The notes under the pieces were generated by a model. The model saw nothing but the letters and a program-made list of their open reading frames with translations. It made no database searches and was not told the DNA's origin. DNA of 64,000 nt from Fimbriimonadaceae bacterium. GTDB lineage: Bacteria > Armatimonadota > Fimbriimonadia > Fimbriimonadales > Fimbriimonadaceae. The stretch lies in NCBI GenBank assembly GCA_019638775.1, contig JAHBTD010000001.1, positions 744,001-808,000 of the forward strand, read 5' to 3'. Of this stretch, positions 1-64,000 are shown piece by piece (the first letter of the stretch is position 1; the number at the start of each line of letters is the position of its first letter). The position numbers and the translations under genes were made by a program.

Positions 1-330
1 GCCCGGCGGCCAATCGAACTTCCGTCCGCCTAGCAGGTGCATGTGCAGATGGTCCACGGTCTGACCAGCGTCGATGCCCTGATTGATCACCAGACGATAG
101 CCGTCGTCAAGGCCGAACTTCTCGGCGATTTTTCGTGCGGCGTTGATGAGGTGCTGATGATCGCCGGAATTGGGGACGGACGCCACCCCGGCGATCTCTT
201 GTCGGGGCACGATGAGGACGTGGACGGGAGCCTGCGGACTGATGTCCTTAAAGGCGACGCAGTGATCGTCTTCATAGACGATCTCGGCGGGAATCTCTCT
301 TTCGATAATTTTTGTAAACAGAGTTGGCAT
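1..330 (-). CDS. HIT family protein (HinT-like), 3' end cut by the window edge
   Basis: The reverse strand reads an open frame of 110 codons from an ATG at 330 to the window edge with no stop. It begins MPTLFTKIIEREIPAEIVYE and carries the histidine triad HLHMHLLG near the visible end. Members of this family are small purine nucleotide phosphoramidases or hydrolases of about 110-120 residues, so only a few codons should be missing. The substrate cannot be read from sequence. The gene is divergent from the respiratory cluster and separated from it by a repeat-bearing gap. Confidence 0.93.
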   Translation of the reverse strand, partial: MPTLFTKIIEREIPAEIVYEDDHCVAFKDISPQAPVHVLIVPRQEIAGVASVPNSGDHQHLINAARKIAEKFGLDDGYRLVINQGIDAGQTVDHLHMHLLGGRKFDWPPG

Positions 331-964
331 AGGCAAGCTCTGTATTCTGTGTTTAGTTGGGGATGTCCTGCTGCGCTGGACCGGGGGTCTCCTCCCCCTT
401 GATGGGGGACGAACCAAAGGAGGGGGAGATTGGATGGCTCAACCTGCTGAGATAGGGGATTCCTGTGCCTCGGTCTGCCCTTGAGCTGGTGCCGGGGTAA
501 TCGTCACCCTCTCCCCTGCCCCTCTCCCATCAAGGGAGAGGGGATTATCCCGAGTGTAGCCTCCAGCCTGGTTTTCCAGACCGCGAGCGTTTACCAAGAC
601 CAAAGGCGGCTTTTCAATCCATATTTTTTTGTCATTGGCCTAACACCAGCAAAGAGTCCAAATGATCGGGTACATAAGTTGAAGGCAAGCGGAATGGCAA
701 CGAGGATATGCGTCCCTCAATGCTGAGGCTCCTGCTTGACGAACGGTGAGGGTAGCCAGATTTTATGTGTTTCAAACACACAACTTCGCCTCACTGATCT
801 TTTTTGCTCGTTGGGACCCTCGTGAATCAAGAACGAAGAAGCGAATCGGACGAACCTCATCGGAGCTGTTGCGGCATCCTCCCACTGGGTACCGTCATTG
901 CAGCAGGTGAGCTGCATCGTTCGCTATCCCATTCCGACAGAGCAAATTCCCCTTCGGAGGCGAA
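331..964. other. intergenic gap with GGGAGAGG palindromes
   Basis: No convincing gene is visible between the HIT gene and the heme synthase gene. The stretch holds one good copy and one degenerate copy of a dispersed C-rich/G-rich palindrome (around 386-426 and 502-547). It also serves as promoter region for both divergent genes. A GGAGG ribosome binding site precedes the ATG at 965. Confidence 0.6.
502..547. repeat. dispersed palindromic repeat, copy 1
   Basis: A CACCCTCTCCCC leader is followed by a perfect 10-bp stem, CCCCTCTCCC (519-528) pairing with GGGAGAGGGG (534-543) around an ATCAA loop. Nearly the same sequence recurs at 18224-18289 and 18347-18411, and a shorter form at 39391-39410. 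There is no T-run, so it is not a standard intrinsic terminator. Confidence 0.85.
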
Positions 965-2794
965 ATGAAGACCGCCTCTAACTTCGCCAAGTACGCTTTT
1001 GGCGTTCTCATCTACAACCTTTTCGTGATCGCTTGGGGTGTTGCCGTTCGTGCGACGGGATCGGGCGACGGGTGTGGACAGAACTGGCCCAATTGCGATG
1101 GCGCGGTCATCCCGATTTTCCACGACGCGGCGACCTTCCTTGAGTATGGTCACCGTGTCTCCACGATGATTTCTGGCTTGCTCGTGCTTGGAATGATGGC
1201 ATGGGCAATCGTCGGCTTCCCGAAAGGCCACATCGTTCGCAAGGCTTCCGCGGCAACGCTTTTCTTCCTCATTCTCGAAGCTCTTATTGGTCGAGAGTTG
1301 GTGATGAAGGGTTATGTCGTACACGACACGTCTGCGATGAGGGTGTTTTGGCTGTCGGTTCACCTTCTGAACACGCTCGTTTTCATTGGGTGTATCGCTG
1401 CAGTAGTCTTCTGGGCAAGCGGACATGCAACACCCAAGTTCAAGGGTCAGGGAGCGATTGGCTGGGCGATTGGTGCGGCAATCCTTGGCATGTTTGTGCT
1501 TGGCGTGAGCGGCGCGATGAGCGCCCTCGGCGACACGCTTTTCCCGAGCGACGGGCTGCTTAACGGCATCAAGCAAGATTTCACACCGGGCGTACACTTT
1601 CTGGTCAGCCTTCGTCCGCTTCACCCGCTGATTGCGACCTCTGTGGCTCTGTATATGATTCTGTTGGCAGGGTTGCTCGTGAAATTCCGACCCAGCGAAC
1701 ACGTAACGCGTGGCTCGAAGTGGGTCGTCGGATTGGTCATCGTACAGATGGCGATTGGAGTGGTCAATCTCCTGTTGCAGGCTCCGCTCGTGATGCAGCT
1801 GCTTCACCTTCTCGGTGCCGATCTGATGTGGCTCGCCTTCCTTTATCTGAGCATGTCGGCACTGGCGAGCAACGTTCAGCATACAGAGGAGTTCACAGAG
1901 GATCAGGAGCAGGCCCCAGAGCTGCATGGCATGGACCTCGTGAAGGCTTATGTTGCCCTCACTAAGCCCCGAGTCATCAGCCTTCTCCTCTTTACGACCT
2001 TGACCGCGATGATCATGGCGGCAGGCGGGTGGCCGGGCGTGACCCTCTTTAGCATCGTCGCCATCGGCGGCTATATGGCAGCCGGTGCGGCGAACGCGAT
2101 TAACATGGTCATCGACCGTGACATCGACCGGACGATGAAGCGCACAAGCAAGCGTCCGACGGTTACCAGCGCGATCCCTGCGACGAATGCGCTGATGTTT
2201 GGCTTTGGGTTGGCGGCACTGTCATTTGTTCTGCTGTGGCTGGGTGCCAACCTGCTTTGCGCGATCATGGCGCTGGCGGGGCTTGTCTTCTATGTGATCG
2301 TTTACACGCTGATGCTCAAGCGCCGAACCTGGCACAACATCGTGATCGGCGGCGCGGCGGGCTCGTTCCCCCCGATGGTTGGGTGGGCAGCAGTCACAAA
2401 CGATCTTTCGGCATTTGCGTGGATTCTTTTTGCTCTGATTTTTGTCTGGACGCCGGTACACTTCTGGGCGCTGGCTCTCATGATCAAGGACGATTACGCA
2501 AAGGCGGGTGTGCCCATGTTGCCCGTGGTTCGAGGGGAGCGTGTCACGGTCATTCAGATCATGATGTATGCGGTGCTGACCGCGATAATCAGCATTCTGC
2601 CCATGTTCATGAAAAACGTCGGCCTCCTTTACGTGGGCGTCGCCGTCCTGCTCAACGTGGGACTCTTTGTGAAGTGCATCGGATTGTTCAAAACAACCGA
2701 GCGTCCACAGGCTCTCAGTTTGTATAAGTTTTCTATGACATACCTGTTCGCGCTATTTTTGACATTGGCGATTGACCGCATTGGAGGCTGGTGA
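965..2794 (+). CDS. ctaA-ctaB: fused heme A synthase (COX15/CtaA) and protoheme IX farnesyltransferase (CtaB)
   Basis: This 609-residue polytopic membrane protein joins two consecutive enzymes of heme A biosynthesis. Residues 1 to about 310 are COX15/CtaA-like: a Cys pair (C37, C44) in GCGQNWPNC, then an ExxHR motif (E60, H63) of the type that binds heme. From about residue 325 the protein is a UbiA-family CtaB, with the prenyl-diphosphate site DRDIDRTMKRTSKRP (D384, D386, D388). CtaB farnesylates heme B to heme O, and CtaA oxidises heme O to heme A. The start is set by a GGAGG site just upstream. It leads the cluster that encodes a heme-A-using oxidase, which supports the call. Both halves look intact. 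Fusions of these two enzymes are known in some bacteria. Confidence 0.95.
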   Translation: MKTASNFAKYAFGVLIYNLFVIAWGVAVRATGSGDGCGQNWPNCDGAVIPIFHDAATFLEYGHRVSTMISGLLVLGMMAWAIVGFPKGHIVRKASAATLFFLILEALIGRELVMKGYVVHDTSAMRVFWLSVHLLNTLVFIGCIAAVVFWASGHATPKFKGQGAIGWAIGAAILGMFVLGVSGAMSALGDTLFPSDGLLNGIKQDFTPGVHFLVSLRPLHPLIATSVALYMILLAGLLVKFRPSEHVTRGSKWVVGLVIVQMAIGVVNLLLQAPLVMQLLHLLGADLMWLAFLYLSMSALASNVQHTEEFTEDQEQAPELHGMDLVKAYVALTKPRVISLLLFTTLTAMIMAAGGWPGVTLFSIVAIGGYMAAGAANAINMVIDRDIDRTMKRTSKRPTVTSAIPATNALMFGFGLAALSFVLLWLGANLLCAIMALAGLVFYVIVYTLMLKRRTWHNIVIGGAAGSFPPMVGWAAVTNDLSAFAWILFALIFVWTPVHFWALALMIKDDYAKAGVPMLPVVRGERVTVIQIMMYAVLTAIISILPMFMKNVGLLYVGVAVLLNVGLFVKCIGLFKTTERPQALSLYKFSMTYLFALFLTLAIDRIGGW

Positions 2795-2863
2795 TCGGGT
2801 AGTGTTTGTGCGATTTGACGGCGAGATGACGGATTTGATGAATAGATGCGCCGATGGCGTGGT

Positions 2864-2894
2864 AGAAAAGTCGGTCCTTTGGTCCGGCTTTTCT
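2864..2894 (+). other. hairpin between ctaA-ctaB and actA
   Basis: An 11-bp inverted repeat (2864-2874 with 2884-2894, one G-T pair, 9-nt loop) lies between the heme synthase stop and the actA start. The descending arm ends in CTTTTCT. It could attenuate read-through or act as an mRNA processing site, so actA may be expressed at a different level from the upstream gene. The T-run is too short to call a terminator. Confidence 0.4.
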
Positions 2895-2929
2895 GCAATG
2901 ACAGAGGACGAAGTTTAGGGGCTCCAGAT

Positions 2930-3811
2930 ATGGCTCAGATCTTTAAAGAAAGCTCGAATGTGATGGCAAAGCTTAGCTTGATGCTTGGCGCGACGGCGCC
3001 GATCATCTTGCTTTACGCGGGGTCAACGATCACGCGGTCGCCCGCGAACACCAAGGCAGGCGTTGCGCTTAACCAGCCGGTGCCGTTTAGCCACAAGCAC
3101 CACGTGTTTGAGTTGGGCATCGACTGTCGGTACTGCCACGTTGCCGTCGAGAAGTCTGCCGTCGCCAGCGTCCCCACCACAGAGACGTGTATGAGCTGCC
3201 ACTCTCAGATTTGGACGAACTCGCCGCTGCTGGAGCCTGTGCGAAAGAGTTACGAAGATGGGACGCCGTTGGTTTGGAACAAGGTCAACAAAGTTCCTGA
3301 GTTCGTTTACTTCAACCACTCGATTCATATTGAGCGGGGCATCAGTTGTAACCAGTGCCACGGCGCGGTTCAAGAGATGACGATGACATCGAAGGCACAG
3401 GCGTTCTCGATGGACTGGTGTTTGACCTGTCACACCGAGCCAGAGAAGTATCTGCTCAAGCCGGAGCAGATGTTGGCGCATCCTCACGAGCCAATGAAGC
3501 CGGACAGGAGCAAATTTCACAGCGCTAAGGAGTTCGATGCAGCGATGGAGGAGTATCCGAAGGAAGTTGCCAAGTATCAGGCCGCTGTGGAGACTTATAA
3601 GAAGGACATTCAGATGTCTCCCCGACAACAGGTTTTTGAGCTTTATCACATGTACCAAAGAGGGGACCGGCTTACGCCGCGAGGATACGACCTCACCAAG
3701 GGCTTAACGCACTCACTTTCGAGCGACGACCTTAAAGAGGGGCGTGAACTTGTCAAGAAGTACAAGGTCGAGAACGAGCAGCTCAGGGACTGCTACATCT
3801 GCCACCGTTAG
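2930..3811 (+). CDS. actA: alternative complex III subunit A, pentaheme cytochrome c
   Basis: The 293-residue protein has one N-terminal membrane anchor followed by five CxxCH heme c sites, at C66, C87, C140, C164 and C288. Five hemes, one anchor and the position just upstream of an actB gene match ActA of alternative complex III, a menaquinol-oxidising complex that replaces the bc1 complex. I chose the ATG at 2930 (MAQIFKESS) because an AGGGG site lies about 8 nt upstream. An earlier in-frame start at 2846 would add an implausible Arg-rich leader overlapping the hairpin. Confidence 0.93.
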   Translation: MAQIFKESSNVMAKLSLMLGATAPIILLYAGSTITRSPANTKAGVALNQPVPFSHKHHVFELGIDCRYCHVAVEKSAVASVPTTETCMSCHSQIWTNSPLLEPVRKSYEDGTPLVWNKVNKVPEFVYFNHSIHIERGISCNQCHGAVQEMTMTSKAQAFSMDWCLTCHTEPEKYLLKPEQMLAHPHEPMKPDRSKFHSAKEFDAAMEEYPKEVAKYQAAVETYKKDIQMSPRQQVFELYHMYQRGDRLTPRGYDLTKGLTHSLSSDDLKEGRELVKKYKVENEQLRDCYICHR

Positions 3812-3827
3812 GCGCAAAGGATTGAGC

Positions 3828-6800
3828 ATGGACAACAGGAAGGAAGGGTTCAATTTAGAGGAGATCAGGAAGCGTCTCCAGGGCTCGAAGGGTAAAGAGT
3901 TCTGGCGCAATCTTGATCAGGTTGCGGAGACTCCCGAGTTTCGGCGATGGGCAGACGACGAGTTCCCCGAGCGTCAGAGCATGCTCGAAGTGGACCGTCG
4001 GTCGTTTATCAAGCTGATGGGAGCGACGATGGTGATGGCCTCCCTCGCCGGATGCCGCCATCTCCCTGAGGACAAGATCGTTCCTCGCGTGGTCGCGCCC
4101 GAGGATCAAGTTCCTGGGAAGCCGCTTTCTTACGCCACGGCGATGACGCTCAACGGCTTTGCGAAGCCGCTTTGGGCGACGAGCCGGTCGGGACGACCGG
4201 TCAAGCTCGACGGAAACGGAGACCATCCGGCGAGTTTGGGATCGACCGACGTTCTCGGTCAGATGGCGATTTGGACGATGTACGACCCCGACCGACAGCA
4301 GGTCGTTCAGGAAGGGCCTCTGCCGAGTTCGTGGGATTCGTATTTTGCCGACGTTCGCACCAGCCTTGAGCAAAAGCGAGATGCGGGCGTTGCCATCCTT
4401 ACGGGAACGGTGACCTCGCCGACACTCGCGGCGGTCATCCAAAAATTCGTCAGCGCCTACCCAAATACAACTTGGCACCAATACGAATCCACCAGCCGAG
4501 ACAACGTTCGCGAAGGCTCAAAGATGGCGTTTGGTGGTTATTACGAAGCGGTTTATGACTTCAAGAACGCCGATGTCGTCTTCTCGCTCGACGCTGACTT
4601 CTTTGCCACTGGGCCAGGCAACGTTCGATATGCCCGAGACTTTGCCACACGAAGACAGGTCAGCCCATCTCCAGACAACCTGAACCGGATGTATGCGGTG
4701 GAGAGCACCCCGTCTATGACGGGAGCCGCTGCCGATCACTTTGTGGGTGTCAAGCCAAGCCAGGTGGAAAGCGTGGCGTTTGCCATCGCCTCAAGACTGG
4801 GAGTCGACGTCGCCGGGGCAAAGACACCGATCGACGGCGTCTTTTTGGATTCTGCAGTTGCTGACCTTCAAGCTGCTGGTTCACGCGGTTTGGTGATCGC
4901 TGGCGACCATCAGCCGCCGGTTGTCCACGCGCTCGCCCATGCCATCAATGCCACGCTCGGCAGCGTTGGCACCACCGTACGCTATATCGCCTCGCCCGAA
5001 GTTCGACCCGAGAACCACACCGCGTCGATTAAGGCGCTCGTGGATCGAATCGCCGCACAGAAGGTTGATCATCTGATCATCCTTGGCGGCAATCCGGCTT
5101 ACACAGCCCCGACGGATATCGACTTTGCTTCGGCGATGCGGAAGGTTCACAAGGTTTCTTACCTTGGACTTTATGCGGACGAAACTGCGAACGCCCTCAC
5201 TCCTGAAGGAAGCACGGGCGGCGGACGCTGGTTCCTGCCTTCGACTCACTTCTTGGAAGAATGGGGCGACGCACGCTCCTTTGATGGCACCTTGACGAGC
5301 ATTCAGCCGCTGATCGCACCTCTTTATGAGGGCAAATCGGCGACTGAGCTTTTGCTGAGTTTGATGGGTGACCCGCGCAAGGTTCGCGATGTGATGCGCG
5401 AGACGTGGAAGTCGTGGCTTCCGGCAGGCAATGCCGAGCACGAGTTTGAAAGAGTGCTGGAAGTTGGCCTCTTGAAGGGCTCTTCAAGCCCACAGGTTAG
5501 CGTCAGTCTTGCGGGCAGCGCGAGCGCATGGCCAAGGACAGCGCCGAGCAACAACCCCGAACTGCTGGTGCTTCCCGACCCTACCATCCACGGTGGTGAA
5601 TTTGCGAACTCGGGCTGGGCGATGGAACTGCCGATCCCGATGACATCGCTGTGTTGGGACAACGCGTTTTACATGTCGGCTAAGACCGCCGCCGATTGGG
5701 GTCTCGAATCGAACGATGAGATCAGCCTGACGGCGAACGGCAACGCTACAAAAGGTCTTGTCTGGGTTCTGCCCGGACATCCGAACGGGGTTGTGACCGC
5801 CCATCTGGGATATGGGCACAACTGGGGACGTATCGCCGAGAGCGTCGGATTTAATGCGGGGCGCTACCGCACGACGGCGGCGATGAGCATCTTGCAGATT
5901 GAGCGCCCGCCCAAGAAGCTCCGCCGGGTGGGCGGAACGGACGCGCTCTGCACCATCCAAATGCACAACCAGATGGAGGGTGGAGACCTGGTGCGGTCGG
6001 GAACGGTTGCGGAACTGAAGACCAATCCGGCCCTGACTCCCGAGCATCACCACGACTTTGGCGAACCCACGCTCTACAATGACAAGGAGTTTGAGTACGA
6101 CGGTTACAAGTGGGCGATGACGATCGACCTGAACCTCTGCATCGGTTGTGGAGTGTGTACGATCGCTTGCCAGACCGAAAACAACATCCCAACCGTCGGC
6201 AAGATTCAAGTTCAGCGCGGACGTGAGATGCACTGGATTCGTGTGGACCGGTACTACACTGGCCCGGACGACCACCCTGGGCAGGTGGTGTTTCAGCCGG
6301 TGCCATGTATGCAGTGTGAGAACGCGCCGTGCGAGCCGGTCTGTCCGGTCGCGGCGACCACTCACAGCAAAGAGGGCCTTAACCAGATGGTTTATAACCG
6401 CTGCGTTGGAACTCGGTACTGCTCGAACAACTGCCCCTACAAGGTGCGCCGGTTCAACTATCTGAACTTTGGAGACCGCGAGGATTATCCAAGCTACGAC
6501 ATGCACGACATGGAAGATCAGAAAGAGCGTCCGAAGGCACGACGACAGAATGCGCCTTCGCTCAAGCTGCTGAACAACCCTGACGTGACCGTGCGCGGAC
6601 GCGGTGTGATGGAGAAATGCACCTACTGCGTGCAGCGCATCAATGCAGCAAGGATCGATGCGAAGAAGCAAGGTCGCAAGATTGAAGACGGCGAGATTTT
6701 GACCGCGTGTCAGCAAGCCTGTCCGACTCATGCGATCACCTTCGGCGACATGTCCAACCCGAATTCGGCAGTTTCTAAGACACGAGCGGATGGCCGCAAC

Positions 6801-6923
6801 TACGTGCTCTTGAAAGAAGTGAATACCCGACCGCGAACGAGCTATCTCGGACGCGTCAGAAACGTAAACCGCGCACTGCATGAGGCCGAGATGGCCATGA
6901 TGCCCAAGGAGGAAGGCCACTAA
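3828..6923 (+). CDS. actB: alternative complex III subunit B (ActB1-B2 fusion), iron-sulfur protein
   Basis: This 1031-residue protein opens with a soluble region and a DRRSFIKLMG...SLAGC segment resembling a Tat-type signal joined to a lipobox. A long molybdopterin-oxidoreductase-like domain follows, which in ActB proteins is believed to lack the Mo cofactor. The C-terminal ferredoxin-like domain has four cysteine clusters: CIGCGVCTIAC from C771, CMQCENAPCEPVC, CVGTRYCSNNC from C859, and CTYC with CQQACP. In the third cluster T862 stands where a fourth Cys is expected, which predicts a [3Fe-4S] centre. The start at 3828 is chosen over 3744, which would overlap actA. The stop overlaps actC by one base. 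Confidence 0.94.
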   Translation: MDNRKEGFNLEEIRKRLQGSKGKEFWRNLDQVAETPEFRRWADDEFPERQSMLEVDRRSFIKLMGATMVMASLAGCRHLPEDKIVPRVVAPEDQVPGKPLSYATAMTLNGFAKPLWATSRSGRPVKLDGNGDHPASLGSTDVLGQMAIWTMYDPDRQQVVQEGPLPSSWDSYFADVRTSLEQKRDAGVAILTGTVTSPTLAAVIQKFVSAYPNTTWHQYESTSRDNVREGSKMAFGGYYEAVYDFKNADVVFSLDADFFATGPGNVRYARDFATRRQVSPSPDNLNRMYAVESTPSMTGAAADHFVGVKPSQVESVAFAIASRLGVDVAGAKTPIDGVFLDSAVADLQAAGSRGLVIAGDHQPPVVHALAHAINATLGSVGTTVRYIASPEVRPENHTASIKALVDRIAAQKVDHLIILGGNPAYTAPTDIDFASAMRKVHKVSYLGLYADETANALTPEGSTGGGRWFLPSTHFLEEWGDARSFDGTLTSIQPLIAPLYEGKSATELLLSLMGDPRKVRDVMRETWKSWLPAGNAEHEFERVLEVGLLKGSSSPQVSVSLAGSASAWPRTAPSNNPELLVLPDPTIHGGEFANSGWAMELPIPMTSLCWDNAFYMSAKTAADWGLESNDEISLTANGNATKGLVWVLPGHPNGVVTAHLGYGHNWGRIAESVGFNAGRYRTTAAMSILQIERPPKKLRRVGGTDALCTIQMHNQMEGGDLVRSGTVAELKTNPALTPEHHHDFGEPTLYNDKEFEYDGYKWAMTIDLNLCIGCGVCTIACQTENNIPTVGKIQVQRGREMHWIRVDRYYTGPDDHPGQVVFQPVPCMQCENAPCEPVCPVAATTHSKEGLNQMVYNRCVGTRYCSNNCPYKVRRFNYLNFGDREDYPSYDMHDMEDQKERPKARRQNAPSLKLLNNPDVTVRGRGVMEKCTYCVQRINAARIDAKKQGRKIEDGEILTACQQACPTHAITFGDMSNPNSAVSKTRADGRNYVLLKEVNTRPRTSYLGRVRNVNRALHEAEMAMMPKEEGH

Positions 6924-8368
6924 TGGCAAAGGCATTGCAAGACCAGGAACAGTTTGAAAAGCTGATAACCGGCCATCAGACGTACGCTTCGATTGAAGAC
7001 TCGATCGACTCTGTCGTCCTTGACCAGCAGCGCCACAAAAAAGTCTGGTACATGGCCTTTCTGATGGCCTTTGGTGGCGTGAACGCGCTCGTTCTCGCCG
7101 TTGCTTACCTGGTTTACATGGGTATTGGTATCTGGGGCAACAACCAGCCGGTTGGCTGGGCGTTCGATATCATTAACTTTGTCTGGTGGATTGGTATCGG
7201 CCACGCGGGAACGCTGATTTCGGCGATTCTTCTTCTGCTGAGGCAGCAGTGGCGTAACTCCATTAACCGTTTTGCCGAGGCGATGACCCTCTTTGCCGTC
7301 ATGTGCGCGGGAATGTATCCACTCCTGCACACGGGTCGTCCGTGGGTTGCCTACTGGCTGTTCCCCTATCCTAACTGGATGGGCTTGTGGCCTCAGTTCC
7401 GCAGTCCGTTGGTGTGGGACGTCTTTGCGGTTTCCACCTATATCACCGTATCTGCCCTTTTCTGGTTCATCGGCCTGATCCCCGACTTTGCGACGCTTCG
7501 AGACAAGACGAAAAAGATGTTCGTGAGGAAGATTTGGGGGCTGCTTGCGATGGGTTGGCGAGGCTCTTCCCGCCACTGGCAACGATACGAAACGGCTTAT
7601 CTGATTCTTGCTGGACTTTCGACTCCGCTGGTTCTGTCGGTTCACTCTATCGTGTCCCTCGACTTTGCGCAGTCTATCGTCCCCGGCTGGAACGTCACCC
7701 TGTTCCCGCCCTACTTCGTCGCTGGCGCGGTGTTTGCCGGATTCGCGATGGTTATCCTGCTTGCGGTGCCCACTCGAAAGTGGTACAGCCTGGAGCACCT
7801 GATCACGATGAAGCACTTCGACTGGATGGCGAAGATTATGCTCGCCACCGGCTTGATCGTGTGTTACGGCTACTTCTGCGAGGTGTATTACGCGTATTAC
7901 AGCGGCGCGAAGTTCGAGCTGCAGCTGATGCACTTCCGACTGCACGGACCGTATGCGTTCCTTTACTACGCTCTGTGGGTCTGCAACTGCGTTTGTATCT
8001 TGCCGCTATGGATTCCCAAGGTGCGCAAGAGCATTCCGGCTCTGCTGGCGATCTCTGGCGCGGTCACGATCGGTATGTGGCTGGAGCGATTTGTCATCAT
8101 CCCGATGTCGCTGACGCGCGACTATATGCCGTCGGCCTGGGGCAACTACTACCCCACGTTCTGGGACTTCATGATGTTTGGCGGCACCATCGGCTTCTTC
8201 ATCTTTATGATGCTGCTGTTCGTGCGGTTCATCCCGGCGATCAACATCTTCGAAATGAAGGACCTTCTCCACAAGCTGCTCCACAACGACAACGGACACG
8301 GGCACGGAAAGGGCAAGGATCATGGGCACGGCCCGATGGCTCCTCAGCCCGCCGGAGGTGGAGAATGA
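6923..8368 (+). CDS. actC: alternative complex III subunit C, NrfD-like quinol-binding membrane protein
   Basis: The 481-residue protein is an NrfD/PsrC-type polytopic membrane protein with about ten hydrophobic segments. It contains the family signature WWIGIGHAGTLISAILLLLRQ. Such subunits bind menaquinol and pass electrons to the iron-sulfur subunit. The C-terminal tail is rich in His and Gly (HGHGKGKDHGHG) and may be a disordered or metal-binding end. It is translationally coupled to actB (TAATG overlap). ActF downstream is a paralogue, as expected for this complex. Confidence 0.93.
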   Translation: MAKALQDQEQFEKLITGHQTYASIEDSIDSVVLDQQRHKKVWYMAFLMAFGGVNALVLAVAYLVYMGIGIWGNNQPVGWAFDIINFVWWIGIGHAGTLISAILLLLRQQWRNSINRFAEAMTLFAVMCAGMYPLLHTGRPWVAYWLFPYPNWMGLWPQFRSPLVWDVFAVSTYITVSALFWFIGLIPDFATLRDKTKKMFVRKIWGLLAMGWRGSSRHWQRYETAYLILAGLSTPLVLSVHSIVSLDFAQSIVPGWNVTLFPPYFVAGAVFAGFAMVILLAVPTRKWYSLEHLITMKHFDWMAKIMLATGLIVCYGYFCEVYYAYYSGAKFELQLMHFRLHGPYAFLYYALWVCNCVCILPLWIPKVRKSIPALLAISGAVTIGMWLERFVIIPMSLTRDYMPSAWGNYYPTFWDFMMFGGTIGFFIFMMLLFVRFIPAINIFEMKDLLHKLLHNDNGHGHGKGKDHGHGPMAPQPAGGGE

Positions 8369-8402
8369 GATTAGGATTCAAACTCGTGGAGGTTATGCAG
8401 CC

Positions 8403-8954
8403 ATGCATGTAGAAGCGCCTAAGAACCCCGTTCACGGAATGATCGCCGAGTTTGACGGACCGGACGAGATTCTGGAAGCTGCCGTCAAGACCAAAGAGGC
8501 AGGCTTTAAGAAGATCGAGGCTTACACGCCGTTTCCAGTTCACGGGCTTGCCGACGTTATCGACAAAGAGGATCACCGCGTGAAGTGGATCATCTTCCTT
8601 GGCGGCGCTATGGGCGTGGCGGCGGGCTATGGTCTGCAGTATTGGGTTTCGGTTTATGCGTACGCTCACAACGTGGGTGGAAAGCCGCTCCAAAGCTGGC
8701 CCGCGTTCATCCCGATCACGTTTGAGTGCATGGTTTTGTTCGCATCGTTCGCGGCCGTGATTGGCATGCTTGGCCTGAACGGCCTTCCCCGCCCCCATCA
8801 CCCAATCTTCAATGCAAAGAACTTTGAGTTTGCCTCGCGAAGCAAATTCTTCCTTTGCGTGGAGGTTGAGGATGAGAAGTACGACCGCGATGAGACGGAG
8901 GCTTTCTTGAAGGGTCTCGGCGCAAAAGAGGTCTCGGAGGTTCTCAATGGCTAA
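8403..8954 (+). CDS. actD: alternative complex III subunit D, two-helix membrane protein
   Basis: The 183-residue protein (MHVEAPKNPVHGMIAEFDGP) has an N-terminal soluble part with a TPFPVHGL motif typical of ActD (DUF3341). Two hydrophobic segments follow, then a cytoplasmic tail of charged residues. A GGAGG site about 12 nt upstream supports this start. An earlier in-frame start at 8322 lies inside actC and was rejected. It overlaps actE by 8 bases, indicating coupled translation. Confidence 0.9.
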   Translation: MHVEAPKNPVHGMIAEFDGPDEILEAAVKTKEAGFKKIEAYTPFPVHGLADVIDKEDHRVKWIIFLGGAMGVAAGYGLQYWVSVYAYAHNVGGKPLQSWPAFIPITFECMVLFASFAAVIGMLGLNGLPRPHHPIFNAKNFEFASRSKFFLCVEVEDEKYDRDETEAFLKGLGAKEVSEVLNG

Positions 8955-9612
8955 AAAGGTTTTGTGGAATGTCCTCGCGCTCACGGGCGCTGGGTTGGTT
9001 CTGGCAGGCTGTCATACCGATATGTGGCGGCAGCCCAAGACCATGCCGCAGACGCAAAGCGATTTCTTTACCGACGGGCAGTCTGACCGTCCGACGGTGG
9101 CTGGCACGGTCCCCCGAGGGAAGTTGAAGACAGAGAACGAGATGGGCGATGGGCGCGATGCCAACGGCAAGCTCCGAGCAAATCTTCCCGAGTTCCTCAC
9201 CATCAACGGTGAACGTTTGAGCACCAAAACCGACCTCGCGAAGATTCTTGAGCGAGGACAAGAGCGATTTATGGTTGCTTGTCAGCACTGTCACGGAGAG
9301 CTTGGAGACGGGCAGGGGATGATCGCCAAGCGCGGTCTGTCTCTGCGCCGAACGGTCGCGACGTACCACTCCGATCGACTTCGCGAAATACCGATTGGAC
9401 ATTTTTACGAAGTGATGACCAAAGGTTACGGCGTGATGTTCTCGCAGGCTCCGAGGGTGGAGCCCGACGACCGATGGGCCATTGCGGCTTACATTCGCGC
9501 GCTGCAGATGAGCCAGAACGCCAACGAAAACGACTTGAACAAGGATGACAAGGCCAAGATTGAAGAATCGAACAGGGAGATCAACACTCGGCAGAGGCCA
9601 AGTCTGGGTTAA
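8947..9612 (+). CDS. actE: alternative complex III subunit E, monoheme cytochrome c lipoprotein
   Basis: The 221-residue protein starts with a lipoprotein signal ending LVLAGC (Cys22), and then a DMWRQPKTMPQ stretch seen in ActE-type proteins. A single heme c site CQHCH lies at residues 112-116. A methionine-containing segment (YGVMFSQAPRVEPDDRW) follows, where an axial ligand would sit. It would be lipid-anchored on the periplasmic side and act as the electron exit cytochrome of the complex. Confidence 0.92.
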   Translation: MAKKVLWNVLALTGAGLVLAGCHTDMWRQPKTMPQTQSDFFTDGQSDRPTVAGTVPRGKLKTENEMGDGRDANGKLRANLPEFLTINGERLSTKTDLAKILERGQERFMVACQHCHGELGDGQGMIAKRGLSLRRTVATYHSDRLREIPIGHFYEVMTKGYGVMFSQAPRVEPDDRWAIAAYIRALQMSQNANENDLNKDDKAKIEESNREINTRQRPSLG

Positions 9613-9615
9613 GGG

Positions 9616-10830
9616 ATGAGCATGATCATTAGCAGTCAAAACCACGCAAACGCGATAGGCGCAAAGAAAGCGGCCACCGCAGCGGCTTTGCTCTTCGTGA
9701 TCGGCGGAGGGATCGCCGCGTCGATGGCGCTGTCGGACAAGTCGTTCATGCACAGCTACTTCTTTGGGTGGCTGTTCTTCACCTGCTTGACCCTCGGTTG
9801 TCTTGGCGTCACCTTACTGCATCACACCATTCGTGGGGCTTGGGGCCTGAGCGTTTTGCGACTGGTTGAGGCGGGCGGAAGCCCGGCGGCCTTTGCCGCG
9901 ATGCTGGTGGGCTGGATTCCCATCGCCCTGAGTACAAAAGTGTTTTATCCTTGGGCCGATCCGGCGAAGGTTGCTGGGGATCACGTCTTGCAGTACCGGT
10001 CGGAACTTCCGTTTGTGATGCAGATGACCCAACAGCCGTGGATGACGCGAACCATTGTCTGTTTTGCGATCTGGATGGGGCTGGCGTACTACCTGCGAAA
10101 GTCTTCTCACGCGCAGGATGGCGAGCAAGATGCGGCCAAGGCGAACAAGATGGCTCAGGCACGGACGAACATCTCCGCGCCCTGTCTTGTTCTTTTCTTC
10201 TTGACAGGCACCGTCGCCTTTACCGACTGGGTGATGTCGATTGACGCTCACTGGTTCTCGACGATGATGCCTGCTTGGTTCATCGTCGGCTCCGTACTCA
10301 CCGCGCTTGCTTTGTGCAACGTGATCGTGATGTCGAACGCGAAGAAGGAGCCGTATTCGGAAGTGATGAACAAGGGTCTGAGCAAGGACCTGGGCAACAT
10401 GCTCTTCGTGTTCAGTCTTCTGTGGGCTTACACTTCGTTTAGCCAGTTCGTGATTATTTGGGCCGGTAACCTGCCCGAGCTCACGACGTTCTACGTGACC
10501 AGAACCAGGCCGGTCTGGCAGAGCATTGGAGTGTTTCTTATCTTGGGACAGTTCCTGTTCCCGTTTATCAGCCTGATGTCACCGAAGTCAAAAGCCAACC
10601 CGAACATCCTCAGGAATATCGCACTTTGGGTTCTGCTCGTAAGATTTGTCGACGTTTACTGGATCGCCATTCCGTTCTTCCGGCCCGATTTTGGAGTGCA
10701 GATTGGCGACATTGTGGCGCTGGCGGCGTTTGGAGCGCTGTGGACGCTTGTGTTCAGCACAATGCTCCTCAAGGGCAACCTACTGCCAACCCACGACCCG
10801 AGACTGAAGGAGGCTTACGCTCATGCATGA
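9616..10830 (+). CDS. actF: alternative complex III subunit F, NrfD-like membrane protein
   Basis: The 404-residue polytopic protein has about ten hydrophobic segments. It is the shorter NrfD-like paralogue of ActC, with the conserved WMTRTIVCFAIWMGLAYYLR and FVIIWAGNLPEL regions. In alternative complex III it is believed to contribute to the membrane core and possibly to proton movement. The ATG at 9616 follows actE by three bases. The 3' end overlaps the next gene by 8 bases, where a GGAGG site for that gene sits. Confidence 0.92.
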   Translation: MSMIISSQNHANAIGAKKAATAAALLFVIGGGIAASMALSDKSFMHSYFFGWLFFTCLTLGCLGVTLLHHTIRGAWGLSVLRLVEAGGSPAAFAAMLVGWIPIALSTKVFYPWADPAKVAGDHVLQYRSELPFVMQMTQQPWMTRTIVCFAIWMGLAYYLRKSSHAQDGEQDAAKANKMAQARTNISAPCLVLFFLTGTVAFTDWVMSIDAHWFSTMMPAWFIVGSVLTALALCNVIVMSNAKKEPYSEVMNKGLSKDLGNMLFVFSLLWAYTSFSQFVIIWAGNLPELTTFYVTRTRPVWQSIGVFLILGQFLFPFISLMSPKSKANPNILRNIALWVLLVRFVDVYWIAIPFFRPDFGVQIGDIVALAAFGALWTLVFSTMLLKGNLLPTHDPRLKEAYAHA

Positions 10831-11236
10831 TGTCGATCCCGAAGCTATAAATGCCGAAACGCGGCCCGAGCTGGGCTATGACCATCGCGATGCCAACTGG
10901 AAGACGGTTTGGAAGATCTACCGGTGGTATTCGATCTTTGCGACCGTGATGGTGGTGATTTCGGTGGGCATTCAGTGGACGCTGACAAAGACGGCCCCGG
11001 GCAAATCGTACCGAGCCGAGCACACGATGACGCCTCCGCGAGACCCTAATCCTGTTCTGCAGTCGAGCGAGCAGGCAAAGCTTGATATCACAAACATGCG
11101 GCGCGACGCCAAGAAACGATTGGAATCGTTTGGGCAGGACGTCGTGACCAAACAGACATGGATACCCATCGACCGGGCAATGGAGCTCACGGTCGAAAAG
11201 GGCATCAACCCACCCGCGAAGGAGAACAGCAACTAG
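10823..11236 (+). CDS. small single-helix protein between complex III and SCO genes
   Basis: This 137-residue protein has one transmembrane helix (about residues 38-55, IYRWYSIFATVMVVISVGIQ) and a soluble C-terminal part. That part contains NPVLQSSEQAKLDITNMR and ends in IPIDRAMELTVEKG. From memory, a motif of the form P-x-LQ then IPI[DE]RAM occurs in small proteins beside SCO genes in other oxidase clusters, so it is probably a conserved assembly or accessory factor. I do not know its function. A GGAGG site at 10808-10812 and the overlap with actF show it is in the operon. Confidence 0.8.
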   Translation: MHDVDPEAINAETRPELGYDHRDANWKTVWKIYRWYSIFATVMVVISVGIQWTLTKTAPGKSYRAEHTMTPPRDPNPVLQSSEQAKLDITNMRRDAKKRLESFGQDVVTKQTWIPIDRAMELTVEKGINPPAKENSN

Positions 11237-11254
11237 CCCAACAGAGAAGAGACC

Positions 11255-12139
11255 ATGTTTAACACAGATCAGTTCGTAGGGATAAATTGGATTCGAGGGG
11301 CAGCGGTTTTCGCTGTTACGGGGGCAGCCTTTATGGGCTGCGCGCAATCCGTCGAAGACCTCAATCCCCAGAACAGGATCGCATTGGTTGAGAAGGTGGG
11401 AGAGAGCGTTCCTCTGGACACGCCCTTTATGAATGAGGATGGGAAGACCGTCAAACTGAGCGAATACTTCGGCGAGCGACCCGTTATCTTGATGCTGATG
11501 TTCTATCAGTGCAACGGCAGCTGCATGCTCATCAAAGAGGGCGCGGTGAAGGGCCTCGGGGCGATGAAGTATCGCATCCCAGGCAAGGATTATGAGCTCG
11601 TCGCCATCAGCATTCACCCGAAGGAGACTCCAGAGCTTGCCAAGGCCAAGAAGGCAGAGTGGCTCAAAAAGTTTAAGCACGGGGAGGGCGCCGAAGCTGG
11701 CGTTCACTTCCTTACAGGCAAGTTGGAAGACATTCAGAAAGTCACGGATTCGGTGGGCTATACCTTCCACTACAACGAGCAGCTTAATCTGATCACCCAC
11801 CCGGCGACGTTGGTGTTCATTACCCCCAAGGGCCGGGTTTCAAGCTATATCTCGGGTGTGACCTACCCCCAAAGATTTGTCATGGCAAATCTGGATAAGG
11901 CAGCCAAGGAGATCATTTCCGAGCCCGAACCGGAGTTGATTCTTTGGGGATGCCTCCAGCACGACCCAAGAACAGGAAAGACCACGATCGTCGTCGAGCG
12001 CGTGATGAAAGTTATGGGGATGGCGACTTTGCTGGTTCTGTTCGGATCGATCATCATCATGTCGAAGAAGCACAAACGACAACCGCTTTATGTTGAGAAT
12101 GTCCCTGAGCAAGGAGGCGCGCCAGACTCGGAGAGCTAG
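11255..12139 (+). CDS. SCO1/SenC family copper chaperone with C-terminal membrane anchor
   Basis: The 294-residue protein has an N-terminal hydrophobic segment ending MGCAQS, possibly a lipobox. A thioredoxin-like SCO fold follows, with the copper-binding CxxxC (YQCNGSCML) and the conserved His in LITHPATLVFITPKG. A second hydrophobic helix near residue 265 anchors the C terminus, which many SCO proteins lack. SCO proteins deliver copper to the CuA site of oxidase subunit II, encoded immediately downstream. Confidence 0.92.
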   Translation: MFNTDQFVGINWIRGAAVFAVTGAAFMGCAQSVEDLNPQNRIALVEKVGESVPLDTPFMNEDGKTVKLSEYFGERPVILMLMFYQCNGSCMLIKEGAVKGLGAMKYRIPGKDYELVAISIHPKETPELAKAKKAEWLKKFKHGEGAEAGVHFLTGKLEDIQKVTDSVGYTFHYNEQLNLITHPATLVFITPKGRVSSYISGVTYPQRFVMANLDKAAKEIISEPEPELILWGCLQHDPRTGKTTIVVERVMKVMGMATLLVLFGSIIIMSKKHKRQPLYVENVPEQGGAPDSES

Positions 12140-12159
12140 GGGCGCGGAGACAGTCATTT

Positions 12160-13185
12160 ATGTGGAATTTTGCTTATAAACCGGAAGCAGCATCGGAATT
12201 TGCGGTCCAGTACGACATTCTGTTTATCGCACTGACCGTGCTCACCGTGCTGTTCACGATTATCGTCGGTGCGATGATGCTCGTGTTTTCGGTTCGGTTC
12301 CGCCAAGGCAATAAGGTCAATCGGAAGAACCCGATCGACACTCACGTTGCACTTGAGATCACATGGTCGGTTATTCCGCTTGTGCTCGGCCTTGTCATGT
12401 TCTTCTGGGCCACCGAGCTTTACGTTCAAACGCGCATCCCCCCGAAGAATGCAATGGACGTTTATGTCGTTGGCAAGCAGTGGATGTGGCACATTCAGCA
12501 CGCGAAGAGCGGCATTCGTGAGAACAACCAGCTTCACGTGCCGGTTGGCGTCCCGGTTCGCATGACGATGATCTCTCAGGACGTCATCCACAGCTTCTTC
12601 ATCCCAGCCTTCCGCGCCAAGCACGACGTCTTGCCAGGTCGGTACACGATGATCTGGTTTACACCCACAAAACCGGGAACGTACGCTCTGTTCTGTACCG
12701 AATACTGCGGCACGCAGCACTCGGAGATGGGCGGTTATGTCACGGTTTTGAGCCAGAAGGATTGGCAAGCCTGGGTTGAGACGGGCGGACAAACGGTCGA
12801 GAAGGTGACGAAGATGCCTGCCGAGCGCGGCAAGGCGCTCTTTGAGCAGTTCCGCTGTGAAACCTGCCATGTCGAGCGAGATATTGACCAGGGCCCATCG
12901 CTGTATGGTCTGGTGGGGCAGAAGCGGCAAATGACGGATGGCAGCGTGGTCGTCGCCGACCGCGAGTACATTCGTGAATCGATTTTAGAACCCTATCATA
13001 AGCTCACGGCAGGGTATCCGGACAAGACGATGCCGGAATACAAGGGCCAGCTTTCCGAGGAGCAGATTCTGGACCTCTACGCATACATTCAGTCATTAGG
13101 CGTCGTCGGCACGAGTTCGCAGTCGACGAATACCGCTACCACAGATTCGCGAACCACGACCAATGCTAAAGGGGATCGACCATGA
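12160..13185 (+). CDS. coxB: caa3-type cytochrome c oxidase subunit II with fused cytochrome c
   Basis: The 341-residue protein has two N-terminal helices and a cupredoxin domain with the CuA ligands [14 protein letters not shown]. The C-terminal cytochrome c domain has CETCH at residues 233-237. The fused cytochrome defines a caa3 oxidase. It lets subunit II take electrons directly from a donor such as the ActE or ActA cytochromes. The Ser/Thr-rich tail is probably disordered. The stop overlaps coxA (ATGA). Confidence 0.95.
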
Positions 13186-14897
13186 GCGCAACGGCTGTAG
13201 GGGGCGGAAGTGCCCAAGGACCCGTCGAACAGAAGAACTATCTGAACAACGGCCATACGATCGCATCATGGCTACTGACCACGGACCATAAAAGGATCGC
13301 GGTTCTGTATCTCATTTCGATTTCGATCTTCTTCGTTATTGGCGGATTCGCCGCATCTCTGATTCGCATCGAACTCATGTCGCCTCGCGGCGTGATGATG
13401 GAAAACGACACCTACAACAAGGTTTTTAGTCTTCACGGCATCGTGATGATCTTCTTCTTCCTTGTTCCGTCGATTCCAGCGACGCTCGGAAACTTCCTGG
13501 TGCCGATGATGGTGGGCGCGAGGGACCTTGCCTTTCCACGGCTCAACTTGTTGAGTTGGTACATGTACGTGGCGGGCGGCCTTTGCGCGCTGATGGCGCT
13601 TCTTTTTGGCGGCGTGGATACGGGCTGGACGTTCTACACTCCTTATTCCAGTCTTTATTCGAACTCACAGGTGACGCTGGCGATCTTTGGAGCCTTCTTC
13701 GCCGGGTTCTCGTCGATCTTTACCGGGCTTAACTTTATCGTCACCATCCACAAGATGCGTGCCCCAGGCATGACCTGGTTCCGGCTGCCGCTGTTTATCT
13801 GGGCGCACTACGCCACCAGCTTGCTGATGATTCTCGCGACACCGGTTATTGCGATTACGCTTTTGCTGGTGTTTGCCGAGCGCGTTTTGAAGTTGGGTGT
13901 ATTCAGTCCAGAACTTGGTGGAGACCCCGTTCTCTTCCAGCACCTGTTCTGGTTTTATAGCCACCCGGCTGTCTATATCATGATTCTGCCCGGAATGGGC
14001 GTCATCAACGAGATCATCGCGTGCTTCACACGTAGGCGTATCTTTGGCTATCAGCCGATTGCGTTCTCGTCCTTGGCGATCGCATTCCTTGGCTTCTTGG
14101 TATGGGGGCACCACCTGTTCGTTTCTGGACAGTCGATGTATCAGGGGATTGTCTTCTCGATCATCAGCTTTGTGGTTGCGGTGCCTTCGGCGATCAAGAT
14201 CTTTAACTGGGCGGCGACGATCTATAAGGGGTCGGTGCGTTTCACCACTCCGATGCTGTATGCCTACAGCTTCATGGGCTTGTTCGTCATCGGCGGCTTG
14301 ACCGGTCTTTATCTGGCGGCCCTGGCGGCGGACATCCACCTGACCGACACCTACTTCGTTGTGGCGCACTTCCACTACGTCATGGTCGGCGGTGCGATTA
14401 CGGCCTTTATGGGCGGCTTGCACTTCTGGTGGCCCAAGATGACCGGGAAACTGTACCCAGAAGGCTGGGGCAAGGCGGGCGCGCTGCTTGTCTTTGTGGG
14501 CTTCAACTTTACGTTCTTGCCGCAATTCGTTATGGGCTATATGGGAATGCCGCGCCGATATCACAACTATTACCTGCAGCCCGAGTTTCAGGTGTATCAC
14601 CAGATGTCGACTTTGGGCGCGTCGATCTTGGCTATCGGCTACCTTCTACCTGCGCTGTATCTAACCTGGTCGCTCAAATACGGAATGAAGTCTGGGCCGA
14701 ATCCTTGGGGAGCCAAGGGCTTGGAGTGGGAGGCTGCCGCTTCGCCACCCGATACTTTCAACTTTGATAAGATTCCGATTGTGACCGAGGAAGCTTATAA
14801 CTACGACGCTGAGGCGGACGATGACACAGACTTCTGGGCAGAGGAGCTGAAACGGGCCAAGGCGAGAGAGGAAGCCGAACTCAAGGGAGGATCGTAA
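13182..14897 (+). CDS. coxA: cytochrome c oxidase subunit I, A2-type heme-copper oxidase
   Basis: The 571-residue protein has twelve expected helices and all metal ligands. H in [12 protein letters not shown] is a low-spin heme ligand. HPAVY gives a CuB His and the cross-linked Tyr, VWGHHLF gives the other two CuB His, and HFHYVMVGG gives the heme a3 and a ligands. The segment [14 protein letters not shown] has Tyr-Ser where A1 oxidases have a Glu, which marks the A2 subfamily known from Rhodothermus and Thermus caa3 enzymes. It reduces oxygen to water and pumps protons. Confidence 0.97.
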
Positions 14898-14900
14898 AGC

Positions 14901-15605
14901 ATGGCATTACCCGCTTCGCACGACGAACATGATATCGACTCGCACGGCCACAAGGACGGTGTGTACCATCAGTTCGAGGACATGGACCAGCAGAACGAGA
15001 GCTACATCGTTGGCATGTGGAGCTTTCTGGTCACAGAGGTTATGTTCTTCGGTCCGCTGTTCTTTGTGTACGCCTTGTATCGGTGGCAATATCAAGCGGA
15101 TTGGTTCTTGGTGCATGAAGAGCTGAGTTGGGAATGGGGCGGCGCGAATACGATGGTGCTGCTCTTCAGCTCGTTTACGATGGCAATGAGCGTTTACAAC
15201 GCTCAAATAAAGAATAAGGCCAAGCAACTGATGTTCCTTGGGATCACGATGGCCTGCGCTTTTGGCTTCTTGGTCATCAAGACGATTGAGTGGGTACCCA
15301 AATTCCAGCACCACCACGTGCCCGGAGCATCGTTTGACTGGGCGAACACGGTGCATGGGGCGGCAGCAAATGTGCCTGACCGCGTCGCCGAGTTGTTCTT
15401 CTCGCTTTACTTTGCGATGACGGGCCTGCACGGCATCCACGTTGTCATCGGCATTATCTGCATCGCTGTGTTGATGCTCCTTGTCATCAAGGACCATCAT
15501 TTAGTCGAAACTTACATCCCTACCGAAATGGTGGGGCTCTACTGGCACTTCGTTGACCTGGTATGGATTTTCCTGTACCCGCTGTTCTATCTGATGCCGC
15601 AATAA
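14901..15605 (+). CDS. coxC: cytochrome c oxidase subunit III
   Basis: The 234-residue protein has the CoxC features EDMDQQNESYIVGMWSFLVT, FFSLYFAMTGLHGIHV and the final VGLYWHFVDLVWIFLYPLFY. It has about five hydrophobic helices, so it is the short form that lacks the first two helices of the long type. It sits three bases after coxA. Confidence 0.95.
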   Translation: MALPASHDEHDIDSHGHKDGVYHQFEDMDQQNESYIVGMWSFLVTEVMFFGPLFFVYALYRWQYQADWFLVHEELSWEWGGANTMVLLFSSFTMAMSVYNAQIKNKAKQLMFLGITMACAFGFLVIKTIEWVPKFQHHHVPGASFDWANTVHGAAANVPDRVAELFFSLYFAMTGLHGIHVVIGIICIAVLMLLVIKDHHLVETYIPTEMVGLYWHFVDLVWIFLYPLFYLMPQ

Positions 15606-15609
15606 GATC

Positions 15610-16059
15610 ATGAGCCAAGATACACACGACTCGCACTCGCACCATATCACACCGCCGTCCACCTACTTGAAGGTGTTCGTGCTGTTGGTCATTGGGATGG
15701 CGGCGACCATTGGTTGGGCGCTATTTGCGGCTAAGCTGCCTCAATCGCAAGAGTTGACGTTCCTCAACAACATCATTGCGATGGGCATTGCTGTGGGCAA
15801 GGCTACGCTTGTCATTGCGTTCTTTATGGGCGTGAAGTACAGCAGCAAGCTAGTTCGCTTCTACGCGCTGCTGGGGTTTGCCTGGGTTGGATTTATCGGC
15901 TTCACCTTCTGCGACTATGCCACGCGCGCATGGGAGCCCGTGCCGGGTTGGGAGAAACACGAGGTTAGCTACCCGACACAAGTGATCCTTCCGGCAAGGC
16001 CCGAATCGGGTGCGACTGTCCCGCATCAGCAGTTGCAGCACTCGCCGCGTCAGCCGTAA
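15610..16059 (+). CDS. coxD: prokaryotic-type cytochrome c oxidase subunit IV
   Basis: The 149-residue protein has a His-rich N terminus (HDSHSHHITPP) and three hydrophobic segments typical of the bacterial COX4 family, including KATLVIAFFMGVKYSSKLVR. It is the last gene of the cluster and is followed by a strong terminator. Its role is stabilising the oxidase. Confidence 0.9.
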   Translation: MSQDTHDSHSHHITPPSTYLKVFVLLVIGMAATIGWALFAAKLPQSQELTFLNNIIAMGIAVGKATLVIAFFMGVKYSSKLVRFYALLGFAWVGFIGFTFCDYATRAWEPVPGWEKHEVSYPTQVILPARPESGATVPHQQLQHSPRQP

Positions 16060-16079
16060 GGTCGCGTTGAATCATCTAA

Positions 16080-16113
16080 GAATGCCCGCTTTTTGGCGGG
16101 CATTCTTTTATTT
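16080..16113 (+). terminator. intrinsic terminator of the respiratory cluster
   Basis: A perfect 10-bp stem (GAATGCCCGC at 16080-16089 with GCGGGCATTC at 16096-16105) and a 6-nt loop are followed by TTTTATTT. It lies 20 bases after the coxD stop. Confidence 0.93.
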
Positions 16114-16157
16114 GAGGGTCGCGATCTGCCGGAAAAGTGCATGTCATGTCTCTGTTT

Positions 16158-16187
16158 TTGCCGTGCTCCACTTCCCTGCCTTATACT
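16158..16187 (+). promoter_or_regulatory. candidate sigma-70 promoter for the BtrH-like gene
   Basis: TTGCCG (16158-16163) and TATACT (16182-16187) are separated by 18 bases and lie about 26 bases upstream of the ATG at 16214. They follow directly after the cluster terminator. Confidence 0.5.
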
Positions 16188-16213
16188 CGTAGGCGACTGA
16201 TGAGGTTCTGTGA

Positions 16214-17431
16214 ATGCCGACGACTAACTCCACGATGATCTATCCTGGGCGTCACTGGGAAACCGGGACGCTTGCCAACCTTCTGCTCGCCCAGGGCACG
16301 AAGGCTCCGCACACAAACCAACCTCCAAGCGAAGCGCTATTGATGGGCGTGAGCGGAGGGGCGAATTTTGGATACTTCACGTTTGCTTATCCGGGCTATT
16401 TGCCGTTTGCTGTCTTGCTCACTCGCAACACGTTCGATCCTCTTCAGACGATCTATGAACGCCTGGGTTGGCGGCATGAAGTGGTTGGTACGGTCGATCC
16501 TGAGAAGGGATTGCTCAACCTGCAAAAGGCGATCGACGATGGGTACGTGCCGATGGTCATTGCCGATACGCATTCGATGAAGCACCATTCGGTGGAGCAT
16601 GACCCCAACAACTGGTCGCCCATGCCGATGCTTGTTACCAAGATCGAAGGCGAGATGGCATGGGTCGTTGATCGTTCGCTGCACCCTTGGCCCGTGCCTG
16701 TTTCTGAACTAACCTCTGCGCGATCAAGAATCAAGGATTTGAAGAACAAGGTGTTTCGATTTGATGCGCCTGCCTGGGATCTTCTCCCAAGCGCGGTTGA
16801 GGCGGGCATCCGGCAGACCATCAGCCTCTTTACCGAGGACCCGCCGAAGGGGGCAAAGGATCGCTTTGGATTCTTGGGCTTTGCGTTTTGGGGAGAGTTG
16901 CTGACGAACCAACGGAACAAGCAGAGCTGGGAGCGTTACTTTGGCAACGGCTATGGACACTTTCACGCTTTGGCCGGGAGTCACATCCAGCCAGGATTGT
17001 GGACGTGGATCACGTGCGCAGGGTCGGGCGACGGAGCCGAGCGTGACGTTTACGCGGACTTCCTGGAGGAGGCGTCGGTCATTCTCAATCGCGATGCGTT
17101 GAAGGAGGTTGCGGGCTTGTTTCGGCTGTCGGCGGGGGCATGGAGACGCCTCGCCGACAAGATGCTTCCCGATACGATCCCTGCATTTGCCCAAGCGCGT
17201 CGTCTGCATCTGGAGCGAAGTCGGCTTTGGTTTGAAGAGGGGCATCGGCAGTTAGCGAAAGTTCGTGAGCTCGAAGCTGAGCTGGAGGACATACGTGCGG
17301 CGATCAAGGCGGATTTTCCACTCGACGAGAGTGAGGTTCGGCGGCACAGGGCTGAAATTGCGGATGCCCTTGGAGAGGTGGCGGGGGTTGAAAGGACGGC
17401 GGTTCAGGCCTTGATGGAGGCGATGCGCTAA
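16214..17431 (+). CDS. BtrH N-terminal domain protein (DUF4872-like)
   Basis: The 405-residue cytoplasmic protein begins with a BtrH-type N-terminal domain, HWETGTLANLLLAQG through GWRHEVVGTVDPEKG. A region resembling DUF4872 follows. BtrH in butirosin synthesis is an acyltransferase that moves a side chain from a carrier protein, but most homologues have no known substrate and the domain is related to papain-like folds. The C-terminal third is helical and charged. It stands alone between two terminators, with no carrier protein or other biosynthetic gene beside it, so I do not infer antibiotic synthesis. Confidence 0.75.
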   Translation: MPTTNSTMIYPGRHWETGTLANLLLAQGTKAPHTNQPPSEALLMGVSGGANFGYFTFAYPGYLPFAVLLTRNTFDPLQTIYERLGWRHEVVGTVDPEKGLLNLQKAIDDGYVPMVIADTHSMKHHSVEHDPNNWSPMPMLVTKIEGEMAWVVDRSLHPWPVPVSELTSARSRIKDLKNKVFRFDAPAWDLLPSAVEAGIRQTISLFTEDPPKGAKDRFGFLGFAFWGELLTNQRNKQSWERYFGNGYGHFHALAGSHIQPGLWTWITCAGSGDGAERDVYADFLEEASVILNRDALKEVAGLFRLSAGAWRRLADKMLPDTIPAFAQARRLHLERSRLWFEEGHRQLAKVRELEAELEDIRAAIKADFPLDESEVRRHRAEIADALGEVAGVERTAVQALMEAMR

Positions 17432-17450
17432 GCTCAACACCCAAAAAAAG

Positions 17451-17490
17451 GAAAGCCCTCGAACAGATATTCGAGGGCTTTCTTTGTTTT
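17451..17490. terminator. bidirectional terminator between btrH-like and rpmF
   Basis: A 13-bp perfect stem (17451-17463 with 17470-17482) has TTTGTTTT on its right and AAAAAAA on its left. It can therefore end the plus-strand gene at 17431 and the minus-strand rpmF, whose stop is at 17503. Confidence 0.92.
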
Positions 17491-17502
17491 GAAACTTGTT
17501 GT

Positions 17503-17691
17503 TTAGTGGCGGTCCTTGAAACCGGGCAGGCGTCGGCCCTTGTAGTAACCGTCCGGAGTTGCGAAGTGATATCGATAGTGCGATTCTCCGCTGGACTGCT
17601 TGTTCACGGCGATTTCGGGCATCTCCGTGGTGTAGTGCGTTCGGCGCAGGGCTGTTCGCTGGTGGCTGTGTCGGCGTTTTGGATTCGGCAT
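17503..17691 (-). CDS. rpmF: 50S ribosomal protein L32
   Basis: The 62-residue protein begins MPNPKRRHSHQRTALRRTHY, the conserved L32 N terminus (PKRR...R.RRTH). It is basic and of normal length. It lacks the CxxC zinc motifs present in some L32 proteins, so it is the zinc-free form. It follows rpmG after 30 bases and shares its terminator. Confidence 0.93.
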   Translation of the reverse strand: MPNPKRRHSHQRTALRRTHYTTEMPEIAVNKQSSGESHYRYHFATPDGYYKGRRLPGFKDRH

Positions 17692-17721
17692 GATAAACCT
17701 CTTTTGTTCTTGCTCCCTGGC

Positions 17722-17889
17722 TTACTTCTTTTCGCGGTGCAGGGTCATCTTGCGGAGTCTGGGATTGTACTTGTTGAGTTCCAATCGCTCCGTCGTGTTC
17801 CGCTTATTCTTGGTGGTCGTGTAATAGTTCTTACCGTCTTCTGTACAGACCAACCGTATGATTTCTCGAGCTTCGCCCTTCTTTGCCAT
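17722..17889 (-). CDS. rpmG: 50S ribosomal protein L33
   Basis: The reverse strand encodes a 55-residue protein starting [19 protein letters not shown] and ending [11 protein letters not shown]. It contains [20 protein letters not shown], the L33 signature. There is one Cys only, so this is the zinc-free type, like the neighbouring L32. An AGAGGGG ribosome binding site lies just upstream and a good promoter 43 bases upstream. Confidence 0.95.
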
Positions 17890-17931
17890 GGGAATCCCCT
17901 CTTGGGTTAAAACCGACTTTTCGGCCCGTCA

Positions 17932-17961
17932 ATTATGGAAGGTTCGCCGAAGTAAATTCAA
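17932..17961 (-). promoter_or_regulatory. promoter of rpmG-rpmF
   Basis: On the minus strand TTGAAT (17961-17956) is followed after 18 bases by CATAAT (17937-17932). The leader of about 40 bases contains a small CCGA-AAAG-TCGG-TTTT hairpin that could attenuate transcription. The same CATAAT hexamer precedes several other genes here. Confidence 0.6.
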
Positions 17962-17981
17962 GGGGCCTAGGAGGAGGGGCT

Positions 17982-18023
17982 GGATTTTTGGATTTACGAT
18001 TTTAGATTTTGGATTTTGGATTG
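17982..18023. repeat. heptanucleotide tandem array, TGGATTT type
   Basis: Six consecutive 7-nt units close to TGGATTT are in perfect 7-nt phase with point differences between them. They lie in the non-coding gap upstream of rpmG. The same unit recurs, in either orientation, at 39611-39659, 58664-58691 and 58820-58847. Confidence 0.85.
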
Positions 18024-18440
18024 GGGGAGGTCTCAGGTGGGAGCGAGAGCCTGTGCCACGCGCTTGGTCTAAGTCGAGGGGGCGAGGAGCATCCTCCCCC
18101 TTGACGGTGGCTCCGACTGAGCAAGGCGAAGGCGGAAAGGTCCGTAAGCGAAGCGAACGGGGTGAGGGTGATTGGTATAGAGCTGTCTGTCCGCCAAGCC
18201 TGATTGCCCTTGGCTTCAGTTCGCTGCAGGTCCGTGCTTTTCGTCACCCTCTCCCCCTGCCCCTCTCCCATCAAGGGAGAGGGGATTCCTTCTTTCAGAG
18301 GCTGTGACGTGATGTGAGGAGCCCGGGGGCGCCGGATTGCTGTTCTCTGCAGGTCCGTGCTTTTCGTCACCCTCTCCCCTGTCCCTCTCCCATCAAGGGA
18401 GAGGGGATTCCCTTCGGCCTTGGGAGGAGGAGTTGCCTCC
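18024..18440. repeat. repeat-filled gap with two GGGAGAGG palindrome copies
   Basis: Two long near-identical copies (18224-18289 and 18347-18411) share CTGCAGGTCCGTGCTTTTCGT plus the palindrome with ATCAA loop. A third, partial and inverted relative at about 18140-18170 (GTAAGCGAAGCGAACGG) matches a stretch at 39363-39390 in reverse. I see no gene in this interval. It separates rpmG from the CDF transporter gene. Confidence 0.8.
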
Positions 18441-19346
18441 TCACTCCTCCACATGCTCTCGGGCACGGTGGGCAATTTCCGATTCATACGGCTCGTAGTG
18501 GATGGTCACCACTGCCCCGCCCAACACAGCCCGCATCTCGTCTTCAAGCTCTTCGGCGAGTTCGTGAGCTCGGACAAAGGGGAGGTTGTCGTCGAGCATG
18601 ACGTGGAGGTCAACGTATCGGACGGCACCGACGAGCCTGGTGCGCAGGTTGTGGAATCCTTTGGCCTCGGGGTGTTCCAGCAAAACGCGCTTCAGTTCGA
18701 CGATTTCCGATTCCGGCAGGGCGCCGTCCATGAGCGGGTGCAGTATAGATTTCAGTTGATACAGGGCAATCGCCATCGTCGCGATGGTGAAAAGGATCGC
18801 GACTACAGGGTCGAGGACGGCATATCCCGTGAGTCCAACAAGGAGAACTCCTACGAGCACGCCGGCGGATGCAATGGTGTCGGCTCGGAGATGGGTCGCC
18901 TCGGCGAGTAGGGCCTGCGACTGCTGCTTTCGCCCGAGCCGCTTCAGATAGATTGCAACAAGCGTATTGGACACGATTGTGTAGCCCATGGCGACTGCGC
19001 CCCAGCCCCACTTAATCTGCTCGGGATGCATCAGCCTTTGCACAGATGCCCACAGAATAAAGATCCCCGAACCCAAGATGATGAGCATCTGGAATGCACT
19101 GGAGAGGAATTCGGCTTTGCCGTGTCCGTAGGGATGGCTTGGATCGGGCGGAAGCGCCGCATAGCGGATGGCGACCAGCGTGATCACCGCCATCAAGATG
19201 TCAACGGACGACTGCAGAGCCTCGGCAAGGACGGAGATCGAGCCGCTGAGGATCGCGGCGAGGACCTTGACGATCACGACAATCGTGGTCGCGAGCACGG
19301 AAAGCATCGCTGCGCGCTGAGCCGTTCGGACGCTTTCCCGCTGCAT
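18441..19346 (-). CDS. cation diffusion facilitator (CDF) family metal transporter
   Basis: The 301-residue protein (start MQRESVRTAQRAAML) has six predicted helices. The CDF metal site in helix 2 reads AEALQSSVDILMA, so one of the usual Asp/His positions is Ser-Ser and the metal preference is uncertain. The second site lies in HLRADTIASAG, and the conserved loop DPSHPYGHGKAEF is present. A C-terminal cytoplasmic domain with LHVMLDDNLPFVRAHEL follows. It exports divalent cations such as Zn, Fe or Mn. An extended upstream frame to 19649 was rejected because it enters recN. Confidence 0.9.
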   Translation of the reverse strand: MQRESVRTAQRAAMLSVLATTIVVIVKVLAAILSGSISVLAEALQSSVDILMAVITLVAIRYAALPPDPSHPYGHGKAEFLSSAFQMLIILGSGIFILWASVQRLMHPEQIKWGWGAVAMGYTIVSNTLVAIYLKRLGRKQQSQALLAEATHLRADTIASAGVLVGVLLVGLTGYAVLDPVVAILFTIATMAIALYQLKSILHPLMDGALPESEIVELKRVLLEHPEAKGFHNLRTRLVGAVRYVDLHVMLDDNLPFVRAHELAEELEDEMRAVLGGAVVTIHYEPYESEIAHRAREHVEE

Positions 19347-19422
19347 ACGGTTATTCTGACACCCGCACAGATAGAATCCGTAGGGAGGAAAGCCGCGTCC
19401 TAACTTCAAGACTCCAACGTCC

Positions 19423-21096
19423 ATGATCACCGAACTTAGCGTCGAGAACATCGCAATCATTGAGCGGGCGACTCTGTCGTTCGGCTCAGGCTTTACCGTG
19501 CTTACCGGTGAAACTGGCGCAGGCAAATCGCTGCTCGTGGATGCCATCGAGCTTGCGCTTGGAGCGAGGGCCGATGCCGAGCTGGTTCGGGCGGGGGCGT
19601 CTCGGGCGATGGTTTCGGTGGTCTTCGATCTCACCCACCGTCCCTTCATTGTCGAACGGTTGCGAGAGTTGGGGATCGAACTTGAAGACGGCGGCCTGTT
19701 CGTTCAGCGGGAGCTTTATGCGGAGGGGCGCTCGCAGTGCCGCATCGCCGGACGCACGATCCCCGTCTCCATGCTCAAGCAGATCGGGCAGCTTTTGGTG
19801 GACCTGCACGGACAGCACGACCATCAAAGTCTCCTTCACCCGGAAAGGCATCTGGAGTTTTTGGATGCGTGGATTGGGGAGCAAGCTGTTGGTCTTCAAT
19901 CCACGATTCGTGAGCGGCATACGCGGGTACAAGAGTTTGAGAGTCGGTTGCGGGCGTTGCGCACGGGGCAGCGCGAACGTGAGCAGCGCGTCGATATGCT
20001 GCGGTTTCAGGTTGAGGAGATCGAACAAGCCCAGATTCGCCCAGGAGAGCTCGCTGAGATGGAATCCCTCCTTGGACGCCTGAAGCATGTCGAAAAGCTC
20101 ACAGCGGCCTGCCGAGGGGGGCTGCAATCGCTTGCCGAAGACGAAGGGAATGCTTTGGACCGGCTGCGCGTGTCTGTGCGTGAGCTTGAGGAGGCTGCCA
20201 CTTTCGATCCCGATTTGGAGGTTCGCATCGAGCCGATTCGCAGCGCTCTCTATTTGCTGGAGGATGGCATGCACGACCTTCGAGCCTATGCCGAGGCGCT
20301 GGAATCCGATCCCGAAGTCCTTGAAAACACTGCCGCCCGCATCGACACGATCAAGCGGATTCTCAAGAAATATGGCGACGACGAGGAGTTGGTGCTAGAG
20401 TTTCTGGATTCGGCGAGTCGGGAGTTGCAGCTATTGGAAGGGGACGAGTCCTCCGAGGTGGAGTTGACAGAGTCCTTATCCGGGGCGAAGGCTGAGCTTA
20501 CGAAGGCCTGCGACGAATTGACAAGGGTACGCAAGGAGAAAGCGAAGACCTTCGCCTCGCTCGTCGCGACGGAGTTGCACGATCTCGCGATGGAGAAAGC
20601 GAAGTTTGAAGTGAAGATCGAGGCGAAAGAGCCGGATGCAACCGGGGCAGACGCGGTCGAATACACCTTCTCGGCGAACTTGGGCGAGCCGTTACGCCCC
20701 TTATCAAAGATCGCCAGCGGCGGCGAAATGTCGCGGGTGATGCTTGCCTTAAAGACGGTGTTGGCGGGGAAAGCTGGAGTGCCCACGCTCATCTTCGACG
20801 AGGTGGATTCTGGCCTTGGGGGGAGGGCGGCAGCGGTGGTTGCCCGCAAGCTGGAGGCCCTTTCGACTCACTATCAAGTAGTTGTGATTAGCCACGTGCC
20901 GCAGATCGCAAGCCGGGCGAGCTCACAGCTTCGAATTGAGAAGCTCGAAGAGCGCGGTCGGGTTGCAACGCGGGTCGTCGCGCTCAGCGAGCAAGAGCGG
21001 GTGGAGGAGATTGCCCGCATGATCGGCGGAGAGACGATTAGCGAATCGGCGATTATCCACGCAAAAGAGATGCTGATGGAACAAGCCCGCGGATAA
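19423..21096 (+). CDS. recN: DNA repair protein RecN
   Basis: The 557-residue SMC-like ATPase has Walker A GETGAGKS near residue 30 and the RecN region QLLVDLHGQHDHQSLLHPERH. A long coiled coil fills the middle, and the C-terminal SGGEMSRVMLALKTVL, LIFDEVDSGLGGRAA and VVISHVPQIAS complete the ATPase. RecN acts in double-strand break repair. The gene is divergent from the CDF gene, with 76 bases between. Confidence 0.97.
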   Translation: MITELSVENIAIIERATLSFGSGFTVLTGETGAGKSLLVDAIELALGARADAELVRAGASRAMVSVVFDLTHRPFIVERLRELGIELEDGGLFVQRELYAEGRSQCRIAGRTIPVSMLKQIGQLLVDLHGQHDHQSLLHPERHLEFLDAWIGEQAVGLQSTIRERHTRVQEFESRLRALRTGQREREQRVDMLRFQVEEIEQAQIRPGELAEMESLLGRLKHVEKLTAACRGGLQSLAEDEGNALDRLRVSVRELEEAATFDPDLEVRIEPIRSALYLLEDGMHDLRAYAEALESDPEVLENTAARIDTIKRILKKYGDDEELVLEFLDSASRELQLLEGDESSEVELTESLSGAKAELTKACDELTRVRKEKAKTFASLVATELHDLAMEKAKFEVKIEAKEPDATGADAVEYTFSANLGEPLRPLSKIASGGEMSRVMLALKTVLAGKAGVPTLIFDEVDSGLGGRAAAVVARKLEALSTHYQVVVISHVPQIASRASSQLRIEKLEERGRVATRVVALSEQERVEEIARMIGGETISESAIIHAKEMLMEQARG

Positions 21097-21143
21097 ATCG
21101 CCAATAATAGAATGGGAGAGCGCTGAAAAGCGTTAGAAACACT

Positions 21144-22187
21144 ATGAATTGCCCGAGCTGCGGCAAAGCCGTTCCAGGACAAGCTGCCTTTTGTATGCAC
21201 TGTGGCACCGTGATTGCCCAGCCTACCAAGCAGTTCCAGCCCGCTCCTGGTGTCCACACGCAAGCGATGCCCATGCCGATGCCAGCGCATTCCGGCCAGC
21301 CCAAACGATGGGCCGGAACAGCGGGCATTATCGTGGGTGTGCTCGTCGTTGCAGTGATGGCTTTTGCGCTGAACGCTTCGGGCATTTTGCGCCAATCGAG
21401 CCAGAAACAGGACCTCGAAACACTGAGCGCGCAGGGCTCCCATGCAAACCTCAGCACTTTGCAGGCATCGGGGTCTTCCATCGATTCCTCCGCTTTAGGC
21501 GCGGAGGGCAGCAGCCTCGACGGTTCTGCGCTGCGCGCCGAAGGAGCAAACGGGTCCAGTCCACTCATGCGGGCAGATGGCACTCCCGGAGGGCCGGTTC
21601 TTCCCTCTACCGATGACCGCAAGCTGATGCCCGATGACATCCGGCGTTGGTTAGAGCACCTTGAGCGCATCGAACAGAAGCGCACCGACATGACTCGGGA
21701 TCAGTTGGCAGCGGCGATGATGCAGATGACCGAGCTGCAGTTGGGTGGCTCGATGGCTGATCTTCAGCGGCTTTTGGATGACACCGATGAAGGCGTTACG
21801 ACTCAGGAGAACATCGATACCGCGAAGCAAGCCGTGAACACCTTTGAGGGGAATCGACGCAAGTGGAACCGCTTGAATGACGAATTCTTGGCTGTGTCGC
21901 CGCCTGCCGAGTGTGTGTCGCTGAGAAACGATTACGACAAGGTTTTGAGGGAGACGGGGGCAATGATCCTCGAAATCGTGAAGTCTGTTGAAAACGCCGA
22001 GTCGGATCGACAGGGAGCTTTGCGAACGCTGATGAAGCTGCAGGGCACGAGCGACTCGAGGATTGGGCGACCGGCCCGGAGTTCTGACCGCAAGCTCGGC
22101 GACATCTGCAGCAAATACGATACAGCAAAGTGGTTCAGCATCACGTCCGACGTTGGTGGCGGGATGCTCGGCAAAATCGGATTTTAA
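21144..22187 (+). CDS. zinc-ribbon membrane protein, function unknown
   Basis: The 347-residue protein starts with a double CxxC zinc ribbon (NCPSCGKAVPG...FCMHCGTVI). A Pro/Met-rich linker and one transmembrane helix near residues 55-75 follow. Then comes a low-complexity stretch repeating GSSxDSSALxAEGSS, and a helical C-terminal region with Cys. The layout (cytoplasmic zinc ribbon, one helix, extracytoplasmic part) is common in uncharacterised bacterial proteins. No Shine-Dalgarno is obvious. It is followed by the SprT-like gene after 3 bases. Confidence 0.75.
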   Translation: MNCPSCGKAVPGQAAFCMHCGTVIAQPTKQFQPAPGVHTQAMPMPMPAHSGQPKRWAGTAGIIVGVLVVAVMAFALNASGILRQSSQKQDLETLSAQGSHANLSTLQASGSSIDSSALGAEGSSLDGSALRAEGANGSSPLMRADGTPGGPVLPSTDDRKLMPDDIRRWLEHLERIEQKRTDMTRDQLAAAMMQMTELQLGGSMADLQRLLDDTDEGVTTQENIDTAKQAVNTFEGNRRKWNRLNDEFLAVSPPAECVSLRNDYDKVLRETGAMILEIVKSVENAESDRQGALRTLMKLQGTSDSRIGRPARSSDRKLGDICSKYDTAKWFSITSDVGGGMLGKIGF

Positions 22188-22190
22188 ACA

Positions 22191-22754
22191 ATGCCCGTGC
22201 GCAAACTCTTGAGTCGATTGGTGAAGGCTCCGGAAAAGAGCGCCCAGTTATCCCTCGATCTTGACTCGCGTGAAGAGCCGGAAGGCATCGAAGAGTATGC
22301 GGTCTATCTGCTCGACCGTCTTTGCGCTGAGTTTCCAATGGGCTATCGACCCACCGTTGCTTGGAAGAAGCTGCGGGTGACCGCCGGCCTTGCCCACACC
22401 TCTGAAGGAAAGATTAGTCTCAGCTCCATCCTGCTTGATTCGCTGGAGAAGGTCGAGCGCACCCTGAAGCACGAATACGCGCATCTTCTTGCCGTCGCAC
22501 GGCACGGACGACGCGCCACTGGGCATGGCAAGGCGTGGCGACAGGCCATGTCTGACTTGGGGGAAGCGCCCGAAATCTACCATCGGTATCCGGCAAAGCG
22601 AAATCAAAGCCGTCAGCGCGTGGGCTATGTTTGCGGCAAGTGCGGCATTACGATTGTGCGCAAGCGAAAGCTGCCGGGGCGTCGGAAGTACCTGCACGCC
22701 AAATGCGGTGGGGTTGTCAAGTTTGCGTGGGCCGAGAAGATGGAAGACCAGTAG
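22191..22754 (+). CDS. SprT-like zinc-dependent protein
   Basis: The 187-residue protein has the SprT-like metalloprotease site LKHEYAHLLAVARHG with a further His in GHGKAWRQAM. A C-terminal zinc ribbon has YVCGKCGITIVRKRK and HAKCGG. This matches the SprT-like family, related to the eukaryotic DNA-protein crosslink protease Spartan, but the bacterial function is not settled. It is tightly coupled to the upstream zinc-ribbon gene. Confidence 0.85.
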   Translation: MPVRKLLSRLVKAPEKSAQLSLDLDSREEPEGIEEYAVYLLDRLCAEFPMGYRPTVAWKKLRVTAGLAHTSEGKISLSSILLDSLEKVERTLKHEYAHLLAVARHGRRATGHGKAWRQAMSDLGEAPEIYHRYPAKRNQSRQRVGYVCGKCGITIVRKRKLPGRRKYLHAKCGGVVKFAWAEKMEDQ

Positions 22755-22831
22755 TCGCTGGCTCCTTGTCATCGTCTGCTCCCCTTTGTGCCGAGTTGAA
22801 GCCGGTGTCGCCATGTGTCAGCATAAGTGCG

Positions 22832-24382
22832 ATGGGCGAACATCCTATCTGTCCGTGGATTTGCAACGCCGAAGAATCCCGCGAGCTTGATCGACGAGCG
22901 CGGGATGAGTTTGGCATTCCTGTACAAACGCTGATGGAACGAGCAGGGCAAGCCGTCTTTGAAGCATTGCGGGAGATGGTGCCGCCAAGAAGCAAGATCG
23001 TTTTCGTTTGCGGCAAGGGCAACAACGGTGGCGATGGACTTGTCGCTGCTCGTCTGGCATACGGAGCGGATTTCGAGGTTGTCTGCCTTGTGGCTGCCAG
23101 TCAGAAAGAACTCAGCAAAGATGCACACGAGCAATGCGATACGGCAATTGAGATTGGAGTCCAACCCATCTTCGTCGATGACCCTATTTATCGCCCCCAT
23201 CTTCTCAAGCTCAGGGAAGCAAGCCTGATCGTGGACGCACTCCTAGGCACAGGTGCGAGAGGCAACATCGAGGGGATTCTGCTTGATGCGATTTTCGCGA
23301 TCAACGAATCGGGTGTGCCTGTGCTTTCGGTGGACATCCCTTCGGGCATCGATTGCGATACGGGCCAGAGTCTTGGAGTGAACGTTCGCGCGAAGCGGAC
23401 GGTGACTTTTGGAACCCCAAAGCCGTTTCTCTTTCAGAACGTTGGGGCCGAGGAGAGCGGTATTTGGGATGTCGCAGACATTGGATTTCCGCCTGCGCTT
23501 CTTCATGAACCCAGAAGTTCACGAACTGTCGAGCGGCAATGGGTCGGTGAGAGACTTCCATCGCGAGGCAGAAACAGCCACAAGGGTGCGAATGGATCTG
23601 TCCTGATTGTTGCTGGCAGCCCGCGCATGCCGGGGGCAGCAACGCTTGCCGCGACGGCGGCTTATCGCGCGGGCGCGGGTTTAGTCACGGTCGCGGCGAT
23701 GTCATCGGTCTGCGAGTCGGTAGCTAAGCACCTCCCCGAAGCGATCCTTCTCCCCTTGCCTGAAATGCGCGGCGCGGTCTCGCCGGAGGCGGTTTCGGTT
23801 GTGATGGACGAGACTCGGAAGTACGACAGCGCGGTCTTCGGGCCTGGGCTTTCGATGACCCAGACGGTTCGGCTCTTCCAAAGCGATCTTTGGAAATATT
23901 GGGAGGTTCCGTCTGTAATCGATGCCGACGCGCTCAATGCGGTGAGCGTGGGCGTCAAACTGCCCAAAGCTCCCTGTGTCCTGACGCCGCACCCTGGAGA
24001 GATGGGCCGCATGATGTCGGTGTCGGCTACTGAGATACAGGCTGCACGCTTTGCGTTTGTGAGGCAGGCTGCTAAGCAGTTTGAGAAAACCGTGCTTCTG
24101 AAGGGGGCTTACAGCTTAGTTGCGGAGGGGGATGAGCCCACATTTGTCAACACCACAGGCAATCCAGGAATGGCGGTTGCGGGCATGGGCGATGTTCTGA
24201 GCGGAGTGATCGCTACCCTGCTCGCGCAAGGGTTATCGAGCTACGAGGCAGCGGTGTGCGGCATGTATTGGCACGGGCTTGCGGGCGATTTATGCGCGAG
24301 ACAGATCGGGGCAATTGGCTACACGGCGTCAGAAGTCGCAGACGCTTTGCCCAAAGCCCGTGCTACCATTACATCAACGTGA
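22832..24382 (+). CDS. nnrDE: bifunctional NAD(P)HX epimerase and ADP-dependent NAD(P)HX dehydratase
   Basis: The 516-residue protein joins NnrE (about residues 1-215; GKGNNGGDGLVAARL, VDIPSGIDCDTG) to NnrD (from about 230; NSHKGANGSVLIVAGSPRM, GNPGMAVAGMGDVLSGVIA). It repairs hydrated NADH and NADPH. The ATG at 22832 (MGEHPICPW) is preferred to 22631, which lies inside the SprT-like gene. The stop overlaps the GTG of the next gene. Confidence 0.94.
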   Translation: MGEHPICPWICNAEESRELDRRARDEFGIPVQTLMERAGQAVFEALREMVPPRSKIVFVCGKGNNGGDGLVAARLAYGADFEVVCLVAASQKELSKDAHEQCDTAIEIGVQPIFVDDPIYRPHLLKLREASLIVDALLGTGARGNIEGILLDAIFAINESGVPVLSVDIPSGIDCDTGQSLGVNVRAKRTVTFGTPKPFLFQNVGAEESGIWDVADIGFPPALLHEPRSSRTVERQWVGERLPSRGRNSHKGANGSVLIVAGSPRMPGAATLAATAAYRAGAGLVTVAAMSSVCESVAKHLPEAILLPLPEMRGAVSPEAVSVVMDETRKYDSAVFGPGLSMTQTVRLFQSDLWKYWEVPSVIDADALNAVSVGVKLPKAPCVLTPHPGEMGRMMSVSATEIQAARFAFVRQAAKQFEKTVLLKGAYSLVAEGDEPTFVNTTGNPGMAVAGMGDVLSGVIATLLAQGLSSYEAAVCGMYWHGLAGDLCARQIGAIGYTASEVADALPKARATITST

Positions 24383-25641
24383 GACTCCCCGTAATCCTGA
24401 CAGTGCTGTTTGGCCTTTCTGTTTGCGCCTTCGCTCAAACCACGATCAAGCTCACGATGCCTACTCCTGGGCATCGGATGGTTTGGGTGAGTGAGACGCC
24501 ACCCACTGGCGAACCGACCGATTCGTTGAGCTTTAGCGGTACTGAGTTTGAGATGAAGGCCTCTTCGACTGGGCCTGAGACGAAGCTTTGGGTCCTTGAC
24601 GAAGAGACCAACAACATCGCCGCGAAGAAGCTAACCGAACTTGGCTCGAAGTGGGAGATCAAGCCGGAAGACTTCACGCTTCTTGGCCTTGTAACGATTC
24701 GCATCGAACACAAGGGGGAACGGGTGGAATCGGCATCGGTGAAGATTGCAGACGGCGCAAGGGGTATCGACCAGATTTTGGATTCTGGGAGCAATGGGCA
24801 GATCGTTGTTTATGGGCTTATGCCGGGGACCTTGAAAGCTGCTGTCACTTACAAGTCGGGCGATAAAACGATGGACCCGCTCAAGCAATCGTTTGACATT
24901 GCTCTGAAACGGTCAAAGCCGGAAGTGACCCTGGTGGTCTCCATTAGCGATCCCGTCACCACAATCAAGCCTGATGCGACAGGTGGCGCGAAGACCGGAG
25001 GCGGTGGAGAAAAGCCGGACGAGGGCAAGGACACCAGCAGCCCCATCGGCAAACTCGTTATCTATCTGATGGTGCTTGCAGGGGCAGTGGTAGCTATCTT
25101 CTTTGTCCTGAAGTGGTTCAAGAACAACCCGACGCTTGTTCAAAGCAAGCTTGACCAGCTTGGTGTCTCGACTCCAAAAGGTGGCGATCCGAGCATGGAC
25201 CCAGCCGCCCAGGTGCAAGCGCCGACTCCGCTTGTTCCGCCACCACCGCAAAAGATCGTGCTTGACGATGGCGACCCGAGTCTGGGAGCCCCCCTCCCCC
25301 CGACCTCTGCTTCCTCTTCAACAGCGGGATCGCCCATCGTTCAGGGCGGAGCGCCGATCTTCGACCCTAGGCTTGTGGGTGAAAACGGACAGCTTTTCAC
25401 GATCACCGATGGAGAGTTCACCGTCGGGCGTGAGGGAGCCCACGCGGTGCTTCTTGCCGGTGAATCTACGGTATCTCGGAATCATGCCGAGATTACATGT
25501 AGCGGACAGCGCATCACGGTGAAGGACACGGGAAGTACGAACGGCACGTTTGTGAACGGCGTCCAACTTCATGACGAAGTTGAACTAAAACCGGGTGACT
25601 CTGTGCAGTTTGGCTCGGTACGTTTCCGATTCGAAGTATAG
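24379..25641 (+). CDS. secreted/membrane FHA-domain protein
   Basis: The 420-residue protein begins at a GTG overlapping nnrDE, with signal sequence VILTVLFGLSVCAFAQ. An extracytoplasmic domain of about 200 residues is followed by a Gly-rich linker and a transmembrane helix (LVIYLMVLAGAVVAIFFVLKWF). A Pro-rich linker and a canonical FHA domain end the protein: VGREGAHAV, STVSRNHAEI, GSTNGTFVNG. FHA domains bind phosphothreonine, so the C terminus should be cytoplasmic. The extracytoplasmic part has no assigned role. It begins the FHA/FHA/VWA run. Confidence 0.88.
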   Translation: MRLPVILTVLFGLSVCAFAQTTIKLTMPTPGHRMVWVSETPPTGEPTDSLSFSGTEFEMKASSTGPETKLWVLDEETNNIAAKKLTELGSKWEIKPEDFTLLGLVTIRIEHKGERVESASVKIADGARGIDQILDSGSNGQIVVYGLMPGTLKAAVTYKSGDKTMDPLKQSFDIALKRSKPEVTLVVSISDPVTTIKPDATGGAKTGGGGEKPDEGKDTSSPIGKLVIYLMVLAGAVVAIFFVLKWFKNNPTLVQSKLDQLGVSTPKGGDPSMDPAAQVQAPTPLVPPPPQKIVLDDGDPSLGAPLPPTSASSSTAGSPIVQGGAPIFDPRLVGENGQLFTITDGEFTVGREGAHAVLLAGESTVSRNHAEITCSGQRITVKDTGSTNGTFVNGVQLHDEVELKPGDSVQFGSVRFRFEV

Positions 25642-25643
25642 CC

Positions 25644-27050
25644 ATGAGGCAGATCTTCTTTAAGGCGTTCATAGCGGCAGTCGGCGGCCTCATCGCGTGG
25701 ATGATTTGGGAGCCCCAGTTCCCTGCGTCTGCAGCAGATAAGGGGGCGTGGGCTCAGAATGAACGCTGGCTGATGCTTACTCTCGGCGTTCTCGTGGGCT
25801 TTGCCCTGGGAGCGACCAATGGCTGGGCTCAAGGCAGCAAAACGCACCTTATTCGCATGGGCCTCCTGGGTGCGCTTTGCGGAGCAGTAGCAGCGGTGCT
25901 TGGGCACAGCATTGCAGGGGCCGTCTACGCCACCACACCCGACCAGTTTGTCGTACGCATGCTAACCCGCGCGGTGGCCCTGAGTCTGCTTGGCGCGTGC
26001 ATCGGCGCGGGAGTTGGGCTTGCGGGAGCGACGGGTAGACGCATTGTCGTTGGCGTTCTTGGTGGGCTTATCGGGGGCGCAATCGCGGGAATTCTGTTTG
26101 ATCCTTTGGCGCTTCTCCTTGGCGACTTCATCGTGCAGATTAAAGGCGGCACCGAAAGGGTCGTCGATGGCGTCACGCAGCGGACAACCGAGACGGGCAT
26201 CGTCCCACGTGCGCTTTACTCCATTCTGATGCCCTTGTTTATCGGGCTCTTTATGGGCGTTCTCGACCGGGTGGTGAGAACGGCTTGGCTACGGCTGAAC
26301 CTTGGGCGCAATGAGGGGAAAGAGTGGGTGGTGGACGCTCAGCGCACCTATATCGGGCGCAGTGAGGGCGCACATGTGCCGCTTTTTGGCGACTCAAACA
26401 TCGGACCGCTCCACGCCTGCATCGCCAAGGTCGGCGACAACTACATTTTGATGGATTCGGGGACTCCGTTGGGGACTTTCTTGAACGGTCAAAAGGTCAC
26501 CCAAGCCCCGCTCTTCGACGGAGCCCAAATCCAAGTTGGGCAAAACGTGCTCATTTTTCAGCTTCGGGCGGGTTCGGCTCCTCAGCGAGCTTCTGAGCAG
26601 TACCGATCACAGGCCGCCTACAATCCGGCACATGGGCAGCAACCTGCACCAATGCCACAACCCGTGGGGCAGCCGGGGTCGATCTTTGGCAACCAACCCA
26701 CGAGCCAACCGACCATGATGCAGCCAGGCCCGCAAAACGCAACCCAAGTGGCCCCCGGGCAACCCATGACGCCGACCCTTGTGGCGATCTCGGGACCGCT
26801 GCTGGGAAATCGCTTCCCCATTGGGCAGATGATTGAAGCAGGCAGAGAAGCCGCAGGCATCGGACTGAGCTTCGACACCATGGCATCACGCAAGCATGCG
26901 ACCTTTTCGTTTACGCCAAATGGGGTCGTTGTCACCGATCTTGGCAGTACGAACGGAACGTTCGTCAACGATCAACGTATTCAACAGCAAGCAACGATCC
27001 GACCTGGCGATACCGTCAGAATAGGTGTTACCACCTTCCGACTTGAATGA
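25644..27050 (+). CDS. polytopic membrane protein with two FHA domains
   Basis: The 468-residue protein has about five hydrophobic helices in its first 210 residues, rich in Gly and Ala. FHA domain 1 follows (TYIGRSEGAHV to GTFLNGQKV), then a Pro/Gln-rich linker (PMPQPVGQPGS), then FHA domain 2 (AGREAAGIGLSF, MASRKHATF, GSTNGTFVND). In domain 1 the usual S-x-x-H is GPLH and the STNG loop is TPLG, so phosphothreonine binding there may be lost. Domain 2 looks competent. It begins 2 bases after the previous gene. Confidence 0.88.
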   Translation: MRQIFFKAFIAAVGGLIAWMIWEPQFPASAADKGAWAQNERWLMLTLGVLVGFALGATNGWAQGSKTHLIRMGLLGALCGAVAAVLGHSIAGAVYATTPDQFVVRMLTRAVALSLLGACIGAGVGLAGATGRRIVVGVLGGLIGGAIAGILFDPLALLLGDFIVQIKGGTERVVDGVTQRTTETGIVPRALYSILMPLFIGLFMGVLDRVVRTAWLRLNLGRNEGKEWVVDAQRTYIGRSEGAHVPLFGDSNIGPLHACIAKVGDNYILMDSGTPLGTFLNGQKVTQAPLFDGAQIQVGQNVLIFQLRAGSAPQRASEQYRSQAAYNPAHGQQPAPMPQPVGQPGSIFGNQPTSQPTMMQPGPQNATQVAPGQPMTPTLVAISGPLLGNRFPIGQMIEAGREAAGIGLSFDTMASRKHATFSFTPNGVVVTDLGSTNGTFVNDQRIQQQATIRPGDTVRIGVTTFRLE

Positions 27051-27063
27051 GGCAAACCCATCC

Positions 27064-28500
27064 ATGAACTCCGATCCGAACAAAACCGTTATTGGCTCCG
27101 TGCCCAGCTACGGCGACCCGATGAAGACGCAAGCCATGCCGTCGTTCGACCCGAACAAGACGGCGATTGGCGCTGCACCCACGGCGTTTGACCCCAACCG
27201 TACCGCTGCGATGGGCAGCACCGTCGGTGGACTTGCGCCTGGACAAAAGGCGCTGACGGTTACAGTAACGCCAAGCCGCACCGCCACCATGGCAAACGGA
27301 CCGGCGCGCGAGCAGTTTTTGGTCGAGTTCATTACACCCGGCGATCCTGGGCAAGCGCTCGGTTACTCCTCAGGCGCACGAACACCGATGAACCTTTGCC
27401 TCGTCATCGACCGTTCGGGCTCGATGGAGGGGACGCCGCTGGAGTACGTCAAGCAGGCGTGTAACTTTGTCGTCGACCTCTTGGGGCCGGACGATATCCT
27501 CAGCATTGTCACCTTTGAGGAGACAGTGGATGTGCTGATGCCTCCGCAGCGCGTGACCCAAAAGCAGCCCGTCAAAGAGGGAATTTCGCGCCTGCAGGCC
27601 GGAAACACCACCAACCTTTACGATGGCCTTGCCCTTGCCGTGCAGCAAGTGCTTCAGGTTCAAGACCCTGGTCGGGCAACGCGCTTGGTCGTCCTCACGG
27701 ACGGTGACCCGACCGCCGGGATTAAGGATTTTCAATCGCTGGTTTCCCATGCTGCTGAGATCAAGAATCGGGGCGTAACGGTTACGTTCCTTGGGTTTGG
27801 ACCGGACTACAACGAAGAGTTGATTGCCTCGATGGCGAAGAAGGCAGGCGGAAACTATTACTACATCCCGAGACCGGAACTGATCCCTGAGATCTTCCGC
27901 ACGGAGCTTGAAAAGCTGATGACGGTGGTTGCGCGCAACCTCAAACTCGACTTCAAGCTCGCGAGATGGGTGAAGATGCGCTCGACGCAGCCGCAGCCCG
28001 TCGGCGCTGGCGACAGGGACTATTCCTTGCAGATGGTGGATATTGAGCGTGGGACGACCATGCAGCAAGTCATCGACCTGGAGTTTCCAAACCACCCACT
28101 TGGGCACTATCGCGCGGCGGGCGGAAAGCTGACCTATGACGACTGCCTTACCGGACGGACGGAAACCATCGACATTGATCTCGTCATGGAGTTCACGGCT
28201 GACGCGGCTCGCTATGGCGCTCCGGTGCATGCGCGAGTGCGTCAAGCGGCGGACATTCAGGCCGCATCGCGCGTCGTTGAAAAGACGATCATGGGCTTGA
28301 AGACCGGGCAGATTACGGCGATGGGCGCGGTTTCCGAGCTGCAAAAGACGCAGATGCTCTTGCTCAACGAGGGCCGTACTGCCGAAGCTCAAGAGGTTAC
28401 GATGGCGCTTAGGGCAATCCAGTCGGGCGATACCGGCGGAGCCGAGAAGACGCTGATTGGGACGATGTTGAACCTGGATCAGGGCAAGAAGAGTAATTAG
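27064..28500 (+). CDS. von Willebrand factor A domain protein with DPNKT motifs
   Basis: The 478-residue soluble protein has a VWA domain with the metal site DRSGS (residues 116-120) and TDGDPTAG near 212. A C-terminal region resembles the beta-sandwich and helical part of CoxE/inter-alpha-trypsin-like VWA proteins. The first 50 residues carry four motifs DPNKT, DPMKT, DPNKT and DPNRT, with Thr at 8, 22, 33 and 47. They precede the VWA domain and are good candidate phosphothreonine targets for the FHA proteins encoded just upstream. I chose ATG 27064 because it follows the previous stop by 13 bases. Confidence 0.9.
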   Translation: MNSDPNKTVIGSVPSYGDPMKTQAMPSFDPNKTAIGAAPTAFDPNRTAAMGSTVGGLAPGQKALTVTVTPSRTATMANGPAREQFLVEFITPGDPGQALGYSSGARTPMNLCLVIDRSGSMEGTPLEYVKQACNFVVDLLGPDDILSIVTFEETVDVLMPPQRVTQKQPVKEGISRLQAGNTTNLYDGLALAVQQVLQVQDPGRATRLVVLTDGDPTAGIKDFQSLVSHAAEIKNRGVTVTFLGFGPDYNEELIASMAKKAGGNYYYIPRPELIPEIFRTELEKLMTVVARNLKLDFKLARWVKMRSTQPQPVGAGDRDYSLQMVDIERGTTMQQVIDLEFPNHPLGHYRAAGGKLTYDDCLTGRTETIDIDLVMEFTADAARYGAPVHARVRQAADIQAASRVVEKTIMGLKTGQITAMGAVSELQKTQMLLLNEGRTAEAQEVTMALRAIQSGDTGGAEKTLIGTMLNLDQGKKSN

Positions 28501-28501
28501 G

Positions 28502-28697
28502 GATCGGAGATCGGAGATCGGAGATCGGTGATCGGCTATCGGCTATCGGCTATCAGCTATCGGCTATCAGCAATCAGCTATCGGCTATCGGCTATCGGCT
28601 ATCAGCTATCAGCGATCAGCAATCAGCCAGCGGCTTTCGGCAATCTACAATCCACAATCACCAATCTACAATCCACAATCCACAATCACCGATCCCT
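28502..28697. repeat. 28-unit heptanucleotide array filling a convergent intergenic gap
   Basis: Every 7 nt from 28502 the sequence repeats a degenerate unit centred on ATC: GATCGGA four times, then TATCGGC and TATCAGC variants, then AATCTAC, AATCCAC and AATCACC. The phase is kept exactly for 28 units. It starts one base after the VWA stop and ends on the stop codon of the convergent minus-strand gene. Confidence 0.93.
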
Positions 28698-29448
28698 ACT
28701 GCCTCGCAGTTCCGCCGCCGAAGTCGCCGTAATCGAAGCCTTCAGAGACTTCGCGGACCAAGAACATATTGTTGAGCGGGCGGCTGGTCGGCACCACAAG
28801 GTTGCCCTTGAAGTAGAGGCATGTGGAGCCGCCACCATCAAGGCTGATCCCGTTTTTGACCTTACGCGATGTCATGGCTTGACCGAGTTCGGTCAATGAA
28901 ACCTGGTTGGTTGTGGCGATCAGAAGCAGCTTGCCCGCAGTCGTCACGCCGATACCGGTGCGCGCAGCCTTGCCCCAGAGACGTTTGTCTTTGAACTTTT
29001 GAGCTTGGGGATTGGGTTGCACCTTGCCGTTGGTCACGACTCTTACAGTCCCGCGAAGTCCGTACCGATAGAGACCCCAGTCAACTTTTTGCGACTTCGG
29101 GATATCGAAGATGGTGACCTTTCCGTACCAATCGACGGCGATTGCCGTCCCTAAAGAACCCATCGAGAGCAGTTCGCCATCCACGAGGACATCGGCGACG
29201 GGCCTTTGGGAATCGTAAGCGAAGAAAGTGCCTGTGATCGCTGCGCTGGGCTTTGACTTCGAGATGAGATTCCACACCGAGGTCAACTTGGGCCAGTGGA
29301 CCGTTTCTGCTGCAACTCGGCCCGACTTTAGGTTTGCTGTGACGACATGGTACGTCGCCTTGCCGATCTTCACCTTCTCATAGGCGATCGGGGAGGCCAC
29401 CGGCGGGGCCGGGGTTGCGAGTACACATGCGGTCAATAATGCGATCAT
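28696..29448 (-). CDS. phosphodiester glycosidase family (NAGPA-like) secreted protein
   Basis: The 250-residue protein starts with a short signal (MIALLTACVLATPAPP). It has the NAGPA/DUF2233 features AAITGTFFAYDSQRPVADV, RTGIGVTTAGKLLLIAT and the site motif NGISLDGGGSTCLYF. Known members remove sugars from phosphodiesters, in lysosomal enzymes or cell-wall teichoic acids. The substrate here is unknown. The extracytoplasmic location fits envelope metabolism beside FtsEX/EnvC genes. Confidence 0.88.
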   Translation of the reverse strand: MIALLTACVLATPAPPVASPIAYEKVKIGKATYHVVTANLKSGRVAAETVHWPKLTSVWNLISKSKPSAAITGTFFAYDSQRPVADVLVDGELLSMGSLGTAIAVDWYGKVTIFDIPKSQKVDWGLYRYGLRGTVRVVTNGKVQPNPQAQKFKDKRLWGKAARTGIGVTTAGKLLLIATTNQVSLTELGQAMTSRKVKNGISLDGGGSTCLYFKGNLVVPTSRPLNNMFLVREVSEGFDYGDFGGGTARQ

Positions 29449-29615
29449 TGGGCTGTCCTAGTCCGCCGAGGCAGATGCGTCGAGAAATCGGGAGCTTCCG
29501 CGTGCTCTACCGAAGAATATGCGGAACTGCCAAGCCTAAGTTAATCCTCAGGGGCTTCTACGGATTCTGTATCCGTATTTGTGACAGGTCTGACGTTTTA
29601 TCCGCGTCGGGGGTT

Positions 29616-29639
29616 CTGTAAATTCTACCGAATCTACAG
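29616..29639 (-). other. hairpin over the stop codon of the EnvC-like gene
   Basis: A 10-bp stem (29616-29625 with 29630-29639, one G-T pair, 4-nt loop) covers the TAG of the minus-strand peptidase gene. No T-run follows on that strand, so it may protect the mRNA end but is not a standard terminator. Confidence 0.35.
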
Positions 29640-30800
29640 CCAGCCTGCCGGATTCACGGGCTTTCCGTTCACCCGAACCTCGAAATGGAGGTGGGGACCG
29701 GTGGCAAGTCCGGTTGAGCCTACTGCCGCGATCTTCTCTCCGCGAGAGACCTTCTGGCCAGCTTTCACATACACCTTCGAGCAGTGTCCATAGAGGGTCG
29801 AGATGTTGCCGCCGTGGTCGATGACGACCATGTTTCCGTAGCCGTTTGAGTATTGAGAGGTGATGACAACGCCGTCGGCGGCGGCTTTGATGGGGGTGCC
29901 ACTCTTTGCGCCGTAGTCGATCCCGGCATGAAGACGATTACGCTTTAGGATGGGGTGATGCCTCATCCCATAGCCGCTCGTCACACGTCCGGCGACGGGG
30001 CTGGAGAACTTGCCTTTGAACGGTTGAAGGTTATTGGTGCGTCCTGAGGAGTTGTTGTAAGCGTTGATCTGAGCGGTGATTGAAGCGGCTTCGGCATCAA
30101 GCTGCCGAACCAGCTTTTCGAGGTCTTGCTGCTTGTCGCGCAGCTCCCCAAGCACGTACGCCTTGTCGTTCCTCGCCGACTTAAGATCGACCTGTTGGCT
30201 CTCTTGTCGACTCTTGAGATCGCGGACTTCGACGACCAACTGGTCTTGGCGCTGCTTCTTCTTGGTGATGCTGGCCTGAAGGTCTTTGTAGTCTTCAAAC
30301 AGTCGGCGGTCGGCGGCGGCGATGCGTTTGATCGTGTAGCTGCGCGAGGCAAAGTCGCCGAAGTTTTTAGCTTTGGCGAGTACGGATACGGCGGCGGCAT
30401 CGCCGTGCATATACATCCACTTCAGCCTTGACCGGAGCTTCTCTTTGGTGTTGCCCAGTTCGACGGTGGCTTGCTCAAGCTCCTTTTTCAGTCGTGCCTG
30501 CTCAGAAATCCCCTTGTTCAGAGAGTTGACGGTGTAGGAAAGGTCGTCCTCAAGCTTGCCCAGGCGATTATCGATCTGGTTGATGTCTCCACGAACCGCC
30601 CGGACGGCTTTGCGCGTTCGGTTGAGCTCACGGCTTGCTTCGGTGCGTTTGTTCTCCAGCCGGTTGAGATCGTTCTTGAGTTCGCCTTCGGATGCGCTGG
30701 GCGTACTTTTTGTTGGTGTAGGCTTTTGTTGGGCCGCGGCAATGGCGAGGAGAACGCCAACGAGGGCAAAAACGGTGAAGAGGAGGGTCAACCGTTTCAT
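29634..30800 (-). CDS. EnvC-like M23 (LytM) peptidase with coiled coil
   Basis: The 388-residue protein has a signal peptide (MKRLTLLFTVFALVGVLLAI). A long coiled coil runs from about residue 35 to 240, and a C-terminal LytM/M23 domain has RLHAGIDYGAKSG and GPHLHFEVRVNG. Because HxxxD and HLH are kept, it could be catalytic, unlike E. coli EnvC. It is translationally coupled to ftsX (ATGA), which matches FtsX-regulated peptidoglycan hydrolases. Confidence 0.92.
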   Translation of the reverse strand: MKRLTLLFTVFALVGVLLAIAAAQQKPTPTKSTPSASEGELKNDLNRLENKRTEASRELNRTRKAVRAVRGDINQIDNRLGKLEDDLSYTVNSLNKGISEQARLKKELEQATVELGNTKEKLRSRLKWMYMHGDAAAVSVLAKAKNFGDFASRSYTIKRIAAADRRLFEDYKDLQASITKKKQRQDQLVVEVRDLKSRQESQQVDLKSARNDKAYVLGELRDKQQDLEKLVRQLDAEAASITAQINAYNNSSGRTNNLQPFKGKFSSPVAGRVTSGYGMRHHPILKRNRLHAGIDYGAKSGTPIKAAADGVVITSQYSNGYGNMVVIDHGGNISTLYGHCSKVYVKAGQKVSRGEKIAAVGSTGLATGPHLHFEVRVNGKPVNPAGWL

Positions 30801-31672
30801 GCCGCACCTCTTTCAAGCTTCATCGGGCCCGCCACAGCCAAGGCAGAACAGATCAGCCCGTACAGTCCACCGCAGACCATGAGCACCGTTGCCATGGTTG
30901 CAAAGGGGAACGAAGCGGCTTCACCGAACTGGATTTCGGAGACCCTTGCGGCGATGAGATCATGGCAGGGCATGAGTATAAGGGTACCGATTAATCCTCC
31001 CACAAGTCCTTGGACCGCGCCCTCGATCAAGAAAGGAATCCGCACCATCAAGTAGGGCGCACCGACAAGCTGCATGATGCGGATCTCTCTCCGCCTTGCC
31101 ACGATGGTGAGCCGGATCGCGTTAAAAATGAGGACTCCGGCAGTCAGGACCATCAACGCGACGAGGGTAAATCCGAGCCATTTGATGGCGGTTTGGATAT
31201 TGGTTAGGAATCCTTGAACGTTTTCGTCGTAGGCGACATCTTGGAGCTCTTTCACCTTGTTCAATTCGGCTGCGACGGCTGGCCCTTGGGAGACATCGCT
31301 GAGGATGACCTTGTAGGAGTCGGGCAGGGGGTTCTCGATATCCTTGTAGGCCGTGCCAAGCTCCTTCTGCATCTTCTCCCAAGCGTGGTCTCGGGGCACC
31401 CAAGTAACCGACTTGACCCCTGGCATCTTGCGGAGCTTTTGGGCAGTGGCGGAGATGGCTTCCTTCTCGACGCCGTCTTGTAGGTACGCCCGAATCTCGA
31501 ATGTGCCCCCGATGCGCTTGGCGTATTCGTCGATCTTGATATAGCCGTAGCCTAAACCGCCCACCAGAAAGAGCGATACCGCGACGGTCGAAACGGCAGC
31601 AAACGTCATCCAACCGTTTCGGCGCAGGGCCATGGCGGCTTCTCCGATCAGGAATGCGATTCTATCCAGCAC
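30797..31672 (-). CDS. ftsX: cell division protein FtsX
   Basis: The 291-residue protein begins at a GTG at 31672 that overlaps the end of ftsE. It has one N-terminal helix, an extracytoplasmic domain with FEIRAYLQDGVEKE and KLRKMPGVKSVTWVP, and three C-terminal helices, as in FtsX. A longer upstream frame inside ftsE is rejected because its Pro/Arg-rich content is a shadow of ftsE. FtsX passes the ATPase signal to the extracytoplasmic hydrolase. Confidence 0.93.
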   Translation of the reverse strand: MLDRIAFLIGEAAMALRRNGWMTFAAVSTVAVSLFLVGGLGYGYIKIDEYAKRIGGTFEIRAYLQDGVEKEAISATAQKLRKMPGVKSVTWVPRDHAWEKMQKELGTAYKDIENPLPDSYKVILSDVSQGPAVAAELNKVKELQDVAYDENVQGFLTNIQTAIKWLGFTLVALMVLTAGVLIFNAIRLTIVARRREIRIMQLVGAPYLMVRIPFLIEGAVQGLVGGLIGTLILMPCHDLIAARVSEIQFGEAASFPFATMATVLMVCGGLYGLICSALAVAGPMKLERGAA

Positions 31673-32540
31673 TGCTTTCCTCCTCGGCTTCGGTTTGAGG
31701 AGCAGCTTCCACCGGAGGCTCGGGGTCGCCAACGACCACGGCTGTCGAATGCCCGTTAAACAGTTCGGATTGAGCGCCTTCTTCGGGGAGGCGAGCGGGT
31801 TCGCGCGGTGTCTTGGGGGTGGCCTCGGCAGGCTCGGCGGGCGGCACGACGGCCAAAAGTTGCTGCGAGGAGCCACGCGGGATGTCGTTTATCACTTTGC
31901 CGTGGTCCATCGTAACGATTCGCATGTCCATCTTCTCGACAACCATCATGTCGTGGGTTGCGACGATGACGGTGGTTCCGCGAAGATTGAGCTGTACCAA
32001 CAACTCCATGATCTCCCAACTGTGGGCAGGATCGAGGTTACCTGTGGGCTCGTCGGCGATGAGAAGTTTGGGGTTATTGATCAAAGCTCGCCCGATGGCA
32101 ACGCGCTGCTGCTCACCGCCGGAAAGCTCGTGGGGAAAGGCGTCGGCCCGGTGGCCTATGTTCACCATCTCCAGAATATCCGGCACTCGGCGACGGACCT
32201 CACGCTTGGTGGCCCCGATTGCGCGCATTGCGTAAGCGACGTTCTCCCAAACGCGCTTGCGCGGAAGGAGGGCAAAGTCTTGGGGAACAATCCCCATTTG
32301 ACGTCGGAGCGCGGGGATATCCCACTCGCTGACCTGCCGCAGATCGCGCCCATGGAAGAGGACTTGCCCCTTGGTTTCGCGAGTCTCGCGGGTGATGAGT
32401 TTGAGGATCGTGCTCTTCCCGGCGCCGGTTTTTCCCACCAGAAAGACAAACTCGCCGTCTTGAATCGTGATGTTGACGCCCCGAAGCCCAAACACGAGCT
32501 CCGAGAACTGCACTTCGACGTTCTTAAAGGCGATCGACAT
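31662..32540 (-). CDS. ftsE: cell division ATP-binding protein FtsE with long C-terminal extension
   Basis: The 292-residue ABC ATPase has Walker A GKTGAGKST, signature LSGGEQQRVAIGRAL and Walker B LLIADEPTG. The usual FtsE length is about 220-230. Here about 63 extra residues rich in Pro, Glu and Ala (from about residue 229, VPPAEPAEATPKTPREP) form a likely disordered tail. It starts the ftsE-ftsX-envC operon, divergent from mntR-like. Confidence 0.94.
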   Translation of the reverse strand: MSIAFKNVEVQFSELVFGLRGVNITIQDGEFVFLVGKTGAGKSTILKLITRETRETKGQVLFHGRDLRQVSEWDIPALRRQMGIVPQDFALLPRKRVWENVAYAMRAIGATKREVRRRVPDILEMVNIGHRADAFPHELSGGEQQRVAIGRALINNPKLLIADEPTGNLDPAHSWEIMELLVQLNLRGTTVIVATHDMMVVEKMDMRIVTMDHGKVINDIPRGSSQQLLAVVPPAEPAEATPKTPREPARLPEEGAQSELFNGHSTAVVVGDPEPPVEAAPQTEAEEESSAG

Positions 32541-32674
32541 AGTCTGTGAACAGGTCCCTACCCCTAAATCCCATACGGTCTGGGATGCTTGATCGTACCT
32601 GGAAACTCACTTTTCGGCCCTTCGGCCCGATCTTGAAGGGGCCATAATAGTGGTTCAGCGTGGGACTGGCCTCC

Positions 32675-33073
32675 ATGACACAGAACCGGTATCAGCGCAC
32701 TCGTGAAGACCACAGCACCGAGATTGCGGAAGACTATTGCGAACTGATCGACAGCCTCATCCAAGAGACTGGCGAGGCCCGGGCTGTCGACCTTGCTGAC
32801 CGGCTCGGGATCTCCCACGTCACCGTTTCGAAGTCGATTCAGCGGCTCAAGCGCGAAGGGCTGGTGGTTTCGGAACCGTACCGGAGCATCTTTTTGACCG
32901 ACAAGGGGAAGGCCCTCGCCGATTCTTCACGCGAGCGGCATAAGTTGGTCTTGGCTTTTTTGACAGCGCTCGGCGTGCCGGCAGACGTTGCCGAAGCCGA
33001 CACGGAAGGCATTGAGCACCACGTGAGCGCGGAGACATTGGCGGCGATGCGGGCCTTTATGAAGAGTCGCTAA
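32675..33073 (+). CDS. DtxR/MntR family metal-dependent transcription regulator
   Basis: The 132-residue protein has a DtxR-type winged helix: REDHSTEIAEDYCELI, AVDLADRLGISHVTVSKSIQRL, REGLVVSEPYRSIFLTDKG. A short dimerisation domain has ETEG-like HHVSAET (EADTEGIEHHVSAETL). Its length and N terminus resemble MntR of enterobacteria, which senses Mn and has no SH3 domain. No transporter target is adjacent. A CATAAT element lies 26 bases upstream of the ATG. Confidence 0.85.
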   Translation: MTQNRYQRTREDHSTEIAEDYCELIDSLIQETGEARAVDLADRLGISHVTVSKSIQRLKREGLVVSEPYRSIFLTDKGKALADSSRERHKLVLAFLTALGVPADVAEADTEGIEHHVSAETLAAMRAFMKSR

Positions 33074-34407
33074 AGGTGCGCCCAAACGACGATATCTTTA
33101 GACCCTCCGCCTTCGCCGGTTCTTCCCACCGCGCCGTCATCGACCCCATCTTTGCCGAAGCTATAGACCATGACGCGGTCGGGCCTTGCCGAATAGACGA
33201 GCTTGCCTTTTTCGTACGGGTCCAGATCCTTGATGCCCGCCTCCGCCAAGCTTGTCGGGAAGCGGCCTTTTTGCGCGCGGTACACAAAGACGTCGAGCAA
33301 GACATTGAGGCAGTGCCCAACGGCCTTTGTCCGGTCGAACGAATGGTCGGCGACGGGAAAGGTCGGGAGGAGGATGCTGCGAATCGCGGTTGTGGGATGT
33401 TTCCCGTTCGAGCGATCCAGGGCTAAGCTCTCAACCGCTGTTACGGTCGAAGCGAGTTGCCAAGGATTGCCCCCGGCAACAAAAGCTTGGTTGAGTCCCG
33501 TGAGGTATTCCGAGAGGAAAGCGTTCTTGACCGTGTCTTTGGCGATCCACTTTGGAATCTGCATGAACGGATTGGTGGGTCCAGCATCGCCGGAATAGAG
33601 GTAGGCGTAATCCTTCCAATCGTTCACCGCGCGGATGCTGGCGATACCAAGATAAGCCTCGCCGATGAGTGCTCGCGACCAATCCAGCGTCGCACGTTCG
33701 CTTGCCACGATATCGCGCAACGCCACCATCGCAGGAGCGGTCTTGACGAACTGCGGCAAGGCCTTCTGGACGGCAACATCCACAATCGCCATCGTGGTGA
33801 GCTGAGTGGTGACGGCGAGCGTGGTGGGGTCCTGCCCCAGCAGACCCGTGATCCGATAGCACGCCTTAAAGTCCTCCAAACTGCCGGAAATATCGCCGTC
33901 GAGCGCTCGAAGCTGAGCACGAACGCCGAGATACCGCACGAGCTGCTTGGTATCGCCAAGGTCGCCAAGGTCTACTTTGAAGCCCAAATCCCAATCGCGG
34001 CCAAAGTCGAGTTTGGGGCGGGAGGATGCTTGAACGGCTTCGTTCAGGGCGATGTCAAGCGTTGCGAACTGTTTGCGGAATTCGGGGTTGCTCTGCTCCC
34101 TTTTGTCGAGAACGATCTGAAACTCGGCGGGGGATTTGCGCACGTCCTTGGGCACGTCGTCGATGCTCTGGATGGCCTTGTGCAGGAGCAAGCCCGCATT
34201 CTCTTCAGGCTTGACAGGCCAGCGCTCTTTGAGCGCCGTCATGGTGAGGGGCACACCAAGCGACTCCGCCTTGGCAAGCTTTTCTTCAAGGGTGGACTGT
34301 CTGTCCAAATAGGGCTTTGCCTCTTTGTATCGGACGCCGAAATAGGCGCCCCCAAGGATGAATCCGCCCAAAACAATAAAGACCGCGATGCGCTTTCGCT
34401 GGTGCAT
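33070..34407 (-). CDS. membrane-anchored paralogue 1 of a tandem family, function unknown
   Basis: The 445-residue protein has an N-terminal helix (IAVFIVLGGFILGGAYFGV) and a long helical extracytoplasmic domain. It ends with GRFPTSLAEAGI, LDPYEKGKLVYSA and MVYSFGKDGVDDG. The end resembles the C-terminal part of many pseudopilin-like and planctomycete-type proteins, where a DP-x-x-G-x-P-x-x-Y and YSxGxDGxDDGG module binds calcium in GspG. No catalytic motif is seen. It overlaps the convergent mntR-like gene by 4 bases and is the most distal of four tandem copies. Confidence 0.8.
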   Translation of the reverse strand: MHQRKRIAVFIVLGGFILGGAYFGVRYKEAKPYLDRQSTLEEKLAKAESLGVPLTMTALKERWPVKPEENAGLLLHKAIQSIDDVPKDVRKSPAEFQIVLDKREQSNPEFRKQFATLDIALNEAVQASSRPKLDFGRDWDLGFKVDLGDLGDTKQLVRYLGVRAQLRALDGDISGSLEDFKACYRITGLLGQDPTTLAVTTQLTTMAIVDVAVQKALPQFVKTAPAMVALRDIVASERATLDWSRALIGEAYLGIASIRAVNDWKDYAYLYSGDAGPTNPFMQIPKWIAKDTVKNAFLSEYLTGLNQAFVAGGNPWQLASTVTAVESLALDRSNGKHPTTAIRSILLPTFPVADHSFDRTKAVGHCLNVLLDVFVYRAQKGRFPTSLAEAGIKDLDPYEKGKLVYSARPDRVMVYSFGKDGVDDGAVGRTGEGGGSKDIVVWAHL

Positions 34408-34486
34408 AAAACCACCTAGCTGCTTCAGTAAGCAACGATTTCACATTAGCACGATTGGCTAAAGAAGACGACTTTGTTTTCTTTTA

Positions 34487-35842
34487 TCACTGGCGTTTGA
34501 TAACGGTGGGGAATTTCATCACGATGTCTGAGTTGCTGACGCTACTGCCGTTATCGTCGATTCGGTTTCGTCCAAGGCTGTAGATCATCGCCGTGCTGTC
34601 GTCTAACCGGTAAGAAAGAGGACCACTGCCGAATGGGTCGCCGAGGCTTATCCCCGCCTCGACGAGGTCTTTAGGAAGTCGGCCTGTGCGATGTTTGAAT
34701 TTGGCGACTTCTATCGTGGCGAGAAGCACGTTCAGTCGAGCTTTGCATTGCATAACTGCATCGCCTAGGAGGTCATAGAATTCGCTATTCTCCTGGGCGA
34801 GACTGTAGGTTCTATCCGTTTGCTTTACCCCTACTGCGGTCGATTGTCTGTAAGCCGCGCCGAATTCGTTAAGGTTCTTTGTTTCCTTGAATCGCTTCAC
34901 GCCCGAGTTGAATGCGCTTACGTGCCGTGCTTGGAGGGCACCTTGCAAAAGCGATTCAGACACGCTTGCTGGAGCCTCTCGGTCCTCCGGGCCAAAGACG
35001 CCTTCAACCGAGAGACTGCCCGGCATCTGGTCGATCTCGGCAGAACGTCGCGCAGTGGCTCGATATTGCATGTAGCTGACAAAAAACTCTCCCGCAAGCG
35101 TCCACTCCGGATCAACGGCGATTCGCCCCCATTCGACGGTTTCGCGTAGCCGTTCCAACATATCCGACTGGTTGAAGAACGTGGTCGCGAGTGCACATGC
35201 TGACTTATCCACGATTGTATAGGCATTGAGTTGTGTGAACATGCCCATCACGCCCAAATCATAGGCCAAAGCCCGTGTCAAGGAGTAGGCAACGCGAAGG
35301 CTTTCTATAGCTTCAGCGCTTCGGCCAAGAAGCGCAAGCGCCACCGCACGGTCAGAGCAAAACCTGACGGTATCGGTAACCATTGGGAGTTCGTAGTTGA
35401 AAGTTCCGGGCTTTTCCCAGTCTCGCTTCAGCCTCAACCAAGGCCTCTGCGTTGCTTGGGAGTAGGCAGCAAAGAGGGGTTCGAACTGTTTGATCTCCTT
35501 GACGACCGCTTGTTTGTCCAATTCGTTTCCATAGGTTAGGCGCGAGGGCCAGGAATCGTTGTAGATCGCAAAGTGTTGGTCGCGTAGCTCTCGGAACACT
35601 AACCGAGCTTTCATGAATTTATCCGCCGCGTTGTCAGTCTCTGCCAGCGGTTTCAGTTGATAAAGTTGCTCTTCGGTGAAGGGCAGTCCGAGGCTTGCAG
35701 CTTCCTTTTCGAGTGTGGCAAGTTCGTTTGCGGCAGCTTGGTAGGGTCCGACAGCGCGTTGCCGGACGCCGAAGTAGAACACGAAAGCGACCAGTGCGGC
35801 CCCGCCCACCATCAACCCCAACAGCTTCGGCGCTCTCTTCAC
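34487..35842 (-). CDS. membrane-anchored paralogue 2 of the tandem family
   Basis: The 451-residue protein starts at GTG (read as MKRAPKLLGLMVGGAALVAF). After the helix comes the family segment EAASLGLPFTEEQLYQLKPL, then helical repeats. The end is TGRLPKDLVEAGI, GDPFGSGPLSYRL and MIYSLGRNRIDDNG. It is closest to paralogue 3: both share KRAxKLL at the N terminus and VAKFKxRTGRLPKxL near the end. Function unknown. Confidence 0.8.
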   Translation of the reverse strand: MKRAPKLLGLMVGGAALVAFVFYFGVRQRAVGPYQAAANELATLEKEAASLGLPFTEEQLYQLKPLAETDNAADKFMKARLVFRELRDQHFAIYNDSWPSRLTYGNELDKQAVVKEIKQFEPLFAAYSQATQRPWLRLKRDWEKPGTFNYELPMVTDTVRFCSDRAVALALLGRSAEAIESLRVAYSLTRALAYDLGVMGMFTQLNAYTIVDKSACALATTFFNQSDMLERLRETVEWGRIAVDPEWTLAGEFFVSYMQYRATARRSAEIDQMPGSLSVEGVFGPEDREAPASVSESLLQGALQARHVSAFNSGVKRFKETKNLNEFGAAYRQSTAVGVKQTDRTYSLAQENSEFYDLLGDAVMQCKARLNVLLATIEVAKFKHRTGRLPKDLVEAGISLGDPFGSGPLSYRLDDSTAMIYSLGRNRIDDNGSSVSNSDIVMKFPTVIKRQ

Positions 35843-35891
35843 AGCATTACTCTACGTCAAATTGTCGATCGAACCGATTCTCTCTCGTCGC

Positions 35892-37238
35892 CTATCGCTT
35901 TGGGATATATGGCGGATACGCCATTCGCAAATCGTCGGACGACTCGCCCAAAGGCGAACCGTCATCAATTCCGTTCTTGCCCAGGCTATAGACGACAGCC
36001 CGTGTGCCCTCAATCCGGTAAAACAGGGGCCCCGATCCATAAATGTCCGGAGTGAATACGCCAACTTCTTCGAGGTTCTTGGGGAGTCTGCCCGTGCGTT
36101 GTTTGAACTTTGCCACTTCGATGGATGCAACGAGAAGATCATGGAAACACTGTCCTTCATTAAGGACGTTGATTGTGTAGTTCCAATGCGGCGTGACGAG
36201 CGAAAGGAAGATGTAGCTTGGATCCTTGTTGGAAGTTGCCATAACCCGTTGCCGGTCTAGCTCGGCGCAGAAGGCAAGGTAACTCTTCGATTTGTCGTAA
36301 GCGGCTTTGGCCGAAAGATAACCTTCAAGGAAACGCGCTTCGAAGCCATCGCTTACCGCACGTTTTGAGGAAAGCGATGGAATCCCACGGTCAGCGCTGC
36401 CCAAACCGATGTCTTCAAATGCTTGATTCCAGCTCACGGTCGTTCTGGCGGTCTCATTTAGAAACATGTATCCGAAAACAAACTCGGTTTTGGCCGACCA
36501 GAATACGTCAATGGGCGGGTGTCCTGCGGCGACGATTTTGGAGAGTCGTTCTAACACCGATGGGTCCTTGCCCACTTTGTCGAGAATGAAGTTAACGCCG
36601 AAGTCTGAGATTCGCAGGCAGCGTTCACGAGTCATCAGCGCTGTGAGCGGCGCCTCGCCAGCAAGCTGATTGGAGATTCGGTAAGCCGCTTCAATATTTT
36701 GGATTGCATGCTCAATGTCGCCTTGTTGGGCATCCAAAAAGGCGCTAGCGGTGAGGAGTGAGACAGCGGACTTGATTTTGGAATACTCCGAAACCGAAAT
36801 CTTTGACGGCAGTTCCCAATCCCGTTCGAAACGCACCAACGGCTTTTGCGCAGCAATGTAAAGGGCGTTGATGCAAGGCTGAGTCTGCTTTGCTTCCGTT
36901 AGAACCTGCTTGCGATCCTCGACAGTGCCATGCTCAAAGGTTGCTGTCCAGTTTTTTGAATTCTCGACGATCCGAGGCTCGATCTTGTCCAGCAGCACTA
37001 GAGCATGGATCATCTCATTGGCTGCGTTGGCCTCATTAGGAACCGGGTTATCGGCGTGTTGCTGAGTTATGGTCGTTGGCAGTCCCGCCGCAACAGCTTC
37101 CTTGCGGAGTTTGGAGAGGTTATCGGCCGCTGCGTTGAAGGGACGGTTGATGTAAATGGTGAGCGCGAAAAAGACCAGGCATGCGAGCCCCGCCGAACCT
37201 ACAGCAGTCAAAAGTAGCAACTTCAACGCTCTCTTCAC
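35892..37238 (-). CDS. membrane-anchored paralogue 3 of the tandem family
   Basis: The 448-residue protein starts at GTG (MKRALKLLLLTAVGSAGLAC). It has the EAVAAGLPTTITQQ segment after the helix and the same C-terminal module (TGRLPKNLEEVGV, YGSGPLFYRIEG, VVYSLGKNGIDDGSP). A mid-region motif on residue pairs such as RISNQLAGEAPLTALMT aligns with similar helices in copies 1 and 2. Function unknown. Confidence 0.8.
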   Translation of the reverse strand: MKRALKLLLLTAVGSAGLACLVFFALTIYINRPFNAAADNLSKLRKEAVAAGLPTTITQQHADNPVPNEANAANEMIHALVLLDKIEPRIVENSKNWTATFEHGTVEDRKQVLTEAKQTQPCINALYIAAQKPLVRFERDWELPSKISVSEYSKIKSAVSLLTASAFLDAQQGDIEHAIQNIEAAYRISNQLAGEAPLTALMTRERCLRISDFGVNFILDKVGKDPSVLERLSKIVAAGHPPIDVFWSAKTEFVFGYMFLNETARTTVSWNQAFEDIGLGSADRGIPSLSSKRAVSDGFEARFLEGYLSAKAAYDKSKSYLAFCAELDRQRVMATSNKDPSYIFLSLVTPHWNYTINVLNEGQCFHDLLVASIEVAKFKQRTGRLPKNLEEVGVFTPDIYGSGPLFYRIEGTRAVVYSLGKNGIDDGSPLGESSDDLRMAYPPYIPKR

Positions 37239-37295
37239 AATGTGAAGGACGGTAACGCGATGGAAAGGGTTACGACGTGGGGAGAAGGATCGCTG

Positions 37296-38672
37296 CTAAA
37301 ACTGACCCCGAGATGTGATCTCCAGTATTCGTGGGAAGCGTGCCGGGTAGGACATGACCATATCTACGGATTGCGTGGCTATACCGCTATCATCCTTGAG
37401 GTCAAAGCCGTAGCCGTAAACGATTGCGCGTCCATTTTCTCTTCGGTATTGCAACGGCTTGCCCGACATCGGGTCCATCAAGTTCGCTCCAGCATCCTCC
37501 AAGGACACGGGCAGGTGTCCGTGTTTGCGTTTATAGTCGACAATTTGGAGCAAAGCAAGAATCAGATTGCGACGAGTTTCGACCGCAAGGGCGCTGCTTT
37601 CGCCGTTTTTCATGTATGTGACGAAGTTCTCAAAGCGAAAAAAGGAGGCGTCATTGCGCGCGAGCCCTGCATTCCAATAGTTCAGCGACGCCGAGTAGAG
37701 GTCACTTGTCTGCCCGGTCTCTTGATGCTTGCGTACGCCTGTGAGAAATCCAGCGAGGAGGTGGGCTTGGCAGGCTCTTTGGGCAGTTTCCGGAGACACT
37801 GTAAGCGGCACTGGATCGTGCAGTGCAAAGTCGATCCCCTGAGCAGGATTCTCGAAAATGTGGCTTCGTCGGCTTGAAATGGAGGCCGAAATCTTCTTGA
37901 ACTCAGGCCATGTCAGGACCAGGTCTGTCTTGAACCACCATGCGGCATCTCCCGGCTTGTACTCTTCGGCGAGAATGCGGTCGAGCTCCTTGCGATATTC
38001 CGGCTTGCTCGTTAGCTCGTCGAGCGAATTCATTACAGCTTCAAACACCTTCCCGTATGCATGAAAATGGAGTCGTCTCCCCGAGTCTCCCGGTTCGTCA
38101 ATGGACTTTGCGGACAAACGCGAGGCAAGTTCGAGCAGCTTCAGGGCTCGTGGAATTCTTCCCAGCTTGGCCTCAGCAGCGGCGGCAGAGCAGACTATGG
38201 CGACGCCTTCGCTATAGATAGCGTTGTTCGCGCTGTAGTCAACATGAGTCAGTTGCGTAGCAAAGCACAGCTTCGGCTTTTCGACAAGCCTTTGAAGCTC
38301 CTTGATGATCGGCTCGACGCTCGCCATTTCGTGCTTAATGCGCTGGATTTCGCTCTCGTCTGCCTGAGTCAAACGGAATGACCAGAGTCTATGGGGCGGT
38401 TGGGCGGCCTTTTTGTAGGATAGACAGAGGGCCCTGAGCGTGTCTGAGTCCTTCCACAGATTGTCGCCGTCGGTGACGGGGCGTTGGGCAAACAGTTCTG
38501 CTTCGGTCGTGGGCAAGCCGATATCTTGTGCCTTTTGTGAGAGGGCGGGAAGTTTGGATGCGGCGTTTAGGAAAGGGATGGAGGAGCGGTATTGCACGCC
38601 CCCGGGCACCACCACAAGCACTGCGATGAGGCCACCAACTCCAAACACCCAGAACTTCTTCCTTTTGGTCAC
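37296..38672 (-). CDS. membrane-anchored paralogue 4 of the tandem family
   Basis: The 458-residue protein starts at GTG (MTKRKKFWVFGVGGLIAVLV). It is the most divergent of the four tandem copies but keeps KAQDIGLPTTEAELFAQRPV after the helix and HGHLPVSLEDAGA, MDPMSGKPLQYRRENG, IVYGYGFDLKDDSG near the end. It is divergent from tmk, so its promoter would lie in the 65-base gap. Function unknown. Confidence 0.8.
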   Translation of the reverse strand: MTKRKKFWVFGVGGLIAVLVVVPGGVQYRSSIPFLNAASKLPALSQKAQDIGLPTTEAELFAQRPVTDGDNLWKDSDTLRALCLSYKKAAQPPHRLWSFRLTQADESEIQRIKHEMASVEPIIKELQRLVEKPKLCFATQLTHVDYSANNAIYSEGVAIVCSAAAAEAKLGRIPRALKLLELASRLSAKSIDEPGDSGRRLHFHAYGKVFEAVMNSLDELTSKPEYRKELDRILAEEYKPGDAAWWFKTDLVLTWPEFKKISASISSRRSHIFENPAQGIDFALHDPVPLTVSPETAQRACQAHLLAGFLTGVRKHQETGQTSDLYSASLNYWNAGLARNDASFFRFENFVTYMKNGESSALAVETRRNLILALLQIVDYKRKHGHLPVSLEDAGANLMDPMSGKPLQYRRENGRAIVYGYGFDLKDDSGIATQSVDMVMSYPARFPRILEITSRGQF

Positions 38673-38737
38673 TTGATGGACAGGACGGATGATGCGTGCT
38701 CCGCGTTCAGCGCTGGGTTCGGAGTATCCTTTCCACC

Positions 38738-39328
38738 GTGTTCGTCACATTCGAGGGACCGGAAGGGGCCGGGAAATCCACCATCCTTGCGCTGGTGGCA
38801 GAAAAGCTCAGGGCACAAGGGCGACAAGTCGTCACCACCCGCGAACCGGGTGACGGTCCACTGGGGCCGCCGATCCGCCAGCTCATCCTCCACGGAGAAG
38901 CCATGGACGCTCGGACCGAGCTCTTCCTCTTCCTCGCCGACCGCGCCCAGCACACCGAGAGCCTTATTCGACCTGCACTCGAAGCCGGGAAGACCGTGCT
39001 GTGTGACCGTTACTCAGATTCAACCGTGGTTTATCAAGGGGTAGCGCGGGGACTCGACCGAGCCCTGTTGAGAGAGCTGAACGAGTTTGCCACTGGCGGG
39101 CTCAAGCCCGACCTGACGCTGCTGTTCGACCTCGATCCCGAGGTCGGACTTGCGCGGGTACAGGGCAAGGACCGCTTGGATGCGGAGCCGCTCGAGTTCC
39201 ACAAAAAGGTCCGGCAGGGGTTTTTGGAGTTGGCAAGGGAAGAACCTGCGCGGTGGCGGATTGTGGATGCGTCCAAGTCGAAGGAAGAGGTTTTTGCGGA
39301 TGTTTTTGGGGCGATGAGCTTTGAGTGA
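38738..39328 (+). CDS. tmk: thymidylate kinase
   Basis: The 196-residue protein starts at GTG 38738 (VFVTFEGPEGAGKST). It has the P-loop EGPEGAGKST, the TREPGDGPLG motif, CDRYSDSTVVYQG and a LID-type region. It phosphorylates dTMP for DNA synthesis. A longer frame from 38696 would add an unconserved leader. Confidence 0.94.
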   Translation: MFVTFEGPEGAGKSTILALVAEKLRAQGRQVVTTREPGDGPLGPPIRQLILHGEAMDARTELFLFLADRAQHTESLIRPALEAGKTVLCDRYSDSTVVYQGVARGLDRALLRELNEFATGGLKPDLTLLFDLDPEVGLARVQGKDRLDAEPLEFHKKVRQGFLELAREEPARWRIVDASKSKEEVFADVFGAMSFE

Positions 39329-39610
39329 ATAGCTAACAGTGGGAGGGGGAGGAGTGGTCACCCTCACCACTGTTCGCTTTGCTCACAGGTCCTCTCCCTC
39401 AAGGGAGAGGAGTTGGGCGAGTGGGTCTTTGCCGCTAGGAACGTGCAGCTAGGTGTTGGGAGTCAAAAAGCGGCGAGCACTTTTGCTCCCATGGTGTCGG
39501 GTTCTGTTCACAATCCTTGCCTCCTTACCCTTTACTGCCATAGCCCTCCCCTGCACCCCTGCCTCATCTTCGCAAGCTCACACAGAGGGAAAGTGACAAG
39601 GATCACAGCC
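39329..39610. repeat. gap with palindrome copy after tmk
   Basis: A short form of the dispersed palindrome lies at 39391-39410 (CCTCTCCC, TCAA loop, GGGAGAGG). The preceding 39363-39390 resembles, in reverse orientation, the stretch near 18140-18170. I see no gene here. Confidence 0.75.
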
Positions 39611-39659
39611 CCAAATCCCAAATCCCAAATCCCAAATCCAAAATCCAAAATCTAAAATC
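39611..39659. repeat. heptanucleotide tandem array, CCAAATC type
   Basis: Seven 7-nt units are in exact phase: CCAAATC four times, CAAAATC twice and TAAAATC. They are followed by a related TAAAACG. It is the reverse-complement type of the array at 17982 and sits just beyond the cheW terminator. Confidence 0.9.
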
Positions 39660-39660
39660 T

Positions 39661-39701
39661 AAAACGAAAACGCCCCACCCGACTCCATTGTCGGGCAGGG
39701 C
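39661..39701 (-). terminator. intrinsic terminator of cheW
   Basis: On the minus strand a 12-bp stem with two G-T pairs (39701-39690 with 39683-39672) around a 6-nt loop is followed by GTTTTCGTTTT. It lies 22 bases past the cheW stop. Confidence 0.85.
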
Positions 39702-39723
39702 ATCTTCTGGACACATTCGCGAT

Positions 39724-40188
39724 TTAGGCCGCTACTGCTTCTTTGTTCTGCGCGGCAACAGTGGCGCGCAGTGCTTTCGGAACAATGTTGTTGGCTTCAA
39801 GCAGAACGGTAATCTGGTCACCCTTTTTGCCGATAGCCTGAATGAAGTCGTCGCCTCGGGACTCGGTGAGGTGAGGACTGTCGTCGATCTCGGTCTCGTC
39901 GAACGTGATGATGCCGACAACTTCATCGACGCGCATGGCGCATCGCCCAAGTTCGGTGAGGACAACGACGAAGTTTCTTGCGTTGTCGCTTTCGGACATT
40001 TCAAATCGGAGCCGTGCGTCAATCGTGGGGATGGTGCTCCCTCGAAGCTCAAAAATCCCGACGAACATCTTGGGTGTTTTTGGAAGCTTGGTGACCGGTT
40101 GGGTCGGCAAGATACGCTCGACGGCCTCGATGGGAATACCGTAGCGCTCAGTATCTAAACGAAAGATCACATATTTGTTTTCAGCCAT
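39724..40188 (-). CDS. cheW: CheW-like chemotaxis adaptor domain protein
   Basis: The 154-residue protein (MAENKYVIFRLDTERYGIPI) matches a stand-alone CheW domain: VERILPTQPVTKLPKTPKMFVGIFELRGSTIPTIDARLRF, CAMRVDEVVGI. An AGAGGG site lies 6-7 bases before the ATG, which decides this start over a longer frame to 40473. CheW links receptors to CheA. No other chemotaxis gene is nearby. Confidence 0.9.
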   Translation of the reverse strand: MAENKYVIFRLDTERYGIPIEAVERILPTQPVTKLPKTPKMFVGIFELRGSTIPTIDARLRFEMSESDNARNFVVVLTELGRCAMRVDEVVGIITFDETEIDDSPHLTESRGDDFIQAIGKKGDQITVLLEANNIVPKALRATVAAQNKEAVAA

Positions 40189-40382
40189 GAATACCCTCTC
40201 ATTCCTCTCTGCAGAAGGCCAAACGAAGCCTGCTTGAACCGCAGAGCCAAGGATGGTTTGTCCCTCGGGTACTGATTTCCACAGCGTGAAAGGGCGGAAC
40301 CTCGCACATTTTCCAGACGTAATCCCTTCAAGCAAACTTACCGGCGGCCGAACGTCGGCATAATAGTCATCGGAGCCGCACC

Positions 40383-41459
40383 ATGCTGATCGCCACTCTT
40401 CTTCTCGTAGCTGTCGACGACGCCAAGGCCGCGCTTGATAGGTTCGCCGCGCTTGTTCAGCGGAACCCAACAATGGCGGTGGATATTCAGGTCCAGCTTG
40501 AAAACTACGCGCCGGTCGGCAGAGGGCAGTTTTCGCTTTCGAAGCCCGACAAGCTCAACCTCAGAGTCGATTGGGGGCAGCATAGCTACGAATTTGGTGT
40601 GAACGGACCTCGAAGAATCGAGGTGGATCACTTCGAGAAGCAATATCAGGAGTATCGAGATTACGGCCCCTTGCTGCCTCGCGGGGAGATCAGCATGACG
40701 CCGACCTATGCGTTCCCCTCCGTTTTCATCACGGGAGATTTGCGGCATCTGGCCCCAACCGGGACGAAGTTCAAAGCAGGCCAAAAGGTGGTTCAGGGGA
40801 GTTCCGTCCTGACGCCACTATCGGCCCAGTTCTCAACTCAATCGGGCACGGCTCAAATCCTGGCCTACGTCGATCAGAACGGAAAGCTCACGTCTTTGAA
40901 GACCGATCTTGACGATGACGACGGACATAAGGTTTGGACCATCAGCTTCTCAAACTATCGGCTGGGCAACGCTAGCTCCACCTTCAACGTCAACCCTCCG
41001 AAAGGGTATTCGCCAGACCGAGTTCAGACCCCCGAGTACGCGCTCGAAATGGGATCCCCCTTCCCCGCGAAGGACTGGCGCAATGTGGCAAACGGCGCCG
41101 CGTTGAGCAGTATGAAAGGCAAGCCCTTTCTTGCCGTATTCGTCCGCCCGAATTGTGAGCCTTCCAAGGCGGCAATGAAGGAGTTGGCAACCATCAGCGC
41201 GAGCATTGCCAAGAGCGGAGTACAGACGGTTTTGATGGTGCAGGGCACGAAAGCAAACGCGCAAGAGTACGTTGCAAAGTTTCCCAAGTTTTATGCGGCG
41301 ACGCCAGCGGCTCAACAGGAGCTACGCCTTCCGGGTAGCCCAACCTTTTTCCTCATCGATAAGCAGGGCCTGCTCAATCGTTTGTGGTACGGGTTTGACC
41401 GCGATCAGCCTAGCCAATATACAAACGACATCATCGCCTCTGCCAAAGCGCTCAAATAG
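40383..41459 (+). CDS. secreted protein with LolA/DUF2092-like and redoxin-like domains
   Basis: The 358-residue protein has a short hydrophobic start and a LolA-like half-barrel of about 190 residues (ALDRFAALVQRNPTMAVDIQV, GRGQFSLSKPDKLNLRVDW). A thioredoxin-like domain from about residue 215 has VFVRPNCEPSKAAMKEL and GSPTFFLIDKQGLLNRLWYG. The active site has one Cys followed by Ser, so it is not a CxxC redoxin and may use a single Cys. Function not known. CATAAT lies at 40359-40364. Confidence 0.75.
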   Translation: MLIATLLLVAVDDAKAALDRFAALVQRNPTMAVDIQVQLENYAPVGRGQFSLSKPDKLNLRVDWGQHSYEFGVNGPRRIEVDHFEKQYQEYRDYGPLLPRGEISMTPTYAFPSVFITGDLRHLAPTGTKFKAGQKVVQGSSVLTPLSAQFSTQSGTAQILAYVDQNGKLTSLKTDLDDDDGHKVWTISFSNYRLGNASSTFNVNPPKGYSPDRVQTPEYALEMGSPFPAKDWRNVANGAALSSMKGKPFLAVFVRPNCEPSKAAMKELATISASIAKSGVQTVLMVQGTKANAQEYVAKFPKFYAATPAAQQELRLPGSPTFFLIDKQGLLNRLWYGFDRDQPSQYTNDIIASAKALK

Positions 41460-41464
41460 ACCGG

Positions 41465-41470
41465 CATAAT
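41465..41470 (+). promoter_or_regulatory. candidate -10 element directly upstream of pepF
   Basis: CATAAT ends six bases before the pepF ATG and would place the transcription start at or next to it, giving a leaderless mRNA. The surrounding GGCATAATAG also occurs before 40383. No clear -35 is seen. Confidence 0.4.
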
Positions 41471-41476
41471 AGGGTT

Positions 41477-43294
41477 ATGAGCGCCACGCAAGAGTTGACC
41501 CCTCCCGCCGTGCGGTGGGACCTGACCGCCTTCTTTGATTCACCCGACGATCCCGAAATCGAAGAATCTTGGCTGGAAGCGCACCGCCGGGCCGATGCCT
41601 TTGCCGAGCAGTATCGCGGCAAGATCAACTCGCCCACCCTGGATGCTGAGACCCTGCTATCCGCAATCACCAATCTTGAAACGCTCAGCCAGGACGCAGT
41701 AAAGCCGATTCTTTACGCGAACCTCTTGTTTGCCGCCGACACCAGCGACCCAGAGCTTGGCGCTTTCCTGCAAGATCAGACCGAAAGAGCTTCGGAGCTC
41801 AACGTCAAGCTGATGTTCTTTGAGTTGGAGCTTCAAGCGGCCCCTCAAGAAGCGCTTGATCGACTGGTGGATGATTCGCGTTTGGCTGGCTATCGGCATT
41901 ATCTTCAAGTGGTCCGCTCGCTTAGCCCCTACCGCCTCAGCGAGCCCGAAGAGATCATTCTTGAGGAGACGGCAAATTCGGGTTGTCGGGCTTGGGTTCG
42001 GCTGCACGAAGAGCTCAACTCGAATCACGTCTTTCGATATACCGACCCCAACACGAATAAGACCGAGGAGCTGACGCAATCGGAAGTAGTGGACCTTCTG
42101 CGCGATGCGGACCGAGCAGTCCGTCAGGCTGCTGCGGATTCCCTTTCTGAGGGGCTGAGAGAGTTAGAGAAGACGGTCACCTTTATCTATAACACGCTGC
42201 TGCTGGATCACCGAATCGGCGATAAGCTGCGCAAGCACCCTTATCCCGAGCACACCCGCCACCTTTCCAACGAGCTTGAGAAATCGACTGTGGACCTGGT
42301 TGTGCGGCTATGCGCCGAGCACACGAACTTGGTTGAGCGATTCTATGAGGTCAAGCGAGAGATTCTCGGCCTGCCCGAACTCACCCATATCGATCGCTAT
42401 GCCCCGCTATTCGAGGCGTCTGGACAAGTCGCTTGGGACGACGCGCGGTCGATGGTGGTGAAGGCGTTTTCGGGGTTCCATCCCGAGCTCGGGCGTAAAG
42501 CGGACGAGTTCTTTGTAAGGGGTTGGATTGACGCCGAGCCCCGCAAGGGTAAAAGCGGCGGCGCGTTCTGCAGCTTCAACACACCCGATACTCACCCGGT
42601 CATGCTCATGACCTATCTGAACAAGGCGAACGACGTGATGACGCTTGCCCATGAGCTTGGACACGGAGCTCATGCCTCTCTTTCGAGCGGGCAAACCTAC
42701 TTTAACTCGCACGGCACGCTGCCGATGGCTGAGCTAGCTTCGATCTTTGGCGAGATGCTGGTCTTCGAAGACATCGTAAGGACCGCCTCCGAAAAGGACA
42801 AACTCGCGCTTTATGGCGAGAAGATCGAGGGCATTTTCGCCTCGGCGTTCCGGCAAGCGGCGATGTTTGGCTTCGAGCAACGATGCCACAACGAGCGACG
42901 AGACAAGGGCGAACTGACGTCCGAACGGTTCGGTGAGATTTGGCAAGAGCAGCTTCAAGGGATGTTTGGCAAATCCGTAAAGCTGGGCGAGCAGCATAAG
43001 CGTTGGTGGATTTATGTTTCTCACTTCTTCCACGCCCCGTTTTATGTTTATGCCTATTCGTTTGGCGAGCTATTGACCCTGTCGCTGTATGAGATGTCCA
43101 AGCGCGAAGGACCTGAGTTTGCCGAGAAGTACATGAGCGTGCTGAGGCTTGGAGGATCGAAGACTCCCCAAGAGCTGATGGCGATTGTGGGGGTTGATCT
43201 GAACTCCGAGGCGTTCTGGCAGGGTGGCTTTGCCGCCATCGAGAAGCTTGTTGGCGAGTACGAAGCGTTGTGGAGCGCTCGTCGGGGAGCCTAA
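41477..43294 (+). CDS. pepF: M3 family oligoendopeptidase F
   Basis: The 605-residue cytoplasmic zinc peptidase has the catalytic HELGHGAHASLS and a downstream glutamate region GEMLVFEDI, as in M3B peptidases. KSGGAFCSFNTPDTHPVMLM is also conserved. It degrades short peptides. It starts 17 bases after the previous gene. Confidence 0.95.
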   Translation: MSATQELTPPAVRWDLTAFFDSPDDPEIEESWLEAHRRADAFAEQYRGKINSPTLDAETLLSAITNLETLSQDAVKPILYANLLFAADTSDPELGAFLQDQTERASELNVKLMFFELELQAAPQEALDRLVDDSRLAGYRHYLQVVRSLSPYRLSEPEEIILEETANSGCRAWVRLHEELNSNHVFRYTDPNTNKTEELTQSEVVDLLRDADRAVRQAAADSLSEGLRELEKTVTFIYNTLLLDHRIGDKLRKHPYPEHTRHLSNELEKSTVDLVVRLCAEHTNLVERFYEVKREILGLPELTHIDRYAPLFEASGQVAWDDARSMVVKAFSGFHPELGRKADEFFVRGWIDAEPRKGKSGGAFCSFNTPDTHPVMLMTYLNKANDVMTLAHELGHGAHASLSSGQTYFNSHGTLPMAELASIFGEMLVFEDIVRTASEKDKLALYGEKIEGIFASAFRQAAMFGFEQRCHNERRDKGELTSERFGEIWQEQLQGMFGKSVKLGEQHKRWWIYVSHFFHAPFYVYAYSFGELLTLSLYEMSKREGPEFAEKYMSVLRLGGSKTPQELMAIVGVDLNSEAFWQGGFAAIEKLVGEYEALWSARRGA

Positions 43295-43295
43295 G

Positions 43296-43934
43296 ATGAA
43301 GAGATTCTTGTTTGCCTATGCCGTGTTTCTTGTCTGTGGTCTGGCGGGAGCCCAGGCTAAGCTCAACGTCCTGCAAGGCACCAAGACTATCGGGACGGCG
43401 AACGTTACGCAACGGCTCAATGCCGATGGAACCAAGCTTGTACAGCTTTCGCTGGAGTTGGTGAATGGGCAGACCAAGGTGAAAATCCGGCAGGAGAGCA
43501 CCTACACCGCCAAGGGCGAGCCGATCCGTTCGTTCCAAGAAGTCACCGGAGAGAACCCCCGCGTGAGCCGTCGGGTCGTGGTTACCTTCGATGAAGAGGG
43601 CGCGAACGTCGTGATCGACGAAGGCGGAAAGCGAGAGACCAAACAACTGACGCTTGCGAAAGCCGCACCACGCGGGCAACTTGCCGAGTTTTGGTTCTTG
43701 CGAGATAAGCCAAAGGCAGGGACAACGGTAGAAGCTTATCGTTTCAATATGGACAAGCTGGAGTGGCAGATCGCGCGAACAACCTATGTCGGCCCGAAGA
43801 CGCTCACGATCAACGGCAAGCAGGTGAAATGCCACGAACTGAAGTCAACGGACGGAGTGTCGTGGGTTGATGAGAAGGGCTTGCCCGTACGTGCGGATTA
43901 TTCGGGCGTGAGGTTTGAAGCGGCGGGTTCCTGA
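43296..43934 (+). CDS. secreted protein of unknown function
   Basis: The 212-residue protein begins with a clear signal peptide (MKRFLFAYAVFLVCGLAGAQA). It is then mostly beta-rich, with LNVLQGTKTIGTANVTQRL. Two conserved-looking segments are EGANVVIDEGGKRETKQL and LPVRADYSGVRFE, suggesting a lipocalin-like barrel. I do not recognise the family. The last 37 bases overlap the convergent gene at 43898. Confidence 0.65.
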   Translation: MKRFLFAYAVFLVCGLAGAQAKLNVLQGTKTIGTANVTQRLNADGTKLVQLSLELVNGQTKVKIRQESTYTAKGEPIRSFQEVTGENPRVSRRVVVTFDEEGANVVIDEGGKRETKQLTLAKAAPRGQLAEFWFLRDKPKAGTTVEAYRFNMDKLEWQIARTTYVGPKTLTINGKQVKCHELKSTDGVSWVDEKGLPVRADYSGVRFEAAGS

Positions 43935-45082
43935 GCGGTCCGAGCCTGCTCAATCATCTCTTCTAAGGATTTGAGCCCTTTCTGATAGGAAGGCGTGTCA
44001 GCCATCCTTTTCTCAGACAGCAGCTCCGACTTGGCTGTCTCGGCGAGTTCAATGGCTCGAACTGGATCGCCTGACTTTAATGCGATCAACGCCTCAGACC
44101 GCGTCACCCAGCCGCGGACGCTCGTGAGAGGATCGGGGAGATCGGTCATCAAAGACTTCGCGTTTTCAAGTTCGTCGAACCTGGAAAGAACCAAGTAGGC
44201 AAGGTCGGTGCGAATCCCGGCCTCCAAGATAGGAAGGCGATCCTTCATCCCTTCCGCGATTGCCAAGGCTCGCTCGCGTTGTTCTCGTGCAAGTTCAAAA
44301 TCCTCTTGTGCATCAGCCAAAAAGGACGCCAGATACAAGCCCTGAGAATGCATTCGCGTATCGTCTTCTGGCACAAGCAGCAAAGGCGCAAGATGGGCTG
44401 GCCAGTCTTTGGCAAGCATCCCTTTCATAACACAACCCATGATGATCACGATTGCGACTGTTCGACGGGCTTCATCTCCTCCTTTGGACAGACTGAGGAG
44501 GTGCGCTCCATCTGTCAAGAAGCCTCTGGATTGGTAAGGGATTAAACTCACCAGCCCCAACAACAGACCGCTAATCCAGAACCAATGCAGAACGAGAAAT
44601 ACGGGAAATGCCCAAGTCTGATAGCCAAAAGACGCGTTGAGATAGAGCCACAGGCCAAAAGACACCAAAGCAAGAACAAGATTGGCAATCGGCCCGCCCC
44701 AAATCATCGCCCGGAAACGCTCAAGGACTCTCACTTCGTCGTCGGGATAGGCAAAGACATACCCTCCAAGACGTCGTTGATCATCGGCAGTGCGCTCCTT
44801 CCAGCCTCCTGTCTGCAGTGTCCACTCAAAGGGTCCAAATGCAAAGACTGCCACCGTAAACCCCTGCCGTCTTGCCGCCCAAAAGTGACCATATTCATGG
44901 ATAAAGATCGGAAAATACACGAGCGCAAGAGCGATAGGAAGGATTGGCAGAATGATGAGGAACGCCAGCAGGCTGAAAAGTACCTTGCCAGAGACCAACA
45001 GCAGCATGAGCGCGAAGAACCCGGCGAATGCCGCGTCGATCCAGAGCAAAGTTCTGAGAGTTGAAGATTTCTTCGGCTTCAT
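43898..45082 (-). CDS. site-2-protease-like M50 peptidase with helical repeat tail
   Basis: The 394-residue membrane protein has the zinc site IFIHEYGHFWAARRQG inside a helix, and a further loop with AMIWGGPIANLVLAL that supplies the second M50 motif. Later helices include LVLHWFWISGLLLGLVSLIPY. A C-terminal soluble region of about 150 residues looks TPR-like (DFELAREQRERALAIAEGM). M50 peptidases cut membrane proteins such as anti-sigma factors. A sigma factor lies next to it upstream, a suggestive but unproven link. Confidence 0.82.
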   Translation of the reverse strand: MKPKKSSTLRTLLWIDAAFAGFFALMLLLVSGKVLFSLLAFLIILPILPIALALVYFPIFIHEYGHFWAARRQGFTVAVFAFGPFEWTLQTGGWKERTADDQRRLGGYVFAYPDDEVRVLERFRAMIWGGPIANLVLALVSFGLWLYLNASFGYQTWAFPVFLVLHWFWISGLLLGLVSLIPYQSRGFLTDGAHLLSLSKGGDEARRTVAIVIIMGCVMKGMLAKDWPAHLAPLLLVPEDDTRMHSQGLYLASFLADAQEDFELAREQRERALAIAEGMKDRLPILEAGIRTDLAYLVLSRFDELENAKSLMTDLPDPLTSVRGWVTRSEALIALKSGDPVRAIELAETAKSELLSEKRMADTPSYQKGLKSLEEMIEQARTAQEPAASNLTPE

Positions 45083-45124
45083 CGGCAATGCACAATCCGC
45101 TTTCTGAAGGAGCGAATTCGAGCT

Positions 45125-45979
45125 TTAGCCCAGCATTTCCTTTAACCGACGACGCTGAGCGAGGAGCCGCAGCTTTTTGATGGCTTGAACCTCAATCTGC
45201 CGGATGCGCTCGCGGGAGAGTTTCATCTCTTTGGCGATCTCCTCTTGAAGCGCGGCATCGGCATTTCCATCCAGCCGGAACCTCATGCGCATCACTTTCT
45301 GCTCGCGCTCATTGAGCTCAGCCAGAATGCGCGTCAATTCGTTCATCAGTTCACCATCGACGATGTTTTGTTCGGGGTCGCCCGACTTCGGGTCGCGAAT
45401 GAGTCCGCCAAGGGTGGTGCCCGAACTGTCGCCCACTTGCATGTCGAGGCTGAGCATCTCTTGTGAGGATTGGATCAAGGTCGTCAGTTTCTTGGCGGAG
45501 ACACCGATGGCGGAGGCGAGTTGCTCCGTGGTCGGGTCCTTTCCAAGCTCGCGAACGAGTCGGATGCGTTCGCGCTCCACCTTCCTCAAAGATTGGGACA
45601 CGTGAGCAGGAAGCCGGATGGCTTTGCTCTTGTTGTCGATGGCTCTACCGATAGCCTGTCGAATCCAGTGGGTTGCGTAAGTAGAGAACCGGAAACCTTT
45701 GTTCGGGTCGAACCTCTCGGCGGCCTGCATCAACCCGATGGCGCCTTCTTGAATGAGGTCTTCGAGCGGTACGGCGCGGCTGCGATACGACTTGGCGATG
45801 TTGATGACCAAGCGCATATTGGCTTCGATCAGGCGTTGCCGCGCTCCCTGATCGCCAGCCTGTACGGCCCGCGTCAGGTAAAGCTCCTCTTCAGGAGTCA
45901 ACAGCGGTTCCTTCGTGAGCCTATTTAGATAGCTCGGTATGCTGTCTTCGGAATCGATTTGCTCAAAATCCCTTGACAT
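45125..45979 (-). CDS. RNA polymerase sigma-70 factor (group 1/2, RpoD-like)
   Basis: The 284-residue protein (MSRDFEQIDSEDSIPSYL) has sigma region 1.2 (LTPEEELYLTRAVQAGD), region 2 with DLIQEGAIGLMQAAERFD and FSTYATHWIRQAIGRA, region 3 and region 4 (LSRERIRQIEVQAIKKLR). It lacks region 1.1, so it is more likely an alternative than the housekeeping RpoD, though small RpoDs exist. A GTG at 45991 could extend it by four residues. Confidence 0.93.
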   Translation of the reverse strand: MSRDFEQIDSEDSIPSYLNRLTKEPLLTPEEELYLTRAVQAGDQGARQRLIEANMRLVINIAKSYRSRAVPLEDLIQEGAIGLMQAAERFDPNKGFRFSTYATHWIRQAIGRAIDNKSKAIRLPAHVSQSLRKVERERIRLVRELGKDPTTEQLASAIGVSAKKLTTLIQSSQEMLSLDMQVGDSSGTTLGGLIRDPKSGDPEQNIVDGELMNELTRILAELNEREQKVMRMRFRLDGNADAALQEEIAKEMKLSRERIRQIEVQAIKKLRLLAQRRRLKEMLG

Positions 45980-46313
45980 AAATTGCGCCACTCATCTTCG
46001 TCGTTAAGTACGGCCCCCAGCTTGGCTTATGCCGCCGCATCCCTGTCAGTGGCAGCAAGAATCGTGCCTGCGGCGAAAAGTTTGCTTTCGTGACCTTTTA
46101 GACGTGCGAAACAGGTCAGCCGTTCTTAGCAATTCGCGCGAAGCACCCCGCGTACTGATGAAAATACGTTGAGAAGGGCTTGAGGTTGCACCGACCTATC
46201 GACGATTCTGGAAGATTTCCAGCGATATGGCGCGCATTTGTAACAACCTTGAGGCTATAACACGTCATAATGTCTGAACCGAGGTGCGTCGTCGCGCCCG
46301 GGGGGTATTACGC
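45980..46313. other. divergent promoter region between the sigma factor and 46314 gene
   Basis: About 330 bases hold no gene. A TTGTAA sequence near 46239 and a CATAAT at 46266-46271 are possible promoter pieces for the rightward gene, but the spacing is 21 bases, longer than usual. Confidence 0.4.
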
Positions 46314-47822
46314 ATGAAGCGCTGGACCTGGATAATTTTGGCAACCGTTTTAGCGGGCTCTGCACTAGCCCAAGCGCCCTTTACGATCGTAAGGCCGGTC
46401 GAGGGCGCCAAGGTGCGCGAAACCGTTCGGGTGCAGATCCCGAAGAACAGCATTCCCGACAATTCCTACGTTGGGGTGTTCTTGAACGGCAAGTTCATTG
46501 AAGGGACGATTTTGGAAGCTAAGGGTGACTTTTACGAGTACCTGCTCGATACGAAGGCTCGCAAGATTCCCGATGGCAAGACCAAGCTCGAGTTAGTGCT
46601 GTACCGAGATGCAGCGAACAGTTCGAGGATTACCGACCGAACTTCAATTGAGATTGAAGTGGTCAACGTGGCCTCTATTCCGATCCCTGAAGAGGGGCTG
46701 GACCTGCACTACAAGTTCCAGGCAGGAAAACAGTACACGTATACAGTCGAGGATCGAACGGCGATTGTGACTATCAGCGAAGCTCAGGCCAAGCTTGGTG
46801 GACGCGCCGCCGAACTTCCCATCGAAGCTTCCCACGTCCGCATGCTTTATGCAATCGACAACGCTTACGGGAATGGAGACGGCTTGGTGCGAATGCAGGC
46901 GTTGCCAGAGAAGAACAAACGCTACGCTTTCCTGAAAACTCAGTCGGACCCCGAGGGTAAGAGATTCGAAGACTACGAAATGCACCCGCTTTATATGCGG
47001 CTCGACCGCAAGGGCGTTGAGAAATTTGGCTCCGTACCTGTCTATGCAGGCGTTGAGGGTGGTCTTCGCGAATCGATGCGAACCGATTTGTTCGCAACGT
47101 TTCCACTGCCTACTCTTCCCAACAAGAGGGTCAAGCCCGGCAGCGATGCGACGTGGAGCACTTGGAGCTCCTGGTTCCAAGCTGGCAACCTCGACCTCGA
47201 AAAGCTTGCGGAAACCACTTCGCTGGTCCAAAAGATTCCATGCCGTGGCGAGCTCCTCGGCGTTGAATGGGAAGCCGGGCACCCATGTGCGAAGTACCGC
47301 AACAGCCTCCGGCTGAACGCGGGCGCTCGACAGAACACCGGCGGCAGCGACGGTGGGGTCGGCCTTGGCAACACAGGCGTACAGATGGAAGAGACCATTT
47401 GGTTTGCTCTTGATCTCGGTATCCCCGTCAAGATCACACGCGACCAGCAACAGGATATCCGCATGCAAGCGCCTTCGGGCGGTGGCGGTGGTGGAGCGGC
47501 TCCCGGTACCGGTGGTGGACGCGGTCCTGGCCTCGGCACATCCGGCGGCGGTGGACGCGGTCCTGGCGCTCCGGGTAGCGGAGGCGCAGCCCCAGCCGAT
47601 GATCGGATTATCCTTCCCAACGGCAACTACGGCTACGTTCTGTTTGGCAACTTCTTCCGACAGGGTAGCGCAACCGGCAACGAAGGTGGCCCTCCCGGAA
47701 CTGGTGGACAAGGTCGCGGCGGAAATGCGGCTCCTGGCGCTGGCAACTCGGGCAGCGGTGGCGGCGGCGGAATCCAGTACATGCGCATCCGTCAGCAACA
47801 AATCCTTACTTTAGAAAAGTAA
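46314..47822 (+). CDS. secreted protein with Gly-rich C-terminal region
   Basis: The 502-residue protein has a signal peptide (MKRWTWIILATVLAGSALAQ). An Ig-like N-terminal domain follows (FTIVRPVEGAKVRETVRVQIP, VGVFLNGKFIEG), then a long beta-rich core. From about residue 385 it is dominated by Gly/Pro repeats (SGGGGGGAAPGTGGGRGPG). Such tails are usually flexible and could be a surface linker. I do not recognise the family. It starts 292 bases past the divergent sigma gene and is followed by tatC after 13 bases. Confidence 0.7.
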   Translation: MKRWTWIILATVLAGSALAQAPFTIVRPVEGAKVRETVRVQIPKNSIPDNSYVGVFLNGKFIEGTILEAKGDFYEYLLDTKARKIPDGKTKLELVLYRDAANSSRITDRTSIEIEVVNVASIPIPEEGLDLHYKFQAGKQYTYTVEDRTAIVTISEAQAKLGGRAAELPIEASHVRMLYAIDNAYGNGDGLVRMQALPEKNKRYAFLKTQSDPEGKRFEDYEMHPLYMRLDRKGVEKFGSVPVYAGVEGGLRESMRTDLFATFPLPTLPNKRVKPGSDATWSTWSSWFQAGNLDLEKLAETTSLVQKIPCRGELLGVEWEAGHPCAKYRNSLRLNAGARQNTGGSDGGVGLGNTGVQMEETIWFALDLGIPVKITRDQQQDIRMQAPSGGGGGGAAPGTGGGRGPGLGTSGGGGRGPGAPGSGGAAPADDRIILPNGNYGYVLFGNFFRQGSATGNEGGPPGTGGQGRGGNAAPGAGNSGSGGGGGIQYMRIRQQQILTLEK

Positions 47823-47835
47823 ACTACTGGGCGAC

Positions 47836-48666
47836 ATGCCCGTCAAGCTCAAGCGTAATCAGCGACGAAACTCTTCCGGTGATCCGGAAGAGTTTCGTAT
47901 GTCTTTGGGCGACCATTTTGAGGAGATACGGTCTCGAATTGTACGCGTGGTCATCGTCATCACCGTCCTCTGGATTATCGGCTGGTACCTGGAAAAGCCG
48001 CTTTATGACCTGCTAAATAACGTCATCGGTGACGTTGTCGAAATCTACAAGAAAACTCACCCCGACTTTGTCTACGCGGAACCGTTCTCCACGATGACGG
48101 CTCCGTTCATGCTCAAATTTAAGCTCTCCTTCATGATCGCCATCGGCATCGCCCTGCCCTACCTGATACTTGAGATTTGGGGGTTTGTTTCGCCAGGGCT
48201 GAGAGAGAAAGAGCAGAAGCCGATCAAGAGACTTGCCCCGATTAGCGTTTTCCTATTCTTTCTGGGTGCATTCTTCTGCTGGCTGATCCTTCCCCAAACG
48301 TTCGCATGGTTTCTGAGTTATCTTGAGGAATTCCCAGGCACTTCACTTTTCCAAGAGCCGGGGACGATGGTCTTCTTCACGCTCAAGCTGATTCTGGCTT
48401 TTGGGATCGGTTTTCAGCTTCCCTTGGTCGTGTATTTGGCGGCAAAAATCGGGCTTGTCACGCCTGAGACACTTCAGCATTATTGGCGGCACGGTGCGGT
48501 TTTCGTCTTCTTCGCCTCTGCCATCCTCACGCCGAGCAACGACGCCTTTACCATGCTGATGATGGCGGTGCCGCTGACGATCCTGCTGATGCTCAGCATC
48601 TTCTTCGTGAAGCTGACAATGCGCGATAAGGGTGAAGGCGATCCCGAATTGAACGATCTGGATTAG
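47836..48666 (+). CDS. tatC: Sec-independent protein translocase TatC
   Basis: The 276-residue protein has six helices and the TatC signatures MSLGDHFEEIRSRI, EPFSTMTAPFMLKFK, FVSPGLREKEQKPIKR and ASAILTPSNDAFTML. It receives twin-arginine precursors. No tatA is adjacent. The Tat-type signal of ActB is a likely client. Confidence 0.96.
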   Translation: MPVKLKRNQRRNSSGDPEEFRMSLGDHFEEIRSRIVRVVIVITVLWIIGWYLEKPLYDLLNNVIGDVVEIYKKTHPDFVYAEPFSTMTAPFMLKFKLSFMIAIGIALPYLILEIWGFVSPGLREKEQKPIKRLAPISVFLFFLGAFFCWLILPQTFAWFLSYLEEFPGTSLFQEPGTMVFFTLKLILAFGIGFQLPLVVYLAAKIGLVTPETLQHYWRHGAVFVFFASAILTPSNDAFTMLMMAVPLTILLMLSIFFVKLTMRDKGEGDPELNDLD

Positions 48667-48669
48667 GCG

Positions 48670-50907
48670 ATGAAGCCGCATCCGCTCAATATCCTGCACC
48701 AATTCGCTGAAGAGTTTTCGCTGGACCTCAACCAGTTCACCATGCCCGCGATGCCGGGGCGATTCGCCGAGCTTCAGGGCAAGCTGCACCCTCGGCTGTC
48801 GGAAAGACTGGCAGAGTTGGGGTTCGACAAGCTCTATAGCCACCAGGCCGAAGCCATTGACCACGCGCTCATGGGGATCAACACGGTGTTAGCAACCGGT
48901 ACGAGCAGCGGCAAGACTTTGGCCTTCCTGGCCCCCATCCTCAACGCTTGCTACAGCGAGCCCAACGCCCGTGCGCTTATTCTCTACCCAACCAAAGCGC
49001 TCTCACAGGATCAATTGGCCTCTTTCCAGAACGTGATCGGCACCGAACCCGTGCGATTGTCGACCTATGACGGCGACACGCCGAAGAGCCAACGTTCGAC
49101 GATCCGCAAGAGCGCGCACATCGTGATCTCTAACCCCGACATGCTCCATCTCGGCATCCTGCCATCGCACGAACTTTGGACGCCCTTTCTTCGCAACCTT
49201 CGCTACATCGTGCTGGATGAGATGCACACCTACACCGGAGTTTTCGGCTCGCATGTCGGAGGGATTATTCGGCGGCTGCTGCGGCTCTGCGCTTGGCACA
49301 ACGCCAAACCCACAATCATCGCCGCCACCGCTACAACCGCAAACCCCCAAGAGCACTTTCGACTGCTTACCTCTAGGGAGGCGATGATTGTGCTTGAAGA
49401 CGGCGCACCAAAGCCCGAACGAACCTACGCATTTGCATGGAGGCGGCTTGACGCAAGCACACGCCCAGCATCGCAAAATCAGCTCACTGGGTCGTTGCTG
49501 GCGAACCTAACCCAGTCCGGGTGCCGATCACTCGCCTTTAACCAAAGCAGAACAGCGAGCGAACTCGTACAGAAGTATGCGGCAACGCAACTTGAACTCT
49601 CTGGCGAGGGGCAAGGCAACAAGATCGACAGCTATCGAGGAGGCTACACGCCCAAAGAGCGCCGGGAAATCGAGAAGAGGTTTCGGTCGGGAGACCTCCT
49701 TGGAATCGCAAGCACCAATGCTCTGGAGCTAGGCATCGACATTGGTGGGCTCGACGTTGTGCTGATGAACGGCTACCCTGGCTCAATCGCGTCATATTGG
49801 CAGCAGGCTGGGCGATCCGGGCGAGGGAAACGACCTGGTCTTGCCGTGATGCTCGCGGCGGATAACCCGCTGGATTTTCTTATCGTGTCGGACCCGGAAC
49901 GTTTCTTGCGAACAAACTTTGGCGGCTCCCCCTTAAACCCAGGCAATCCAGCAATCCTAAGCCAGCAAATCAAGTGCGCGGCTTACGAACGGGCGCTTGG
50001 GCCGGAGGAGATTGATGCGTTTGGGATGACGGCTGGGCAAGTTGTGGCGGACCTTGAAGCTGGGGGGGAACTCACGTTTTCGGCGGGTCGATACTTCTAT
50101 CCCGAGTTTGACGCCCCGGCACCCAAGGTCAACATCCGATCCGCCGGTGGGGATGTGTTTAAGATCGTCACGAAGGATGGCGAACTGGGCACGATGGAGT
50201 ATTGGCGCGTACTGCAATCGGGATTTCCGGGCGCTGTTTACCTACACCGAGGCCAAACCTATGTGGTTAATGAGCTTGATCTCATCTCGAAAGAGGTCAA
50301 AGTGGAGACGCAGGACGTTGCCCACTACACCACAGCCCTGCTTCGAGGCTCCTCGAACGAGTTGATCGAGATAGATCGGCGGGCACAAGGACTATTCGAG
50401 GTCGGGTTATGCTCCGTTCAGATTCACGAGCACGTCGATGAATATCAAAGACGGTCCTTAGATGGCTCAAAAACCTCCGACACCGAGCCTTTGGATCTTC
50501 CCTCGATCGACTATCAGACTCTTGCTGTTCGATTTGAAGCCAAGTTCCCGGCAGAGGATGAGGTTGCTTCCCTTCATGGGTTCGAGCACGCTCTGCTTGC
50601 AACTGCACCCCTTATCGCCGGCTGTTCGCCACAAGACATCGGCAGTGTTTGGTTTGTGGAACTGCCCGAGCATGAGGGATCTGTGCTCTATATATATGAC
50701 CGAGCCCCAGGGGGGATTGGGCTCACGGAAATACTTTACGAAAGCGTAACGGAATGGATAGAATCAGCAAAAGATTTGTTGCTCAGTTGCTCCTGCACGG
50801 GCGGCTGCCCACGCTGCCTATTGCTCCCGAGATGTCCCGATGGCAACGACGTTCTTTCTAAACTGGGGGCGCTGGAATGGTTGGAACGTGCGCTGGACAG
50901 TCGATAG
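48670..50907 (+). CDS. MrfA/Hrq1-like DEAD-box helicase with DUF1998 domain
   Basis: The 745-residue protein has the helicase motifs GTSSGKTLAFLAP, LDEMHTYTGVFGSHVGG, ATATTANPQEHF and QQAGRSGRGKRPGL. A C-terminal DUF1998 carries four cysteines in CSCTGGCPRCLLLPRC. This is the layout of Bacillus MrfA (YprA), involved in repair of mitomycin-type DNA damage. No MrfB-like nuclease gene is beside it. Confidence 0.92.
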   Translation: MKPHPLNILHQFAEEFSLDLNQFTMPAMPGRFAELQGKLHPRLSERLAELGFDKLYSHQAEAIDHALMGINTVLATGTSSGKTLAFLAPILNACYSEPNARALILYPTKALSQDQLASFQNVIGTEPVRLSTYDGDTPKSQRSTIRKSAHIVISNPDMLHLGILPSHELWTPFLRNLRYIVLDEMHTYTGVFGSHVGGIIRRLLRLCAWHNAKPTIIAATATTANPQEHFRLLTSREAMIVLEDGAPKPERTYAFAWRRLDASTRPASQNQLTGSLLANLTQSGCRSLAFNQSRTASELVQKYAATQLELSGEGQGNKIDSYRGGYTPKERREIEKRFRSGDLLGIASTNALELGIDIGGLDVVLMNGYPGSIASYWQQAGRSGRGKRPGLAVMLAADNPLDFLIVSDPERFLRTNFGGSPLNPGNPAILSQQIKCAAYERALGPEEIDAFGMTAGQVVADLEAGGELTFSAGRYFYPEFDAPAPKVNIRSAGGDVFKIVTKDGELGTMEYWRVLQSGFPGAVYLHRGQTYVVNELDLISKEVKVETQDVAHYTTALLRGSSNELIEIDRRAQGLFEVGLCSVQIHEHVDEYQRRSLDGSKTSDTEPLDLPSIDYQTLAVRFEAKFPAEDEVASLHGFEHALLATAPLIAGCSPQDIGSVWFVELPEHEGSVLYIYDRAPGGIGLTEILYESVTEWIESAKDLLLSCSCTGGCPRCLLLPRCPDGNDVLSKLGALEWLERALDSR

Positions 50908-50938
50908 CCCCTGGTAAGGCCCGGTAGCTCAATATGCC

Positions 50939-50961
50939 GGTAGGTATCCTTTGAACCTACC
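50939..50961 (+). promoter_or_regulatory. hairpin abutting the DAHP synthase start codon
   Basis: GGTAGGT (50939-50945) pairs perfectly with ACCTACC (50955-50961) and the ATG begins at the next base. A stable stem here could hinder initiation or be an operator. TATCCT in the loop may instead be a -10 element. Confidence 0.45.
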
Positions 50962-51987
50962 ATGATCGTGTTGATGCAGTTTGGCGCCACAGAGGAGCAG
51001 ATACAGGCCGTCGTTTCCAGTATTGAAAGCTACGACCTGGAGGCGCTAGTCCTGCCCGGTGACCGTGTGGCGATCGGCATCCCCAGCGCAATCCCCCAAG
51101 AGATTCGAGACATGCTGGAGAGCGCCCTGTCTGGGCTTTCCGGCGTCAGCAAGGTCACCCAGGTTAGCCGACCGTACAAACTTGCCTCGCGAGAGTGGCA
51201 GCGAACCTCAACTGTTGTGGATGTTGGCGGGGAGAAGATTGGATCCGGGGCCTTCACGGTGATGGCGGGACCCTGCTCCATCGAATCCTACGACCAACTG
51301 CTCGATTCGGCGAAGATTGTCAAGGAGAGCGGAGCCACATTCCTACGGGGTGGCGCATTCAAACCCCGAACCTCGCCGTATGCCTTTCAAGGGCTTGCAA
51401 AAGAGGGGCTGCAAATCATGCAGCAGGTCGGCAAAGAGACGGGGCTGAAAACGATCACCGAAGTCATGAGCGCAGACCTCGTCGGGATGGTCGCCGAACA
51501 TGTCGATGTGCTTCAAATTGGGGCTCGATCCATGCAGAACTTCCCTCTCCTCATCGAGGCTGGGAAGAGCGGCAAGCCGATCTTCTTGAAGCGTGGACCA
51601 GCTGCCATTATCGACGAATTCCTGCTTGCGGCCGAGTACGTTTTGAATCAGGGCAACCCGAACGTGATCCTCTGCGAGCGCGGCATCATCCCACTGGATC
51701 GCAGCTACACCCGCAATACGCTCGATCTTGCGGCAGTTTTGGTGCTAAAGGAGCACTCACACCTGCCGGTCATCGTCGATCCGTCTCACGGCACCGGTGT
51801 GGCTCGCTTTGTTTCAGCGATGGCCAAGGCCGCGCTCATCGTCGGAGCGGACGGGGTCATGGTGGAGATGCACCCGGACCCGACCAAGGCGTTGAGCGAT
51901 GGTTCGCAGGCTCTGCCGCCCAAGCAGTACACCGATATGATGGGCGAGTTGAAGACCCTGCAGGCGCAGGTGGCGAGGCCGCAGTAG
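50962..51987 (+). CDS. DAHP synthase, type I-beta with N-terminal regulatory domain
   Basis: The 341-residue enzyme condenses phosphoenolpyruvate and erythrose-4-phosphate, the first step to aromatic amino acids. An N-terminal ferredoxin-like domain (residues 1-70, VLMQFGATEEQIQAV) is typical of the Thermotoga-like I-beta type, where it gives feedback control. The barrel has GPCSIESYDQLL, LRGGAFKPRTSPYAFQG, LQIGARSMQNF, FLKRGPAA and DPSHGTG. Confidence 0.95.
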   Translation: MIVLMQFGATEEQIQAVVSSIESYDLEALVLPGDRVAIGIPSAIPQEIRDMLESALSGLSGVSKVTQVSRPYKLASREWQRTSTVVDVGGEKIGSGAFTVMAGPCSIESYDQLLDSAKIVKESGATFLRGGAFKPRTSPYAFQGLAKEGLQIMQQVGKETGLKTITEVMSADLVGMVAEHVDVLQIGARSMQNFPLLIEAGKSGKPIFLKRGPAAIIDEFLLAAEYVLNQGNPNVILCERGIIPLDRSYTRNTLDLAAVLVLKEHSHLPVIVDPSHGTGVARFVSAMAKAALIVGADGVMVEMHPDPTKALSDGSQALPPKQYTDMMGELKTLQAQVARPQ

Positions 51988-52115
51988 ACAGGACCGTCCG
52001 TTTGCCTCGCCAAAAAAATACTGTCAAAAACACCTAAAGAACCGCAAACCCGCGCCGACAATCCTATTGGGACGACTCTTTGTCAGCCCCAAAAACCTCA
52101 AGTGGATTGTCAACT

Positions 52116-52952
52116 ATGCCGGTTCAAAACATCGAGTGTCAGATCGCACAGGGCCAAATTTCACGCTATCTCTCAGGAGACAGCTTCCCAACTGCGGTTG
52201 TGACCGAATTAGAGAAACACATCGCGGAATGCCCGAACTGTCAGGAGATCGTCAACCAGAAGAAGTCGATGCTCCAGGCCATGCTCCGGCTCCAAGGTGC
52301 GCCCGCCGCAAAGGCCGTAGTTGAGGTCTTGGAGGATGAAGAAGAGGCTGAGGTTAAGGTATCTGAGGTCACCCGCCAGCCCAAGCCCTCTCGGCAAACA
52401 CTTTCACAGAAGCTGATCGACCGTATCGCCCAGGCTCACGAGGAGCAAGAGAAGCAGGTTAGCACGAAACGAGAAGCCTTCGACAAGAAGAAGTTCTTTG
52501 GCAAGCCGCTGATGTATTCGTTAGCGCTTGCGGCAGTGCTTGTGGCGATGAGCTATGTGATGAAGGACCCGACACGGCTCTTTGGAGATCGAGTGGTCGC
52601 ATCAAGCTCTTCGGCAGCACTTGATCAGACACCTCCCCCCGTCGCCGCTCCGGAAGAGGACACCACCGGCACGACCGTCGAGCCCGAGATTCTCGGCAAC
52701 ACCGTCAGCAGCGTCACAGACAGCATTGCGAATGCCGCTTCCGCAGCCCTGGCAACACAGACCCTGCCCGAGCAGCCCGCAACCGAGCCGCCTACAACCG
52801 AGGCTCCGCCGAAGACTGTAGAACCCGCCGCAGCAAAGCCCACAACAGCCACGCCCACGCCGGCGCGAAAGACACAAAAACGTATTCCTCAGCGAAAACC
52901 CTCGTCATCTGGCATCCGCGTTTACGACAAGGATGGCAACCCGATTAAGTAA
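52116..52952 (+). CDS. zinc-finger (zf-HC2-like) single-pass membrane protein
   Basis: The 278-residue protein has an N-terminal zinc-finger of the anti-sigma type (QISRYLSGDSF, ELEKHIAECPNCQEIV, giving H-x3-C-x2-C). A charged linker, a transmembrane helix near residue 140 (PLMYSLALAAVLVAMSYVM) and a Pro/Thr/Ala-rich tail ending GIRVYDKDGNPIK follow. The topology is that of a transmembrane anti-sigma factor, but no ECF sigma gene is adjacent. The next gene is an STN-domain protein, with 9 bases between. Confidence 0.8.
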   Translation: MPVQNIECQIAQGQISRYLSGDSFPTAVVTELEKHIAECPNCQEIVNQKKSMLQAMLRLQGAPAAKAVVEVLEDEEEAEVKVSEVTRQPKPSRQTLSQKLIDRIAQAHEEQEKQVSTKREAFDKKKFFGKPLMYSLALAAVLVAMSYVMKDPTRLFGDRVVASSSSAALDQTPPPVAAPEEDTTGTTVEPEILGNTVSSVTDSIANAASAALATQTLPEQPATEPPTTEAPPKTVEPAAAKPTTATPTPARKTQKRIPQRKPSSSGIRVYDKDGNPIK

Positions 52953-52961
52953 GGAGACACC

Positions 52962-53633
52962 ATGAAGAAAATTCTCGCACTGCTCGCCATTTCCGCGCTT
53001 GCGTTCACCGCGATCGCCGACGAAACGCCCGTAAAGGTTGAAAACAAGAACATCTCGATCTCTTCGAAGGGATCGGACGTTCGTGGCGTTCTGCACGACC
53101 TGTTCACGCAGTCGGGCAAGAACTATGTTCTCGAACCCAACACACACTTTGCTTTGTATCTCAACCTGAAAGATATCGAATTCGAAGAGGCGCTGCAGAT
53201 CGTTTGCAAGCTGTCGAACCTCGATTACGATATCCAGAACGGCATTTTCTACGTCAACAAGGTGAAGGCCAAGGCCCAACCGAAGCAAGAGCCGACCCCC
53301 CAGCAGCCAGTACAAACAGCCGCGCCCAAGGGCACGCTCAACGTCAACGTCCTCAATAAACTGCTGACAACACGCTTCCAAAAGACCGATCTTCGCGCCA
53401 TCATCGCCGATATCTCGAAGCAGACTGGCGTAACCCTTGAGGTCTCAGCCGACGTGCCCGCCTATAAGATGGACGCCTTCCTGATCAACACCTCGCTTAA
53501 ATATGCGCTGGATACGATCTGCGAAGCGACCAAGCTGAGCTATAAACTCACAAACAACTTGAGCATCTTGATCGAGCGCGCAGAGCCCGTCACGGCCCAG
53601 AACCAGAACCGCGTCGCGGTCATCGGGGGTTGA
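52962..53633 (+). CDS. secreted protein with two STN (secretin N-terminal-like) domains
   Basis: The 223-residue protein has a signal peptide (MKKILALLAISALAFTAIA). Two STN-like modules follow: ISSKGSDVRGVLHDLFTQSG to GIFYVNKVK, and RFQKTDLRAIIADISKQTG to NNLSILIER. A Pro/Gln-rich linker lies between. STN domains occur at the N terminus of secretins and TonB receptors, and here there is no barrel. With the zinc-finger protein it could form a two-gene envelope module. An AAGGAG site supports the start. Confidence 0.82.
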   Translation: MKKILALLAISALAFTAIADETPVKVENKNISISSKGSDVRGVLHDLFTQSGKNYVLEPNTHFALYLNLKDIEFEEALQIVCKLSNLDYDIQNGIFYVNKVKAKAQPKQEPTPQQPVQTAAPKGTLNVNVLNKLLTTRFQKTDLRAIIADISKQTGVTLEVSADVPAYKMDAFLINTSLKYALDTICEATKLSYKLTNNLSILIERAEPVTAQNQNRVAVIGG

Positions 53634-53673
53634 GAGCAGCTTCCTCTTCATGAATCCTTCCATCACCCCCATC

Positions 53674-53706
53674 AGCCCCGCCCAAGAGGTGGGGCTTATC
53701 TTTTTT
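53674..53706 (+). terminator. terminator after the STN gene
   Basis: A 9-bp stem with one G-T pair (53674-53682 with 53688-53696) is followed by TATCTTTTTT. It also covers the stop codon of the convergent gene. Confidence 0.85.
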
Positions 53707-54934
53707 CGAGGGTCAGGTCAGGCTCATTGAAGGAGAGATTTGTCTCCCCCAGATCGTCGATAAAATTCGGCCCCACGCTGTAAAGGCGATACTCCTCGCC
53801 CTCGGTGCGGTAGGCGAATGGAACGCCAGTGTACGGGTCAATCTTCACATCGCTTCCAAAGACGTCGAGATTTGGCGGCAAGGGCTGCTTTGTCTTGAGC
53901 AGGGCCCGCAGCCGTGACTCGATGGCGAGCAGCCTGGTTCGAGCGATGGACGCATCACGCATCCGGAAGAAGGAATCCGGCGCGGTAAAGAACTGTTTGG
54001 CAAAGCGCCAAGAGGCGCCCTGCTTTGTGAGATCGAATTCAGGAAGGTTTGCGCGCTGACGCGCGCTTAGGTTCGCCATCTCGGCGTATCGGTCGCGCAT
54101 GGTGTCGGCAAGCGCCTTGAAATCGTCGAAGTAGCGAGCGCGTTCGCCCGCGCTTTTGCCGGAAAGCCTCTGGAGGTACTCCACCGCATCGCGAACGTCG
54201 AGCCCGAACCTGTCCCGCAGTTTGTCGTACTCCTTGGCGCGGAAGGCATCCTGTACAAATTGAACTGCCGCAAGCATATTCTTGTACTCGTGGGCAACTA
54301 CCTGCTCGGCCTTAGGCCGACGCGCCAGAGCATCGGAAAGACCGGTGGAAAGACGCTCAAGCTCCGCAGGGGGCATAAGGGCAAGCCCCGGCAAGATCGC
54401 AACTCTGGCTTGATCTACGATGCCCAACCCAAGCGATGCGTCGGTGGCTCCGCCCCCGGTGAGATCGAACCCAAACCGAGTTGCCGCCAGCGTCCAGTTC
54501 ACCGCCTCGGCAAACTCTTCGTTTCGGACCGCCGTTTCTACCCGCCAAGCCATCGCGCGACCGATGAGAAGCCAACCCCGCTGATAGCTGGGGGGCTGAA
54601 GAGGCTTTATCGCTCTGAACTCGAACTCAAAATTTGGCACCGACGTCTTGGCGATGCTGTTCATGGGTTCGGCAAGCTTCTCGATGATCGAGGCCTTCAT
54701 CCCGGGCGTAAAGCTAACACGGGTGAGGTAGTCGCCCCCGACGCTTTCCGCTTTGAGGGCGGCAAGAGCATAAACGTCGAAAGCGTTGCCCGATCCGCTC
54801 ACCGGAATATAAGCGGGCTCCGGCTCAAAGTAGGTCGGAAACGGGGGAGGCTTCGGCTGCGAACAGCCGGACAGAAGGGCTATCAAACAGCCCCATAAGA
54901 CCCATGTCCCGAAGCCTTCCCTGGCGAGAGTCAT
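53696..54934 (-). CDS. lipoprotein relative of the tandem paralogue family (paralogue 5)
   Basis: The 412-residue protein begins MTLAREGFG and has a lipobox LLSGC. It shares the end module of the four tandem genes at 33070-38672: KIDPYTGVPFAYRTEGEEYRLYSVGPNFIDDLGE. The body is helical with repeated Arg/Leu patterns. The lipid anchor in place of a helix suggests the same extracytoplasmic position. Function unknown. Confidence 0.78.
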   Translation of the reverse strand: MTLAREGFGTWVLWGCLIALLSGCSQPKPPPFPTYFEPEPAYIPVSGSGNAFDVYALAALKAESVGGDYLTRVSFTPGMKASIIEKLAEPMNSIAKTSVPNFEFEFRAIKPLQPPSYQRGWLLIGRAMAWRVETAVRNEEFAEAVNWTLAATRFGFDLTGGGATDASLGLGIVDQARVAILPGLALMPPAELERLSTGLSDALARRPKAEQVVAHEYKNMLAAVQFVQDAFRAKEYDKLRDRFGLDVRDAVEYLQRLSGKSAGERARYFDDFKALADTMRDRYAEMANLSARQRANLPEFDLTKQGASWRFAKQFFTAPDSFFRMRDASIARTRLLAIESRLRALLKTKQPLPPNLDVFGSDVKIDPYTGVPFAYRTEGEEYRLYSVGPNFIDDLGETNLSFNEPDLTLEKR

Positions 54935-54980
54935 GACGATAACATGGTAGCACACGGGCTTGTGCTATCCTTGCGCCAGC

Positions 54981-55907
54981 ATGAAAGGAGTCATCCTCGC
55001 CGCCGGAAAGGGATCGCGTCTTTTTCCCGTCACTCACCACATCCCTAAGCCGATTCTGCCTCTTGCGAACCGCATGACGTTGGAATATGCCTTTGACCGG
55101 CTGAAGGAGTTGGGCATCCACGAGGTCTGCATGGTCGTCGGGGAGAATGAGGAGACGATGAAGGAGGCGCTCGGGAGTGGTGAGCAATTTGGACTCTCGC
55201 TCTCGTACGTGCGGCAACTGGAGCCTAAGGGCCTCGCCCACGCCCTCGGCTTTGCCAAGGACTTCGTCGGAGAAGAGTCGTTCGTGATGTATCTCGGCGA
55301 TGCGATTTACAGCGAGGGCTTCCAAAAGCATGCAAAGCGCTTTGCTGAGTCCGGCTGCGCGAACCTCAATATCGTCAAACCGGTGGAGGACCCTTCACGC
55401 TTTGGCGTCGCCAACACCGAAGGTGACCGGATCGTGAAGCTCGTCGAAAAGCCAAAGCACCCCGAATCTAACCTCGCCATGGCTGGGCTTTACTTCTTCG
55501 GTCCGCAGATTTGGGAGGTCTTACCTGAACTTCAACCGAGCGGGCGTGGCGAGTATGAGATCACCGACGCCATCCAAATGTTGATCGACCGTGGCGAAAC
55601 CGTGCTTGCTGGCGTGTACGAGGGCGTTTGGTACGATTCGGGGACGCTGGACTCGTTCTTGGAGGTCAGCGCTTTTCTTATTGACGGCGGACATCTATTG
55701 GCCCCAAGCGCTTCAGTCAAGGGTCATGTCGGCAGTTCTGTCGTGATTGGGGCAGCCGCGACGGTTGAGTGCGACGCGATTGAAGATTCCGTGGTGCTGC
55801 CTGGGGCAAAGGTTCGGGTGCAGGGGGCGATCCGGCACTCTATCCTTGGTGGGACCGTTGAATCGGGTGAAGATATCGAGAATCAGATTCTGTACGGTGT
55901 GAAATGA
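54981..55907 (+). CDS. sugar nucleotidyltransferase (glucose-1-phosphate thymidylyltransferase-like)
   Basis: The 308-residue protein has the nucleotide motif ILAAGKGSRLFPVTHHIPKP, FVMYLGDAIYSEG, KPVEDPSRFGVA and EYEITDAIQMLIDRG. A left-handed beta-helix-like tail has DSVVLPGAKVRVQGAIRHSIL. The tail and the Gly-rich start match long-form RmlA-like or GlmU-like enzymes. The exact sugar cannot be read. TATCCT ends 10 bases before the ATG, suggesting a nearly leaderless mRNA. Confidence 0.9.
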   Translation: MKGVILAAGKGSRLFPVTHHIPKPILPLANRMTLEYAFDRLKELGIHEVCMVVGENEETMKEALGSGEQFGLSLSYVRQLEPKGLAHALGFAKDFVGEESFVMYLGDAIYSEGFQKHAKRFAESGCANLNIVKPVEDPSRFGVANTEGDRIVKLVEKPKHPESNLAMAGLYFFGPQIWEVLPELQPSGRGEYEITDAIQMLIDRGETVLAGVYEGVWYDSGTLDSFLEVSAFLIDGGHLLAPSASVKGHVGSSVVIGAAATVECDAIEDSVVLPGAKVRVQGAIRHSILGGTVESGEDIENQILYGVK

Positions 55908-56518
55908 TGAGAACACGATCTTTGTGGCTGATTGCAGCGGGACTGGCCCTTTTTGTTGGGGGTTGCTCCGCCGAATCTGCCAAGCAGCAAGCGCAGCAAA
56001 AGCTTGACGAGGCAGCGGCCAGCGTGAAGAAGAGCGCTGAAGATGCCGCCACGGATGCTATCGACAAGGCGGTCGCCGGCGCGAAAGAGAACATGGCAAA
56101 GGCCGCAGAAGATCTTTACCGTCAGGCGATGGAGTTTGGCGCGACGACACCGGACACAGTTCTCACGGCCTCTAAAGAGGCAATGGGCAAGGTGAAAACG
56201 GGCATCGAAAAAGCGTTTGAACCGGACTCGCCACAACGAAAGTGGGCAAACAACCTTGCCAAGCAGATGGCACGGATCGACGCAACGCAGATGCTGAAGA
56301 CCCTACAAGCCCGCTCGGATGAAGTTTTGAAGCAAGCGCAGACTTCGGGTGAGGTCGCGGCAAAGGATGCCGACGAGGCGAGAAAAGAGCTGCGCGAGAA
56401 GAATCCAAGCTTTAGGGATATCGACGATCAGCGCATCGCAGCCCAAAAACAGCTTGCCGAGATGACAGAGCAGCTTAAGCAGGCCGTGCCGCTATTCTCC
56501 AACGAAGACCCCTCATAA
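55904..56518 (+). CDS. lipoprotein with helical, Ala/Lys-rich body
   Basis: The 204-residue protein has the signal MMRTRSLWLIAAGLALFVGGCS with lipobox VGGC. The body is a long Ala/Lys/Glu helix. It overlaps the previous gene by 4 bases (ATGA), so it is probably co-expressed. No family recognised. Confidence 0.7.
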   Translation: MMRTRSLWLIAAGLALFVGGCSAESAKQQAQQKLDEAAASVKKSAEDAATDAIDKAVAGAKENMAKAAEDLYRQAMEFGATTPDTVLTASKEAMGKVKTGIEKAFEPDSPQRKWANNLAKQMARIDATQMLKTLQARSDEVLKQAQTSGEVAAKDADEARKELREKNPSFRDIDDQRIAAQKQLAEMTEQLKQAVPLFSNEDPS

Positions 56519-56525
56519 AGAACGT

Positions 56526-56553
56526 GGCCCGACGGAGTGAACTCCATCGGGCC
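56526..56553 (+). terminator. hairpin after the 55904 lipoprotein gene
   Basis: A 12-bp stem with one G-T pair (56526-56537 with 56542-56553) and a 4-nt loop lies just past the stop. Only a weak GTATTTCG tail follows, so termination may be partial. It may also end the minus-strand 56581 gene. Confidence 0.6.
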
Positions 56554-56580
56554 GTATTTCGATACTGAAGCCGTTCTTGG

Positions 56581-56706
56581 CTACTCAGTCTTAGCATCTG
56601 CGGGCGGCGTGGTGCCACCATCTGCGGCGGCGTCTCCACCACTGCAACCGGTCAGGACAACACTAAGTGCACAAACGGCGAACAGAATCGCAAAAATCTT
56701 CTTCAT
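56581..56706 (-). CDS. 41-residue small lipoprotein
   Basis: MKKIFAILFAVCALSVVLTGC is a textbook lipoprotein signal with lipobox LTGC. The mature peptide is only about 20 residues (CSGGDAAADGG...KTE). A GGAGGTG ribosome binding site 8-9 bases upstream is the strongest in this neighbourhood, so the gene is credible despite its size. Function unknown. It is convergent to the 55904 gene. Confidence 0.75.
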   Translation of the reverse strand: MKKIFAILFAVCALSVVLTGCSGGDAAADGGTTPPADAKTE

Positions 56707-56893
56707 AAACTTACACCTCCGAATTTGAGCTGAACCTGACTGTTGAATCAGGCTCGTCAGGTTATACCCCGAACTCCCGCTTTTTGTTTGCGGGCTCATG
56801 AGTGAGAACGATTATAAGCGGTCTTTCGTTGCGTTGCAAGACCTAAACTTGAAGGTTTTTCCACCGTCTTGGTGTAGATTGAGTTCAACGAGC

Positions 56894-58084
56894 ATGGAAA
56901 CGACCGTTGATTTTGCATCTTTAGATAGTCAGCACATTATCCAAACCTACCGCCGATATCCCGGAGTTTTTGTTCGGGGAGAGGGTTGCTACGTTTGGGA
57001 TGAAGGTGGAAAAAGGTATCTCGATATGCTTGCCGGGATAGCGGTTTGCGCTCTCGGACACTGTCACCCGGCTTTGGTTGAGGCCATTACCAGTCAAGCC
57101 AAGACCCTGATGCACACGTCGAATTTGATGCTGACGCCCCCGGTTGCCAAGCTTGCAGCGAAGCTCTCGGAGATCAGCGGCATGGAGCGAACTTTTTTTG
57201 CCGTTTGTGGGGCTACGGCAAATGAGACCGGCCTGAAGATCGGCAAAGCTCACGGTTTAAAGAAGTGTCCCAGTGGCGATTACGAGATCATTGCGCTGCG
57301 TTCGTCGTTCCACGGACGAACCTGCGGGGTGCTTTCGATCACGGCAAATGAGAAGTATCAAGCGCCGTTTCGTCCGTTGCTTCCCAACATCAAATTTATC
57401 GAGCCAAACGATGTGGCTGGCATGCAATCCGCATTTTCAGCGAAAACTGCCGCAATCGTGATGGAGCCCGTTCAGGGCGAGGGCGGCATCAACCCGATGA
57501 CGCCCGCATTCTTCCAAGAAGCACGACGGCTCTGCGACGCGCACGACGCCCTTCTGCTTGCCGACGAGGTTCAGTGCGGCATGGGGCGCACGGGTACGTG
57601 GTTCTACTTCCAGCAGCTTGGCGCGATGCCCGACACCATGGCGCTCGCTAAGGGGCTGGGCTCGGGGATGCCGATCGGGGCCTGCTTGGCGCGGGGCAAG
57701 GCAGCAGAGATTCTGAGTCAGGGCATGCACGGCTCAACCTTTGGCGGCAATCCCTTAATGGCGGCGGCTGGACTTGCGGTGATTGAGACGATTGAAAAGG
57801 AAGGTCTGCGGCAGAACGCCAGCGAGGTCGGCGCTTATCTGGTGTCGTCTTTGCAGGGGATAGACAGCCGAATCCTTGAGGTAAGAGGAGTTGGCTTAAT
57901 GGTCGGCGTTCTCTTTGACCGGCCCATAGCCCGAGAGGTCGTTCGCCGATGCTTGGAGAAGGGGCTGATCATCAACGCTACTGGCGAGGAGCGCTTGCGC
58001 TTTGTGCCTCCGCTTATCCTCACCAAAGCTCAGGTTGACGAGGCGGTCGCCGTGTTGAAAGGCGTTCTCAGCGAGATGGGTTAG
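56894..58084 (+). CDS. argD: acetylornithine/succinyldiaminopimelate-type aminotransferase (ArgD-like)
   Basis: The 396-residue class III PLP enzyme has FFAVCGATANETGLKIG, LLLADEVQCGMGRTG and ALAKGLGSGMPIGA with the PLP lysine. It matches acetylornithine aminotransferase in length and motifs. Close relatives use ornithine or 4-aminobutyrate, so the substrate is inferred. FFAVCGATANE replaces the usual FxNSGxEANE with Cys and Thr, an unusual substitution at the active-site loop. Confidence 0.87.
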   Translation: METTVDFASLDSQHIIQTYRRYPGVFVRGEGCYVWDEGGKRYLDMLAGIAVCALGHCHPALVEAITSQAKTLMHTSNLMLTPPVAKLAAKLSEISGMERTFFAVCGATANETGLKIGKAHGLKKCPSGDYEIIALRSSFHGRTCGVLSITANEKYQAPFRPLLPNIKFIEPNDVAGMQSAFSAKTAAIVMEPVQGEGGINPMTPAFFQEARRLCDAHDALLLADEVQCGMGRTGTWFYFQQLGAMPDTMALAKGLGSGMPIGACLARGKAAEILSQGMHGSTFGGNPLMAAAGLAVIETIEKEGLRQNASEVGAYLVSSLQGIDSRILEVRGVGLMVGVLFDRPIAREVVRRCLEKGLIINATGEERLRFVPPLILTKAQVDEAVAVLKGVLSEMG

Positions 58085-58104
58085 GTCGGGGCTCTGACGG
58101 GCAG

Positions 58105-58719
58105 TTATGGCCCGCTGAGGTAGTCGATCCGGATATCGAGTTCTCCGCCCGTGCGCTGCTCTTGGCGAACTATTCCTGTTCCCGGGGCAAACCAGGTGGT
58201 GACCTCCATCGACCTCTTGCCGTCGAGCACGAGCTGAAGCCTCGACCTCGTGGTTTCATACTCCCTGGCATCCAGTTTGAGTTTTTGGGCTTCGTGGGTG
58301 AGCCTGGCTTCAACCTTTACCGACCCCGACATCGGCCAAGATGCCGTTCCTTTCCAATCGATAGTGCGGCTGTCTGCGGCAAGGAGGGGAAGCGGGGGCG
58401 AATACGAGGTCCCGGCAAGACGGTCTGCGTACAGCACGCCGTTTTTCCACGCCATGCTGCTGCTGCCGAGCGGTCCCGTAAGCTCAACGCCTTGCGTGCC
58501 CGCAACGCCCACCTCTTTGTTGATCCGCAAAGGCTCCACATACTTGGCGAATTTTCCGCTTACGTTGTATTTCCACTCGGAGCCCACTTCGAGGGGCATA
58601 AGGTCAGACGATCCGCTGCGGTTGCAGCCTATGAGGAGGAAAAGCAGAAGGAGAGGAAATGCAATTTTGGATTTTGGATTTTGGATTTTGGATTCTCTGG
58701 GTGGAGAGGTCAAACGCAC
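58105..58719 (-). CDS. lipoprotein of unknown function, start region disturbed by a repeat
   Basis: The frame encodes a lipoprotein signal (FPLLLLFLLIGC) and about 160 residues of a beta-rich lipoprotein (LPLEV-like EVGSEWKYNVSGKFAK). No ATG lies near the signal. The nearest reasonable start is GTG at 58719 (VRLTSPPRE), so the N-terminal region crosses the repeat with the KIQNPKS-type sequence encoded by heptamers. The frame is open further, to 58845. True start uncertain. Confidence 0.65.
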   Translation of the reverse strand: MRLTSPPRESKIQNPKSKIAFPLLLLFLLIGCNRSGSSDLMPLEVGSEWKYNVSGKFAKYVEPLRINKEVGVAGTQGVELTGPLGSSSMAWKNGVLYADRLAGTSYSPPLPLLAADSRTIDWKGTASWPMSGSVKVEARLTHEAQKLKLDAREYETTRSRLQLVLDGKRSMEVTTWFAPGTGIVRQEQRTGGELDIRIDYLSGP

Positions 58720-58849
58720 GTGTTCGCGTCTTTGCCGAGGAGCAAAGAAAGTCAAGCCGAGGCCGATCCTCGGCCTGAATGCGGAAACTTCGCATTGCCG
58801 TCGCATCAACCGTCGCCAATCCAAAATCCAAAATCTAAAATCCAAAATC
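58664..58849. repeat. inverted heptanucleotide arrays flanking a short segment
   Basis: Four ATTTTGG units (58664-58691) and four inverse CCAAAAT-type units (58820-58847) enclose about 128 bases. The arms are inverted repeats and could pair. The element lies between pcrA/uvrD and the minus-strand lipoprotein, and overlaps the lipoprotein frame's 5' region. Confidence 0.85.
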
Positions 58850-58852
58850 CCT

Positions 58853-61087
58853 CTACGCCTTTTCCAGCTTCGCTAAACTCTGGACGAGTTTCTTCACTCC
58901 AATGACGCCCGGGAAGGCGACGGTGACTTCGCAATCGTCTTTCAACGGTCCGCAAGCCACCACGACACCCACGCCAAACTTGCCGTGACGCACGCGGCTC
59001 CCAACCTCAAACGGCGGCTTCCAGTCCGGGCCCCGGAGCTGCCGTCTGCCGTCTGTGGGGGGAGTGGGCGCATTTCGCGGGCGGTCGATAACCGTATATT
59101 CGCCGCTTCGCTCCTGCCGAATCTCGCGATACTCCTGGTTGTAGCGTGGGCCTGCGCCGACCAATGACGTCGTTGCCTCTTGGGGGATGTCCTCCAGGAA
59201 CCGCGAGGGCCGGTTGAACTGGGGCTGCCCATAGAGCGAACGCCGATGTGCGTACAGCATATGCAGTTCAAACTGCGCCCGCGTCATGCCCACGTAGCAA
59301 AGCCGCCGCTCCTCTTCGAGCCCGCTGTCGGTATTGATCGAACGGCTGTGGGGGAATACACCCTCTTCCAACCCAAGTAAGAACACAACGGGGAATTCCA
59401 GACCCTTCGCTGAGTGCAGCGTCATCAGCGTGACCGAGTTCCCCGCCTCTTGCAGCGCATCGATATCAGCGACCAGAGCCACGCTCTCCAGGAATCCAGA
59501 CAGAGAGGGAGCTTCGGACGAGGCATCGTACTCGGCGGTTACGTTCAAGAACTCCTGAAGGTTGTCCAGCCGCCCCAGAGCCTCCTGAGAGTGTTCGGCC
59601 TTGAGGGCGTCAATATAGCCCGAAGCGTTCATCAAGTGCTTCAGAACGGGCGTTACGGGCCCTTGCTCCGCCAATTGCTGGGCGTCAAGGATGCTGCGGA
59701 CAAAAGTTTGAATCGAACTCGCTGCCTTCTTTTGTAGGGTCGCAAAAAATTCCGGGTTGCTGACCGCTTCCCAAACCGTGGCCTGACGCGCTGCCGCCCA
59801 CTCCTCGGCTTGGGTCACCGATCCCGGCCCGATGCCTCGGGGAGGTGTGTTGATGATTCGGCGAAGCGCCACATCGTCAGCTGTGTTGAGGGTCAGACGC
59901 AGATAAGCGACCATGTCCTTGATCTCTTTGCGCTCGTAGAACCGCTGCCCTCCGACGAGGATGTGGGGGATCCTCAGCGTCAGAAAAGCCTCTTCAATCA
60001 CGCGGCTCTGCGCGTTCGTGCGGTAGAGAACGGCGTATTCGCCGTACTTCCTGCGCCCCGTGCGCACCTCCGCCAGGATAGTCTCAGCCACCAGCATCGC
60101 CTCATCGTGCTCTGTCCCAACTTGGGTGACCGAAACCGGCGCACCGTCGGCATTCTCCGTCCAGAGGCGCTTTTGCGCGCGGCTGCGGTTGCGAGAGATC
60201 ACCTCGTTGGCGCATTCGAGGATCGTCTTGGTGCAGCGATAATTCTGCTGCAGCTTGATGGTCTCGGCTCCTTCGAAGTCGGTTGCAAAACGGTGGATCA
60301 GGGATACATCGGCCCCGCGCCAGCCGTAGATCGACTGGTCGTCATCGCCCACGACCATGACATTCCGATGCTTCCCGGCAAGGTATTGGATGAGCTTGTA
60401 TTGGGAGAGGTTGACGTCCTGATACTCGTCCACCAAGATCTGCAAAAACCGCTCTTGGTACTTCTCACGGACCTCGGGGCGCTGCTCCAGCAGACGGACC
60501 GCCATAAAGATCAGATCGTCGAAGTCGAGCGCGTTTGCCTTCTTGAGCAGCGCGTTGTACGAACCGTAAATTTCGGCAGCGACACGCTCGATATAGCCCG
60601 CGGCCTGGGCGGAAAACTTCTCGGGTGTTAGCATCTTCTCCTTTGCCGAGCTGATCTCGTGGAGGATCGCTCGGGGCTGGATGCTCTTTTCGTCAATATT
60701 TCGCTTCTTGAAAATGTCTTTGATAAGGCTGAGCTGATCGTCGGTGTCGTAGATGACGAAGTTGCGCTCGATGCCTATTGCCGTGCCCTCAATGCGAAGA
60801 AGTCGGGTGCAGATGGAGTGGAACGTGCCCATCCATAGCTCTTCGGCGACGGGGCCGACGATTTTTTGGATGCGCTCGCGCATCTCCCGGGACGCCTTGT
60901 TGGTAAAAGTGACAGCGAGGATGCGCGAGGGCCGCACGCCCTTTTGGATCTGCCATGCGATGCGAGCCGTAATCACTCGCGTCTTGCCCGAACCAGCGCC
61001 GGCAAAGACAAGCACCGGGCCATCAGGGTGTTCGACAGCCTGCTTTTGTTCGGGGTTGAGGAGGATTTCGGAGGTCGCAGAGGACAT
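58853..61087 (-). CDS. pcrA: UvrD/PcrA family ATP-dependent DNA helicase
   Basis: The 744-residue superfamily 1A helicase has LNPEQKQAVEHPDGPVLV, GAGSGKTRVI, LVDEYQDVNLSQYK, GDDDQSIYGWRGA, LMTLHSAKGLEFPVVF and YVGMTRA. Its end has a PcrA-type Tudor-like VGSRVRHGKFGVGVVV segment. It unwinds DNA in repair and replication. ATG at 61087 is chosen because 61195 adds a Pro-rich leader. CATAAT precedes it. Confidence 0.94.
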   Translation of the reverse strand: MSSATSEILLNPEQKQAVEHPDGPVLVFAGAGSGKTRVITARIAWQIQKGVRPSRILAVTFTNKASREMRERIQKIVGPVAEELWMGTFHSICTRLLRIEGTAIGIERNFVIYDTDDQLSLIKDIFKKRNIDEKSIQPRAILHEISSAKEKMLTPEKFSAQAAGYIERVAAEIYGSYNALLKKANALDFDDLIFMAVRLLEQRPEVREKYQERFLQILVDEYQDVNLSQYKLIQYLAGKHRNVMVVGDDDQSIYGWRGADVSLIHRFATDFEGAETIKLQQNYRCTKTILECANEVISRNRSRAQKRLWTENADGAPVSVTQVGTEHDEAMLVAETILAEVRTGRRKYGEYAVLYRTNAQSRVIEEAFLTLRIPHILVGGQRFYERKEIKDMVAYLRLTLNTADDVALRRIINTPPRGIGPGSVTQAEEWAAARQATVWEAVSNPEFFATLQKKAASSIQTFVRSILDAQQLAEQGPVTPVLKHLMNASGYIDALKAEHSQEALGRLDNLQEFLNVTAEYDASSEAPSLSGFLESVALVADIDALQEAGNSVTLMTLHSAKGLEFPVVFLLGLEEGVFPHSRSINTDSGLEEERRLCYVGMTRAQFELHMLYAHRRSLYGQPQFNRPSRFLEDIPQEATTSLVGAGPRYNQEYREIRQERSGEYTVIDRPRNAPTPPTDGRRQLRGPDWKPPFEVGSRVRHGKFGVGVVVACGPLKDDCEVTVAFPGVIGVKKLVQSLAKLEKA

Positions 61088-61096
61088 CGTCCCTTC

Positions 61097-61102
61097 ATTA
61101 TG
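61097..61102 (-). promoter_or_regulatory. candidate -10 element of pcrA
   Basis: On the minus strand CATAAT (61102-61097) ends nine bases before the ATG, again consistent with a leaderless or nearly leaderless mRNA. No -35 is clear. Confidence 0.35.
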
Positions 61103-61223
61103 ATGGCTTTGAGTCGGATTTGGTGGACGATTATCCACTGTTTTGGGGAAACGGGGCGGTTGGCTCTCTTCCTGCGAGAGCGACGGCGAACCCAACGATG
61201 CGTGGATGCGCTAATCTCTACCC

Positions 61224-61598
61224 ATGTCGGAAAACCAGGGCAAAATCGGCTGGATCGAGTTTCACGTCAACGGCAGCATTGCTGCTCAAAACTTCTATTC
61301 TCAAGTTGTGGGATGGCAAACCGAGGGCCTTGACGTTGAGGGAAAGATGGACTACAACGTCTTCCCGAAGGGCAGCGAAGAGGCGGTGGCGGGCATCATC
61401 CACAGCCCGGTTATCGCTGCGCAAAAGGCGATGTGGGTGCCGTATTTGGTTGTTGACGATGTGAACTTCGCGGCGGGCACGGTTAAGCGGCTAGGCGGGC
61501 AGGTGATTGAAGGGCCCAAGGACGCTGAGGGTTATGGCAAGTACTGCCTAATCCAAGACCCGTTCGGGGCGATCTGCGCGCTGTTTGAGCCGAGTTAG
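61224..61598 (+). CDS. VOC (glyoxalase-like) family protein
   Basis: The 124-residue protein is of the VOC fold: GWIEFHVNGSIAAQNFYSQVVGWQ and a second paired module with DPFGAICALFEPS. The metal ligand residues usual in glyoxalase I are only partly visible, so the reaction is not assigned. It is divergent from pcrA. Confidence 0.85.
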   Translation: MSENQGKIGWIEFHVNGSIAAQNFYSQVVGWQTEGLDVEGKMDYNVFPKGSEEAVAGIIHSPVIAAQKAMWVPYLVVDDVNFAAGTVKRLGGQVIEGPKDAEGYGKYCLIQDPFGAICALFEPS

Positions 61599-61645
61599 CT
61601 TTGGGGATTGGCAGATGCTTTATAGCATGTAGGCTTAGAAGCCAC

Positions 61646-61744
61646 TTGCCGATCACATGCCGACCACTTGCCGACCACTTGCCGACAACCTGCCGACCAC
61701 TTGCCGACTACCTGCCGACTACCTGCCAACCACTTGCCAACGCC
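61646..61744. repeat. nine-unit 11-nt tandem array
   Basis: Nine 11-nt units close to TTGCCGACCAC are in exact phase, with scattered substitutions. It lies between a VOC gene and the end of the convergent CocE-type gene, two bases from its stop codon. The unit length differs from the 7-nt arrays elsewhere. Confidence 0.93.
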
Positions 61745-61746
61745 CC

Positions 61747-63582
61747 CTAAGGCAACACGCTGAACTTCACTGCCGACGACTTGTCCAGCGTACGGAACAG
61801 CTTGATCGTCGCCTTCTGATAATCTTCCGGCTTGGCCTTGTAGATGTTGCAGAACTTGTTCGGGTTGCGATCCACGAGCGGGAACCAGCTTGACTGCACC
61901 TGAATCATGATCCGATGGTCTTTCTTAAACGTGTGCAAGACGTCCACCATCTTGTAAGTCACCCGCTCGACCATGTTGGGGGTCATCGGCTCGGGCTTCG
62001 AGAAGGAGTTGCGGAACTTAGTCCGCATCACCTCGGCCCGAATCTGAATCTGGGCGTTGGCGAGCGGCTCAGGCGCATCGGCGGGATAAACGTCGATCAC
62101 TTTGACGATAAAGTCGGCGTCAGTGCCCGTCGTTGAGGCAAACAGATCGGCGACGACCGGCCCGGCGATGGTGATATCCTTGTCCAGCACTTCGGTCTGA
62201 TAGGTCAGCACGTCGCTGCGGCCCTCGAGATAGCGCTGGTCCTCCACCATATAGGTACTCGGACGGCGGCGAATCGTTCCGGGCGCGTAAGGCACCGGAT
62301 TGTCAGGATCGCTCAGGTACTGATCAAAGGCTACGCCTTTGATGAACGTATCCTGCTTGTCGCTGAGCTTTTTGTCTGCGTTCAAGTACAGCGTGTACGG
62401 TTTGGCCTCTTTCGGGGGCCACACATCAAACTTGCGCCACTGATTGTTGCCCGTCTCGAACATTTCAGCTTCTGGGCGTTTCAGCTTGCCGTCACCCCGC
62501 AGATAAGCGTCGAAGAACGGAAACTCAATCTCCTCGCGGAAATACTCGCCAAGCTGGCTTGCCGTCCCAAAGGTGAGCTTCCCCAGTCGGTTTCCGGCTC
62601 CGCCCCAAGCGCCGTGGCTCCACGGCCCCACCACAATCCAGTTGTCAATGCCTGGATTCTGCTTTTCGGCGTGGCGATAGGTATCAAAAGCTCCATAGCC
62701 GTCTTCTGCGTCGAACCATCCCCCAACCGTCAGCATCGCGCACTTGACGTTCTTGAGCTGCGGGGGCATGGAGCGGGCCTTCCAGAAGTCGTCCATCGCG
62801 TCGTGGTTGCAGATGTCCAGCCAGAACGGAATGCGGCCTTTGTAGTATTTGGTGTCGGCATTGATGGCGCTGCCCAGTTCCAAAAAGAACTTGTAAGCAT
62901 CCGGGCGCGGACCCATCGGCTCAATGTCGGGATGGCTCTGGGCCGGACCGGGCTTATCGTAGCCGAATCCAAAGTAGAAGTCAAAGTTGTCTTGAAGGAA
63001 GAACGCGCCGTTGTGATGGACGTCATCACCCAAGAACCACTCGCTGACCGGGGCTTGGGGAGACACCGCTTTGACCGCCGGATGGGTGTCGATCGCCGCA
63101 ACGGCTGCGTAAAAGCCGGGGTAAGAAACTCCCCAAAAGCCGACGCGACCGTTGTTGTCGGGGACATTTTTAATCAGGAAGTCCACCGTGTCGTAGGCGT
63201 CTGTGCTCTCGTCGATATCTTTCGGGCCCTTTTTGTTTGGGTTTTGCGGGCGTATCTCTTCCCATTTGCCTTCCGACATAAATCGTCCACGGACGTCTTG
63301 GTTTACAAAGATGTATCCGGCGTCTCTGAACTTGCTGGAGCCGCCAAATCCTCTCGGGATTCTTCCCGCGCCATAGGGTCCGGCGCTATATGGCGTGCGT
63401 TCGATGAGCATCGGGTGCTTGCCGGGTTTGGCGGTCGGCACATACACAGCGGTGTAGAGTTTCACCCCGTCGCGCATCGGGATATTGAACTCGTACTTCT
63501 TATACGGACCTTCCTGAACAGGGGTCGAAGACGCCGTTGCCGGAGCGAGCACAGCAAGGGCAAGCATGAAACCAAGTGCCAT
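61747..63582 (-). CDS. secreted CocE/NonD family alpha/beta hydrolase (X-Pro dipeptidyl-peptidase type)
   Basis: The 611-residue protein has a signal peptide (MALGFMLALAVLAPATA). The CocE-type start is MRDGVKLYTAVYVP, the oxyanion region RTPYSAGPYG, and the catalytic Ser lies in GFWGVSYPG. A jelly-roll C-terminal domain ends with VERVTYKMVDVLHTFKKDHR. Family members cut X-Pro peptides, cocaine or cephalosporin esters. The substrate is unknown. A secreted peptidase or esterase role is likely. Confidence 0.92.
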   Translation of the reverse strand: MALGFMLALAVLAPATASSTPVQEGPYKKYEFNIPMRDGVKLYTAVYVPTAKPGKHPMLIERTPYSAGPYGAGRIPRGFGGSSKFRDAGYIFVNQDVRGRFMSEGKWEEIRPQNPNKKGPKDIDESTDAYDTVDFLIKNVPDNNGRVGFWGVSYPGFYAAVAAIDTHPAVKAVSPQAPVSEWFLGDDVHHNGAFFLQDNFDFYFGFGYDKPGPAQSHPDIEPMGPRPDAYKFFLELGSAINADTKYYKGRIPFWLDICNHDAMDDFWKARSMPPQLKNVKCAMLTVGGWFDAEDGYGAFDTYRHAEKQNPGIDNWIVVGPWSHGAWGGAGNRLGKLTFGTASQLGEYFREEIEFPFFDAYLRGDGKLKRPEAEMFETGNNQWRKFDVWPPKEAKPYTLYLNADKKLSDKQDTFIKGVAFDQYLSDPDNPVPYAPGTIRRRPSTYMVEDQRYLEGRSDVLTYQTEVLDKDITIAGPVVADLFASTTGTDADFIVKVIDVYPADAPEPLANAQIQIRAEVMRTKFRNSFSKPEPMTPNMVERVTYKMVDVLHTFKKDHRIMIQVQSSWFPLVDRNPNKFCNIYKAKPEDYQKATIKLFRTLDKSSAVKFSVLP

Positions 63583-63692
63583 TGGTCAAGAGTACGCTAT
63601 CCAGCCCCCGTTTGCATCCCGCCGACAGGTAAAATCCGTGCAACTTCTGGCCGTTTCCTTTTGGCGACGGAGCCATTTGGAGAATCCCTTTT

Positions 63693-64000
63693 ATGAGCAA
63701 AACCTACGCCGTCTTGGGCGCGGGCATGCAAGGCACCGCGCTTGCATACGACCTCGCCAAATTTGCCAACCCTTCAAAAATCTTCTTGGGCGACATGAGC
63801 CTCGACCAGGCCAAAAAGAGCGCCCGCCGCGTGAATGAACTGATCGGTTCAGCGATTTGTGAGCCCGTACAGGTCTCGGCGCTTGATGCGGACGCTCTGG
63901 CAAGGTTCCTCTCTCCGGTAGATGTGCTCTGCAGCTGCGTCCCCTATTGGATGCACCCGCACATTGCCAAGGTTGCGATCGCGACAAAGACGAACATGGT
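63693..64000 (+). CDS. saccharopine dehydrogenase-like NAD(P)-binding protein, 3' end cut by the window edge
   Basis: The visible 102 codons start MSKTYAVLGAGMQGTALAYDLA, a Rossmann dinucleotide motif GAGMQG. VDVLCSCVPYWMHPHIAKVA follows, as in the saccharopine dehydrogenase/lysine dehydrogenase family. The C-terminal catalytic part lies beyond the window. The exact substrate cannot be judged. Confidence 0.85.
   Translation, partial: MSKTYAVLGAGMQGTALAYDLAKFANPSKIFLGDMSLDQAKKSARRVNELIGSAICEPVQVSALDADALARFLSPVDVLCSCVPYWMHPHIAKVAIATKTNM

Follow-up and report, generated by a model that had tools for sequence, protein, structure and literature searches.

We identified a six-gene system in Armatimonadota that is likely to be a membrane-anchored, ArnAB-like phosphothreonine (pThr) switch. 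Three of the genes, which encode FHA1, FHA2, and VWA, lie in the window that we analyzed (a 64,000-nucleotide stretch from a Fimbriimonadaceae bacterium), and they would form the membrane-reader and effector part of the switch. The other three are elsewhere in the same genome, and they encode a zinc-ribbon double-FHA protein (ZFF), a PP2C phosphatase, and a Ser/Thr kinase (STK). The proposal draws on sequence comparisons and structure models, which point to an ancestral gene cluster, the joint loss of its members, arrays of threonine motifs, conserved FHA residues and kinase motifs, and a predicted ArnB-like fold for VWA. The features are listed in Table 1.

Table 1. Features of the predicted switch, by position in the window or, for the last three rows, in the genome
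Feature	Position	Strand	Description
NAD(P)HX epimerase/dehydratase	22631..24382	+	Extent from the ORF list, true start may be further in; Pfam YjeF_N and Carb_kinase
FHA1	24379..25641	+	Signal peptide, extracytoplasmic beta domains (residues 21-190), one TM helix, disordered linker, C-terminal FHA domain
FHA domain of FHA1	25420..25614	+	R351, S366, H369, and N388 kept in 62/62 orthologs with sequence there
FHA2	25644..27050	+	Five TM-like segments, then two FHA domains
FHA2a, degenerate FHA domain	26349..26540	+	In orthologs, Ala/Pro/Gly at the Ser position and a hydrophobic residue at the Asn position
FHA2b, canonical FHA domain	26859..27026	+	R401, S415, H418, and N437 in 74/74 orthologs
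VWA	27064..28500	+	ArnB-like protein with an N-terminal Thr-motif array
Disordered N-terminal array of VWA	27064..27243	+	Residues 1-60, pLDDT ~40 (AF2 model)
VWA motif 1, DPNKT	27073..27087	+	Thr8 at 27085-27087
VWA motif 2, DPMKT	27115..27129	+	Thr22 at 27127-27129
VWA motif 3, DPNKT	27148..27162	+	Thr33 at 27160-27162
VWA motif 4, DPNRT	27190..27204	+	Thr47 at 27202-27204; aligned column is Thr in 27/28
vWA domain with complete MIDAS	27391..27897	+	DRSGS, T182/T183, D213
C-terminal four-helix bundle of VWA	28231..28482	+	EKTIMG (T408) and EKTLIG (T463) resemble the array motif
ZFF, soluble zinc-ribbon double-FHA protein	G000:C4:185138-186037		
PP2C phosphatase	G000:C4:186049-186876		Directly after ZFF
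Membrane Ser/Thr kinase with TPR repeats	G000:C3:271205-273028		

The FHA1-FHA2-VWA operon

FHA1, FHA2, and VWA are encoded by three coupled ORFs on the same strand, with a gap of 2 bases between FHA1 and FHA2 and of 13 bases between FHA2 and VWA. A previous sequence-only reading of this DNA had described three coupled genes for an FHA protein, a double-FHA protein, and a VWA protein, and the ORF coordinates and Pfam bear this out: we found FHA in FHA1 (3.8e-18), two FHA stretches in FHA2 (3.5e-27), and VWA in the third ORF (3.1e-22). That reading also took FHA1 to be secreted or membrane-bound and FHA2 to be polytopic, which agrees with the signal peptide and the single TM helix of FHA1 (at about residues 226-244) and with the five TM-like segments of FHA2. 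VWA has no TM-like segment.

The stop codon of the NAD(P)HX repair gene (24380-24382) overlaps the GTG start codon of FHA1 (24379). The repair gene is present at 64 of 120 orthologous loci, and it is a conserved upstream neighbor that probably lies outside the switch. FtsEX-EnvC also adjoins the operon in the window, but it does so at only two other loci, and we do not claim it as a functional partner.

The extracytoplasmic beta domains of FHA1 are confidently predicted in the structure model. As is usual for proteins in which a cleaved signal peptide precedes a single TM helix, the FHA domain of FHA1 would be on the cytoplasmic side.

The system has five FHA domains, and in four of them (FHA1, FHA2b, ZFFa, and ZFFb), the Arg, Ser, His, and Asn that contact pThr are intact in essentially all orthologs. 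In FHA2a, the contact Ser is kept in just 3 of 74 orthologs, and Asn is not among the seven commonest residues at its position. Because FHA2a has lost both residues in nearly all orthologs, its role is probably structural or in dimerization, which leaves FHA1's domain and FHA2b as the only two in the window that look competent to bind pThr. As for the linkers between the FHA domains of FHA2, [NQ]PT[MVQ][MA] motifs occur there in many species, but this pattern is too loose to serve as evidence.

An array of threonine motifs in VWA

The sequence-only reading had pointed out four DPx[KR]T motifs near the N terminus of VWA. These end at T8, T22, T33, and T47, and they are far above expectation: shuffled versions of residues 1-60 contain 0.0037 motifs on average, with a maximum of 1 in 200,000 shuffles. 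Across 104 distinct orthologs of VWA, we observed 224 motifs versus 0.39 expected from shuffling.

The sequence-only reading had named a lack of conservation of the motif threonines in orthologs as an outcome that would count against it. Instead, at the DPx[KR]X sites of these 104 N termini, the last residue is Thr in 228 of 230 cases and is never Ser. The flanking residues are also biased, with mostly Gln at +1, Ala or a hydrophobic residue at +2, and Met or Gly at +3. The number of copies varies from 0 to 4 between species. The strict motif is absent from 10 of the 104 orthologs, several of which have looser [KR]TQ motifs. Because all four Thr codons are used, the array is not a recent duplication of DNA. 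Judging from these sequences, the array looks as a short linear motif should look if it is selected for phosphothreonine and not for phosphoserine.

We also searched the whole genome for the DPxxT pattern and obtained 29 matches. Only VWA and ZFF have in-frame arrays with multiple copies; the single matches that we examined elsewhere were in unrelated proteins or out of frame.

VWA has a predicted ArnB-like fold

In the AF2 model of VWA, the vWA domain is inserted in a beta-sandwich and is followed by the C-terminal four-helix bundle, which is the three-part fold of ArnB. Using Foldseek, the best solved match to the model was ArnB in the ArnAB complex (8s05; E = 2.5e-27, TM score 0.76 by target length). 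The next matches were 4FX5 from Catenulispora acidiphila and the ArnB paralog vWA2/ArnE, with Sec23/24 lower down. Similarly, a profile of 28 VWA orthologs had ArnB as its best sequence match in the PDB (2.5e-17), and this match extends across the vWA domain, the sandwich, and the bundle. Over the structural alignment, however, VWA and ArnB are only 16-18% identical. The array directly precedes the first strand of VWA, and it would lie beside the place where an ArnA-type ribbon would sit.

ZFF, PP2C, and the kinase are encoded elsewhere

The second protein with a multi-copy array in the motif scan was ZFF. It has 300 residues and starts with MNDPGRTQMLSADPNRTQMGTAPSLDPNKTMMGT, after which come a zinc ribbon and two FHA domains. 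In the N termini of ZFF proteins, D[PALMV]x[KR]X sites end in Thr in 66 of 68 cases, and one or more copies are present in 32 of the 43 proteins. The ribbon has the form CX2CX10CX2C, with the same spacing as in ArnA; all four Cys are present in 46 of 46 orthologs, and a RanBP2-like Asn follows the second Cys in 42 of 47.

The sequence-only reading stated that the window contains no kinase or phosphatase, and it proposed to look for Ser/Thr kinases in the genome. The statement is true of the window, but one kinase and one PP2C from elsewhere in the genome belong to the same ancestral cluster (see below). The PP2C beside ZFF is the genome's only PP2C_2 gene. There are three kinase-fold genes, and only the one on contig C3 is orthologous to the clustered kinase of other Armatimonadota (match with E below 1e-40). 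The C3 kinase contains a kinase domain, one TM segment, and TPR repeats behind it, and its HRD and DFG motifs are kept in every ortholog that we read. The kinase search also found a gene at C1:408 kb, which encodes a pseudokinase with PASTA-like repeats and without HRD and DFG. The linker of the window genome's kinase contains PTMGG, which is not conserved in orthologs, so we rejected the kinase as a third carrier of the tag.

In the window genome, the genes of the set lie at three separate loci, the most dispersed form that we saw. Because the genes are unlinked in this lineage, the assignment of the C3 kinase to the switch rests on orthology.

An ancestral gene cluster

To compare loci, we scanned contigs and kept the best 80, which by their titles are nearly all from Armatimonadota. 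One of these (L177) is titled as a Methanoregulaceae archaeon and is possibly a misnamed bin. VWA was matched in 99 of the 101 genomes from the phylum that we searched, with full orthologs in most and weak matches in some.

Within the window's family, no conserved linkage is tighter than FHA1-FHA2-VWA. In eight deeper Armatimonadota genomes, we found the order VWA-ZFF-PP2C-kinase, and in four of these, it stands behind FHA1-FHA2 as well. For instance, all six genes are on one strand in L235, in L234 (where a single small extra gene precedes the kinase), and in L225 (where one additional gene separates VWA from ZFF). In L237, VWA-ZFF-PP2C-STK are on one strand, and the locus is truncated at both ends. 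The same four genes are together in G091, G093, G094, and G099 (with coordinates from separate searches), and G093 has FHA1-FHA2 before VWA. The clustered kinase in these four genomes is the best match to the window genome's C3 kinase. Other genomes are intermediate: VWA-ZFF-PP2C are together, with the kinase elsewhere, in G062, G063, G090, and G095, and G089 and G100 have VWA-ZFF and PP2C-kinase as two separate pairs.

The genes also tend to be lost together. We considered hits to be orthologs if they had E < 1e-80 for VWA, E < 1e-20 for ZFF, E < 1e-45 for PP2C, or E < 1e-80 for STK; these cut-offs were chosen after seeing the gap in the scores. Six genomes from five lineages, each at least 93% complete (G028, G047, G092, G096, G097, and G098), lack orthologs of VWA, ZFF, PP2C, and STK alike. 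Four of the six have no FHA2, and G097 and G098 have a weak partial match to it (29-31% identity). The remaining absences from near-complete genomes are isolated single cases (G025, G038, G040, G069, G077, and G080), such as gaps in draft assemblies would cause. On the evidence of gene order and co-occurrence, FHA1, FHA2, VWA, ZFF, PP2C, and the kinase form one ancestral gene cluster that was split in the window genome.

A predicted phosphothreonine switch

We predict that the kinase phosphorylates the threonines of the DPx[KR]T motifs on the flexible N-terminal tails of VWA and ZFF, and that the FHA domains of FHA1, FHA2b, and ZFF bind these tags. Several equivalent tags would bring VWA and ZFF to the membrane in a graded, multivalent manner. 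In the unphosphorylated state, VWA and ZFF might be loosely paired via the zinc ribbon of ZFF, as in ArnA-ArnB, and PP2C would reset the phosphorylation state. The input is probably the ectodomain of FHA1, the C-terminal TPR region of the kinase beyond the membrane, or both. The output would be whatever the MIDAS face of VWA binds.

The sequence-only reading had already proposed that the array is phosphorylated and bound by the FHA proteins, perhaps in a membrane-linked complex. This core is well supported by conservation, because the Thr almost never changes, and never to Ser, which matches the preference of FHA domains for pThr over pSer (PMC6509490). The varying number of copies, the presence of the same motif in ZFF, and the outgroup cluster also fit. 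The sequence-only reading missed the loss of the pThr-binding residues from FHA2a, the three partners outside the window, and the relation to ArnA-ArnB.

Might the repeats be a low-complexity expansion with no role in phospho-signaling? The copy number does vary between species, and the region is disordered. However, the strict preference for Thr, the use of all four Thr codons, the second array in ZFF, and the link to four competent FHA domains, a kinase, and a PP2C all argue against this explanation, which we consider very improbable. Alternatively, the functional phosphosites could be T408 and T463 in the C-terminal bundle, while the N-terminal array serves mainly as a kinase-docking site or a spacer. 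These two sites fit the [KR]T-x-[hydrophobic]-G form of the array, and they are stricter than any single position in it: the Thr and the Gly are invariant in 28 of 28 aligned orthologs (EKTIMG and EKTL[IM]G), phylum-wide. Also, the corresponding domain of ArnB is phosphorylated and bound by FHA (PMC6509490, PMC12852372). But T408 and T463 are inside well-predicted helices, where they may be conserved for packing; a spacer role leaves the selection of Thr over Ser unexplained in an array that is disordered and otherwise free to vary; and the array Thr recurs in ZFF. We view this alternative as quite unlikely. T408 and T463 themselves may be phosphorylated, as the bundle of ArnB is, or they may serve in helix packing.

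Another explanation is that the array acts only in cis or among soluble partners. The phosphorylated tails of ZFF (and of VWA) would be bound by the FHA domains of ZFF itself, in the manner of GarA/OdhI or DgcB, and the membrane FHA proteins would have other ligands. The array of ZFF does stand before its FHA domains, and ZFF directly adjoins VWA in the outgroups. There are precedents as well: according to the titles of PDB entries, the FHA domains of DgcB and pOdhI are bound to their own phosphorylated N-terminal tails. On the other hand, the tightest linkage is that of VWA to FHA1 and FHA2, and the pThr sites of FHA1 and FHA2b are complete in every ortholog that we read. So, although an arrangement of this kind is conceivable, we think it unlikely, and we prefer the membrane-anchored switch.

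A more ambitious form of the membrane-anchored switch is possible, and we advance it tentatively. The system may be a phylum-wide bacterial counterpart of ArnAB, in which multivalent arrays on a vWA protein with a Sec23/24 core and on its zinc-ribbon FHA partner build a graded scaffold that is held by two FHA anchors in the membrane. One dedicated kinase/PP2C pair would control the scaffold, the result would be a bacterial multivalent pThr-FHA assembly with a response tuned by the number of tags, and there might be common ancestry with archaeal ArnAB.

Most of a phylum keeps this set of writer, eraser, and readers, and the probable substrate tag can be read from sequence alone. This makes the specificity of the kinase, the specificity of the FHA domains, and multivalency directly testable. 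Bacterial FHA-pThr signaling is known mostly from individual sites in a small number of model species. If our proposal is correct, it would bear on the origin of ArnAB and of the Sec23/24 core.

Comparison with known systems

In the openly accessible literature that we searched, we found no description of the six-gene cluster. The closest system is the ArnA-ArnB motility phosphoswitch of Sulfolobus acidocaldarius, with the kinases ArnC and ArnD and the phosphatase PP2A (PMC6509490, PMC12852372, PMC7472852). In ArnAB, the beta1-beta2 loop and the helix bundle of unphosphorylated ArnB are weakly bound by the zinc ribbon; after phosphorylation of the bundle, binding passes to the FHA domain (PMC12852372). 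ArnA-ArnB controls archaellum expression, and bacteria would not be expected to have an archaellum. The two systems share the three-part vWA fold, several Thr sites on the vWA protein, a Hanks-type kinase with a TPR-like region, and adjacent genes for the vWA and zinc-FHA proteins (here in the outgroups; they are split in the window genome). Like ArnA, ZFF has a CX2CX10CX2C ribbon and then FHA, but ZFF has two FHA domains.

Unlike ArnA-ArnB, the present system is bacterial, has two extra membrane FHA proteins, and has PP2C instead of PP2A. The membrane FHA proteins would place the phosphorylated state at the membrane, which is not part of ArnAB as published. Also, whereas the tags of ArnB are in the C-terminal bundle, those proposed here are in an N-terminal DPx[KR]T array that is common to VWA and ZFF; the main Thr cluster of VWA is N-terminal, and its bundle holds the two invariant KTxxG sites. 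The system resembles ArnAB in anatomy and probably in how it works. Because VWA had no match to Pfam's ArnB_C signature at E up to 5, and because its function is predicted only, we do not claim that it belongs to ArnAB. According to the authors of the 2026 study of ArnAB, most other proteins with the ArnB fold take no part in multi-phosphorylation processes (PMC12852372); if our proposal is correct, VWA would be a bacterial counter-example.

The vWA protein of C. acidiphila (4FX5) shares with VWA the fold of vWA, sandwich, and bundle. Plasmid vWA proteins of the YfbK type, from cyanobacteria and Deinococcus, are ~29% identical to VWA; we looked at five of these as potential sister systems, and they had neither an FHA neighbor nor a Thr array.

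In GarA/OdhI and DgcB, as in ZFF, a Thr tag is in a flexible N-terminal tail before an FHA domain, and the FHA domain of FHA1 is most like that of GarA. The present system differs from those proteins in having more than one tag and a zinc ribbon in addition, and in that a separate vWA protein carries the tag as well.

The threonine phosphorylation pathway of type VI secretion (PpkA, PppA, and Fha1) likewise links a kinase, a phosphatase, an FHA protein, and a vWA domain on the genome. There, the vWA domain is fused to the C terminus of the kinase PpkA (PMC1262709), while here it is in a separate ArnB-like protein and the kinase has no vWA domain. The window genome had no match to the sheath gene VipB/TssC, and the positive control was found. 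The GAP1-N2 triads also have genes for a kinase, a PP2C, and a stand-alone vWA protein as neighbors; they are conflict systems centered on a GTPase, and the passages that we consulted describe no FHA partner or Thr array (PMC7159879). We did not happen to notice a GAP1-N2 GTPase here. Overall, the system resembles the known ArnAB, and the clustering of FHA, vWA, PP2C, and kinase genes is known elsewhere from the type VI pathway and the GAP1-N2 triads, but the architecture is different.

Neighboring genes and repeats

Across the 120 loci that are orthologous to the window's FHA1-FHA2-VWA operon, two neighbors recur upstream: SprT in 34 loci, and a membrane protein whose N terminus carries a zinc ribbon in 15. 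The downstream trio of an EnvC-like M23 peptidase, FtsX, and FtsE was found beside VWA in the window and at two distant loci (L236 and L074), and at none of the other orthologous loci.

Tandem repeats with a 7-base unit begin directly 3' of the VWA stop codon and recur elsewhere in the window; the units include ATCGGCT, GATCGGA, CAATCCA, and AAATCCA, among others. A search of the window's genome (G000) gave 55 matches to ATCGGCT arrays, at many sites. A similar repeat appears to lie in frame within mutS.

Features discussed in this section
Feature	Location	Strand	Context
Zinc-ribbon membrane protein	window 21144-22187	+	three genes upstream of FHA1
SprT	window 22191-22754		upstream of operon
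EnvC-like M23 peptidase, FtsX, FtsE	window 29634-32540	-	just downstream of operon, opposite strand
7-base repeats	window 28502-28695		directly 3' of VWA
7-base repeats	window 17981-18022, 39610-39664, 58664-58694, 58818-58850		
mutS	L113:6391-8997		
PASTA-like-repeat membrane protein with kinase fold	G000:C1:408 kb (L116:4387-6288, minus strand)		
Second membrane FHA protein	G000:C3:515 kb (L112:4335-5729)		outside cluster
PP2C	L110:6050-6877		

Related proteins and genomes that lack the module

The kinase fold of the PASTA-like-repeat membrane protein lacks both HRD and DFG, and this protein is apparently a pseudokinase. The second membrane FHA protein may resemble FHA2.

The PP2C phosphatase from L110 and the outgroup PP2Cs share an N-terminal E[IP]TA segment (variants EITAEY, EITAKL, EITAPM, and EPTAKF), which is possibly a further Thr tag.

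Two members of the same family with small genomes (1.5 Mb), G028 and G047 of genus g29, have lost the whole module, which makes them useful natural knock-outs.
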